Of a stretch of DNA of 45,248 nt, positions 1-45,248 are shown piece by piece. A program made the translations under genes and the position numbers. Each line of letters opens with the position of its first letter. The stretch's first letter is position 1. The notes below the pieces were generated by a model. The model was not told the origin of the DNA and made no database searches. It saw only the letters and a list, made by a program, of their open reading frames with translations. The stretch comes from Verrucomicrobiaceae bacterium (GTDB lineage: Bacteria > Verrucomicrobiota > Verrucomicrobiia > Verrucomicrobiales > Akkermansiaceae): contig SYAP01000357.1 in NCBI GenBank assembly GCA_005787565.1, positions 1-45,248 on the forward strand, written 5' to 3'.

Positions 1-1
1 C

Positions 2-1036
2 CTCAAGCACTGGCGGCGCTGGATCTTTGTCCTGATCATCCTATTCCTTCTAACACCCTTCTTCTTCATCCGCCACGCGGTGAATGAAATCACCACCCCG
101 CCCCGCCGCCCGCTCCAGTCCTATCACCAAGCCATCCTTGACGATCCCTCGAAGTTCGCGATCAAAATCGAGAAATTCACCACCAGCGACGGCACCCCCG
201 TCATCATCTGCACGCCTAACAATACCGTCCAACCCAACTCACGCGGCGCAATCCTCCGCAACCAACTCCTCGCCGAAGGCCGCCTCCTCACCCAACCTCG
301 CGAAATCATCGGCACCCTCGTCCTCGTCCACGGCCGCCGCGGTCGCAAAGAGGACTTCCTCCCCATGGCCGAACGCTTCTGCGCCATCGGCTTCATTTGC
401 GTCATCCCCGATCTCCCCGCACACGGCGACCACCCGGAAAAACTCGCCACCTACGGCATCCGCGAAGCCTCCCTCCCCGCAAAAATCCTCCGCGAAGCCG
501 CCATCGCACACCGCTTCAGCCCAACACCCGCCGGCATCCTCGGCATGTCCATGGGCGGATCCGTCGCCATCCACTCCATGGCCGAACCCTCCGCCCCATG
601 GTCCGCCATGGTCATCCTCCAAAGCTTCGACCGCTTCTCTCCCATCATCGCCGCACAATGCGATCTCCAACTCGGCAACACCTGCGGCCCCATGATCTTC
701 CGCTCCATCGCATCCGGATTTCAATCACGCACCGGCCTTCCGATCGGTTCCATCCACCCGGCCAAAATCCTCTCTTCATCTAACATCCCCACCCTCATCG
801 CCCACGGCACCGCCGACCGGACCATCCCTATCACTTCCGGAAAACACCTCTTCCATTCCCTGCCCGCAACCACCCCGAAACGCTGGATCGAAGTCCCCGC
901 CGCCACCCACGAAAACATCCTGATCACCGACTACCCGCTCTTCGCCGCCATCGGCGGCTGGTTCCTCGACCACGTCCCTATTTCTTCCACGCCAGCAGCA
1001 GTACCACCAGCGCCACCGGCAAATACAACAGAGTGA
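2..1036 (+). CDS. Alpha/beta hydrolase with N-terminal membrane anchor (5'-partial)
   Basis: The reading frame is open from the first bases of the window, so the true start lies upstream; a GTG at 80 would cut off a hydrophobic segment (about 20-65) that looks like a membrane anchor or signal. The body has the alpha/beta-hydrolase signature: an HGRRG oxyanion-type loop after a hydrophobic strand (about 325-345), the nucleophile elbow GMSMGG with Ser at 548-550, an acid in HGTADRT (Asp 815-817) and a C-terminal His in ATHEN (908-910). All three catalytic residues appear present, so it is probably an active serine hydrolase acting outside the cytoplasmic membrane. The substrate cannot be inferred. 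Its 3' end overlaps the convergent heme o synthase gene by 59 bp. The C-terminal tail is Pro/Ala-rich and poorly informative. Confidence 0.8.
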   Translation, partial: LKHWRRWIFVLIILFLLTPFFFIRHAVNEITTPPRRPLQSYHQAILDDPSKFAIKIEKFTTSDGTPVIICTPNNTVQPNSRGAILRNQLLAEGRLLTQPREIIGTLVLVHGRRGRKEDFLPMAERFCAIGFICVIPDLPAHGDHPEKLATYGIREASLPAKILREAAIAHRFSPTPAGILGMSMGGSVAIHSMAEPSAPWSAMVILQSFDRFSPIIAAQCDLQLGNTCGPMIFRSIASGFQSRTGLPIGSIHPAKILSSSNIPTLIAHGTADRTIPITSGKHLFHSLPATTPKRWIEVPAATHENILITDYPLFAAIGGWFLDHVPISSTPAAVPPAPPANTTE

Positions 1037-1898
1037 AAAAGAACAGCCGCCGCGCGGAAGAACGATCCCCCTCCACCGAGAACTTGACCGCCAGCGCCGT
1101 CATCAGCAACGCCAACAAAGGCCCGCCAATCGTCCACACCAGATTCGCAAATCCCTGCCACGCCGGAATCAGCGAGAAACCCGCCAGCATCAGCGCAAAC
1201 ATCCCGGACAACAGCCCGCTCTTCTTTCCACTCACATCTCCATTCGACCACATCTTGTATCCCGCCGATTCATACTCCTCGCGGCACAGCCAGTTGATCG
1301 CGATGAAATGCGGAAGCTGCCAGAAAAACAACAACCCGAAAAGAAACCACGCCTGCCACCCCAATCCCCCACCCGCACCCACCCACCCGATCATCGGCGG
1401 AATCGCCCCGGGAATCGCCCCCACCAGCGTGTTCGTCGAACTGAAACGCTTCAGCGGCGTGTAAATGAAAACATAGACCGCCACCGTCGCCGCTGTTAGA
1501 TAAGCAGCAAGATGTCCAACATTCACCGCAAGATGAATGATCCCCAACGCGGAAAGCACCCACCCGATCCCGAACGCAACCAAAGGATCCATCCGCCGCG
1601 ACGGCAAAGGCCGGTTCGCCGTCCGCCGCATCCGCGCATCCAGATCAACCTCCATCAACTGGTTGAACGCCGCCGACCCGAACGCCGCCGCCGCCGTCCC
1701 GATGATCAGATGCAGCAACCTCATCCACTCCATCGACTGCCCCTTCGATGCCAGCAAATACCCGAAAAACGCCGTAATCAGCACGAAAAAGTTCAGCCGA
1801 ACCTTCATCAGCACCGCCAAATCCGAACGCAAGCCCGGCACCGCCTCAGGGGCAGCCACCTCCGCAACCGGTGCCAAATCGGTTTTCTCCTCGCTCAC
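978..1898 (-). CDS. ctaB: Protoheme IX farnesyltransferase (heme o synthase)
   Basis: A UbiA-family polytopic prenyltransferase of 306 residues, the normal length. The first Asp-rich motif reads NQLMEVDLDARMRRT near residue 80, followed by the RPLPS motif; the loop YTPLKR...NTLVGAIPGAIPP and a strongly hydrophobic series of about eight or nine helices are typical of CtaB/CyoE. It farnesylates heme b to heme o for cytochrome oxidase. The start is a GTG sharing bases with the TGA stop of the upstream gene (GTGA overlap), which implies translational coupling to the two HtrA-like genes. No ctaA or cytochrome oxidase genes are in view, so the operon is unusual in pairing heme o synthesis with periplasmic protease-like proteins. 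The 3' end overlaps the convergent hydrolase gene. Confidence 0.93.
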   Translation of the reverse strand: MSEEKTDLAPVAEVAAPEAVPGLRSDLAVLMKVRLNFFVLITAFFGYLLASKGQSMEWMRLLHLIIGTAAAAFGSAAFNQLMEVDLDARMRRTANRPLPSRRMDPLVAFGIGWVLSALGIIHLAVNVGHLAAYLTAATVAVYVFIYTPLKRFSSTNTLVGAIPGAIPPMIGWVGAGGGLGWQAWFLFGLLFFWQLPHFIAINWLCREEYESAGYKMWSNGDVSGKKSGLLSGMFALMLAGFSLIPAWQGFANLVWTIGGPLLALLMTALAVKFSVEGDRSSARRLFFFTLLYLPVALVVLLLAWKK

Positions 1899-2899
1899 TT
1901 CGCTGCCTCCTTGATCATCCGCGCCGCAATCTCCTTCAACTCCTCACACGGAATCGTGAAATTCTCACACCGATTCACCCGCGCGATGTTCATCCCCAGA
2001 CAGCGCCCGTCCAAATCCAACAGCGGACCACCGATGTTGCGCCTGCTCCCTAACATGATGTCATGCTGGAGAACCCGCGGAAAACCACTACGCCGAGCGG
2101 AATACTCACCGCTCATCTGATCATTGCGCGTCACCTCCTCCTCGACCATCTGCGAGCGGGCCATCAGCTTCACATCAAAGGCCATCTCCTTCTTCGCTCG
2201 GCTCACAATCACTTTCACGATCACCCCTGGCTTCTTCCCTTTCAGCGCTTCGGCCATCTCCTCGATCTTGGAAATCGCCTTCCCATCCACACTGATCACC
2301 AGATCTCCCTTCTTCAACCCGGCCTCCTCCGCACCACTCTTCTCGACCACTTCCTTGATCTCTAACTGCTTGCCCTTGGTCTCAAGTTGCAACCCGATCG
2401 CCGCCCCTCCCGCAATCGGAATCTCCCTTGGCTTCGCGCTGATGATCCCCGCAAGCAACCGACGCTTCGTCCGCGTCGTCGCCCCATTCGCCACCACCCA
2501 CGTCCCCTGCTCCACCGCGCTGGTCGGTGCATAAACCACCGGAATCAAGCCTGCTGCGGGAACTTTCAACAACGCCACATCCCAATCCTCATCCGTCCCC
2601 AGAATCTCCACCTCCTTGTACTGCGTGCCATCCACGGTGACTCCCAGCTTCTTCACCTCCTTCAGCTCGCTGGCCTTTGTTAGAATATGCCCCTCCGGCG
2701 AAACAACCACACCATACTGGATCTCCCGCCGACCATCGAGAATCACCGCGCTGGACGTCTGCAACACCTGCCGCTGCGGCTCAAACGCCGCAACCACCCC
2801 GTTGCCCGTCGTGCGATAGTTGGACTCCAGACTCTGGAAGGCCGCCGTATTCAGCGCACTTCCTAACAGAATGCTTGTAAGAATGAGTTTAGCGTTCAC
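1895..2899 (-). CDS. Catalytically dead HtrA-like protein with an internal PDZ domain
   Basis: A 334-residue exported protein with a signal peptide (residues 1-21, MNAKLILTS...NTAAFQ). The chymotrypsin-like strands are recognisable: GVVVSPEGHILTKASEL aligns with the HtrA His region, but the His position is Ser; DWDVALLKV retains the Asp; the Ser region reads RNIGGPLLDLDGRCLGMN with Ile in place of the catalytic Ser. A PDZ domain (about residues 165-245, SGAEEAGLKKGDLVISVDG) lies before the NIGGP segment, not after it as in DegP/DegS, so it appears inserted inside the protease fold. It follows an intact HtrA homologue and overlaps ctaB. The GTG start overlaps the last codons of the upstream gene. 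It is likely a binding or regulatory pseudoprotease in the periplasm; its partner is unknown. Confidence 0.8.
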   Translation of the reverse strand: MNAKLILTSILLGSALNTAAFQSLESNYRTTGNGVVAAFEPQRQVLQTSSAVILDGRREIQYGVVVSPEGHILTKASELKEVKKLGVTVDGTQYKEVEILGTDEDWDVALLKVPAAGLIPVVYAPTSAVEQGTWVVANGATTRTKRRLLAGIISAKPREIPIAGGAAIGLQLETKGKQLEIKEVVEKSGAEEAGLKKGDLVISVDGKAISKIEEMAEALKGKKPGVIVKVIVSRAKKEMAFDVKLMARSQMVEEEVTRNDQMSGEYSARRSGFPRVLQHDIMLGSRRNIGGPLLDLDGRCLGMNIARVNRCENFTIPCEELKEIAARMIKEAAK

Positions 2900-3866
2900 C
2901 GAGTTTCAGATTGATCGTTTCCTTCTTGCCATCACGCAACAGTTCCAGCGCGAGCTTGTCACCCGCTGCCATCTCCTTGAGCAAATCCTGCATCTGCTCC
3001 CGGGTCTTCAAATCCACATCATTCATCTTAAGAATCACATCCCCCTCCTTGATCCCGGCCTCCTCCGCCGGACTCTCCCGCCCGACCTTCGTCACCTTCA
3101 ATCCCCCCTCATCACGAGCCTCCGTCGCAAGCCCCAGAAACCCGTTCCCCTTCACCGGCTTCTGTGCAAAAGGACCCTCCCCGATGAACTCCGACTTCAT
3201 CATCCCGTCCCAGTTCTCGACATAAACCTTCATCGGAACATGCATGTTCACCTGCAACTGCGCTCCCACCCGCGAGTGAATCCCGATCAGCCGCCCCTCC
3301 AGATCAAACAACGGCCCGCCCGAATCACCACCAATCAGCGTGCAGTCGGATTGAAACGTCGCATTCGCAATCCGCACCAATCGCCCCAACCTCACAACCG
3401 ACCCCCGCTCCTTGTCAAATCCCCCGGAATGCCCTAGCGAAAAAACCCAGTCACCCAGCTTGGTCGACTCCGCCCGATCAATCTCCACGAACGGAAACGG
3501 CCCCTTCTCCAAAATCTTCACCATCGCCGCATCCGTGTCCGCCACCAACCCCAGCGACTCCGCCTTCAGCTTCTTCCCGTCCTCCATGATCACCGTCAAC
3601 TCCTTGCCAACCCCCGTGCTCACGTGCGCGGCTGTTAGAACCAACCCATCCTCCGAAACAATCACCCCGCTGCCGGATCCCTCACCCAGGTCAATGCAAA
3701 CCGTCGCCGCACGCGCCTTCGGCAACACCGAAGTCAGCGACTTCTGGATCACCTCCAGATCCTTCCTGTCCTCAGGCGCCTTCTTGTCATTCACATAAGG
3801 TCGCGCGGACGCGGTGGAAATCCACCCGAACAACAACACCATCGGCAGGGCAAAAGTCAGCTTCAT
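2889..3866 (-). CDS. HtrA/DegP-like serine protease with one PDZ domain
   Basis: The start is placed at ATG 3866 because it begins a clean signal peptide (MKLTFALPMVLLFGWISTASA); a further 30 codons of open frame upstream encode unconvincing sequence. The catalytic triad is intact: His in TAAHVS (about residue 81), Asp in DTDAAMVKI (about 111-113) and Ser in GGDSGGPL (about 182). A single PDZ domain follows (about 235-325, ESPAEEAGIKEGDVILKMNDVD). The product is about 325 residues, typical of a single-PDZ HtrA, and should act in the periplasm on misfolded envelope proteins. It is the first gene of a three-gene minus-strand operon with the degenerate paralogue and ctaB. It is transcribed divergently from the CotH gene with about 140 bp between the starts. 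Confidence 0.88.
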   Translation of the reverse strand: MKLTFALPMVLLFGWISTASARPYVNDKKAPEDRKDLEVIQKSLTSVLPKARAATVCIDLGEGSGSGVIVSEDGLVLTAAHVSTGVGKELTVIMEDGKKLKAESLGLVADTDAAMVKILEKGPFPFVEIDRAESTKLGDWVFSLGHSGGFDKERGSVVRLGRLVRIANATFQSDCTLIGGDSGGPLFDLEGRLIGIHSRVGAQLQVNMHVPMKVYVENWDGMMKSEFIGEGPFAQKPVKGNGFLGLATEARDEGGLKVTKVGRESPAEEAGIKEGDVILKMNDVDLKTREQMQDLLKEMAAGDKLALELLRDGKKETINLKLGER

Positions 3867-4006
3867 CGGTATCAATAGCGTCACCCTAGCCGGGTCCTGT
3901 TCCCGCTGCAACCCCCTCCTTCGCACAAAACCACACCAATCCACCCCACCTTCCATTCAACCCCTTCCGGAGTTGCACACCTAGAGAATCAACCTTAAAA
4001 ACATCC

Positions 4007-7000
4007 ATGCGACTCTCCTGCACCCTCGCCTTGCTGATACCCCTGCTCCCCACCAAAGGAGCTGCCCAAGCCGTGATCAGCGAGTTCATGGCCGATAACT
4101 CAACCACCATCGCCGACAACTTCGGAAACTTCCCCGACTGGATCGAAATCCACAACCCCTCCTCCCAACCCATCGACCTCACCGATTGGTCCCTCACCGA
4201 CAACGCCGCCGACCTCACCAAATGGCGCTTCCCCACCATCACCCTCGCCCCCGGCGAATTCCGCGTCGTCTGGGCATCCAACCTCAACCTCAGAGACCCG
4301 GCAGCCCCCCTCCACACCAACTTCGCCCTATCCAAAGGCGGTGAATACCTCGCACTCGTCCGCCCGGACGGCACCACCATCGAACACCAATTCGCACCCG
4401 CCTTTCCACCCCAGGAAACCGACGGCTCCTGGGGCCTCCGCTTCGACTCCACCGTCCACGTCGCCACCGGCGCAACCTTCTCCTACCGCGTCCCCTCCAG
4501 CATCAGCAACCCAGGCCTCAACTGGGCATCCCCCGCCTTCAATTCTAGCAGTTGGACCACCGGCCCAAGCGGCTTCGGCTTCGGCCTCACCGTCCCCGGC
4601 ATCACCGTCCGCCACGTCTTCAAAAACGGCGGCATCGGCGGCCTAACCGACGCCGCGAACCTCGTCCTCCTCCCCGATAGCGACCCACAGGTCTCATCCT
4701 CAGCCACCGTCGTCCTCCCCACCGTCAACATCCTCGGCGAAGGCGGCGATGGCAGATACGGAAACAACACCCCGCCCCCCGCAGGCATCGGCGACCAATA
4801 TGCCATCCGCGGCACCGGCTTCGTCCAAATCATCACCCCCGGAAATTACACCTTCGGCCTCAATTCCGACGACGGCGGCCGCATCCGCATCAACGGCAAC
4901 AACGTCATGGTCGACGACTCCTTCCACGGCGCGCAAGACCACTTCGGCACCATCAGCCTCTCCGCCGGTTGGCACGAATTCGAAATCATCATGTTCGAAG
5001 GCGGCGGTGGCGACTGCGTGGAATTCTTCGCCGCACCCGGCATCCGCACCTCCTTCGATGCGACAGCCTTCCGCCTCGTCGGCGACGTCGCCAACGGCGG
5101 CCTCGCAGCAGCCACCTTCCCGAACGGCACCGGCAGCATCATCGCCACCAACATCCAAACCGCCATGAGCGGCAGAACCAGCGCCTACTTCCGCACCACC
5201 CCCACCGGCTCCCCAGGCGCTGCCACCTCCCTCTCGCTCGTCATGCGCGCCAACGATGGCTTCGCCGCATTCCTCAACGGCACCGAAATCGCCCGCGACA
5301 ACACACCGCAAACCCTCGCCTGGAACTCCGCCGCCGTCACCCCGCTCTCCACCGAAGCCAGCCTCCAGAAACGCGGCTTCAACGTCACCTCCGCACTCCC
5401 CTCCCTCTCCGCCCCCTCCCCCCTCCTCGCCATCCAGGGCATGCGCACCTCCACCAGCGACACCGGATTCCTCATCATCCCCGAACTCATCAGCGGCAGC
5501 ATCGCCAACGATCCCGGTCCCGCCCTCTACGCCGGAAATCTCGCCACCCCCGGCTGGATCAACGGCCCCATCAGCTCCCTCGGCCCCGTCGCCGAAGTCT
5601 CCTTCTCCACCCAACGCGGCATCTTCACCTCCCCCGTCTCCCTCACTCTCACCACCACCACACCCGGTGCCAATATCCGATACACCACCAACGGATCCAC
5701 CCCAAGCTCCACCAACGGAACCCTCTACACCACCCCTCTCAACATCTCCTCCACCACCGTCATCCGCGCCGTCGCCTACAAGCCAGATTTCGATAACTCA
5801 CCCGTCTCCACCCACACCTACCTCTTCCCCAACGACGTCATCACCCAAAGCTCTAACGGAAGCGCCCCTCCTGGCTGGCCATCCACAAGCGGCACCTCCC
5901 AAGTCCTCGACTACGGAATGGATCCGGAAATCGTCAATCACGCCAACCCACAAATCGGCGGCCAAACCCAAGTCAAAAACGCACTCCTCTCCCTCCCCAG
6001 CGTCATCATCACCACCGACCTCCCGAACCTCTTCAACATCGGCGGCTCACGCGGCATCTACGCCAACCCCTACGACCGCGGCATCTCAGCCGAACGCCCG
6101 GCCTCCCTCGAATGGATCAATCCCCCAACACCCGAAAACACCAACGGCACCAGCGAATTCCAAATCAACGCCGGACTCCGCATCCGCGGCGGATTCTCCC
6201 GCTCCACCGATAACCCAAAACACGCCCTCCGCTTCCTCTTCCGCAGCGAATACGGCGCGGCAAAACTCAACTACCCCCTCTTCGGCGATCAAGGCGCTTC
6301 CGTCTTCGATAAAATCGACTTCCGAACCTCGCAAAACTACTCCTGGTCCTTCCAAAACGACGACCAAAACACCTTCCTCCGCGAGGAATCCTCCCGCCAG
6401 GCCTTCCTCGACATGGGCCAACCCGGCTCTCACGTCCGCTACGTCCACCTCTATCTCAACGGCCAATACTGGGGCCTCTTCAACCTCGACGAACGCACCG
6501 AAGCCGACTTCGCCGCCACCTACTACGGCGGAACCAAGGAAGAATACGACGTCGTCAAAGCCGAGCAAGACTCCAACTACACCACCCAGGCCGTCGAAGG
6601 AAACGCAGACGCCTGGAACGCCCTCTGGAACCTCGCCAAAACCCATCGCGCCAACCCCACCAACCAAAACTACTTCCGCATGCAAGGCCTCGCCGCCGAT
6701 GGCGTCAACCCCACCGCAGACCCAGTCCTCCTCGATGCCGACAACCTCATCGACTACCTCATGACCACCTTCTGGACCGGAAACTTCGACGGTGCGACCT
6801 CAGCCTTCCTCGGCAACGACCGCGCCAACAACTGGTCCGCATCCCGCCGCCGCGACAACAACCCCGGCCAAGGCTTCCGCTTCTACGTCCACGACTTCGA
6901 ACATTCCCTCTTCAACGTCAACGAAGACCGCACCGGACCCTTCCCCAGCGCCAACGAATCCAACATCTCCTACGCCAATCCCATGTTCCTCCACCAGGAC

Positions 7001-8833
7001 CTCATCGGAAACGCCGAATACCGCATGCGCTGGGCCGACCGCGCACACCGCCACCTCTTCAACAACGGCGCCCTCACCACCCAGGCATGGCTCGATCGCG
7101 TCAACAACTTCGCCGCCATCGTCGACGCCTCCATCATCGCCGAAAGCGCTCGCTGGGGCGACGCCAAAAACCCCATCCCCAAAACCCGGCTCACCTGGCA
7201 AAACGCCCGCAACAACCTCCTCAACTACCTCCCCCAACGCGGCTCCGTCGTCCTCAACCAACTCCGCAACGACGGCCTTTACCCATCCATCGACGCCCCG
7301 GTCCCAACCCCTAACAGCGGCGCGGTCGCAGTCAACACACCCCTCGACATCACCGGCCCTCCCGGCGCGGAAATCTACTACATGCCCGATGGCTCGGACC
7401 CACGCGCCATCGGCGGTGCCCTCCGCCCCGGCGCTCAACTCTACATCCCCTCCACCACCACCGAGGAACTCGTCCCCTGGTCCGCAACCGGCTGGCGCTA
7501 CCTCTCACCCGCCACCGACCTCGGCACCACATGGAGGACCACCTCCTTCGTCGACACCTCATGGCCCACCGGCACCGCCGAAATCGGCTACGGCGATGGC
7601 GATGAATCCACCGCAATCCCCACACCGCCCAATCCCAAACCATCCGCCGTCTACTTCCGCAAATCCTTCACCATCTCCAACCTCTCGGAAATCACCTCCC
7701 TCAACCTCTCAGTGGAATACGACGACTCCTTCGCCGTCTACATCAACGGCACCCGCGTCGCTGGAAACCTCCCCACCAATCCCGCACCGGACCTCTTCTT
7801 CGGAAGCGCCATCGAGGACACCATCGAAAACTTCACCCTCGATACCACCACCCTCATCACAGGCAACAACGTCGTCGCCGTCGAAGTCCACCAGTCGAAC
7901 AACACCAGCAGCGACCTCAGCATGAACCTCTCGCTCACCGCCAACCGCCAAAACAGCTCAACCGCACTCGTTCTCGACCAACCCGGCATCACCACCCTCC
8001 GCCTCCGCGCCAAAAACGGCGCCACCTGGAGCGCCCTCCAGGAATCCGTCTATCAGGTTTCCCTCATCCAGCCATCCCCGGCAAATCTCATCGTCTCCGA
8101 ACTCTCCTACAACCCTCCCGCCCCCCACGACCTCGCCGAATTCATCGAACTCTGGAACGCCGACCCGGTCTCCGCCCTCGACCTCTCCGGCGCACGCTTC
8201 ACCAACGGCATCGACTACTCCTTCCCGGATGGCACCACCCTTGCGCCTAACAGCCGCATCCTCCTTGTTAGAAACCCCGCCGCCTTCGAAACCCTCTACG
8301 GCACCTCCATCCCCATCGCCGGAGTCTTCGAAAACAACACCGCCCTTTCTAACACCGGCGAACGCATCCGCATCGAAACATCAACCGGCATCACCCTCGT
8401 CGACTTCACCTACGGCACCTCCTTCCCCTGGCAACCCTCCGCCTCCGGCCTCGGCCGCTCCATCGTCCTCACCAATCCCGCCAACCCCAACTCGCCGGAC
8501 TCATGGCGCCCCAGCGCCACAGACTTCGGAAACCCATCCACATCCGACTCCATCCCCCTCCAACCCGGCCAAGACCTTCTCCTCTACGCACTCGACGGCA
8601 TCCAACCCACCTTCGATCCCGCCACCGGAATCTTCTCCATCGACCGCCGCCTCGGCACCGACGACGTCACCCTCATCGCCGAGTGGTCCGACAACCTCAC
8701 CACCTGGACCCAAACCGGCATCACCAAAATCTCCGAAACCGCCACCACCCCCAACCGCTCCACCCTCCGCTACTCCCTCACCCCCCTCCCTCCCTCCCAA
8801 GCCTTCCTCCGCGTCCGCATCACCACCCCCTGA
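4007..8833 (+). CDS. Giant secreted CotH-kinase/lamin-tail/PA14 multidomain protein
   Basis: 1608 residues with a signal peptide (MRLSCTLALLIPLLPTKGAAQA). Domains read in order: lamin-tail domain (about 22-130, ISEFMADNS...DWIEIHN), PA14-like sugar-binding fold (about 263-345, YTFGLNSDDGGRIRING), chitobiase/hexosaminidase C-terminal-like beta domain (about 528-605, ANIRYTTNGSTPSS), CotH kinase-like domain (about 720-1085, LRIRGGFSRS, LNGQYWGLFNLDER, YVHDFEHSLF), a jelly-roll domain (about 1155-1315, YFRKSFTI...DDSFAVYINGTRV) and a second lamin-tail domain (about 1358-1510, LIVSELSYNPP...AEFIELWN). CotH proteins include spore-coat and secretory-protein kinases; here CotH is fused to adhesion or glycan-binding modules. 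Together this suggests an extracellular or surface protein that phosphorylates or binds other secreted proteins, or assembles with them. Activity is inferred from family only. It ends 1 bp before the convergent GH172 gene. Confidence 0.85.
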   Translation: MRLSCTLALLIPLLPTKGAAQAVISEFMADNSTTIADNFGNFPDWIEIHNPSSQPIDLTDWSLTDNAADLTKWRFPTITLAPGEFRVVWASNLNLRDPAAPLHTNFALSKGGEYLALVRPDGTTIEHQFAPAFPPQETDGSWGLRFDSTVHVATGATFSYRVPSSISNPGLNWASPAFNSSSWTTGPSGFGFGLTVPGITVRHVFKNGGIGGLTDAANLVLLPDSDPQVSSSATVVLPTVNILGEGGDGRYGNNTPPPAGIGDQYAIRGTGFVQIITPGNYTFGLNSDDGGRIRINGNNVMVDDSFHGAQDHFGTISLSAGWHEFEIIMFEGGGGDCVEFFAAPGIRTSFDATAFRLVGDVANGGLAAATFPNGTGSIIATNIQTAMSGRTSAYFRTTPTGSPGAATSLSLVMRANDGFAAFLNGTEIARDNTPQTLAWNSAAVTPLSTEASLQKRGFNVTSALPSLSAPSPLLAIQGMRTSTSDTGFLIIPELISGSIANDPGPALYAGNLATPGWINGPISSLGPVAEVSFSTQRGIFTSPVSLTLTTTTPGANIRYTTNGSTPSSTNGTLYTTPLNISSTTVIRAVAYKPDFDNSPVSTHTYLFPNDVITQSSNGSAPPGWPSTSGTSQVLDYGMDPEIVNHANPQIGGQTQVKNALLSLPSVIITTDLPNLFNIGGSRGIYANPYDRGISAERPASLEWINPPTPENTNGTSEFQINAGLRIRGGFSRSTDNPKHALRFLFRSEYGAAKLNYPLFGDQGASVFDKIDFRTSQNYSWSFQNDDQNTFLREESSRQAFLDMGQPGSHVRYVHLYLNGQYWGLFNLDERTEADFAATYYGGTKEEYDVVKAEQDSNYTTQAVEGNADAWNALWNLAKTHRANPTNQNYFRMQGLAADGVNPTADPVLLDADNLIDYLMTTFWTGNFDGATSAFLGNDRANNWSASRRRDNNPGQGFRFYVHDFEHSLFNVNEDRTGPFPSANESNISYANPMFLHQDLIGNAEYRMRWADRAHRHLFNNGALTTQAWLDRVNNFAAIVDASIIAESARWGDAKNPIPKTRLTWQNARNNLLNYLPQRGSVVLNQLRNDGLYPSIDAPVPTPNSGAVAVNTPLDITGPPGAEIYYMPDGSDPRAIGGALRPGAQLYIPSTTTEELVPWSATGWRYLSPATDLGTTWRTTSFVDTSWPTGTAEIGYGDGDESTAIPTPPNPKPSAVYFRKSFTISNLSEITSLNLSVEYDDSFAVYINGTRVAGNLPTNPAPDLFFGSAIEDTIENFTLDTTTLITGNNVVAVEVHQSNNTSSDLSMNLSLTANRQNSSTALVLDQPGITTLRLRAKNGATWSALQESVYQVSLIQPSPANLIVSELSYNPPAPHDLAEFIELWNADPVSALDLSGARFTNGIDYSFPDGTTLAPNSRILLVRNPAAFETLYGTSIPIAGVFENNTALSNTGERIRIETSTGITLVDFTYGTSFPWQPSASGLGRSIVLTNPANPNSPDSWRPSATDFGNPSTSDSIPLQPGQDLLLYALDGIQPTFDPATGIFSIDRRLGTDDVTLIAEWSDNLTTWTQTGITKISETATTPNRSTLRYSLTPLPPSQAFLRVRITTP

Positions 8834-8834
8834 T

Positions 8835-11800
8835 TCAGGGCACATACCCCGGTCCCGGCACCCTCAGCCGGACAAACCCTCGCGGCCCTCCACCCTCGGG
8901 AAAAGTAACAACTACCTTCCCTTCACCGTTCAAATCGCGATGCGGCTGCCTCACCAAAATCTCCCAGTCCCTCATATCAGCAGACCACTCGATCTCCCAA
9001 TAAACAAGATCGCGAGCCGCTTCTGAAAGCGGAAATGAAACTCCCTCAGGAATTCCATCCTCCCGCAACTTGATCGTCGCAGGAGGAAGGCTTCCTCCAT
9101 TAAAAGCATCGGTATTGAAAAGAAACTCCAATAGATTCGACGCCCCATCTCCATCCGCATCTGCCACAGGAGAAAAAAGGGACGAATTCGCATCCGAAGG
9201 TGCCGAAGTAACAATAAAATCGCCGTATTCCACTATCCCGGTGCTCAGCACCACCTGATCAATCGCACCACTGAACCGCCCATCTGGTCCTCCAGATCCA
9301 TTGATCGCCGCTGCCACTGTGAAATCATCCGCTGGCCGAACCCAGGACCCTGTCGACCCCATTTCCTCACCATCAACATACAACCGCGTCACACCTGAAC
9401 TCCTTGCCAGCTTCACCTCCTGCCACACACCCGCAACGGCGGATCCCGCCGCTCCGACAATAAGATCGCCACCTCCATTCAAATGAAATCTCCACGAACC
9501 GAATGTCTGATAGATAAAAGACGAGCCCGAGCCATAACGACCCAAAGCGACCGCAATCTGATAGCCCGATAAATTGCCAAGCTTTGCCCTGAAACTCAGC
9601 TCGAATTCACTGTAGTCGACATTCGCCAGTAATCCCGCGCCCTGTGACGAAAGATGGGACTGCCCTTCAAATTGAACCGCCAGCCCACCTCCCTCACCCT
9701 CCGTGTAACTAGCATTCCCCACCACCCCGAGTTCCCCATCCCCACCACGCATCTGACTTCCTCCAACCACCGCTGCCCCCAATTCGCCCCCCGCATCATC
9801 CTCCCCCATTCGCCACTCATATCGGTTCCATGATGTCTCCTTCGGCTCGATGGACCGGAACGCATCGATTCCAACCTCCTTAGCCCCCCCGGAATTCACC
9901 ACCCGGACCACCAACGCCGCATCCTGAGGCTGAAACAATCCCAACCGGATCTCCTCCACGCCCTCCTCCTCGGACTCCAAACTCAGTCCATCCAACACCT
10001 TCTTGCCATTCACAAAAACATCCACCTCGCCACCACCCGGCCCGCTCACCAGAATCAAACGAACCATCCGCTCCGTGAACTGCTCCGTAAGCCGGAACTC
10101 CACAAAATCCCCATCCGCTCCGAAATCCACTTCACGATAAGCCCCTCCACTCACCGCCACCCCCAAATCGCCTACCGGTGTCACCAAACGATGCGTCACC
10201 CCCGGAGACACGACCGAAGGAGTGATCGCTTCCGCCTCGATCGCGCCATCGATTCCTCCCGGTCCCCCAACCTTCAAAGCATCAGACTGAGCCTGCAAGC
10301 CCGCCAAAGGCGTGATCGGAATCGCAGACTTCTCCGGCATCCCCGGCCGGTTCGATGTCGCCCCCGGAATGGCATACCAAAACGTCGCACAGGAATACAT
10401 CAGCAGATCCCAGGCGTTCCTCTGGTCAACCCCCGGTGATGCCTCCATGTCGAACACCAAACGGCTCCGGAATGGAATCGCGTCGAGCATCCGTGTCCGC
10501 GTGCTCACATTAAAACCCCGTGGAGAATTCACCGCCGTCGATCCCACCTGACAGTTCCCCTCAAACGGTGTCGCAAACTCGTCATTCTTCGTCGGAACCA
10601 CTCCTCCCGCCCAACCATAATAGTCTTCGGTCCCCGTCCCGAAATGGGAGGGAAACTTCGCCACATCATATTCTTCATCCACATAAATCTTCTCATCACC
10701 CTCACCCCACCAACCATCCGTTAGATTGAGCACCGTCCAAGAATCTCCGACCAGCACACCCTTTCCCTGCACCTCCACGAAGTTCCAATCATGAAACGGA
10801 GTCCCTGGAGATATGTCATCCGGTCTCCACCGCGCATGAAAATGCATCGACCGCTCGTCCCACTCCCAGCCACTGGTTTTCACACGCAGCGTAACCATCG
10901 TTGCATGGCTCCCGGTGTTGATGATCCGGAGCACTCCTGTTGACTCATATGGCATCCGCCAACGACAAATCATTCGCCCGTCCTCAATCGTTGTCGTTCT
11001 CGCCAAGGTCCTGAACGCGTTGATCCTTGCCGGACTACTGAAAAAATCCCCCACCGGACACCAGACGCTCTCATTCCCATCAAACTTCCCGACGATCACC
11101 AGCGACCTCAACAGCGCAGGATTCGCCTCAACGGCATCCTCATCCAGATCCACCTCCAGCTCGCTCACCACCGCCGGCCCCTCAGGCAGCCCGAGCACAA
11201 GCTCTCCTCCCGCCGGAATGGACAGAGTCTGCACTCCCACATCTCCAGCAGCAGATCCCGGCTCAAGCAACTCATCCGCCGTCGCCCCCAATGCCGGAGA
11301 TGCAAGATCCGCTGCGGTGAAGGTCCGCACCTCGGTCCCCTCCGGATAGGCCCGGTAGTTGATGATGTTGTAAAACGGCTGGCTTGTTAAGGTGACCTTG
11401 CACGACTGACCGAACGGAATCGGCAAATGCATCACCCCGGCCCGCGCGGTGAAGTTGGCGAATGGCTCGGGCAGAGCAAACGAATTCTGTGGCACCGGCT
11501 TGCTGCCATACTCGCCCGTATCCCAGTCCAAACGGCTGAGCAATTCGATCAGGTTCTCGTCAATCACCGGAGTCGTTGACCCATCCAGATAAATGCGAAC
11601 CCTCGGACCGGTCCGGTTGCCGAAAGACTGATAGAAAAACGGCGTCCAATATCTGGTCAAGGCCCCTGGCCCGTCATGCTCCATCACCACCCACTCCTGC
11701 TGCCCGTTGATCACCTCGGTGCGGATGAACCCGCCGCCATCACCATCCGCAAACCATCCGGAAGTCCCCTGATCCGCCTGATCCCGCACTACCGATCCGC

Positions 11801-12635
11801 GATTATAAGTGCTCGCCTGAAGACACTCGTGCTCGATCAGCGGAAACTTCGCCAAACCGTCCAGCCCCACCATCTCGCCTAACAAAGACTCGAAGGTCAC
11901 ATCAAATTCCCCGCTCGGTGGCGGCGGTGGCGGCTCCGCATCAATGCCCGACAATCTCACCCGATCAATCAACCCGATGAACCGCCCGTCAGGCCCACCA
12001 CTCCCGTTTAGGGCACTGCCAACCGTGAAATCATCCGACAACGTCGCGGGAAACCCGGTGGTTGTCCCGACCAAACTGCCATTCACAATCAGCGACACAA
12101 CCCCGTCCTCCCGCCTCAAAACGACACTCTGCCACTCATTCAGAATCGCGCTTCCGGGCGCTCCGGAGATCCGGTCACCCTGTCCGTTGACATGAAAATT
12201 CCACGAAGTCCCACTCACATAAACAAATGCCGCTCCGGAGCCATACCGCCCCAAACACATCGGCACATGAAAAGCATTCACCGCCGTCGGCTTGACCCGA
12301 AAACTCAACTCGAAATTCGCCAGATCCATTCCCCCATAAAACCCCTCACCAGCAGCCGTGAAATAACCGGAACCATCCAGCATCACACACAGTCCGCCCA
12401 AATCAGCTGCAACATCGCTGCTGTAAGTCACACCATCCCCAAACCGATTCAGATTCTTCGAAGAAACCGAATCCACAGTCTCCACTCCAACCGCTGAGCC
12501 CGCAACAGCACCAGGATCACTCTCACCCAATGGCCATAGCGACTCCGCACTACCAGCAACCGACAGCAGAAGGAAATGAAAAATCGCCAGATATCTTCTA
12601 AGACCCAACATGCCGGATTTGAAAAACGAATTCAT
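8835..12635 (-). CDS. Secreted GH172 (DUF2961) glycoside hydrolase with two LamG domains
   Basis: About 1266 residues from ATG 12635; ATG 12611 also gives a good signal peptide (MLGLRRYLAIFHFLLLSVAGSAES). The first LamG-like domain (about 30-235) is followed by a Pro-rich linker and a DUF2961/GH172 region (about 250-760). This holds the acidic motifs WWGEGDEKIYVDEE and GTGTEDYYGWAGG (Glu near residue 670) and a Trp/Tyr-rich jelly-roll. GH172 enzymes act on fructofuranosyl or arabinofuranosyl linkages; the exact substrate is not deducible. A carbohydrate-binding-like beta domain and a second LamG-like domain (about 960-1175) follow, then a short C-terminal module with a DADGDGASNLLEFLF calcium-type motif common to verrucomicrobial exported proteins. 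It is downstream of two other LamG genes and a two-component system; a terminator-like hairpin lies just before the start. Confidence 0.85.
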   Translation of the reverse strand: MNSFFKSGMLGLRRYLAIFHFLLLSVAGSAESLWPLGESDPGAVAGSAVGVETVDSVSSKNLNRFGDGVTYSSDVAADLGGLCVMLDGSGYFTAAGEGFYGGMDLANFELSFRVKPTAVNAFHVPMCLGRYGSGAAFVYVSGTSWNFHVNGQGDRISGAPGSAILNEWQSVVLRREDGVVSLIVNGSLVGTTTGFPATLSDDFTVGSALNGSGGPDGRFIGLIDRVRLSGIDAEPPPPPPSGEFDVTFESLLGEMVGLDGLAKFPLIEHECLQASTYNRGSVVRDQADQGTSGWFADGDGGGFIRTEVINGQQEWVVMEHDGPGALTRYWTPFFYQSFGNRTGPRVRIYLDGSTTPVIDENLIELLSRLDWDTGEYGSKPVPQNSFALPEPFANFTARAGVMHLPIPFGQSCKVTLTSQPFYNIINYRAYPEGTEVRTFTAADLASPALGATADELLEPGSAAGDVGVQTLSIPAGGELVLGLPEGPAVVSELEVDLDEDAVEANPALLRSLVIVGKFDGNESVWCPVGDFFSSPARINAFRTLARTTTIEDGRMICRWRMPYESTGVLRIINTGSHATMVTLRVKTSGWEWDERSMHFHARWRPDDISPGTPFHDWNFVEVQGKGVLVGDSWTVLNLTDGWWGEGDEKIYVDEEYDVAKFPSHFGTGTEDYYGWAGGVVPTKNDEFATPFEGNCQVGSTAVNSPRGFNVSTRTRMLDAIPFRSRLVFDMEASPGVDQRNAWDLLMYSCATFWYAIPGATSNRPGMPEKSAIPITPLAGLQAQSDALKVGGPGGIDGAIEAEAITPSVVSPGVTHRLVTPVGDLGVAVSGGAYREVDFGADGDFVEFRLTEQFTERMVRLILVSGPGGGEVDVFVNGKKVLDGLSLESEEEGVEEIRLGLFQPQDAALVVRVVNSGGAKEVGIDAFRSIEPKETSWNRYEWRMGEDDAGGELGAAVVGGSQMRGGDGELGVVGNASYTEGEGGGLAVQFEGQSHLSSQGAGLLANVDYSEFELSFRAKLGNLSGYQIAVALGRYGSGSSFIYQTFGSWRFHLNGGGDLIVGAAGSAVAGVWQEVKLARSSGVTRLYVDGEEMGSTGSWVRPADDFTVAAAINGSGGPDGRFSGAIDQVVLSTGIVEYGDFIVTSAPSDANSSLFSPVADADGDGASNLLEFLFNTDAFNGGSLPPATIKLREDGIPEGVSFPLSEAARDLVYWEIEWSADMRDWEILVRQPHRDLNGEGKVVVTFPEGGGPRGFVRLRVPGPGYVP

Positions 12636-12651
12636 GAACACAACGAAAATG

Positions 12652-12685
12652 AAAAAAAGGGGACGGCACACCTGATGCCGCCCCC
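12652..12685 (-). terminator. Rho-independent terminator after the LamG PEP-CTERM gene
   Basis: Read on the minus strand, a roughly 10-bp stem (GGGGGCGGCA pairing with TGCCGTCCCC, one G-U wobble) closes a loop of about 7 nt and is followed directly by a run of seven T. It starts 13 bp after the stop of the PEP-CTERM gene and ends about 17 bp before the likely start of the GH172 gene. It should end the upstream transcript, so GH172 depends on readthrough, a promoter overlapping the hairpin, or attenuation. The open frame of the GH172 gene runs back through this hairpin to a TTG at 12701, but that extension is not believable as protein. Confidence 0.75.
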
Positions 12686-12697
12686 AAGAATGATTAC

Positions 12698-13450
12698 TCA
12701 AGCCCTGCGCCGCCGCAACACCATCCCAAGCCCAGCCAGGCCAAGCAATGCCGAAGATGGCTCGGGAATCGCGCCGATCACCACATTGTCAACCTGGCCG
12801 ATGAAACGCCCTTCCGACTCGAAGGTGCCCGGGTTCTTGGTATGCGCCCCGATCGAAAAGGTATCACCAAGCCCTCCAGTGCTGGTAAAGCTGCCGCTGC
12901 TCCCAACGGAAACATCATCGACAAACAGCGAAATCACTCCGGAATTCCGAACCACCTTCAGATTTTGCCAGTTGTTGAACGTGACGGTTCCCCCGGAAAT
13001 CAGGTCGCCCACCCCGTTGCTGTGCAGCCTCCAAGTGCCACCATCTCCCACATGATAGAGAAAGAGCGCTCCCGCACCGTTATGGCCCAGGCTCATCGCG
13101 ATGTTGAAACCGGAAACTCCAGTCGCCCTCACATCTGCCGAGAACTCGAAGTCCGCGAGATCCAGACCGGAAAAAAAACCAAGCCCGGTCGCCGCATAAT
13201 GCTGACTCCCGCTGAAGGACCCCGCAAGGGTGCTTCCACCTAAAGGAACGGTGCTCGTATAGGTGCCGCCGGAACCCACAAGGTTCAGGTTGTCACCACC
13301 ACCACCGGAATCCACGGTGGTGGAACTCAGGGCGGAACCGTTGGATGCACCCGAATCATCTTCTCCGAGTCGATAGATGAGCGCCGCATTCGCAACACTG
13401 GAACTGGCCATCGCCAGCAGGATCGGTTTCAGTAGGCAGTTTGATTTCAT
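12698..13450 (-). CDS. LamG-domain PEP-CTERM sorted surface protein
   Basis: 250 residues: signal peptide (MKSNCLLKPILLAMASSSVANAA), one LamG/concanavalin-like domain (about 25-225) and a C-terminal PEP-CTERM signal (IPEPSSALLGLAGLGMVLRRRRA: Pro-Glu-Pro, hydrophobic helix, Arg cluster). The tail predicts cleavage and surface anchoring by an exosortase, which is not encoded in this window. The LamG region is nearly the same as the first LamG of the next gene upstream (shared stretches such as GTWRLHSNG and AHTKNPGTFESEGRF), so the two arose by recent duplication. It lies in a same-strand series behind the sensor kinase and response regulator. It probably binds polysaccharide or mediates surface adhesion. 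Confidence 0.88.
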   Translation of the reverse strand: MKSNCLLKPILLAMASSSVANAALIYRLGEDDSGASNGSALSSTTVDSGGGGDNLNLVGSGGTYTSTVPLGGSTLAGSFSGSQHYAATGLGFFSGLDLADFEFSADVRATGVSGFNIAMSLGHNGAGALFLYHVGDGGTWRLHSNGVGDLISGGTVTFNNWQNLKVVRNSGVISLFVDDVSVGSSGSFTSTGGLGDTFSIGAHTKNPGTFESEGRFIGQVDNVVIGAIPEPSSALLGLAGLGMVLRRRRA

Positions 13451-13483
13451 TTTATTCTGTTAGTGGGGATTGGGATGGAAAGA

Positions 13484-16021
13484 TCAAGGAGAAGTCAAAT
13501 TGGCGCGACCTTGGAGAAAGCCCTTCGGATTGACGCTAGTGGCATCCGCAAGGCGGAAAGTGCGGTAAGTGTAACCTTCCGAAGCCAAAGGCAGCCCGGC
13601 GCTGATCGCTGGCACCACTTCAACAAGCTCCGCCAAATGCTCGATCAAATCGAGGGACCCGCGGACTTCATACTGGATTCCATCCCTCTGCCCAACAAAC
13701 GGACCGCTGCCCGTCAACTCGGTGCCATCCCGCAACGCGAGAGTCAGTGTGAGATAATCACTCCCGCCCACCTCATCGACCGCAGCCCGCTTGCGTAGTC
13801 CCGCATCGGAAACATTCGGGTCTCCACCGAAAGCAAACTCCAGCGCGTTGGATTCGCCATCACCATCAGGATCCCCCTCCGGGCCATCATTACCCGTGCC
13901 ACTCCCGATTGAGAGTCCATAAAGAGTTTCCCACGAATCCAACAACCCATCACCATCCGCATCCGTTGCAGACGGACGCGGAACGAGCAGTGTCACTTGG
14001 TCGATTTGCCCGATGAAGCCACCCTCGAATCCCGGATCATTCCGGTTTCCACCTATCGTAATCACTTCGTTGAGCCCAACTGGCGCAAATGGGACCGGTG
14101 CCGACACACCGGCATCCACATGAAGCCGGGTCTCACCACCAGCACGCACCAGCCGCAACTTCTGCCAACCGTTCATCGTCACCGGCAATCCGGTATCGAA
14201 GTTTCCGTTGTTGTTGCTGTGAACATTCCAAGTGCTTCCCGTGTGATAGACGAAGTAATTCCGGCCTGCCCCGCCATCACCACCACGATTGCTCCCGATC
14301 GTGAATGCAATGTGAAACGATGTGGCACCAGTAGGACGCACATCAGCACTGATCTCCCAGTTTGAGAAATCGAATTCCGGAGCGGCGAAAAACGTGGCAG
14401 GAGGCGGTGGACCGGTAGGAAGAACGGCGCTGTAACACTGGCTGCCATTGAAAAACGCCGATAGCGTGCTCCCACCCGTAGGAACCTCGCTGCTGTAGGT
14501 GCTGCCGCTGCCACCCTGCAACGTGAGATCACGCCGGTAGCTCCCATTTGCGGTCCCGGTCGCGTTTAACGCAACACCGTCGGCGGCGCTGGCATCAAGC
14601 TCGCCCAACTGCCAGACGTGCTGGGTGGGAATGCTTGGCGCAATGCTCTCCGGGTCCTGCGGATCCGTCCCGAATTGGAACTCACGAAGATTGGTCGCTC
14701 CGTCACCATCAGGATCTCCACTCGCTCCATTGTCGAAATTCCCCGAACCATCATCATCAGGATCCAACCCGTTTGAACCTTCCCACGCGTTCGGAAGCCC
14801 GTCGAAATCGGTATCCGGTGTCGATTCCGCGTCGGTTGGATCGGTCCCCGCATCGAACTCCGTTAGATTGTCGAACTCATCCCCGTCCGCATCATCCAAC
14901 ATCCCCTGACGCGCGATCGCCTGCTCAAACGTGTCTCCCGGCTCACCGAAAAAGTGCACCTCCCAAGCATCCGGCAGGAAATCCCCATCACTGTCCGGAT
15001 AATCGAAACGGCTTGTGGGATTCGTGTCCGCAGTCTCCTCCTCTTCGTTGGTCGCATAATCCCCGTCGGGATCCCCACCCCCACTCTGATTGAGGCTTCC
15101 GAAGTACCCCACCTCCCAAAGATCTTCCAATCCGTCCGCATCCACATCCACCGGAGTGGAATCGACATCCTGCGGATCGGAACCCGCCTCAAACTCTGCA
15201 AGATTTCCAAAACCATCCTCATCAGGATCCCCACCGGCTCCGTTGTTAGGGTCCGTGGTCCCGTCGTCGCCCGGATCAAGCCCGTTCGCGGTCTCCCAAA
15301 AATCCGGCAATCCGTCGCCATCTCCATCCGGCGCACCGATCCTTAGATTGTCGATCTGCCCGACGAACCGCCCCTCGGACTCGAAAGTCCCAGGGTTCTT
15401 GGTATGGGCCCCGACCGTCAACGTATCTCCCAATGACCCGGTGCTTGTGAAGTTTGCATTGGTTCCAACTGAAACTCCATTCACATAAAGTGTCATCAAC
15501 CCACCGCTTCGCACAACCCTCAGGTTCTGCCACTGATTGAAGGTCACGGTTCCTCCGACGATCCGGTCGCCGTTCCCGTTGCTGTGCAACCGCCACGTCC
15601 CACCGTCCCCCACATGATAGAGAAACAGCGCTCCAGCTCCATTGTGGCCAAGACTCAACGCGATGTTGAACCCAGTGACCGCTGTCGGATAGACATCCAC
15701 CGATACTTCGAAATTCGCAAGATCAACCCCGCTGTAAAACGACTGCCCGGTCGCGGCATAGTGCCCCGAACCACCAAAGGACATCGAAAGCGTGCTTGGC
15801 GCTCCGGGAACATTGGAACTGTAAACGCAACCCGATCCCAGAACGGAAAGATCCTTGGCTCCCACTGCATCCACCGTTGTAGCATTCCCCACACCCACCG
15901 CTACGGCTCCAGGATCACTCTCGCCCAGTGGATAATTCAACAGGATCTGACCATGGGCAGCCTCCAAAATAAAAACGGCCGCCAACGCAACCAAACTTGT
16001 CAGGTGGGATTTTGATTTCAT
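13484..16021 (-). CDS. Secreted protein: two LamG domains flanking calcium-binding type-3 repeats
   Basis: 845 residues with a signal peptide (MKSKSHLTSLVALAAVFILEAAHG). The N-terminal LamG domain (about 25-230) is a close copy of the LamG of the downstream PEP-CTERM gene. The middle (about 230-460) is a series of Asp-rich thrombospondin type-3-like repeats of the form DxDxDGLPDxWE and DPDGDGxxNLxEFxxGTDP, expected to bind calcium. A second, more divergent LamG (about 470-690) and another DADGDGLLDSWE repeat follow, with a C-terminal beta module. There is no PEP-CTERM or other sorting tail. It is probably an extracellular adhesin or glycan-binding protein and is the first of three LamG genes after the response regulator. 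The start ATG has no Shine-Dalgarno sequence. Confidence 0.85.
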   Translation of the reverse strand: MKSKSHLTSLVALAAVFILEAAHGQILLNYPLGESDPGAVAVGVGNATTVDAVGAKDLSVLGSGCVYSSNVPGAPSTLSMSFGGSGHYAATGQSFYSGVDLANFEVSVDVYPTAVTGFNIALSLGHNGAGALFLYHVGDGGTWRLHSNGNGDRIVGGTVTFNQWQNLRVVRSGGLMTLYVNGVSVGTNANFTSTGSLGDTLTVGAHTKNPGTFESEGRFVGQIDNLRIGAPDGDGDGLPDFWETANGLDPGDDGTTDPNNGAGGDPDEDGFGNLAEFEAGSDPQDVDSTPVDVDADGLEDLWEVGYFGSLNQSGGGDPDGDYATNEEEETADTNPTSRFDYPDSDGDFLPDAWEVHFFGEPGDTFEQAIARQGMLDDADGDEFDNLTEFDAGTDPTDAESTPDTDFDGLPNAWEGSNGLDPDDDGSGNFDNGASGDPDGDGATNLREFQFGTDPQDPESIAPSIPTQHVWQLGELDASAADGVALNATGTANGSYRRDLTLQGGSGSTYSSEVPTGGSTLSAFFNGSQCYSAVLPTGPPPPATFFAAPEFDFSNWEISADVRPTGATSFHIAFTIGSNRGGDGGAGRNYFVYHTGSTWNVHSNNNGNFDTGLPVTMNGWQKLRLVRAGGETRLHVDAGVSAPVPFAPVGLNEVITIGGNRNDPGFEGGFIGQIDQVTLLVPRPSATDADGDGLLDSWETLYGLSIGSGTGNDGPEGDPDGDGESNALEFAFGGDPNVSDAGLRKRAAVDEVGGSDYLTLTLALRDGTELTGSGPFVGQRDGIQYEVRGSLDLIEHLAELVEVVPAISAGLPLASEGYTYRTFRLADATSVNPKGFLQGRANLTSP

Positions 16022-16121
16022 GGGATTGTGGTTCTCGGATTCACAATCAGCCGGGCTTCAACCCGTTTCAGGCTCATCCTATCCGCATCAGGCTGACACA
16101 CACCCTCAATCCCCGCCTAGG

Positions 16122-16147
16122 GCACATTATGGGGGGGGATGTCCCAG
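16122..16147. promoter_or_regulatory. Candidate operator copy 1 (GCACATT...G-run...TCCCAG)
   Basis: GCACATTAT followed by eight G, AT and GTCCCAG. It contains an imperfect inverted repeat (GGGCACAT...ATGTCCC) and overlaps the last codons and stop of the response-regulator gene, about 100 bp upstream of the first LamG gene. A second copy with the same flanks (GCACATT and TCCCAG) and a shorter G-run lies at 19972-19994, upstream of the sensor-kinase gene. Both copies have the same orientation relative to the minus-strand genes. A binding site for the locus's own response regulator is an inference. The G-run here also encodes the regulator's terminal prolines, which weakens the case. Confidence 0.35.
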
Positions 16148-16780
16148 AAACTTCAAAATCGCCTCGGTCCGTGAATGCACGTGCAGCTTCTCATAAATCC
16201 GGGACATGTGCTTCCTCACAGTGTCGCCGCTGATCCCGCATGCGGTCGCAATTTCCTTGTAGGATCTCCCTTTCGCCAGCTCTCCGAGAATCTCCTGTTC
16301 CCTCTTGGTCAGACCTGACAACTCAGGATTGCGCGGCTCCACACTCTTTGCCTGATGAAAGAACTCTACCACCTTACGCGCGATCTTACGGGACATCGGC
16401 GCACCACCGGAACTCACCTCAAACAACGCCTCCACCAACTTCACCCGGGGCGTCCGTTTCAACAGATAACCGTTCGCCCCCGCCATCAGCGAATCAAACA
16501 GCGCATCCGAATCGTCATAAACCGTTAGCATCACGATCGGCAACTCCGGCAGCGACTTCTTCAACCGCCGAACGCACTCAATGCCTGACATCCCTGGCAG
16601 ATTGATGTCCATCAGCAGGATGTCCGGCACCTCACCCGGCAATTTCTCAATCGCCTCCTCAGCATGTCGGTAAAACCGATGAAGTCGGAAACCCGATGTC
16701 TGCCCGATGAGTTCACCGAACTCTTCCCGCAAACCTTCATCATCTTCCACAAGTGATATTGCAATTTCCATAAGATTCAT
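16127..16780 (-). CDS. NarL/LuxR-family response regulator
   Basis: 217 residues. The receiver domain has the acidic pair in VEDD (residues 11-14), phosphoacceptor Asp58 in LLMDINLPGMSG, the Thr in MLTVYDD and the Lys in GYLLKRTP. A C-terminal LuxR-type helix-turn-helix (LTKREQEILGELAKGRSYKEIATACGIS...RIYEKLHVHSRTEAI) binds DNA. The start overlaps the stop of the sensor-kinase gene by 4 bp, so the two form a coupled two-component pair. Three LamG-protein genes follow on the same strand and are its most likely targets. The C-terminus ends in three prolines encoded by a run of eight C on this strand. Confidence 0.92.
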   Translation of the reverse strand: MNLMEIAISLVEDDEGLREEFGELIGQTSGFRLHRFYRHAEEAIEKLPGEVPDILLMDINLPGMSGIECVRRLKKSLPELPIVMLTVYDDSDALFDSLMAGANGYLLKRTPRVKLVEALFEVSSGGAPMSRKIARKVVEFFHQAKSVEPRNPELSGLTKREQEILGELAKGRSYKEIATACGISGDTVRKHMSRIYEKLHVHSRTEAILKFLGHPPP

Positions 16781-19770
16781 GATTCATAACTCCTCGCCGA
16801 CTCTCTTAACAGACCGGAATCAAACACCCCTTCGTCCCTCGGCAGCGGAATACGCATGGCAAGGCACCACCCTCCTCCCTCACGCCTCCCGGAGGTGCAA
16901 CGACCGCCACAGATGTCCATACGGAACTTGATGTTCCGGACCCCATCCTCACCCTCCCTCGATACTCCTTCACCCGGACCACGGCCATTGTCCTCAACCT
17001 TGATCTCGATCTCATCACCGTGAAATCCGATCTCCAACCACGCATCGCTCGCCCCGGAATGTTTCACTAGATTGTGAAACGCCTCTCGAACCGCCAAAAA
17101 CACATGATGTCGGTAATCCGGCGGCAGCGGCAGCGGTGGAATGATCTCCGGTATCTCATGCCAACAACGGATCCCCGCACATTCGCAAATCTCCTCCCCG
17201 GTCGAACAAAGATAATCCACCAGTCTAGGCAAGCTGTCATTGCGTGGATTCGCTGACCAGACGATCTCCTCTAACGACCGCACCGCACTTCGCGCCTTGA
17301 CCACGATCTTCTCCAACGGCGGCCCTGCCGAGGTTCCCGTCTCCTTCTCCGCACCACGCTCTCCGATCAACAGAATCTCCGTCAACCGCGCCCCCAAATC
17401 ATCATGCATGTCCCGCGAAATCCGCGCCCGCTCGTTCGCCACTGCCTGCATCAGCCTCATCTTCTCCACCTTTGCACGCCACTTGCGCCGATATCCCGAT
17501 GAGATCACAAGCACCGCAATCCCCACCAAAAACATACCGATCAGAACACGAAACCACATCGTCTCGTAAAAAGCAGGTGTCACCCGCAGCAACAACGGCC
17601 GTGCTGATTCATGCCAGTCCCCATCCATCCCCGCAGTTCGCAATCTCAGCGAATAGCGCCCCGGAGCCAGCCGACTGTAAACCGCTGTCAGTTCACGTCC
17701 TGTCTGCAACCACTCTCGATCAAGCCCCTCCAAAAGATAACTCACCTGCGGACGCCCAGAACCTAACAGATCCGGTGCTAGCATCTCAAACTCAAATCGC
17801 CGGACCCCCGACTTAACCACCACCTCCGCATCCAAAACCGCCATCTCAACACCGTCCGCCTTCACCGTCTCGACCGAAATCTGCTGCATCCTCTGCAAAT
17901 CCCCGATTTCCTTTGGAAGGAATGACGCCACCGCCGTCATGTTGGCCACATGCAGTTGCCCATCCTCCGTCGCCGCGATCACCGGCTGCCCCCCACCCGA
18001 ACATCCCCGGCTCTCCAAACCGTCATCAAGTCCCACCTGCCAGAAGGCCAAAGGTGCCGCACCCCCGGGCTCATACCTCCCAATCGTCTTCTCCGGACAC
18101 CCGAAGATTCCGTTATTGGATGAAAACCAAAGAACCCCGCGCTCCTCGCGATGAATGCCAATGATACAATCATCCGGAAGACCATCCTTGCTTCCGAGAT
18201 TCAGCAATTCACCGTTTTTCAACCGATATAGCCCGTTGTAAAGTGTCCCGATCCAAAGACATCCGTCCGACCCAAAACAAATGGAACGAAAATCCTTCTG
18301 CCTGAACGAACCAGCCAAAGGCACAGCCTTCAGATGTTCCCCCTCCACCCGCCAGAGTCCGCTTCCGAATCCACCCACCCAAATCTCTCCCTCCGGAGAC
18401 TCCGCAATGCACCGGATATCCAGAAACAACGGTGCCTCCGGAACATATCCCTTCCTCGATCCATCAACGCCAAACCGAATCAATCCCGTCTGTGTCCCCG
18501 CCCAAACATTTCCCGCCCGATCCTCATGAAGCGCCAACACAAACGCGGAAACCTCCAATTCAAATCCATCACCTTCCCTAACAAAGAGCGACTCGGGTGT
18601 TCCCACCCACACCCGCCCGGCACGGTCCGCTAGCACACTCGTCACCCTCAATCCAACCTCCTCATGCCGCAGTATCCGGCCATCTGACCTTTCGAACAGA
18701 CCATCCCCAGCCGTTCCTACCCACAGCACCCCACCTTGTCCCACCGAAACCGAAGTGATGATCGTCTCCGACCGGTTGCCCGCAATCTGCAACGATGCCA
18801 CTGGCTGCCTCCTCATCTGATAGAGTCCCTCACCCAACGTCCCTGCCCAGATCGATCCGTGCAAATCCTCAAACAGACAAGTCACCACACAACGCGGAAA
18901 TCTCGCCAATCCTGCCGGATCCTCCCAAACATCACCTTCATCCGACACTTGGATGCCTCGCCACCACCGAGCCGCCCAGATCCTACCCTCCCGATCCACC
19001 AAACTCGCGGAAACCGCAATTTGCGCTGTTAGATCATCTCCGAGATCGGCCAGTCTCCGCTCAACAACCCCACCCCTTGTCAACGACTTCTTCACCACTT
19101 TCCGCCCTTCGACCGATTCACCAAGATCCTCAACCCAACTTCCTCCCTCTCCCAACTCAGTCCCATCCGCCCCCCTCCCACCCGGCGACAGTGCGACGGT
19201 TCCGCCCGGCTGGATCGCATGCAACCACCCTTCCGGATCCCTCACCCAACCCAGAAACGTCGCACCGTCCACCTCCGGCCGCACCACCCCGCCATCCGGC
19301 CGGAATCCCAAATAAGCGCCGCCCGGATCACAATACCAAACAACCCCCGACCGGTCCGATGATAGAAAATCCCTCGACAACCAGAGACTGTTCTCATCCG
19401 GCCAAAAATCGGTTAGCCCTTCCTGATTTTTGTCTCCTTCATGCACGGCGGAAACCGCACCCGCCCTTCCCACCTTCCAAACATCACCCCATCTCGTAGA
19501 AACCCAAACCACCCCCGCCTCATCCGCCTCCAAACCGGTGATCCACCCGTCCAGCGCCACCACCGGCTTGAACTTCCGGCCGTCAAAACGCACCAACCCT
19601 TTCCGCGTGCCAACCCACAGACATCCATCCGGCGTTTGCGCCATCACCGTAATCGTCGCATCCGGCAACCCGTCGGCCACGTGCCACTCCCGCAAATGCA
19701 AATCCGATCCCTGTACCCCCGGCACCACCAGAAGCCAAGACACCAGTATCATCCCCACGATCTTTCTCAT
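16777..19770 (-). CDS. Hybrid-type periplasmic beta-propeller sensor histidine kinase
   Basis: The ATG at 19770 is chosen because it starts a signal peptide (MRKIVGMILVSWLLVVPGVQG); 14 extra codons are open upstream. The periplasmic region carries many Reg_prop propeller repeats (WVGTRKGLVRFDG, WAGTLGEGLYQM, WVGTAGDGLFE, WIGTLYNGLYRL), about two seven-bladed propellers, then a Y_Y_Y domain (YLLEGLDREW...YSRLAPGRYSLRLR). One transmembrane helix (FRVLIGMFLVGIAVLVISSG) leads to a HisKA_3 dimerisation domain with His in SRDMHDDLGARL (about residue 787) and a HATPase domain (DNGRGPGEG). The sensory half matches the sensors of Bacteroidetes hybrid two-component systems that detect oligosaccharides, but the receiver and DNA-binding domains are on the separate downstream gene. 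It likely senses a glycan breakdown product and controls the LamG/GH172 genes. Confidence 0.92.
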   Translation of the reverse strand: MRKIVGMILVSWLLVVPGVQGSDLHLREWHVADGLPDATITVMAQTPDGCLWVGTRKGLVRFDGRKFKPVVALDGWITGLEADEAGVVWVSTRWGDVWKVGRAGAVSAVHEGDKNQEGLTDFWPDENSLWLSRDFLSSDRSGVVWYCDPGGAYLGFRPDGGVVRPEVDGATFLGWVRDPEGWLHAIQPGGTVALSPGGRGADGTELGEGGSWVEDLGESVEGRKVVKKSLTRGGVVERRLADLGDDLTAQIAVSASLVDREGRIWAARWWRGIQVSDEGDVWEDPAGLARFPRCVVTCLFEDLHGSIWAGTLGEGLYQMRRQPVASLQIAGNRSETIITSVSVGQGGVLWVGTAGDGLFERSDGRILRHEEVGLRVTSVLADRAGRVWVGTPESLFVREGDGFELEVSAFVLALHEDRAGNVWAGTQTGLIRFGVDGSRKGYVPEAPLFLDIRCIAESPEGEIWVGGFGSGLWRVEGEHLKAVPLAGSFRQKDFRSICFGSDGCLWIGTLYNGLYRLKNGELLNLGSKDGLPDDCIIGIHREERGVLWFSSNNGIFGCPEKTIGRYEPGGAAPLAFWQVGLDDGLESRGCSGGGQPVIAATEDGQLHVANMTAVASFLPKEIGDLQRMQQISVETVKADGVEMAVLDAEVVVKSGVRRFEFEMLAPDLLGSGRPQVSYLLEGLDREWLQTGRELTAVYSRLAPGRYSLRLRTAGMDGDWHESARPLLLRVTPAFYETMWFRVLIGMFLVGIAVLVISSGYRRKWRAKVEKMRLMQAVANERARISRDMHDDLGARLTEILLIGERGAEKETGTSAGPPLEKIVVKARSAVRSLEEIVWSANPRNDSLPRLVDYLCSTGEEICECAGIRCWHEIPEIIPPLPLPPDYRHHVFLAVREAFHNLVKHSGASDAWLEIGFHGDEIEIKVEDNGRGPGEGVSREGEDGVRNIKFRMDICGGRCTSGRREGGGWCLAMRIPLPRDEGVFDSGLLRESARSYES

Positions 19771-19971
19771 CGCATCGAAACTTCCGTCAAAAGGCTGAGG
19801 CTCCGGTCCCATCGTTCATCACCTACGAAGCAGCCACCCCACACCAACGCAAGAACGACCTCGGATAAAATCATCCACACCGGAATCATCCGATCCGGCA
19901 AACTCGTCATCCAAGTCATGAAAGCAAACCATCACCTCAATACCTCGGCACAAAGCCCCAAATCGCATACT

Positions 19972-19994
19972 GCACATTTTAGGGGGTATCCCAG
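19972..19994. promoter_or_regulatory. Candidate operator copy 2 in the divergent intergenic region
   Basis: GCACATTTTA, five G, then TATCCCAG, in the roughly 280-bp region between the sensor-kinase start (19770) and the divergent gene starting at 20055. It shares GCACATT and TCCCAG flanks and a central G-run with the element at 16122-16147; the spacing differs by 3 bp. It sits about 200 bp upstream of the kinase start and about 60 bp upstream of the plus-strand gene, and so could control either. No clear sigma-70 promoter hexamers could be assigned nearby. The remaining intergenic bases (19771-19971 and 19995-20054) show no gene. Confidence 0.35.
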
Positions 19995-20054
19995 TCAGGG
20001 ATTGAAGATCGCATTCAACGACACACCAATGGCACCGCCAAACCGCGAAAGCCG

Positions 20055-21326
20055 ATGAAATCCAAAACCCGAATCCCCCACCAACCAGTCCGCCCGACAG
20101 CCTCGGCTGTCATCATCTCGGCTCTCACCATTCTCCCTGCCCACGCCTCGACCTACGGCGACGACATCGCCTTCCTCCGACAACACACCCGCATCATCGA
20201 ACTTGGCCACGGCGATTCAAAAATCGCCGTCGCGCCCGCATGGCAAGGCCGCGTCATGACATCCACCGCCAAAGGCTCCGCGGCCCATGGATTCGGATGG
20301 ATCGGCCGCGAAGCCGTAAAACTCGGCATCCTTCCCGAAGATCAACGCACCGGATTGAACCGCCACATCCATGTCTTTGGCGGAGAGGAACGGCTCTGGT
20401 TGGGACCGGAAGGCGGCCGCTTCGCCCTCTTCTTCCCTCCCGGCGTCAAACAAGAATTCGAACATTGGAAAACCCCTGCCCTCCTCGACACCGAACCCTT
20501 CCCCATCGTCTCCCAAACGCCTCTATCAGTTTCATTCCAACGTCAGGCGGAACTCACAAATCGCGCAGGCACCACATTCCTCCTCACGCTCTCCAGAGAA
20601 ATCGAATGGAAAAACAAAACCTCCATCGCAACCCTTCTCGACACGGACGTGCCCGAAAATCTCAACGCCGTCGCCTACACCACCACCAACTCGCTAACGA
20701 ATCGCGGAGACCAACCATGGACCCGTGAAACAGGTGCCCCATCCATCTGGCTGTTAGGGATGTTCAAACCATCATCCGCCACCACCATCGTCATCCCCCT
20801 CGTCGACGGCGCAAGCAAAGCCGTCAACACTGACTATATCGGCTTCGGCCCCATTCCGGAAAAGCGCGCGCGAATCGCAGGGAACACCCTGTTCTTCAAA
20901 GGCGACGGAACCTCACGTGGCAAACTCGGCGTCGCCCCACACGCATCCAAAGCCATCGCAGGAAGCTGGCAGGCGGAGACCGGCGTCCTCACCCTCGTCC
21001 GTTTCGACCCACCCGATGATCCGGCAAAAGCCAAATGGCCCTACGTCGATTCCCAATGGTCCGATGACCTCCCGCCTTTTGCCGGCGATGTCATCAATGC
21101 CTACAACGACGGCCCACCCGAGCCGGGTGCCAAACCGCTCGGCCCCTTCTACGAAATCGAAAGCTCCAGCCCAGCGCTCTTCCTCAAACCCGGAGAATCC
21201 CACATCCACCGCCAAACCACCATCCACCTCCAAGGCCCGCGCGACGACCTCCAAACCCTCACCCTTGCCACACTCGGAGTCTCCTTGGACCAAATCGAAT
21301 CCGCCCTTCCCACAACCCGTGACTGA
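20055..21326 (+). CDS. Secreted DUF6786-like protein, probably sugar-epimerase-type beta-sandwich
   Basis: 423 residues with an N-terminal signal sequence (about 1-31, ending LTILPAHAS). The body is rich in beta strands with GFGWIGREAVK, GGEERLWLGPEGGRFALFFPPG and NAYNDGPPEPGAKPLGPFYEIESSSPALFLKPGE. The last motif resembles the galactose-mutarotase-like supersandwich seen in DUF4380/DUF6786 proteins; the family name is from memory and should be confirmed. If so, it binds or isomerises a sugar outside the cytoplasmic membrane. It is divergent from the sensor kinase across the intergenic region that holds the candidate operator, so it may belong to the same regulon. Catalytic residues cannot be assigned. 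Confidence 0.6.
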   Translation: MKSKTRIPHQPVRPTASAVIISALTILPAHASTYGDDIAFLRQHTRIIELGHGDSKIAVAPAWQGRVMTSTAKGSAAHGFGWIGREAVKLGILPEDQRTGLNRHIHVFGGEERLWLGPEGGRFALFFPPGVKQEFEHWKTPALLDTEPFPIVSQTPLSVSFQRQAELTNRAGTTFLLTLSREIEWKNKTSIATLLDTDVPENLNAVAYTTTNSLTNRGDQPWTRETGAPSIWLLGMFKPSSATTIVIPLVDGASKAVNTDYIGFGPIPEKRARIAGNTLFFKGDGTSRGKLGVAPHASKAIAGSWQAETGVLTLVRFDPPDDPAKAKWPYVDSQWSDDLPPFAGDVINAYNDGPPEPGAKPLGPFYEIESSSPALFLKPGESHIHRQTTIHLQGPRDDLQTLTLATLGVSLDQIESALPTTRD

Positions 21327-21393
21327 ATCGCACCCCCTGATTCCCCCGATTGCGCGGTTGCGCACCCGCCCATTCCCGCGCAAACTCCCCCGC

Positions 21394-22272
21394 ATGGCGA
21401 GCACTCGCGACCCCGACGAACCCAAAATCTATTTCCTGCCGAACCTCATGACGGCGGGAAATCTCGCCTGTGGGTTCTTCGCCATCCTCACCATCTTCAA
21501 CGGCATCCTCGTCGCATCCAACGGCAGCGAGTATAACTTCGCCGCCGCCCAGCCATTCTACGAAAAGGCCATCCTCCTCATCTTCGCATCCTGCATCTTC
21601 GACCTACTCGATGGCCGCCTCGCCCGCCTCGGTGGAAAAGAATCACCCTTCGGCAGGGAATTCGACTCCCTCGCCGATGTCATCTCCTTCGGCATGGCTC
21701 CCTCCATGCTCATGGCCAAAGCCGTCCTCCTACCGCTCGACAACGTCGGCTGGGCCCTCGCCTGCATCTACGTCCTCTGCGGAGCCATCCGCCTCGCCCG
21801 CTTCAACTGCATCGCCGCACTCCCCCAATCCAACAAAACCAACACCGACTTCCGCGGCCTCCCCATCCCCATGGCCGCAGGATTCATCTCCTCCCTCACC
21901 TACCTCGTCATCTACTTCAACGAAACCGACCGCAACCTCGGCGCATGGAAATTCGTCCTCGCAGGTGCCATGTTCGGACTCTCCATGCTCATGGTCAGCG
22001 ATGTCCGCTACCCGAGCTTCAAAAAAGTCGGCTGGCGCACCCACACCAACCCCCTCGTCATCGTCGCCGCCCTCGTCATCCTCTTCATGGTGGTCAAATA
22101 CCACTACATCATGCCCGCCGTCCTCTTCAGCATCTATCTGATCTACGGCCTCATCCGCCCTTGGGTCTCACAACGCTGGAGAAAGGAAATCGAAGTCGAT
22201 GGAGATGAGGAAAACACCCCAAACATCGAACTTGATTCCAAGCCCGGAGAAGCGACGGATCAAAACCCATGA
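21394..22272 (+). CDS. pssA: CDP-diacylglycerol--serine O-phosphatidyltransferase
   Basis: 292 residues from the ATG at 21394; the same frame is open back to 20917 but that part lies inside the previous gene and is not protein-like. The CDP-alcohol phosphatidyltransferase signature is complete: DGRLARLGGKESPFGREFDSLAD (DG-x2-AR-x8-G-x3-D-x3-D, four Asp) near residues 70-95. The N-terminal YFLPNLMTAGNLACGFFAI is typical of type-II PssA. About six to eight transmembrane helices follow. It makes phosphatidylserine, the precursor of phosphatidylethanolamine, in the cytoplasmic membrane. The stop overlaps the start of the next gene by 4 bp (ATGA), so the two are co-translated. The charged C-terminal tail is variable. 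Confidence 0.92.
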   Translation: MASTRDPDEPKIYFLPNLMTAGNLACGFFAILTIFNGILVASNGSEYNFAAAQPFYEKAILLIFASCIFDLLDGRLARLGGKESPFGREFDSLADVISFGMAPSMLMAKAVLLPLDNVGWALACIYVLCGAIRLARFNCIAALPQSNKTNTDFRGLPIPMAAGFISSLTYLVIYFNETDRNLGAWKFVLAGAMFGLSMLMVSDVRYPSFKKVGWRTHTNPLVIVAALVILFMVVKYHYIMPAVLFSIYLIYGLIRPWVSQRWRKEIEVDGDEENTPNIELDSKPGEATDQNP

Positions 22273-23189
22273 GCCGCCGCAATCCCCTCCTCACCTCCGC
22301 ACTCCTCGTCGGACTCCCGCTCTGGCTCGCCGTCTCCGCCGGAATCGGCCTCTGGCTCCATTTCAAAAAGGAAAAGGAACGCGAACTCGCCCAAGAATCC
22401 CGCTTCGCCAGAGCCGTCTCCATCCCATCCCTCAAGGACGACCTCACAAAATTCGTCGAAATCATCGGCGAACGACACGCCTCCACCGAAAGCGCCGCTT
22501 CAAACCTCTCCCGCGCCGCATCCATGATCGAAGGCCTCCTCGGCTCATCCAACATGGGCTACACCGTCAACCGCCTCCGCGGCCCCGCCAACTGGCCCAT
22601 GCTCCACGTCACCCTCCCCGGATCAGACCCCTCATCCCCACCCGTCTGGGTCCTCGCCGCCTACGACTCCCGCCCCGGCTCAAAAGGCGCGGACCTCAAC
22701 GCATCCGGCCTCGCCGCCACCCTTGCCACCGCCCAAGCCATGGCAAACTCGAAAAACCCATCCCCGGTCCACTTCCTCTTCATCCCCCACACCCACGACC
22801 CCGACTCCCCAGTCATCGAAACCATCCAACTCGCCCGCCAATCCATCGCCAAACAAGGACCACCCCACTCCGTCCTCTGCGTCGAAACCATGGGCTCCGG
22901 CGAACGCCTCTGGCTCACCTCCCGCGACACCGAAGCCAAATCCCTCCCCCTCATCCAAGGCCTCGGCGAAGTCGTCGGTGCAGAAGTCGCCTGCCTCGCT
23001 GACGACACAGACCTCGCCAGCCTCCTCTTCGAAACCGGGCTCCCCACCGCACGCGTCGCCACCGGACCCATCCCACCCGCCGATGCGAAAGACGACCGCA
23101 CACCCTTCGCCCCCACCGTCGCCGCATCCACCGGCCGCCTCCTCGAACTCGTCCAACGCTGCGCTGGCACCCATTCCTCCCGGAACTAA
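22269..23189 (+). CDS. M28-peptidase-like membrane protein lacking metal ligands
   Basis: 306 residues: one N-terminal transmembrane helix (LLVGLPLWLAVSAGIGLWLHF), then a domain resembling the Zn-aminopeptidase M28 fold. VWVLAAYDSRPGSKGADLNASGLAATLATA aligns with the family pattern HxDS...GADDNASG. The first metal His is Ala (AAYDS), the bridging Asp is Leu (GADLN), the usual Glu-Glu after the next strand is replaced (FLFIPHTHDPDSP), and no late metal His is evident. The catalytic metal site is therefore missing and the protein is probably a pseudo-enzyme. It overlaps pssA by 4 bp and is followed by kamA after about 60 bp, so it is expressed with a phospholipid gene. Its role is unknown; a scaffold or ligand-binding function is inference. 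Confidence 0.7.
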   Translation: MSRRNPLLTSALLVGLPLWLAVSAGIGLWLHFKKEKERELAQESRFARAVSIPSLKDDLTKFVEIIGERHASTESAASNLSRAASMIEGLLGSSNMGYTVNRLRGPANWPMLHVTLPGSDPSSPPVWVLAAYDSRPGSKGADLNASGLAATLATAQAMANSKNPSPVHFLFIPHTHDPDSPVIETIQLARQSIAKQGPPHSVLCVETMGSGERLWLTSRDTEAKSLPLIQGLGEVVGAEVACLADDTDLASLLFETGLPTARVATGPIPPADAKDDRTPFAPTVAASTGRLLELVQRCAGTHSSRN

Positions 23190-23248
23190 CTTCTCATTTG
23201 CGGAATCCACCGATTGCGGCACACTTGATCCACTTGTCCGACGCCTTC

Positions 23249-24439
23249 ATGCGCCCTACCGACCTCGAACCCACCTTCCTCTCCCACGCACCAGGTTACT
23301 GGCCGGAAGAGGCAATGGAAACTTGGAGCGATGCCCGATGGCAACTCCGCAACCGCGTCGACTCCCTCGCCGATCTCGAAGCACGCCTCAATCTCACCGA
23401 TGAGGAACGCGCCGGCGTCCTTCTCGCAGGCACCAAGCTCGCGATGAGCATCACTCCCCACTACTTCAACCTCATCGATCGCGACAACCCCGACTGCCCC
23501 ATCCGTCGCCAGGTCATCCCCCGCATCGAGGAAGGCTGGACCGCCCCAGAAGAACTCGCAGACCCCTGCGGCGAGGACTCACACATGCCCGTCCCCGGCC
23601 TCGTCCACCGCTACCCAGACCGCGTCCTCTTCCTCGTCACCGACCGCTGCGCCTCCTACTGCCGCTACTGCACCCGCTCCCGCGTCGTCTCCGGCGTCGG
23701 CGAACAACACCTCGAAACCCAGTGGGAACCCGCCTTCCGCTACCTCGAACAACACACCGAAATCCGCGACGTCCTCCTCTCCGGTGGCGATCCCCTCCTC
23801 TTCTCCGACGATCGCCTCGATAAAATCCTCACCCGCCTCCGTGCCATCCCGCACATCCAGTTCCTCCGCATCGGCTCCCGCATCCCCATCTTCCTCCCCC
23901 AGCGCATCACCCCGGAACTCTGCGCAATGCTCTCAAAGCACCACCCCCTCTTCATCTCCATCCACACCAACCACCCCCGCGAACTCACCTCCGAAGTCCG
24001 CGATGCCCTCGCACGCCTCGCCAACGCAGGCGTCCCCCTCGGCAACCAATCCGTCCTCCTCCGCGGCGTCAACGACCACATCGATATCCAAAAAGCCCTC
24101 GTCCACAAACTCCTCATGTGCCGCGTCCGGCCGTACTACGTCTATCAGTGCGACCTCATCAACGGCTCATCCCACCTCCGCACCTCCGTCTCCGAAGGCA
24201 TCTCCATCATCGAGGGCCTCCGTGGCCACACCACCGGATACGCCATCCCGCAATTCGTCATCGATGGCCCCGGTGGCGGCGGAAAAATCCCCCTCAACCC
24301 CAACTACCTCGTCGATTCCGGAAACGGCCGCGTCACCCTCCGCAATTACGAGAACGAACTCTTCGACTACCCGGACCCCACTCCCATCCCGGCCAACATC
24401 CTCCAAAACCTCCACCAGCAGGCCCTCTCCCACACCTGA
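23249..24439 (+). CDS. kamA: KamA-family radical SAM lysine 2,3-aminomutase
   Basis: 396 residues from ATG 23249; a TTG at 23198 would add 17 unconvincing residues. The radical-SAM cluster motif is DRCASYCRYCTRSR (C-x3-C-x2-C), the PLP lysine is in GPGGGGKIPLNPNY, and the substrate Asp residues known from clostridial lysine 2,3-aminomutase appear conserved (YQCDLINGSSHLRT and FVIDGPGGGGK). It converts L-lysine to L-beta-lysine using SAM, a 4Fe-4S cluster and PLP. Full length and the lysine-binding Asp pair favour KamA over the translation-factor enzyme EpmB. No AblB acetyltransferase or efp gene is adjacent, so the purpose (osmolyte, antibiotic, EF-P modification) is open. Confidence 0.88.
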   Translation: MRPTDLEPTFLSHAPGYWPEEAMETWSDARWQLRNRVDSLADLEARLNLTDEERAGVLLAGTKLAMSITPHYFNLIDRDNPDCPIRRQVIPRIEEGWTAPEELADPCGEDSHMPVPGLVHRYPDRVLFLVTDRCASYCRYCTRSRVVSGVGEQHLETQWEPAFRYLEQHTEIRDVLLSGGDPLLFSDDRLDKILTRLRAIPHIQFLRIGSRIPIFLPQRITPELCAMLSKHHPLFISIHTNHPRELTSEVRDALARLANAGVPLGNQSVLLRGVNDHIDIQKALVHKLLMCRVRPYYVYQCDLINGSSHLRTSVSEGISIIEGLRGHTTGYAIPQFVIDGPGGGGKIPLNPNYLVDSGNGRVTLRNYENELFDYPDPTPIPANILQNLHQQALSHT

Positions 24440-24448
24440 TCCGGAAAC

Positions 24449-24485
24449 GCGCTGAAAAACCCAACCGCTTACAACATTTCAGCGC
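24449..24485 (+). terminator. Inverted repeat downstream of kamA, possible terminator
   Basis: A perfect 9-bp inverted repeat, GCGCTGAAA and TTTCAGCGC, separated by 19 nt, beginning 10 bp after the kamA stop. There is no T-run, so a classical Rho-independent terminator is not certain; it could be a transcript-end hairpin or a protein-binding site for the sialidase-like gene that starts at 24602. The rest of the 162-bp gap shows nothing further. Confidence 0.35.
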
Positions 24486-24601
24486 ATAATTGCCAGATCC
24501 CTCATCGAAAAACGATCCACCAACTGGATCATCTGCTGGGAAAAAGAAGCTCACCACGCAAAGTCGGGCCTGACCGCAATCACCGCCGCCCGAACGTTGC
24601 C

Positions 24602-26170
24602 ATGAGACTCTTCTTCATCCTTCTCGCCACCGCAGTGCTCGCCTCAGCACAATCCCCGCCCCCCGGCACCATCATCCACCACTCCCCCGCCTCCTCCGGC
24701 CTCTACATCGGATCACCCTCCCTCTGCGTCGCTCCCGATGGCTCCTACCTCGCCAGCCACGATCACTTCGGCCCCAAAAGCAAGGAACACGAAATAGCCC
24801 GCGGCCGCCTCTACCGCTCCACAGACAAAGGAAAATCCTGGTCCCACCTCCAAGATTTCGAAGGCTTCTTCTGGACCGGCCTCTTCACCCACCGCAACTC
24901 CGTCTTCCTGTTAGGAACCGACAAGCACCACGGCAATGTCGTCATCCGCAAATCCACCGACTCCGGAAAATCCTGGACCGACCCAAAAGTCATCGCCGAA
25001 GGCCAATGGCACACCGCCCCCATGCCCGTCATCAAACACGACGGCCGAATCTGGCGCACCATCGAGGACGCACACACCAGCAACAAATGGGGAGAACGCT
25101 ACCGCGCACTCATGATGTCCGCCCCATCCGGCGCCGACTTGTTAGACCCTGCCAGTTGGACCTTCACCAACCCCATCGCCCGGGACACCACTTGGCTCGA
25201 CAACGATTTCGCCGCATGGCTCGAAGGCAACGCCGTCGTCGATCCTATCGGAAACCTCGTCAACATCCTCCGCGTCGACACCTCGAAACTCCCTGAGAAA
25301 GCCGCCATCATCCAAATCTCAAAAGACGGCACCACCGCCACCTTCGATCCAACATCCGGCTTCATCGACCTCCCCGGCGGATCAAAGAAATTCACCATCC
25401 GCAAAGACCCCACCGGCCCCGGCTACTGGTCCCTCGCCACCATCATCCCGGAAAATCATCCCCCCCTCGGCCGCCCCGCCTCAACCCGCAACACCCTCGC
25501 CCTCATCCACTCCAACGACCTCCGAGATTGGCAAGTCCGTTCCATCCTTCTCCACCATCCCGATGTCGTAAAACACGGCTTCCAATACGTCGACTGGCAC
25601 TTCGAAGGAAACGACCTCATCGCCGCCTGCCGAACCGCATGGGACGATGCCCAAGGCGGCGCACGCAACAACCACGACGCCAACTTTCTCACCTTCCACC
25701 GCTGGCAAAACTTCCGCGCCCTCACCCGCGCCAACGACGTCCCCGTCCCGGATCCCACACCCCTCACCCACGAAACCCCAACTTTCACCCTTCGCGGCGA
25801 TTCCTTCGAAATCACCCTCCTCGGCAATCGCCATCGCGCATTCTCTAACAGGCAATACCTCTGGCTCAATCTCCCACCATCCCTCGAAGGTCTCCGCTAC
25901 ACCATGCTCCCCGGCGGCGCGAAACCCTACCTAACCGTCACCGCCAAAGCAGACACCACCCTCCGCATCATCACCGCACCCGAACAACCCAAAATCGATC
26001 TCTCCAACTGGACCCGCGGCCCCGAATCCTTCCGCTACAACGACACCGCCGAAACCACCGTGGCCACCTTCTCCCGCAACATCAAGAAAGGCGAAACCCT
26101 CCGCCTCCCCGCCGGTAACTGGACCGGTGCCATGCTCATCATGCCGGATTCCCCCGAGATCCGCGACTGA
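24602..26170 (+). CDS. Secreted sialidase-fold (BNR/Asp-box) protein
   Basis: 522 residues with a signal peptide (MRLFFILLATAVLASAQ). Two Asp boxes are visible, YRSTDKGKSW and RKSTDSGKSW (SxDxGxxW), near residues 78 and 122, typical of six-bladed exo-alpha-sialidase-like propellers. A C-terminal beta domain follows (about 390-520). The Arg triad and Tyr nucleophile of true sialidases could not be placed confidently, so the substrate may be another glycan. It is a lone plus-strand gene between kamA and prfA. Together with the sialate O-acetylesterase-like gene at 39.7 kb it hints at host or algal glycan use, but they are 13 kb apart. Confidence 0.75.
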   Translation: MRLFFILLATAVLASAQSPPPGTIIHHSPASSGLYIGSPSLCVAPDGSYLASHDHFGPKSKEHEIARGRLYRSTDKGKSWSHLQDFEGFFWTGLFTHRNSVFLLGTDKHHGNVVIRKSTDSGKSWTDPKVIAEGQWHTAPMPVIKHDGRIWRTIEDAHTSNKWGERYRALMMSAPSGADLLDPASWTFTNPIARDTTWLDNDFAAWLEGNAVVDPIGNLVNILRVDTSKLPEKAAIIQISKDGTTATFDPTSGFIDLPGGSKKFTIRKDPTGPGYWSLATIIPENHPPLGRPASTRNTLALIHSNDLRDWQVRSILLHHPDVVKHGFQYVDWHFEGNDLIAACRTAWDDAQGGARNNHDANFLTFHRWQNFRALTRANDVPVPDPTPLTHETPTFTLRGDSFEITLLGNRHRAFSNRQYLWLNLPPSLEGLRYTMLPGGAKPYLTVTAKADTTLRIITAPEQPKIDLSNWTRGPESFRYNDTAETTVATFSRNIKKGETLRLPAGNWTGAMLIMPDSPEIRD

Positions 26171-26253
26171 TCCCATCAGCGCCATTCTCTCTCACAAATT
26201 CTTTTTCCTCCCCCTCACGCCGCCTCGCGCGTATCAAATCGCCCGAGCCCGCC

Positions 26254-27327
26254 ATGGACTACTCCCAGCTGATCGCCAAACGCCGCGACCGCTTCTCCGA
26301 ACTGGAGGAAGCGATCGGCGATCCATCGCTCTTCGATGACCCGAAACGCGCCACGGCTCTCCTCCGCGAACACCGCCAACTCAAACAAACCCTCGACCTC
26401 TGGGACCGCCTCCAGGACGTCAATCGCCGCCACATCGAAAATCTCGACCTCGCGAAATCCACCGACAGCGACCTCGCGGAAATGGCCGCCGAGGAAATCC
26501 CACTCCTCGAAGCAGAACGCAAACAGCTCTCCAGCGACCTCCAATACGCCCTCCTCCCCGCCGATCCGGACGAGGACCGCGACGCCCTCGTCGAAATCCG
26601 CGCCGGTGCCGGTGGCGACGAAGCATCCCTCTTCGCTTCCGAGCTGATGCGTCTCTATCAGCGCCACTCCGAGCGCCGCGGCTGGCGCTGCGAACACCTC
26701 GAAAGCAGCCCCTCCGAAGTCGGCGGCTTCAAGGAAGTCATCCTCCGCATCTCCGGCGATGAGGTCTTCCGCCATCTCAAATACGAATCCGGCGTCCACC
26801 GCGTCCAACGCGTCCCCGCCACCGAAACCCAAGGCCGCGTCCACACCTCCACCGTCACCGTCGCCGTCCTCCCGGAAGCCGAGGAAGTCGATGTCGAACT
26901 CAAACCCGAAGACCTCCGCATCGAAGTCTGCCGCGCGGGCGGCGCTGGCGGCCAACACGTCAACCGCACCGAATCCGCCGTCCAGATCTTCCACCTCCCC
27001 ACCGGCCTCTACGTCCGCTGCGAGGACGGCCGCTCCCAAATCAAAAACAAGGAAATGGCTCTCCAGATCCTGCGCTCGAAACTCTACGAACGCAAAATGC
27101 GCGAGCAACAGGAAGCCTACTCCTCACACCGCCGCAGCCTCATCGGCTCAGGTGACCGGTCGGAAAAAATCCGCACCTACAACTTCCCCCAATCCCGTGT
27201 CACCGATCACCGCATCGGCTTCACATCCCACAATCTAACATCCTTGATGGAGGGCGATCTGGAAGAGGTCACCCAACAGCTCCAGAAATCGGAAATGGCC
27301 GACCGCCTCGCCGAGGCCGGTCTCTGA
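26254..27327 (+). CDS. prfA: Peptide chain release factor 1
   Basis: 357 residues, the standard length. The GGQ peptidyl-hydrolysis motif is in RAGGAGGQHVNRTESAV (about residues 231-233), and the stop-codon-reading segment VPATETQGRVHTS carries the PxT motif of RF1 (UAA/UAG reading). No prmC methyltransferase gene is adjacent. It ends 5 bp before the convergent recG gene. The presence of a normal RF1 argues against reassignment of UAG in this organism, relevant to the interrupted gene at 43.2-45.2 kb. Confidence 0.96.
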   Translation: MDYSQLIAKRRDRFSELEEAIGDPSLFDDPKRATALLREHRQLKQTLDLWDRLQDVNRRHIENLDLAKSTDSDLAEMAAEEIPLLEAERKQLSSDLQYALLPADPDEDRDALVEIRAGAGGDEASLFASELMRLYQRHSERRGWRCEHLESSPSEVGGFKEVILRISGDEVFRHLKYESGVHRVQRVPATETQGRVHTSTVTVAVLPEAEEVDVELKPEDLRIEVCRAGGAGGQHVNRTESAVQIFHLPTGLYVRCEDGRSQIKNKEMALQILRSKLYERKMREQQEAYSSHRRSLIGSGDRSEKIRTYNFPQSRVTDHRIGFTSHNLTSLMEGDLEEVTQQLQKSEMADRLAEAGL

Positions 27328-27332
27328 TCCCA

Positions 27333-29384
27333 TCACGCCGTCGTTCCCGCTTCCCCTTCGGCCCGCTCATCATCGATCAGCCCCCGCAATCCCGCATGGC
27401 ATCCGTCCAGCATGGGATCCTCGGAAATCACCCGGTCCGCCAACGCCCGCGCCTCCCGCAACAACGCGGTGTCCGTTAGAAAATCCGCGAACTTTAAGTC
27501 GGACAACCCGCTCTGCGCCGTCCCTAGCACATCCCCCGGCCCACGCAGCCGCAAATCCGCCTCCGCAATCTCGAAGCCATCCCCGCTCTGCTCCAAAACC
27601 CTCAACTTCTCCAACGCCTCTGGGCTCTTCCCGTCAGTCAGCAGGATGCAATACCCTTTGTGACCGCCCCTCCCGATCCGCCCCCGCAACTGATGGATCT
27701 GCGCTAATCCGAACCGCTCCGCATGGTGCAGCAACATCACGCTCGCATTCGGAACATCAACCCCCACCTCGATCACCGTCGTCGCAACCAACGCCGCAAT
27801 CTCCCCCTCACGGAACCGCCGCATCACCTCCTCCTTCTCCTCCGGCTTGAGCTTCCCGTGAATCAACCCCACCTCATAACCACCCAGCCGCTTTCGCCAC
27901 TTCTCAAACGCCTCCGTCGCGGACTCCGCCTTCAGCGTCCCACTCTCCTCAACCAGCGGATAAACCAGATACGCCTGCCGCCCCTGCCCCAACTGCTCCT
28001 TCACAAACTTCGTCACATCCGTCTGCTTCGGAGAAACACGAACCGCAGTCACAATCTTCGCACGCCCCGGCGGCTTCTCGTCTAACAAGGAAACATCCAG
28101 ATCCCCGTAAATCGTCATCGTCAGGGTCCGCGGAATCGGCGTCGCCGTCATCACCAGAACATCCGGCATCACCCCCTGCCGTATCAACGCCGCCCGCTGC
28201 GCCACCCCGAACTTGTGCTGCTCGTCAATCACCACCAACCCCAAATCCTCGAACGCCACTTTATCATACAATAACGCATGGGTCCCGATCAGAATCTGCG
28301 GCCTACCCTCGATCTCAAGATGACTCGTCTCATCCCGGCTCCCCGTCCTCAACGCCAACCGGATCCCCAACGGCTCCAACCACCGCTCGAATGTTAGAAA
28401 ATGCTGCTCCGCCAGAATCTGCGTCGGCGCCATCAACGCCGCCTGACATCCCGAATCGATCGCCAGCAACATCGCCGCCATCGCCACAAACGTCTTCCCA
28501 GCCCCCACATCCCCCTGCAACAACCGGTTCATCGGCCTCCGCGATCTCATGTCCGCCAGAATCTCCTTGATCGACCGCTTCTGCGCCCCTGTTAGATCAA
28601 ATGGCAGGCTCTCGTAAAACCGCTTGAGCGACGTCGTTTTCCACCCCAGCTCCCTCCCCTGCCGGTCATGATACCGGCTGCGCTTCCACACCACATTCAA
28701 TTGCAACGCGAAGAACTCCTCCAACGCGAACCTTCTCCGCGCCGCCACCCCGGCCTCCACCGATTCCGGAAAATGCGCCGCCCACAGCGCCTGATGCCGG
28801 CTCATCCCGTCACCCAAATCCGGCGGCCGTTCGAAACCCTCCGGCTCACATCGAACCAAACACAGATGCATCAACTCCCTCAACCGCCGCTGCGACAATC
28901 CTGATAGATTGCGATAGATCGGAACCACCCGTTCCACATGAATCGACTCTCCCGGATCATCCTCCCTCAACACCTCGAACTCGGGATGATCGATTACCAA
29001 CCTCCCCGTCGACAACTTCACCTTCCCATAAACAATGATCTCCTGCCCCGCCGCCACAACCTTGTGAATGAACGGCATGTTGAACCAACGCAACGTGACC
29101 TTCCCCGATCCGAACACGCCACCGCTCCCGTCCATCACCACCGCCTCGGTGAATCGCCTCCCGCCAAACCCCTTCGGCCCCGCGTCAATCACCGTCCCGC
29201 GCAAACAAACCGCCACCGCCGTCGGCTGATTCGGAAACGCATCAAACCGCCGCCTATCCTCATGCCTTCTCGGCAAATGCTCTAACAAATCCGCAGGCGT
29301 CCGCATCCCGGCGGCCTCAAGCGCCATCAGCTCCTTGCCGGCCAACATCCCCAATCCGGAAAACTCGTCGCGAGCGGAAATCAC
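27333..29384 (-). CDS. recG: ATP-dependent DNA helicase RecG
   Basis: 683 residues. An N-terminal wedge/OB region (TPADLLEHLPRRHEDRR, VVPIYRNLSGLSQRRLRELM) leads to the superfamily-2 helicase core: Walker A LLQGDVGAGKTFVAMAAML (about residue 295), DEQHKFGVAQR (DExH box), ATPIPRT, and motif VI LRGRIGRGGHKGYC. It remodels stalled replication forks and Holliday junctions in the cytoplasm. It is last in a minus-strand operon (prc, yggS, DUF971, recG) with short gaps (12 bp from the DUF971 gene). The start is GTG. Four TCTAACA/TGTTAGA motifs fall inside it, the densest cluster in the window. Confidence 0.95.
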   Translation of the reverse strand: MISARDEFSGLGMLAGKELMALEAAGMRTPADLLEHLPRRHEDRRRFDAFPNQPTAVAVCLRGTVIDAGPKGFGGRRFTEAVVMDGSGGVFGSGKVTLRWFNMPFIHKVVAAGQEIIVYGKVKLSTGRLVIDHPEFEVLREDDPGESIHVERVVPIYRNLSGLSQRRLRELMHLCLVRCEPEGFERPPDLGDGMSRHQALWAAHFPESVEAGVAARRRFALEEFFALQLNVVWKRSRYHDRQGRELGWKTTSLKRFYESLPFDLTGAQKRSIKEILADMRSRRPMNRLLQGDVGAGKTFVAMAAMLLAIDSGCQAALMAPTQILAEQHFLTFERWLEPLGIRLALRTGSRDETSHLEIEGRPQILIGTHALLYDKVAFEDLGLVVIDEQHKFGVAQRAALIRQGVMPDVLVMTATPIPRTLTMTIYGDLDVSLLDEKPPGRAKIVTAVRVSPKQTDVTKFVKEQLGQGRQAYLVYPLVEESGTLKAESATEAFEKWRKRLGGYEVGLIHGKLKPEEKEEVMRRFREGEIAALVATTVIEVGVDVPNASVMLLHHAERFGLAQIHQLRGRIGRGGHKGYCILLTDGKSPEALEKLRVLEQSGDGFEIAEADLRLRGPGDVLGTAQSGLSDLKFADFLTDTALLREARALADRVISEDPMLDGCHAGLRGLIDDERAEGEAGTTA

Positions 29385-29396
29385 CTGACCAACCTT

Positions 29397-29717
29397 TCAG
29401 ACTTGCCCCTGCTCCGCCAGCCCCGCCAAACGCCTCAAATACGGAAACGAGTAAATTCCCGTCGAGTGCCCATCCGCCCAAAACAGCTGCAAACCATACC
29501 CGCCCACCCATTCGAACCGCTGCAATTCAAACGCCCGCGGCCCATGTTCCACCCGTGGCCTAAGCACCCGCCCCAACGCATCCGGCTCGCCTTGGCACGC
29601 CGCACACGGACAAGCCCTCCTCAACATCGCCAACTCCAAATACGCCTCACCCCCGTCGCCAAACGAAAGCGCAAACTCGTTTCCTATCACCACCGCGTGC
29701 TCAAGAGTCAGTGCCAT
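29397..29717 (-). CDS. DUF971 (gamma-butyrobetaine hydroxylase N-terminal-like) protein
   Basis: 106 residues. CPCAACQGE provides Cys ligands of the small zinc-binding fold found at the N-terminus of gamma-butyrobetaine hydroxylases, and the pattern LQLFWADGHSTGIYSFPYLR is the usual DUF971 C-terminal signature. Standalone DUF971 proteins are small; some are linked to Fe-S cluster or redox functions, but no role is established for this one. It sits 12 bp before recG and 16 bp after yggS, so it belongs to the same transcript. Confidence 0.85.
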   Translation of the reverse strand: MALTLEHAVVIGNEFALSFGDGGEAYLELAMLRRACPCAACQGEPDALGRVLRPRVEHGPRAFELQRFEWVGGYGLQLFWADGHSTGIYSFPYLRRLAGLAEQGQV

Positions 29718-29733
29718 GCGCCGCCATCATCAC

Positions 29734-30444
29734 TCATCCCAGCTCTCCGTCCACCCGATACGCACGCCGCCCGAAAATTGACGAGCCTACCCGCACGTGC
29801 GTCGCCCCCTCCTCCACCGCCACCACATAATCCCCGCTCATCCCCATGCTCAAACTCGGCAAACGCACGGAAAAATCCCGCTCCAGCCGATCCCTAAACT
29901 CCCGCATCGCCACAAACCATTTCCGCGATTCCTCCGCCTCATCCTCCGCCGGCGGAATACACATCAAACCAATCACCTCCACCCTCTTCAGCGCCAAAAT
30001 CCCCTCCATCTCCGCGATCAAATCACCCGGCTCGAATCCCCCCTTGCTCTCCTCACCCGCCAGATTCACTTGCAGAAAAACCTGGGGCGATACGCAAAGC
30101 TCCCCCGCAACCTCATCCATATACGCCGCAAGCCGGAACGAATCCACCGCATGAATCACCGAAAACGACGGCAACAGCTTCCTCACCTTGTTCCGCTGCA
30201 CCCGCCCAATAAAATGCCAGCGGATCGAGCCGGACAACGCATCAATCTTCGGCTGCGCCTCCTGCTGCCTGCTCTCCCCGAACACCCGTTGCCCAGCCTC
30301 ATAAGCCTCCCGGATCGACTCCACAGGAAACGTCTTCGACACCGCAATCAGCTCGACCCCTCCCACATCACGCCCAGCCCCAATGCAGGCTGCGGCAATC
30401 CGCGAGCGAACCTCACTCAGATTTTCTGGGATCTCCCCGGGCAT
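29734..30444 (-). CDS. yggS: YggS-type pyridoxal phosphate homeostasis protein
   Basis: 236 residues, a TIM-barrel of the fold-type III PLP proteins. The PLP lysine is in LIAVSKTFP; WHFIGRVQRNKVRK, LSMGMSGDYVVAVEEGATHVRVGSSIFG complete the family signature. The segment usually reading FGEN is FGES here, a small departure. It binds PLP without catalysis and buffers PLP supply. The ATG shares its A with the stop of the protease gene upstream (TGATG), so translation is coupled. It lies with a DUF971 gene and recG, away from the pilT/proC neighbours common elsewhere. Confidence 0.92.
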   Translation of the reverse strand: MPGEIPENLSEVRSRIAAACIGAGRDVGGVELIAVSKTFPVESIREAYEAGQRVFGESRQQEAQPKIDALSGSIRWHFIGRVQRNKVRKLLPSFSVIHAVDSFRLAAYMDEVAGELCVSPQVFLQVNLAGEESKGGFEPGDLIAEMEGILALKRVEVIGLMCIPPAEDEAEESRKWFVAMREFRDRLERDFSVRLPSLSMGMSGDYVVAVEEGATHVRVGSSIFGRRAYRVDGELG

Positions 30445-32690
30445 CAGTTGTCCTTGAGAACACCAGCCATGCGCGCGTTCTCGGTGAGGTCCACCAAATC
30501 CTTCAACACCATCAACGACTCACGCTTGATCGGATCAAGCCCGGTCGGCCACTTCGGAGTATCGTCCAACTCCTCGGTCTCATCCTTCGCACGGCGCATG
30601 TATTCACCATCCTCCGTCGCCGGATCATACACTTGCAAATCCGCACCATTCTCAAGGGTATCCAAGGTCACCTTGTAGAACTTCATCGCAGCCTTGTCCT
30701 CCTTCGCCATTTGCTCAAACCGCACACGACGCTCGGCATTCCGATCCTTCTGCAGCTTGTCCGCCTCATCCAACTCCTGCTGCCGCTCGGCCTTGTTCAA
30801 GGAAATCTGATTCTCTTTGATCCGCTCCTTCGTCCGATCTACATCCTCCTGAATATAGCCGAAATCCTTGCACTCCTTCATCCGCGCCTGACTCAATTCC
30901 TGCAAACGCGGAATGAACAATCCTTGAACGTCCGCCGGCTTGAAATCCGCTGCTGGCCGGATCCGGTCGTGGGGCAACGGATTGTCCAGATACGCCTCTC
31001 CCACTTCCAACGCATCCATCAGACTCGGCATCAACAAATGCGGAACCACACCTTCCAACTGCGTCGATGATCCCGATGGACGGTAGAACTTCTGAATGGT
31101 CACCTTGAGATAACCCGCGCGATCCCGATTCGCCGCAAACAACGGCAACATCCGCCCGATATCCATCGGCTGCTGAACCGTTCCTTTGCCAAAGGTCGAA
31201 GACTCACCCACAACCACCGCCCGATTGTAATCCTGCAGGGCACCTGCAAGAATCTCACTCGCGGAAGCACTGCTCTTGTCCGTCATCACCACCATCGGAC
31301 CTTCGTAAATCGGCTTGCGGTTCTCAGCTTCCTTCACCTGAACCTGTCCGAGGGTGTTCTTCACCTGCACCACCGGTCCGCGATCAATGAAGAACCCAGT
31401 CATGCGACGAACTTCTTCCAGAGATCCCCCTCCGTTGTTCCGTAGATCAAGCACCAATCCGTCGATCTTCTCCTCGATCAAACGCTGCAAAATGCGCTCC
31501 ACATCCACCGAGCAACGGGTTTTGCCCTCGTCAAAATCCGCATAAAACGAAGGCAGCGTGATCACCCCAAGCCGACGGGCCACGCCCTTTTCAGACTTCA
31601 TCTCGATCACCTGACCGCTCGCCTGCTCATCCTTCAGCTCAACCTTGTCCCGCTCGATCACCACAATCCGCGTCTCCCCGGGAGGACCACCCGCCGGCTC
31701 AATCTTCAAGCGCACCGAACTCCCTTCTTTGCCCCGGATGAAATCAACCACCTTGTCGATCTTCATGAACATGATGTCGACCATGTCCTCCGCAGCACCC
31801 GTGTTCAATGAATCAACACCAACCACCCGATCGTTCAGCTTGAGCGTCCCCTCCCGATCGGCCGGGCCACCCACCACGATCCCCATGATCTTGGTCGCGC
31901 CATCTTCCTCGGCCTGAAGCAGCGCTCCAATCCCCACCAACTCATTCTTCATCCCGTCCTTGAAACGGTTCATCTCACGGAAGCTCATGTAATCCGTATG
32001 CGGATCATACGCCCGTGAGACCGAACTCAGGAAATAGTTGGCGATGTCCTCATCGTCCACGTCATTCACACTGTTCAAAAAACGCTTGTACCTCAGCGAA
32101 ATCTTCGACTTCGGATCCCGGTCATCTTTCCCCGGATCGGCCTTCCCTTGCTCGGTCGCCATCTTGGTCAGCAATTCGCGACGCAAAACTTCTGATAGAA
32201 CCGCCTCCTTGATTTGTAACTTCCAAAGCTCCGCAGCTTCAGCCTCATCCTTCGGCCACGGAGCATCCTTACGGCTCCGCATCACAGACTCCTTGGCGGT
32301 GAAATCAAACTCCTCCTCAAGCAGCTTTTCCGTCAAAGCAACCCGCGCCGCAACCCGCTCCTGGAAAACCTTGTAAATCTCCTTCGCCGGCTCCAAGCTC
32401 GTACCTTGCAGAAGCATCGTGTGAAGGCGATCCCCATACTTCGCACGGAAGCCATCCACATCCACCTGATTGAAATAGAGCCGACCAGAATCCAAATCGG
32501 CCAGATAGTCATGCAAGAACCGACGACTCAGCTCAGGATTGTAAGGAAGCCGGGCGAAGTGGCTGTTTTGAAGCATGATCGCCATTTGCCTGCCAACCTC
32601 ATTGAAGTCCGCACGCTGCGCACACGCAGTGCAGGAAAATACCACAATGCCTGCTGCTGCGGCCGCATTTCGAAGACTTGAAAAGATCAT
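30444..32690 (-). CDS. prc: Prc-like carboxy-terminal (tail-specific) processing protease
   Basis: The ATG at 32690 is chosen because it starts an export signal (MIFSSLRNAAAAAGIVVFSCTACAQ); the frame is open for another 26 codons. About 748 residues, close to E. coli Prc. N-terminal helical region (about 25-220), PDZ domain (about 230-310, IMGIVVGGPADREGTLKLNDRVVGVD), S41 catalytic core with Ser in DKSSASASEILAGALQDY and Lys in STFGKGTVQQ, and a charged C-terminal helical region (about 600-720). It degrades or trims periplasmic proteins by their C-termini. It is coupled to yggS (TGATG) and preceded by another PDZ-protein gene, next to the polysaccharide export genes. Confidence 0.9.
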   Translation of the reverse strand: MIFSSLRNAAAAAGIVVFSCTACAQRADFNEVGRQMAIMLQNSHFARLPYNPELSRRFLHDYLADLDSGRLYFNQVDVDGFRAKYGDRLHTMLLQGTSLEPAKEIYKVFQERVAARVALTEKLLEEEFDFTAKESVMRSRKDAPWPKDEAEAAELWKLQIKEAVLSEVLRRELLTKMATEQGKADPGKDDRDPKSKISLRYKRFLNSVNDVDDEDIANYFLSSVSRAYDPHTDYMSFREMNRFKDGMKNELVGIGALLQAEEDGATKIMGIVVGGPADREGTLKLNDRVVGVDSLNTGAAEDMVDIMFMKIDKVVDFIRGKEGSSVRLKIEPAGGPPGETRIVVIERDKVELKDEQASGQVIEMKSEKGVARRLGVITLPSFYADFDEGKTRCSVDVERILQRLIEEKIDGLVLDLRNNGGGSLEEVRRMTGFFIDRGPVVQVKNTLGQVQVKEAENRKPIYEGPMVVMTDKSSASASEILAGALQDYNRAVVVGESSTFGKGTVQQPMDIGRMLPLFAANRDRAGYLKVTIQKFYRPSGSSTQLEGVVPHLLMPSLMDALEVGEAYLDNPLPHDRIRPAADFKPADVQGLFIPRLQELSQARMKECKDFGYIQEDVDRTKERIKENQISLNKAERQQELDEADKLQKDRNAERRVRFEQMAKEDKAAMKFYKVTLDTLENGADLQVYDPATEDGEYMRRAKDETEELDDTPKWPTGLDPIKRESLMVLKDLVDLTENARMAGVLKDN

Positions 32691-32768
32691 GGGTGTGGGA
32701 ACGGGTAAACGTGGAAATTGTTTCAGAAAACTGTCACAGAACCACCCGTTGTCGATGGCAAAAACCAA

Positions 32769-33467
32769 TCATTCCTCACCCTTCTGACGCTCCACCCACT
32801 GCCGGAAATAACGCTCCTTCGCGACCCGGTCTCTCTCACCGATCTCTTCAGCGGTCAAGCCCATGAAACGATCCACCATGTCAGGCGGCCTCCGCCCCAA
32901 AACCAGCGGCACCTCCACCACCTCCCCCTTCCGCAACAACTTCAATGAAACCTTCGTCGCCGGCCGATATTTTTTGATCTCCTCACCAAATGCCAACGCC
33001 GCCCCAAATTCGCGCCAAACATGATCATCCACACCGACGATCAAATCTCCAACCGCCAACCCGAACTTCTCCGCAGGAGTCCCGGGAACCACATCAGTGA
33101 TCAAAATGGCCATCCGCTGCTCCGGATCCCCCGGAACAGCCACCCTCTGCTCTGCCATCATGATGCCGATGTAACCAGACTCGCCCTCTCGCAGATACTC
33201 GTCCGTCACCAACTCCTTGAGAACATCAAGGCACCGACTTCGAACTTCAGGACTCTCATGCGAGCGGGACTGCGCATACAAGGCAGGCATCGACTCCTTT
33301 GGTCTTTGTCTCGACCATGCTAACAATGAATCCTCGCTCTTTTCACGATCTTGGAACTTCTCCGAGGCCAAACCTCCCAAAAGCTCCGCAGGCAATTCAA
33401 CAGCGAAACCATGGTCGGCAAACCCCGAGAAACAAACCATGCACGCAGCCAGTTGAATCGGTTTCAT
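32769..33467 (-). CDS. Exported PDZ-domain protein
   Basis: 232 residues from ATG 33467, which starts a signal peptide (MKPIQLAACMVCFSGFADHGFA). A helical, HEAT-like N-terminal part (about 25-95, PEVRSRCLDVLKELVTDEYL) is followed by a PDZ domain (about 100-190, AILITDVVPGTPAEKFGLAVGDLIVGVDD) and a charged C-terminal helix. There is no protease domain. It lies between the polysaccharide export gene (gap 50 bp) and the Prc gene (gap about 78 bp), suggesting a periplasmic adaptor for Prc or for the export complex; this is inference from position only. Confidence 0.75.
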   Translation of the reverse strand: MKPIQLAACMVCFSGFADHGFAVELPAELLGGLASEKFQDREKSEDSLLAWSRQRPKESMPALYAQSRSHESPEVRSRCLDVLKELVTDEYLREGESGYIGIMMAEQRVAVPGDPEQRMAILITDVVPGTPAEKFGLAVGDLIVGVDDHVWREFGAALAFGEEIKKYRPATKVSLKLLRKGEVVEVPLVLGRRPPDMVDRFMGLTAEEIGERDRVAKERYFRQWVERQKGEE

Positions 33468-33517
33468 CAAAGATCGTTCGAAAATACCGGTAAACAATTG
33501 AATGCGCAAATGACACC

Positions 33518-34081
33518 TCACCGGCCAAGCCAGTCCTTCTGGGGAACTTCAATGGTGTCGCCCTGCTCAAGAGGAACCCGCATGAATTGCGCCTGTGTCA
33601 GATCATACTGGCGCTGCGTGCCGCCACGGAACAACTTCACCCGGCGCATGCTGCCGAAATCATCCGCACCACCTGCCGCCTGAATCGCCTGATAGAGAGT
33701 CAGCCCTTCGATGAATTTCACAGGTCCCGTCCGGCGGACTTTTCCACCCACGTGGACCACTTCCTCGTCGATGCTTTCAGCACTTGAGGCGATGACCTGA
33801 AACGTCGGGCTGGTGTAAATCCCCTGCGATTTGTAGAGCGACTCCAAAGTCGTCTGCAAATTCGCGGGCATCATGCCAGCGGCACGCACGGTGCCAATGA
33901 ACGGCATATTGATGCTTCCAGCTTCGGAAACAGGGTAGATTCCATTGATGCGAGCCTGCTCATCCGCAGGAACACCTTGGATCGAGATCTGGATCGCCCG
34001 TCCCGCCTTGATCTGGGAGAAGGCGGGGACAGCCGTCGATATCAGTGCCAAAACAAGGGCGATGATGGCTTTACGGTTCAT
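33518..34081 (-). CDS. Small Wza-like polysaccharide export protein (Poly_export + SLBB)
   Basis: 187 residues with signal peptide (MNRKAIIALVLALISTAVPAFS). A Poly_export-like domain (about 25-100, GRAIQISIQGVP..INGIYPVSEAGSINMPFIGTVRAAG) is followed by an SLBB-type domain (about 105-180, VHVGGKVRRTGPVKFIEGLTLYQAIQAAGG). It is about half the size of E. coli Wza and lacks the lipobox and the membrane-spanning C-terminal helix, so the outer-membrane pore may be supplied by another protein, such as the beta-barrel at 36.4-37.7 kb. It lies 54 bp after the BY-kinase gene. Confidence 0.85.
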   Translation of the reverse strand: MNRKAIIALVLALISTAVPAFSQIKAGRAIQISIQGVPADEQARINGIYPVSEAGSINMPFIGTVRAAGMMPANLQTTLESLYKSQGIYTSPTFQVIASSAESIDEEVVHVGGKVRRTGPVKFIEGLTLYQAIQAAGGADDFGSMRRVKLFRGGTQRQYDLTQAQFMRVPLEQGDTIEVPQKDWLGR

Positions 34082-34135
34082 GATAAGTTGGGATTGAATG
34101 TTGTTGGATTCGATGGTTTCTCAATAAGGAGGGGA

Positions 34136-36292
34136 TCAATAAAGCTCGGTATCCTTCGGGCGGGCTGCGGCAGCCGACTGCTTCAGGGCCGTCGGCTGGG
34201 ATACTGGGGCCTGCGACTCGGCAGGTGCGTAGTAGGTGTAATAGCTGGTGTAGTATTGATACTGGCTGTCGCTGCGGACGTCCACGTTGTTCAGCACCAC
34301 GCCAATCACATCGCCGCCGACATTCTCAACCGCCTGCTTGACGCGAAGCAGCATGTTGCGAGGCAACTTGCGATGCTGGACCACGATCATGGTCAAGTCC
34401 ACCTCGCTCGCCAACACGGAGGCGTCACTCACACCAAGAATTGGCGGGCTGTCCACCAGCACCAGGTCAAAGCGCTGCTTCACATCCTGGATTAGCTCGG
34501 ACATCCGGCGGGAGTTCAGGATACCGGCCGCATCCGCAGGAAGGATGCCGGATGGCATGAAATACAGGTTATCAACCGGAGTTTGCAAAATCACATCTTC
34601 TAGCATCAATTCCGTCGTGAGGTAGTTCGTCAGACCCACCGAGTTGTTGATGTCGAAGAAGGTGTGAAGTCGAGGGCGGCGAAGGTCGGCATCAATCATC
34701 AAGGTAGTATATCCACCCTGAGCACAGATGTATGCAAGGTTGACCAAGGTCGTCGACTTGCCTTCACCCGCACCACCGGACACAACCGTAATCGCATTGT
34801 CTTCGGGGTTCTTCCGGTTGAACTCGATGTTCGTCCGCAGAATCCGATAAGCCTCAGCATCCGGGCTCATGCCGCTCTGCTTGTGCAACACACCCACGTC
34901 TTTCCGAATCACCGCTAGAACGGGAACTTGCAAGTAGCGCTCCACATCCTCAAGGCTCTTCACGGAGGTATCAAGGTACTCCAAGAAGAAGGCAATGCCG
35001 ACACCGAAAATCAAGCCAACAACCGCACCCAAAACCAAATTCATGGTTACATTCGGACTGACGGGATTCTGTGAGATAACAGGATCATCATGAACCACGA
35101 TGCTCTCATCCGGCATCTTGTCGGTGATCTCTTCAGAAACCAACTTCAATTCCATTTGTTGGAGCAATGCTTGTGCAGATTCGAACTCGCGCTTCGCATC
35201 CACATAATCCTGTGCATCCAAGCCTCGCTGGATTGCATCAACCCGTCTCTCATCCTTCATCACCTCCACCTTGGCCAGTCGCGCGGTTGCCAAATCCAAC
35301 TGCGCTTGCAATGTCTCACGCAAATTAACCACACCTTCATCAAGCTGGCGCTTCATGTTCTCGATGTTCTGCGCTTGAGCCTGAACGGTCGGGTGACGAT
35401 CGCCAAGACCTTGCGTCTTGAAAGTATCAAGCATCCGAACGGCCTCCATATACTGAGGCAACAAATTCTTGATGATGTTTTCCGGCAGATTCAGTCCAGC
35501 CGCGTAATTCATCAGTTGATCGGAATCGAACTTAAGCAAACTCTGAATTTGACTCTCCAACTGCAGCTTCTCTTGCTCCAATTCATGATATACTTGAACA
35601 GCACTGTTTGCACCCCGATCATCTTCCATACCTGTATTTCGGTAAAACGAGTCCTCTCCGGTGTAAATGATGTCTTTTGTGCGAACGATCGTGGACAAAA
35701 CTTTCCGTCTATCTTCAACTTTGTCCTTCTGATTCCTCACAGCTTTTGCTAACTCAACCAAACCTCGCTCAGCGAACCGACCTTCTGTCTCAATCCGGTA
35801 ATCCCGATAAGCACGTGCTGCCTCAGTCGCAATATCTCTAGCATCTTCCTTGTTGGTATGCCGAACTCGAATTTGGATCAAATCAGTTCCCCTTATGTTT
35901 TGAGTATTGATGATACCCTTCAATACTCGCAAAACCACCTCGCGGTCCTGACCCCATTTATTGGTTAACTCCAGTCGATCAACAACCTTCAGCAGAGCAT
36001 TTCGGCTTTTGATTTTTTCAAATTCGGTGGCGAAAAATTGCGGAGTCATCCGCTGACTACCGGATGACTCGGAATTCATTTGCCCAAGAGGCGTAAGAAC
36101 TGGTGAGCGCGGCTTGATCTCAATCGTCGCAAAGCTCTCATACTTCTTCGGCATCACATAGGTAATGACCGCAGCAGTCATGAAAACGAGCATCAGCGTG
36201 AGAAGGATCACTCCATAGCGATTCTTGATTACCTGCCAATAATCGACGGCATGGAGAGCCGCTTCGCTGTTTTGATTCGAGTTCGGAGTCAT
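34136..36292 (-). CDS. Wzc-like polysaccharide chain-length determinant / BY-tyrosine kinase
   Basis: 718 residues. A Wzz domain with two transmembrane helices (GVILLTLMLVFMTAAVITYVM near residue 30 and MNLVLGAVVGLIFGVGIAFFLEYL near 420), a periplasmic coiled-coil region, and a C-terminal BY-kinase domain: Walker A SGGAGEGKSTTLVN, Walker A' MIDADLRRPRL, Walker B LVLVDSPPIL. The C-terminus ends in a Tyr cluster (SQYQYYTSYYTYYAPAE) expected to be autophosphorylated, setting chain length and export of exopolysaccharide. It is separated by a strong terminator from the beta-barrel gene, so it likely has its own promoter within 36293-36356. Codon use is more AT-rich than in neighbouring genes. Confidence 0.92.
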   Translation of the reverse strand: MTPNSNQNSEAALHAVDYWQVIKNRYGVILLTLMLVFMTAAVITYVMPKKYESFATIEIKPRSPVLTPLGQMNSESSGSQRMTPQFFATEFEKIKSRNALLKVVDRLELTNKWGQDREVVLRVLKGIINTQNIRGTDLIQIRVRHTNKEDARDIATEAARAYRDYRIETEGRFAERGLVELAKAVRNQKDKVEDRRKVLSTIVRTKDIIYTGEDSFYRNTGMEDDRGANSAVQVYHELEQEKLQLESQIQSLLKFDSDQLMNYAAGLNLPENIIKNLLPQYMEAVRMLDTFKTQGLGDRHPTVQAQAQNIENMKRQLDEGVVNLRETLQAQLDLATARLAKVEVMKDERRVDAIQRGLDAQDYVDAKREFESAQALLQQMELKLVSEEITDKMPDESIVVHDDPVISQNPVSPNVTMNLVLGAVVGLIFGVGIAFFLEYLDTSVKSLEDVERYLQVPVLAVIRKDVGVLHKQSGMSPDAEAYRILRTNIEFNRKNPEDNAITVVSGGAGEGKSTTLVNLAYICAQGGYTTLMIDADLRRPRLHTFFDINNSVGLTNYLTTELMLEDVILQTPVDNLYFMPSGILPADAAGILNSRRMSELIQDVKQRFDLVLVDSPPILGVSDASVLASEVDLTMIVVQHRKLPRNMLLRVKQAVENVGGDVIGVVLNNVDVRSDSQYQYYTSYYTYYAPAESQAPVSQPTALKQSAAAARPKDTELY

Positions 36293-36356
36293 GGAAGTAG
36301 GGAAGTGGGAAAGATCTGCGGTTGGTTTTGCCTTCTAAAATCTCGTTAGAAAAGAC

Positions 36357-36389
36357 AAAACTCCCGCAATGAAACATTGCGGGAGTTTT
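36357..36389 (-). terminator. Strong intrinsic terminator between beta-barrel and BY-kinase genes
   Basis: A perfect 15-bp inverted repeat (AAAACTCCCGCAATG and CATTGCGGGAGTTTT) with a 3-nt loop. On the minus strand it ends in TTTT, with a further T-rich stretch just beyond; on the plus strand it ends in TTTTT, so it may work both ways. It lies 60 bp past the beta-barrel stop and 65 bp before the BY-kinase start, dividing the exopolysaccharide cluster into two transcription units. Confidence 0.85.
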
Positions 36390-36448
36390 TAAATAGTCAA
36401 TTACTGTTTTAAGTTGGTTTGATGATTAAAATCCTGAGGCTGCCGAGC

Positions 36449-37663
36449 TCAAAACTCGAAAGACACTCCCAAATTTACTCGTTCACGATCATAAGTCTTC
36501 CCAGCAATATCTGAACTGCTGTCTGTAAAGTTGTAGCTAAAATTACCACTCACAGAATCTGTAAACTGCACCTTTACACCCACATACATATTGATTAGAT
36601 CCTCGTCTAAATCCCGTAGCTCTGCAGAGCCACCAGCAAGAGGACGCGCCCCACCATAAGAAGAGCTTATGTAGTCGAGTCCACCAAACAGCGAAAACTT
36701 TGACGATATTGAGTAGTCTGCAACAATACCCAACCTCAACGCAGCTTTTTCGTCAAACTCGACTGAACCAGCATCAGGATGAATCTGAACAGTATCGTAA
36801 TCCTCTAGGCCATAGCGAACAAAAGTCCGAAACTTGAAACTCTCGTTCACAACCGAATTCAAAGAAAACTCAAGGAAAGGGCTGCTGCTCGATTCACCAA
36901 GGTCAGCCTTTCTGAATTGAGCACCAATATTCAATATCCCAAGCGTTGTTGGACTAAAACGGTGCTCAGACCCAACCATTAAGTAATGGTTAACAGCATC
37001 AGAAGCTACACCACCCCCGGCGGTGTCTGAATAACGATAATCGGTCGTAATAACAGTCGTCGGTGAATGCTGATACCTAACTTGATTATAAATTCCCCAA
37101 GTAAGACGGTCACTCGTATCAACTTCAGAATCGAGTTGATTGACACGGACCCCGGTGAAAGTACCTAAAAGCTCGGACCAGCGGTAACCGAAAGAATTGT
37201 CAGTTTGCCAATAAAGATTCTCGCCACCGGACTCAGACCGTCCTGATGCTATACCATAAGAATAGTCCGGTTCTAATTCGTAAGAGATGTAGTTGCGACT
37301 CGAAAAACGAAGAAGTTCGCTGAAGTGATGCGATACATTCACAGAGGCACGTGACTGACTATTGGTATCGCTCATCCCACCAGGGGTGTCTAAATAGTAG
37401 ATCAAACCAAGGCGCCCGCTAACTTCTAAAGTTGTCTGAGGCACCTTTCTGACGAAAGACAGCTCGGCGCTTGGATTAATGGCAAAACTAGTTTCCTTGT
37501 CACCAATCCCTGGGAAAACATTACTGTCGTAAATTAAATTCGTCCCAACAGTCCACTCCAAAGGAAGGTCGCTACTATCGGTATCAGAAGCACGATACAA
37601 ACCATTAGCGCTCAAAGACCCAGTAGACAAAAGAAATAGAACTAATCTTTTTGAACTTTTCAT
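36449..37663 (-). CDS. Outer-membrane beta-barrel protein of the exopolysaccharide cluster
   Basis: 404 residues with signal peptide (MKSSKRLVLFLLSTGSLSANG). Alternating amphipathic strands with aromatic girdles (LRFSSRNYISYELEPDYSYG, YRWSELLGTFTGVRVNQLD, FKFRTFVRYGLEDYD, VNLGVSFEF) and a terminal Phe are hallmarks of outer-membrane barrels. It resembles the poorly characterised 'outer membrane beta-barrel' proteins found in PEP-CTERM/exopolysaccharide loci. It may be the secretion pore that pairs with the short Wza-like protein; that is inference. Base composition is clearly lower in GC than the flanks. No Shine-Dalgarno sequence precedes the ATG; the leader contains AATTTATTT. Confidence 0.82.
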   Translation of the reverse strand: MKSSKRLVLFLLSTGSLSANGLYRASDTDSSDLPLEWTVGTNLIYDSNVFPGIGDKETSFAINPSAELSFVRKVPQTTLEVSGRLGLIYYLDTPGGMSDTNSQSRASVNVSHHFSELLRFSSRNYISYELEPDYSYGIASGRSESGGENLYWQTDNSFGYRWSELLGTFTGVRVNQLDSEVDTSDRLTWGIYNQVRYQHSPTTVITTDYRYSDTAGGGVASDAVNHYLMVGSEHRFSPTTLGILNIGAQFRKADLGESSSSPFLEFSLNSVVNESFKFRTFVRYGLEDYDTVQIHPDAGSVEFDEKAALRLGIVADYSISSKFSLFGGLDYISSSYGGARPLAGGSAELRDLDEDLINMYVGVKVQFTDSVSGNFSYNFTDSSSDIAGKTYDRERVNLGVSFEF

Positions 37664-37700
37664 AAAAAGTATTTTTGATTAATAAATAAATTGAATAAAT

Positions 37701-38513
37701 TCAGGGATTAGTGACTGGAGGCGGATCAATTACCGGAGGATTAACTACAGGGGGGACAAACGGCGGAATGACGGACTCACCGCCAACAGTGCCTGAGTTA
37801 CCTGCGCCTCCACTCCCACTTGCCGACTCGCCCATCCCAGGAGGACCAGGAGGACTGTTGAGAGGATTCTGAGAGGCAGAATCAGCAAGCGCGGCATTAA
37901 CAACAGCTGCTTGCTCGGAACCGACGGACGACTCAACCGCAGATTGGATCTGAGAAAGCGCATCCGGAGCAACTGCTACAGCTGCGCTTGAAATGGGCGC
38001 AGCTGCAGAAGGCGATGCCTCAATAGCAGCAGCGACGATTGAACCAACGAGAACCGGACCAGCAACGGACGCCTCAATTGAGACAATCACAACTTGAACG
38101 GCCGCGGCAGGAACGGCAGAGACAGCAGCCTTAACGACTGATGCCACAGATGCGGATTCTCCGACACCAACAACGCCTTCAACAGCGGCCCGGACAATTG
38201 TGGAAACGACTGCAGTTTCCTTGGATGACACCTCGATTGCTGCAGCGACAATCTGAGCCGCGTTCGAAGGCGATGCAGCAACTGCAAACTTAACGATAGC
38301 GGCAACAGCCTTAGCCCTCTCCGAAGCAGGCAACCTAGCCGCAGCAGCCAACGCCGATTTAACGAAGGCGGATGCATTCTTGGGATTCGATGCGACCTGC
38401 TTCGCAACTCGCGCTGCAAGAGCATCAGCACCACCAGTCACCTGAGTTTGTGCGGATGATGGCAAAACGCTAACCAAAGTTAAGCATATGGCGGAGACTC
38501 GGATCGTTTTCAT
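37701..38513 (-). CDS. Alanine-rich helical-repeat exported protein, unrecognised family
   Basis: 270 residues: signal peptide (MKTIRVSAICLTLVSVLPSSAQ), an Ala/Val-rich region (about 25-215) built from irregular 15-20-residue units of the type IVxAAVxASPxxAxx (for example VAAIVKFAVAASPSNAAQ, IVAAAIEASPSAAAP, VVKAAVSAVPAAAVQ), and a Gly/Ser then Pro-rich tail (PPFVPPVVNPPVIDPPPVTNP). I do not recognise the family. The periodic Ala faces suggest stacked short helices, perhaps a solenoid or filament, with the tail as a wall or polysaccharide tether. It is the first gene after tRNA-Gly (31-bp gap) and is followed by the beta-barrel gene (37-bp gap), so it is probably a structural or export partner of the exopolysaccharide system. 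Confidence 0.7.
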   Translation of the reverse strand: MKTIRVSAICLTLVSVLPSSAQTQVTGGADALAARVAKQVASNPKNASAFVKSALAAAARLPASERAKAVAAIVKFAVAASPSNAAQIVAAAIEVSSKETAVVSTIVRAAVEGVVGVGESASVASVVKAAVSAVPAAAVQVVIVSIEASVAGPVLVGSIVAAAIEASPSAAAPISSAAVAVAPDALSQIQSAVESSVGSEQAAVVNAALADSASQNPLNSPPGPPGMGESASGSGGAGNSGTVGGESVIPPFVPPVVNPPVIDPPPVTNP

Positions 38514-38544
38514 AGGGCAGATTTCGAAATCAAATAAATTAAAC

Positions 38545-38615
38545 AGCGGGCAGCGGGAATCGAACCCGCATGTCTAACTTGGAAGGATAGCGCTTTACCA
38601 CTAAGCTATGCCCGC
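38545..38615 (-). tRNA. tRNA-Gly(TCC)
   Basis: On the minus strand a 71-nt cloverleaf: acceptor GCGGGCA with TGCCCGC, D-stem GCTT/AAGC with loop AGTGGTA, anticodon loop CTTCCAA (anticodon UCC), T-arm CGGGT TCGATTC. The 3' CCA is not encoded. The anticodon stem CTATC/GTTAG has one U-U mismatch (positions 30-40). It lies 31 bp upstream of the Ala-rich gene on the same strand and may be co-transcribed with it. tRNA 3' ends are common integration sites, and the exopolysaccharide genes adjoin this 3' end, but no direct repeat or integrase was seen. Confidence 0.95.
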
Positions 38616-38767
38616 GTCAACAAGGCCAAGAGAATGCCTATCCCTTGATTTGGCAAGAGTTTTTTTCGCCTGCCCCAAATTTCTGTTGAAACACCTGATC
38701 CTTCAACATCGATCCTCTCTCGATATTTCGCTTTCCACAGCGGTTCCATCGCTTCAATCTCCAAAGC

Positions 38768-39247
38768 ATGAGTTCACTCAACCGCCCCGAACTTCCACCA
38801 CTTGGCATCGTCGCCGGCTTGGCGGACGAAGATCGCGCCCTCCTCAGCAATTACGGAGAATTTCTCCCAGCCCACCCGGAGCAACTCATCATCGCCGAGG
38901 GACACCCCCAAGACGCACTCTATTTCGTCGTCTCAGGCGTTCTCCATGTCCACACAGAGGTCGAAAAGCGAACCATCTTGATCGCCAGGATCGAAGCTGG
39001 CGAAACCATCGGCGAAGTGAACGCATTCGACCCAGGCACCGCCAGCGCGTCTGTCACCTCCAAGGAATTCTCCCAAATCTGGAAAGCCAGCCGCTCAGAC
39101 ATTGATGCCTTCGTCAATGCATACCCCGAAGCAGGCTCCCGCCTCCTTTCCGGGATCATCAGCTGCATGAGCCGACGAATCCGCCACATGAACGAACGCT
39201 TGGCCGATCACGAATCCCTCGCCAACGCAGAGCGCTGGTGGCACTAG
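38768..39247 (+). CDS. Cyclic nucleotide-binding domain protein without DNA-binding domain
   Basis: 159 residues, a single cNMP-binding (Crp-type) beta-barrel: FLPAHPEQLIIAEGHPQDALYFVVSGVLHVHTE and IEAGETIGEVNAF (phosphate-binding-cassette region), then a C-terminal helix (SRLLSGIISCMSRRIRHMNERL). There is no helix-turn-helix, so it is not a classical Crp regulator and probably works by protein contact. It is 13 bp upstream of a DUF3307 membrane-protein gene and most likely forms a two-gene operon with it. Ligand identity is not deducible. Confidence 0.85.
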   Translation: MSSLNRPELPPLGIVAGLADEDRALLSNYGEFLPAHPEQLIIAEGHPQDALYFVVSGVLHVHTEVEKRTILIARIEAGETIGEVNAFDPGTASASVTSKEFSQIWKASRSDIDAFVNAYPEAGSRLLSGIISCMSRRIRHMNERLADHESLANAERWWH

Positions 39248-39260
39248 AAGCCGCCGCGCC

Positions 39261-39674
39261 ATGAACATCATTCCGATCGCGGCACTCGTCAGTGGCACCG
39301 GCTGGGAAGCCGCCTTGCTCCTGTTCTTCGCTATGATCATCGGTCACGCCATCGCCGATTACCCGATGCAGGGTGCGTTTCTCGCAAAAGCCAAGGACCG
39401 CTACTCGGATTCCGGCCAACTCTTCGGCGAGAGCCACCCACCGAAAGGCCTTTGGATCCACGCGCTGACCGCCCACTCCCTGGTCCACGCCGGTGCAATC
39501 TGGCTGATCACCGGTTCCCCATTGCTCGCCGCAATCGAAACCCTCCTCCACTGGTTCATCGATTTCGCGAAATGTGAAGGCTGGACATCGTTCACCATCG
39601 ACCAACTCCTCCACATCGTCTGCAAAGCCATCTACGCAATCATCCTGTCATTCGGCATCATGACGGTCACCTGA
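39261..39674 (+). CDS. DUF3307 integral membrane protein
   Basis: 137 residues with four likely transmembrane segments. The His/Asp pattern HAIADYPMQ, HALTAHSLVHAGAIW, LLHWFIDFAKCEGW and DQLLHIVCKAIYAI matches DUF3307, whose conserved polar residues within membrane helices suggest a metal or lipid-related activity of unknown nature. It is paired with the cNMP-binding gene. A perfect 8-bp inverted repeat follows 14 bp after the stop. Confidence 0.8.
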   Translation: MNIIPIAALVSGTGWEAALLLFFAMIIGHAIADYPMQGAFLAKAKDRYSDSGQLFGESHPPKGLWIHALTAHSLVHAGAIWLITGSPLLAAIETLLHWFIDFAKCEGWTSFTIDQLLHIVCKAIYAIILSFGIMTVT

Positions 39675-39687
39675 ACCATTCGCATCC

Positions 39688-39707
39688 GTCGCTAGAATCC
39701 TAGCGAC
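39688..39707. promoter_or_regulatory. Perfect inverted repeat GTCGCTAG-AATC-CTAGCGAC
   Basis: Eight-bp arms around a 4-nt loop, lying between the DUF3307 gene and the sialate O-acetylesterase gene, 20 bp before the latter's ATG. There is no T-run after it, so it is either a weak terminator or an operator/mRNA hairpin that would affect translation of the esterase gene. It contains two CTAG tetramers, which are generally scarce in bacterial DNA. Confidence 0.4.
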
Positions 39708-39726
39708 CTCAACGTTTACAGTCGCC

Positions 39727-41709
39727 ATGCCCACCCATCGACTGTTCTGGCCCGTCTTTCTCCTCCTCTGTCACTCCGCGTCAGCAGAAATCTCCCCATC
39801 ACCGCTATTCCAGAACGGAGCCGTCCTTCAAAGAGAGAAAAACGTCCCGATCTGGGGCATCGCCACCCCAGCTTCCAGCGTCACCGTGACATTCGCGGGG
39901 CAAACAAAGACCGCCACCGCAGACGCTACCGGAAAATGGCAAGTCTCTCTCGACCCCATGCCCGCATCCGCCGAAGGACGCACGCTCACACTCACCGAAA
40001 ACAACACGCCCCCCCTCGAAATCAAGGACGTCCTCGTCGGCGAAGTCTGGCTCGGCAGCGGCCAATCCAACATGCAATGGGCCGTCAACCAAACCCGCAA
40101 GGAAGACCAGGACCTCGCCGCGTCCGGTCCCATCCCTCTCCTCCGCCTCTTCGACGTCCCACGCGTCCTCAACCACGCCCGACAACAAACCGTCAATGCC
40201 ACCTGGAAACCCGCCAACCCGGAAACCGCCAAATCCTTCTCCGCCGTAGGATACTTCTTCGGACAACAACTCGCAGAAGAGCTGAAAATCCCCGTCGGCA
40301 TCATCCATTCATCGTGGGGAGGCTCACGCATCGAACCATGGTGGGCCGAAGAAGGACTCGAAGGCATCGCCGAACTCGCCGCCACACAAACCCACCGCCT
40401 CGCCCGCAGCCCCGGATTCCCCCAATACGATCAAGCCCTCCGCCAACACATCACCGCCGTCCGCACCTGGGCGGACCAAGCCGAAGCCGCCCTCGCAGCC
40501 AACCAACCCACCCCTATCATCCCCACCGGCCCCGAACTTCTGAAACTCGGCCACAACGCCGAAACCGGAACCTATCAGGCCATGATCCACCCCCTCGTTC
40601 CCTACGCACTCCGCGGATTCCTCTGGTATCAGGGCGAATCCAACAACGGCGAAGGCATGGCCTACACCACCAAAAAACTCGCCCTCATCACCGGTTGGAG
40701 AAAACAATTCGCCGCCCCCGAAGCACCCTTCCTCTTCGTCCAACTCGCACCCTACAACTACGGCGAACCTCGTAGATTCGATCTCCCCGGCATCTGGTGG
40801 GCCCAACAGAAAACCCTCGATATCCCGCACACCGGGATGGCCGTCACCAACGACATCGGAAACGTCCGCGACATCCACCCCAACAACAAATCCGAAGTCG
40901 CCCGCCGCCTCGCCCTCTGGGCCCTCGCCGACACCTACGGCAAAAAGGACACCGTGAAATCCGGCCCACTCTACTCCGGCTACAAAGTCACCCCGGAAGG
41001 CATCGCCATCCGCTTCGACCACCTCGGCGGCGGCCTCGTCACCCGCGACGGAATCGCCCCGAACTGGTTCGAAATCGCAGGCCCCGATGAACAATACCAC
41101 CCCGCCGAAGCCAAAATCTCCAGCGACGGAACCTGGATCCTCCTCACCAGCACAAACGTCCCCAAACCCGACCGCGCACGCTTCGCCTGGAGCCAGATCG
41201 CCGAACCCAACCTCATGAACAAAGCCGGCCTCCCCGCCGCCTCGTTCAACACCCACTGGCCCGAAGACCCCACCCTCGGCCGCAACGTCTCCAAAGGAAA
41301 ACCCCACCAATCCAGCCACCCCAACACCTACGGATGGAACACCGGCGTCACCGATGGCAACTGGGGCAACGCCAGCCCCACCTGCTACGCCACCAGCGAA
41401 AGCCCGGAATTCCCAAAATCCGTCACCATCGACCTCGGAACCACCGAAACCCTCCACCGCATCCGCTACGGCACCCCGCCCATCGGCTCCACCAAAACCA
41501 TCGCCGTCTCCATCAGCGAAGACGGAAAAACCTTCACCGAAGTCGGCCGCCACGACTTCCCCGCCAAACAAGCCACCCGCACCACCGCCGCCTTCAACCC
41601 CACCAAGGCCCGCTACGTCCGCGCCACCTTCCTCGCCAACCACCTCCAGCAGGACAACTACGGCGCCTCCTTCGGCTTCCTCTCCGAACTCGAAGCCTAC
41701 GCCAACTGA
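39727..41709 (+). CDS. Secreted sialate O-acetylesterase-like SGNH esterase with CBM32-like C-terminus
   Basis: 660 residues with signal peptide (MPTHRLFWPVFLLLCHSASA). An N-terminal beta-sandwich (about 20-105, SPLFQNGAVLQREKNVPIWG) precedes the SGNH-hydrolase core: Ser in VWLGSGQSNMQW, HSSWGGSRIEPW, FLWYQGESNNGEG and the catalytic His in VRDIHPNNKSEVARRL. A C-terminal F5/8-type-C/CBM32-like domain (about 520-655, YGWNTGVTDGNWG, VTIDLGTTETLHRIRYG) should bind galactose-type sugars. It probably removes O-acetyl groups from glycans outside the cell; in this family the natural substrate is often plant xylan or pectin, not sialic acid. The ATG lies 20 bp after an inverted repeat. Confidence 0.88.
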   Translation: MPTHRLFWPVFLLLCHSASAEISPSPLFQNGAVLQREKNVPIWGIATPASSVTVTFAGQTKTATADATGKWQVSLDPMPASAEGRTLTLTENNTPPLEIKDVLVGEVWLGSGQSNMQWAVNQTRKEDQDLAASGPIPLLRLFDVPRVLNHARQQTVNATWKPANPETAKSFSAVGYFFGQQLAEELKIPVGIIHSSWGGSRIEPWWAEEGLEGIAELAATQTHRLARSPGFPQYDQALRQHITAVRTWADQAEAALAANQPTPIIPTGPELLKLGHNAETGTYQAMIHPLVPYALRGFLWYQGESNNGEGMAYTTKKLALITGWRKQFAAPEAPFLFVQLAPYNYGEPRRFDLPGIWWAQQKTLDIPHTGMAVTNDIGNVRDIHPNNKSEVARRLALWALADTYGKKDTVKSGPLYSGYKVTPEGIAIRFDHLGGGLVTRDGIAPNWFEIAGPDEQYHPAEAKISSDGTWILLTSTNVPKPDRARFAWSQIAEPNLMNKAGLPAASFNTHWPEDPTLGRNVSKGKPHQSSHPNTYGWNTGVTDGNWGNASPTCYATSESPEFPKSVTIDLGTTETLHRIRYGTPPIGSTKTIAVSISEDGKTFTEVGRHDFPAKQATRTTAAFNPTKARYVRATFLANHLQQDNYGASFGFLSELEAYAN

Positions 41710-41742
41710 CCTTCGCCTAACGGCAATCTAACAAACCCACCC

Positions 41743-42177
41743 TCACTCCCCGAAAACCGGGAAATCCGCCACCCGCTCCAGCACCACCCCATAAAGCTTC
41801 GCGATCTCCGGCGCGTCGGAAACGTGGTAAACCTCGCGATAATAGATCTCCTTGATCCCATACGCGCACAAGGTCTGCATGCAAGCCGTGCACGGCATCG
41901 TGGTCGTTGCCACCAGCTTCGCCTCCCCCCTGCGGAACAAACTGCAAAGGTTCACCTCCGCATGCAGCATGAACTTCTGCCGCGCCTCCCGGTCATCCCA
42001 AAAATCCGCCGGCGCATCAAATCCCGGAGCCAACCCGTTGTAAGCCGTCCCGATCACCCGATTATCCCAATCCAACGCCGCAGCCCCCACCTTGCGATAC
42101 GGATCCTCCGACCTCAAAGACGCCACATGCGCCAAAGCCATCGCATACTGGGGAATCGAAAGTCGCGGTGCGGACAT
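41743..42177 (-). CDS. Deoxycytidylate deaminase family protein (ComEB-like)
   Basis: 144 residues from ATG 42177; a GTG at 42198 would add 7. The zinc-dependent cytidine deaminase motifs are HAEVNL (His ligand, catalytic Glu) and MPCTACMQ (two Cys ligands). The insert AYNGLAPGFDAPADFWDD is typical of the dCMP deaminase group (dCMP to dUMP for thymidylate synthesis); some relatives in this group act on other nucleotides, so the exact substrate is an inference. Convergent with the esterase gene and divergent from the rarD gene, with starts about 90 bp apart. Confidence 0.85.
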   Translation of the reverse strand: MSAPRLSIPQYAMALAHVASLRSEDPYRKVGAAALDWDNRVIGTAYNGLAPGFDAPADFWDDREARQKFMLHAEVNLCSLFRRGEAKLVATTTMPCTACMQTLCAYGIKEIYYREVYHVSDAPEIAKLYGVVLERVADFPVFGE

Positions 42178-42266
42178 GCCCGCATCTTGAAAATTCACCC
42201 CCCTCCTGCAACCCGCAAATTGCGGATTTCACTTGGCGCTCAGCCCCAACCCACCACCCTCCCCTC

Positions 42267-43169
42267 GTGGAAACCTCACGCCCAGGAATTCTCGCAGCAC
42301 TCACCGCCTTCTTCCTCTGGGGCGTGTTGCCGATCTTCTGGAAATGGCTCGATTTCCTTCCGCCCGCCAGCATCGTCGCCCAACGCACCCTCTGGTCCCT
42401 CCTGCTCCTCGCCGTCATCCTTCTCATCCGCGGCGAAGCCCGTCAGGTCCTGAAATCCCTGCGCTCCCCCCGCGCCATCGCCTGGCAAGCTCTATCAGGA
42501 ACCCTGTTGGCATCTAACTGGCTCCTCTACGTCTGGGCCACCCTCAACGGTCGCATCGTCGAAGGAGCCCTCGGCTACTACCTGAACCCCTTCTTCAACA
42601 TGCTCTTCGGCACACTCTGGTTCGGCGAACGCCACAACCGCTGCCAACTCGCTGCCATCGCACTCGCCCTCACCGGCGTCGCCATGCAAATGCGCGCCCT
42701 CGGCCACTTCCCATGGGTATCCCTCACCCTCGCCCTCACCTTCGCACTCTACGCCGTTGTTAGAAAACGCGCCCCACTCGGCTCCCTCCCCGGCCTCACC
42801 GCGGAAACCGCCATGCTCGCCCCCATCGCCCTCGTCTGGCTCATCATCTCCTCACCCACCCCCGCCGCCGCCTTCGGAAACTCACCCGCCAACGCACTCC
42901 TCGTCATCGGCACCGGCTTCGCCACCGCCCTCCCCCTCCTCTGCTTCGGCTACGCCACCCGCGCCATCCGCCTCACCACCCTCGGAATCCTCCAATTCCT
43001 CGGCCCCACCCTCCAGTTCTTCATCGGCTGGAAACTCTACGGCGAACCCATGTCCGCACTCCGCCTCGCATCCTTCGCCTTCATCTGGTCCGCCATCGCA
43101 CTCTACGCCATCGATGCCCTCCGCAGACAACCCAAACCACCCCCTCCCCAGCCCTCTCCCACCTCCTGA
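42267..43169 (+). CDS. rarD: RarD-type EamA family transporter
   Basis: About 300 residues beginning at GTG 42267 (ETSRPGILAALTAFFLWGVLPIFWKWL); the frame is open further upstream, but that part overlaps the divergent deaminase region and is not membrane-like. About ten transmembrane helices in two EamA repeats; the RarD signature is clear in GVLPIFWKWL, ASNWLLYVWATLNGRIVEGALGYYLNPFFNMLFG and GILQFLGPTLQF. It is a drug/metabolite superfamily exporter of unknown substrate. The C-terminal tail is Pro-rich. Confidence 0.88.
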   Translation: METSRPGILAALTAFFLWGVLPIFWKWLDFLPPASIVAQRTLWSLLLLAVILLIRGEARQVLKSLRSPRAIAWQALSGTLLASNWLLYVWATLNGRIVEGALGYYLNPFFNMLFGTLWFGERHNRCQLAAIALALTGVAMQMRALGHFPWVSLTLALTFALYAVVRKRAPLGSLPGLTAETAMLAPIALVWLIISSPTPAAAFGNSPANALLVIGTGFATALPLLCFGYATRAIRLTTLGILQFLGPTLQFFIGWKLYGEPMSALRLASFAFIWSAIALYAIDALRRQPKPPPPQPSPTS

Positions 43170-43247
43170 TCAATATCCCCGATCTGAAAGATCACACCAT
43201 CCCCCCGTGTCTCCTGAGTTGGCTAAATCCCAAAATCCACCCGACTC

Positions 43248-45248
43248 ATGCGCGCCATCCATCTCCTCGTTCCGCTCCTCCTCTCCCCCATTCTGTTAGC
43301 CCAACAAGATCCCCAGCGCCCCGTCGCCACCACCCAGGCGCTCGACCCCGCAGGCACCGCCGCCCGCATGATCGTCCCCGCAGGCTTCCGCGTCGAACTC
43401 ATCACCGGCGAACCCACCATCGCCCAACCCATCGCCTACACCCAGGACGACAAAGGCCGCCTCTGGGTCCTCGAAAACACCAACTACCCCGAATCCCCAG
43501 GCCAACCCAAAGACCGCATCGTCGTCCTCGAAGACACCAACGGCGACGGCTCCTTCGACAAAAACTCCGTCTTCCTCAACAACCTCACCTTCTCCAGCGG
43601 CATCGCCGTCGGCTTCGGCGGCGTCTGGATCGGCTCCCCCCCGAACCTCCTCTTCATCCCGGACAGAAACGCCGACGCCATCCCCGACGGACCACCCCAA
43701 ATCATCCTCGACGGCTGGGGCGCCGAAGACACCCACGAAACCCTCAACAACTTCACCTGGGGCCCCGACGGCTGGCTCTACGGCACCCACGGCATCTTCA
43801 CCTTCTCGAACATCGGCACCCCCGGAACACCGGAAAACCAACGCGTCCACATCAACGCCGCCGTCTGGCGCTACCACCCCACCCGCAAGGTCTTCGAACG
43901 CTGGTGCGAAGGCGCAAGCAACCAATGGGGCCTCGATTGGAACGACCACGGCGAAGCCTTCTTCGCCGCCTGCGTCATCCCACACATGTGGCACGCCATC
44001 GAAGGCGCCCACTACACCCGCCAAGCCGGATCCCACGAAAATCCCCACACCTACCAAGACATCCAAACCATCGCCTGGGGAAGATATGAAAAAGCCGGAT
44101 ACTGCGGCGCCATGATCTACCTCGGCGGTGCCTTCCCCGATGAATGGCGGAACAACTTCTTCTTCCACGACGTCCACATGAACAAACTCCGCTGAGAAAC
44201 CTTCACCAAATCCGGCTCCGGATACCGCAGCCACCGCAAAACTGACTTCCTCCACAGCCCCGACGCCTGGTTCCGCGGCCTCTCCCCGCAATACGGACCC
44301 GACGGCGGCGTCTTCATCTCCGATTGGTACGACAAAGTCCCCTGCCACCAACAACGCGCCTTCACCGATCGCTCAAACGGACGCATCTACAAAATCGTCA
44401 ACGACTAGGTCAAACCTCGCAAAGTCGATCTAACATCCGCCACCGACGCCGAACTCGTCGCCCTCATGCTCGACCCCAACGACTGGCACGTCCGCCACGC
44501 CCGCCGCATCCTCCAGGAACGCGGACCCAACCCCAAAACCACCGACGCCCTCGAAGCCATCCTCTTCAAAAACCCCGACGACACCCGCCAACTCCGCGCC
44601 CTCTGGACCCTCCACTCCCAACAAGCCCTCACCGAAGCCACCGCCCTCCGCGCCCTCAACGCCCCATCCGAATACGTCCGCGGCTGGACCATCACCTGCA
44701 TCACCGAACAGGGAAACCCCTCCCCCGCACTCCTCTCCCGCCTAACTGAACTCGCCGCCACAGATCCCTCACCCGCCGTCCGCCTCCGCCTCGCCTCAGC
44801 CCTCCAAAAACTCCAACCCGCCACCCGCTGGCCCATCCTCCAACCCCTCGCATCTAACAAATCCGACATCGAAGACCCGAACATCCCCCTCATGCTCTGG
44901 TACGCCGCGGAGCCCTCCGTCGCTACCGATCCCCTCAGCGCCATCAACCTCCTCAAATCCACCACCCACCCCCGCCTCCAACAATTCATCCCCCGCCGCA
45001 TCATGTCCGTCTTCATCACCGATGAGGAAAAAGCAGCCCCCGCCATGTCCGCACTCGCCACCACACTCTCGGAAAGCAAGTCCCCACTCCGCTCCAACAT
45101 TCTAACAGGACTCCTCGAAGCCGCCAAAGGCCGCAAACGCATCACCCAACCCCAAGCCTGGCCCGCCGCCTATCAGAAACTCATCACCGACCCCGACGAA
45201 TCCGTCCGCCAGAAAACCCAAGCCCTCGCCCTCCTCTTCGGCAGCACC
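43248..45248 (+). pseudogene. PVC-type membrane-bound dehydrogenase/heme-binding protein, two in-frame stops, 3'-partial
   Basis: Signal peptide (MRAIHLLVPLLLSPILLAQ), then a beta-propeller like that of the 'putative membrane-bound dehydrogenase' family of Planctomycetes and Verrucomicrobia (VPAGFRVELITGEP, GRLWVLENTNYPES, IVVLEDTNGDGSFDK, GPDGWLYGTHG). The first 315 codons end at TGA 44193-44195, but the same frame continues with in-family sequence (GLSPQYGPDGGVFISDWYDKVPCHQQRA, SNGRIYKIVND) to TAG 44406-44408 and then with HEAT-like repeats (DAELVALMLDPNDWHVRHARRILQERG) to the window end. No frameshift is needed. Either this is a recent pseudogene with two nonsense changes (both explainable by G-to-A or C-to-T), or the stops are read through, or the two positions are sequencing errors. 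A cytochrome c CxxCH would be expected beyond the window. Confidence 0.75.

Follow-up and report, generated by a model that had tools for sequence, protein, structure and literature searches.

What a bacterium might gain from a protease lacking the residues that cut, encoded immediately beside one that retains them, is the question raised by a locus in a Verrucomicrobiaceae bacterium (Akkermansiaceae; assembly GCA_005787565.1, contig SYAP01000357.1), of which a window of 45,248 nucleotides was analysed. On the minus strand, an open reading frame called on the window at positions 1895-2899, with a GTG start, encodes a pseudo-HtrA of 334 amino acids; it overlaps the frame of an HtrA protease upstream (2889-3956) by 11 nt and that of the heme o synthase CtaB downstream (978-1898, above the TIGR01473 cut-off) by 4 nt. 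By Pfam and alignment the upstream HtrA, hereafter the partner, has an intact triad (H111, D142 and S212) and a C-terminal PDZ domain, and its true start is probably near position 3866, judging by the signal-like MKLTFALP. The N-terminus of the pseudo-HtrA likewise resembles a signal peptide by eye, and both proteins are probably exported to the periplasm. A divergent 1608-aa open reading frame (4007-8833) adjoins the pair.

The pseudo-HtrA is an HtrA double barrel whose second β-barrel holds a PDZ domain nested at loop L3, a topology supported by profile comparisons and predicted models. Pfam places Trypsin_2 at residues 63-158, reaching position 108 of the 144 in the profile, and PDZ_2 at residues 167-245. 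With HMMs and the models added, residues 45-160 (2420-2767) comprise the first barrel and strands 7-8 of the second, residues 165-247 (2159-2407) the PDZ domain, which the structural alignments skip, and residues 256-328 (1916-2134) a conserved linker, NDxMSGxxSxRRxxFP, followed by strands 9-12, as placed by HMM and hhalign. The remainder of the barrel (about residues 271-328) resumes the match to HtrA chains where the first part breaks off: in a phmmer search of solved structures, query residue 158 falls on DegQ 164 and query residue 271 on DegQ 170, with residues 271-307 placed. Similarly, hhalign of the pseudoprotease family against E. coli DegS, DegP and DegQ, together with one HtrA from a relative, recovers both halves as one hit (E 5.5e-22) in which the PDZ domain is mostly gap. 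Arg158 (2426-2428) lies opposite DegS Arg178 and DegP Arg187, as numbered on the E. coli genes. Given that loop L3 of DegS spans residues 176-189, and that its Arg178 contacts LD' of the adjacent subunit upon binding of a PDZ ligand (PMC11642142), the PDZ domain of the pseudo-HtrA is placed in the sensor loop itself, the loop that acts on LD of the neighbouring protomer (PMC4877387).

Two AlphaFold models, both of low-to-medium confidence and with a second barrel so poorly resolved that loop detail is unreliable, were aligned by VIA-align to DegS structures without the PDZ domain (DegS-deltaPDZ). The first (five-row alignment, mean pLDDT 66, below 50 in the second-barrel segments 139-164 and 253-288) matched 3lgy over residues 30-331 with Z 19.1, rmsd 3.9 and 168 of 179 residues; Foldseek returned HtrA matches for it, but with low TM-scores (TMq 0.24-0.28 among the 50 matches listed) that say little about nesting. 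The second (ten-row alignment including partner barrels, mean pLDDT 72) matched 3lgt over residues 1-293 with Z 19.2, rmsd 3.0 and 167 of 181 residues, and serves as supporting evidence only, as its alignment, A3, sets strand 8 of the partner doubtfully. Since the alignment of both models spans the two sides of the PDZ domain, the halves before and after it are predicted to form one barrel pair; the ordinary arrangement that would have told against nesting, an HtrA followed by a PDZ and then a separate second domain, was not seen. The order of N-terminal half, PDZ and C-terminal half moreover holds by HMM in 69 of 69 aligned pseudoproteases, with the nested PDZ detected in all of them (the weakest score noted being the 28 bits of L140), and a layout that recurs in this way is not one of chance. 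These 69 genes, from 40 genomes or records, were counted after removal of L038, which comes from a record of Luteolibacter pohnpeiensis and is the same gene as L042, and their alignment omits some copies, such as those of type A in G030 and G063. Pfam, hhalign, the models and the relatives are thus at one with the first-pass annotation of the window, which had placed the PDZ domain between the Asp strand and the NIGGP segment and had proposed structure prediction as the check.

Within this barrel the canonical T-A-A-H reads T-K-A-S, with Ser77 (2669-2671) at the position of the catalytic His, and the canonical N/D-S-G-G reads N-I-G-G, with Ile289 (2033-2035) at that of the catalytic Ser, both as first annotated, while the triad Asp is kept as Asp107 (2579-2581). 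A catalytic His is present in none of the 69 pseudoproteases, the position being Ser in 66, Glu in 2 and Thr in 1. The Ser position is occupied by Met (20), Ala (16), Cys (12), Val (11), Ile (5), Thr (3), Leu (1) and Ser (1), and the lone Ser, in L053, is found without the His and without the GG. The triad Asp is kept in 67 of 69. In the same alignment Arg158 and Arg310 are each present in 69 of 69, Gln278, the equivalent of DegS Q191, in 67 and Lys75 likewise in 67; the motifs TKAS, FPxVxQHD and NIARxxR are conserved outside the triad. Read from sequence, the family keeps the very residues that act on a neighbour, the L3 arginine and the glutamine, and loses those that cut. As an HtrA/Do (S1C) protein it therefore qualifies by its double barrel homologous to DegP and DegS and not by a His-Asp-Ser triad or by a PDZ C-terminal to the protease domain, and against the TIGR02037 cut-off of 416 bits both the pseudo-HtrA (104) and the partner (158) score below.

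A 17-row pseudoprotease profile (A2) matches 39 of 387 genomes of the phylum at E<=1e-20, of which one (G010), matched in the N-terminal half only, was set aside. The remaining 38 comprise 29 of the 39 genomes of the window's own family (f1), 6 of a family of the same order (f2) and 3 of a family elsewhere in the phylum (f34); among the misses listed, which leave 328 others besides, none comes from this order outside f1. Two pairs, of types A and B, occur in most f1 genomes and one in f2 genomes, and in the window's genome the second pair is on another contig. A profile of the partner barrel (A7) at E<=1e-40, with matches at 3.7e-32 or weaker taken as ordinary HtrAs, finds 37 of the 387 genomes, all 37 of which have the pseudoprotease. 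The first-pass annotation had looked to other Verrucomicrobia for the same architecture and gene order, counting absence of the pair from relatives against its reading; the 69 relatives have the same layout, and the pair is there in those 37 genomes. Both members are absent from ten small genomes of genus g2, nine of which, searched with the window's HtrA, gave distant matches only, and this co-loss may be a single event. The one orphan, in G317 (L130, 4585-5499), has no close partner (best match 4.3e-28) and has lost both otherwise invariant arginines, with Tyr for Arg158 and Pro for Arg310.

In a quick tree, with some long branches and with 14 near-duplicate loci removed, the pseudoproteases form one clade (SH-aLRT 97) and the partners another (92). 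Separate trees of the two genes have 26 of 51 splits in common, as against a maximum of 3 in 500 shuffles; the species history common to both genes explains part of this agreement. The A, B and fused groups match in both trees, which implies that the pair was duplicated as a unit. A scan of genome contigs with the pseudo-HtrA returned four close relatives. Searches of plasmids listed partial matches only, none with at least 80% query cover, and those that carried an annotation were for the most part HtrA or PDZ proteins; the viral contigs searched gave no match to the pseudo-HtrA. Planctomycetes may have similar C-terminal motifs.

All 69 partners have a complete triad of His, Asp and Ser. Sixty of the 69 pseudoprotease genes adjoin their partner and share its strand, with frames that overlap in 43 cases (some overlaps are overstated, the starts being the first possible ones), and in 8 the two are joined in one frame (L053, L054, L057, L063, L068, L074, L075 and L077); the one unlinked gene, in G234, has its partner on another contig of the same genome. 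The coupling to an intact HtrA first remarked in the window thus extends, as adjacency or fusion, to 68 of 69. Fusions exist in both gene orders, L053 having the pseudoprotease first, and the fused state requires 5 changes on the pseudoprotease tree as against 4 on that of the partner. In two fusions of one genome (L054 and L057, G086), some 250-330 residues with no detectable PDZ lie between the catalytic and pseudoprotease halves, and in L054 this stretch has, by eye, a short internal repeat.

The partner has a shorter L3 region, and the idea that it is without the L3 arginine was ruled out: an Arg is placed there by hhalign as well as by MAFFT, and 66 of 69 partners have an Arg aligned with DegS Arg178. 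The glutamine equivalent to DegS Q191 is found in 35 of 69 partners as against 67 of 69 pseudoproteases. In genus g2, where the A-pair gene is present in 13 genomes, the partner PDZ is absent from all 11 of the A pairs examined, and the catalytic member also has no PDZ in two f34 fusions; in both groups the pseudoprotease retains its nested one. The only PDZ of such pairs is thus that of the dead member, the partners having lost their own in at least two lineages. Conversely, two HtrA-pseudoprotease fusions of G277, L169 (1623-4421) and L170 (1832-3445), have no PDZ at all, and the nested PDZ is thus dispensable in some cases. That the pseudoprotease barrel is kept there without it is a reason to think that the barrel does more than carry the PDZ, whether structurally or allosterically. 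L169 also has a C-terminal SASA (sialic acid-specific acetylesterase) domain; in L170 the Arg158 column is an alignment gap and Gln278 is replaced by Arg.

The first annotation had extended the coupling to heme o synthase and perhaps to cytochrome oxidase assembly. CtaB adjoins the pair at the window (1 of 71 loci) and at 0 of the 70 other loci, most viewed with about 1.5-5 kb of flank per side; this coupling was therefore rejected as lacking comparative support, and CtaB lies outside the conserved system. Nor are a TPM-domain zinc-ribbon gene and a TPMT-like methyltransferase gene counted in the system, being present at 12 and 8 of 24 A-pair loci, respectively; examples lie at L036 (2144-2851) and L040 (6567-7277).

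Pairing of a live with a degenerate HtrA has a precedent. MamO of magnetotactic bacteria is a degenerate HtrA that promotes proteolysis by the live HtrA MamE without catalysis of its own (PMC4794232), and a degenerate HtrA encoded with a live one is likewise what the window presents. The systems differ in that the PDZ of the pseudo-HtrA is nested in the barrel, and in that the window's family shows repeated fusion, whereas the MamE/MamO work reports that no physical interaction between the two was detected (PMC4794232). MamE/MamO is the nearest known precedent, for function; the pseudo-HtrA itself is not a MamO by the tests applied, scoring 25 bits against the MamO model cut-off of 800 and having no Pfam match to a TauE-like domain in its 334 residues, which end with the barrel. 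DegS and DegP (S1C) offer the same double barrel and PDZ family, and the arginine and glutamine of their activation cluster are kept in the pseudo-HtrA, such that the L3-LD relay serves as a working likeness; the catalytic His and Ser are not kept, and the PDZ is in loop L3 rather than after the barrel. SpoIVB and the C-terminal processing peptidases are also PDZ-regulated proteases in which the PDZ is not simply C-terminal, but they are active, and their PDZ is not known to lie in a loop of a chymotrypsin-like barrel. Arabidopsis Deg5 and Deg8 are two HtrAs with a synergistic effect, of which recombinant Deg8 degrades casein and Deg5 does not (PMC3640471); the natural Deg5, however, has a serine, as its crystallisation as an S266A mutant implies, and is not known to have a nested PDZ. 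Live/dead pairing is thus known. A search of titles and opening abstract lines of open-licence PMC articles gave no account of this pair or of an HtrA barrel with a PDZ inside it, and so none of a dead HtrA that has a PDZ in its sensor loop and is fixed as the partner of a live one.

What, then, does the dead member do? A regulatory, non-catalytic subunit is the most likely answer, with activation in trans through L3 its favoured form, and on balance we think the pseudo-HtrA probably a dedicated partner of the upstream HtrA that joins it in a mixed oligomer and activates it by way of the L3 loop carrying the nested PDZ. An exposed C-terminal peptide would bind the nested PDZ and move L3 directly; the L3 arginine of the pseudoprotease would then act on the LD loop of an adjoining catalytic subunit and switch it on, so that sensing would reside largely in the dead subunit and cutting in the live one. 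The role as partner is indicated by a gene that follows a live HtrA in descent, duplication and loss and has repeatedly been fused with it, and the suspicion first voiced at the window, that a dead paralogue beside a live protease is a regulator or adaptor, gains from the same pairing, co-occurrence, mirrored trees and fusion. Activation is favoured because the L3 arginine and the glutamine are kept in pseudoproteases from which the His has gone. Given that most partners have the arginine, and usually a PDZ, of their own, activation may not need the pseudoprotease. An obligate two-subunit HtrA, with sensing and allosteric switching moved to the dead subunit, and with peptide binding to the PDZ in L3 driving that loop mechanically and so activating the live neighbour in trans, is put forward more tentatively, as a possibility that we would not yet prefer.

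The pseudo-HtrA might instead be a substrate adaptor, its PDZ binding substrate C-termini and its barrel docking onto the partner with no signal through L3. The presence of a PDZ in every aligned pseudoprotease, and the loss of the partner PDZ in the g2 A pairs and the two f34 fusions, as if one PDZ sufficed, both suit an adaptor, but it leaves the invariant Arg158 and Arg310, and the two PDZ-less fused barrels, unexplained, and we regard it as unlikely though worth keeping in view. Dead paralogues in mixed oligomers can act in a dominant-negative manner, and the pseudo-HtrA may accordingly dilute the partner or hold it at rest until a signal arrives. The contact between PDZ and L3 in resting DegS is indeed autoinhibitory (PMC11642142), but retention of the activating arginine and glutamine better fits activation; inhibition is compatible with these residues, and yet rather improbable as the principal role.

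An independent, non-proteolytic function, as a scaffold or metal site like the protease domain of MamO (PMC4794232), the MamO type having a surface di-histidine metal site, with the pairing a relic of history, could account for conserved motifs that lie outside the triad. It fits poorly with co-loss, mirrored trees and repeated fusion, and likewise with the loss of the invariant arginines in the partnerless orphan, and must be thought very unlikely. Less credible still is that the protein remains an enzyme with some other catalytic arrangement. Lys75 and Ser77 are nearly invariant and 12 of 69 have Cys in place of the catalytic Ser, but the Ser position is Met, Ala, Cys, Val, Ile, Thr or Leu in 68 of 69, such that no nucleophile is conserved there.

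The favoured reading, activation in trans by a dead subunit, bears on how HtrA proteases are understood. Their allostery, running from the PDZ through L3 to the LD loop of a neighbour, is known mainly from the dissection of homotrimers, whose subunits each sense and cut. A naturally occurring division of the two tasks, as seems to exist here with the PDZ in the sensor loop, would make the relay testable one side at a time. More broadly, these findings suggest that the pairing of a live with a dead HtrA, as described in magnetotactic bacteria, is found again in the window's phylum, that it is fixed across much of one order, and that sensing and cutting are there split between two partner proteins.
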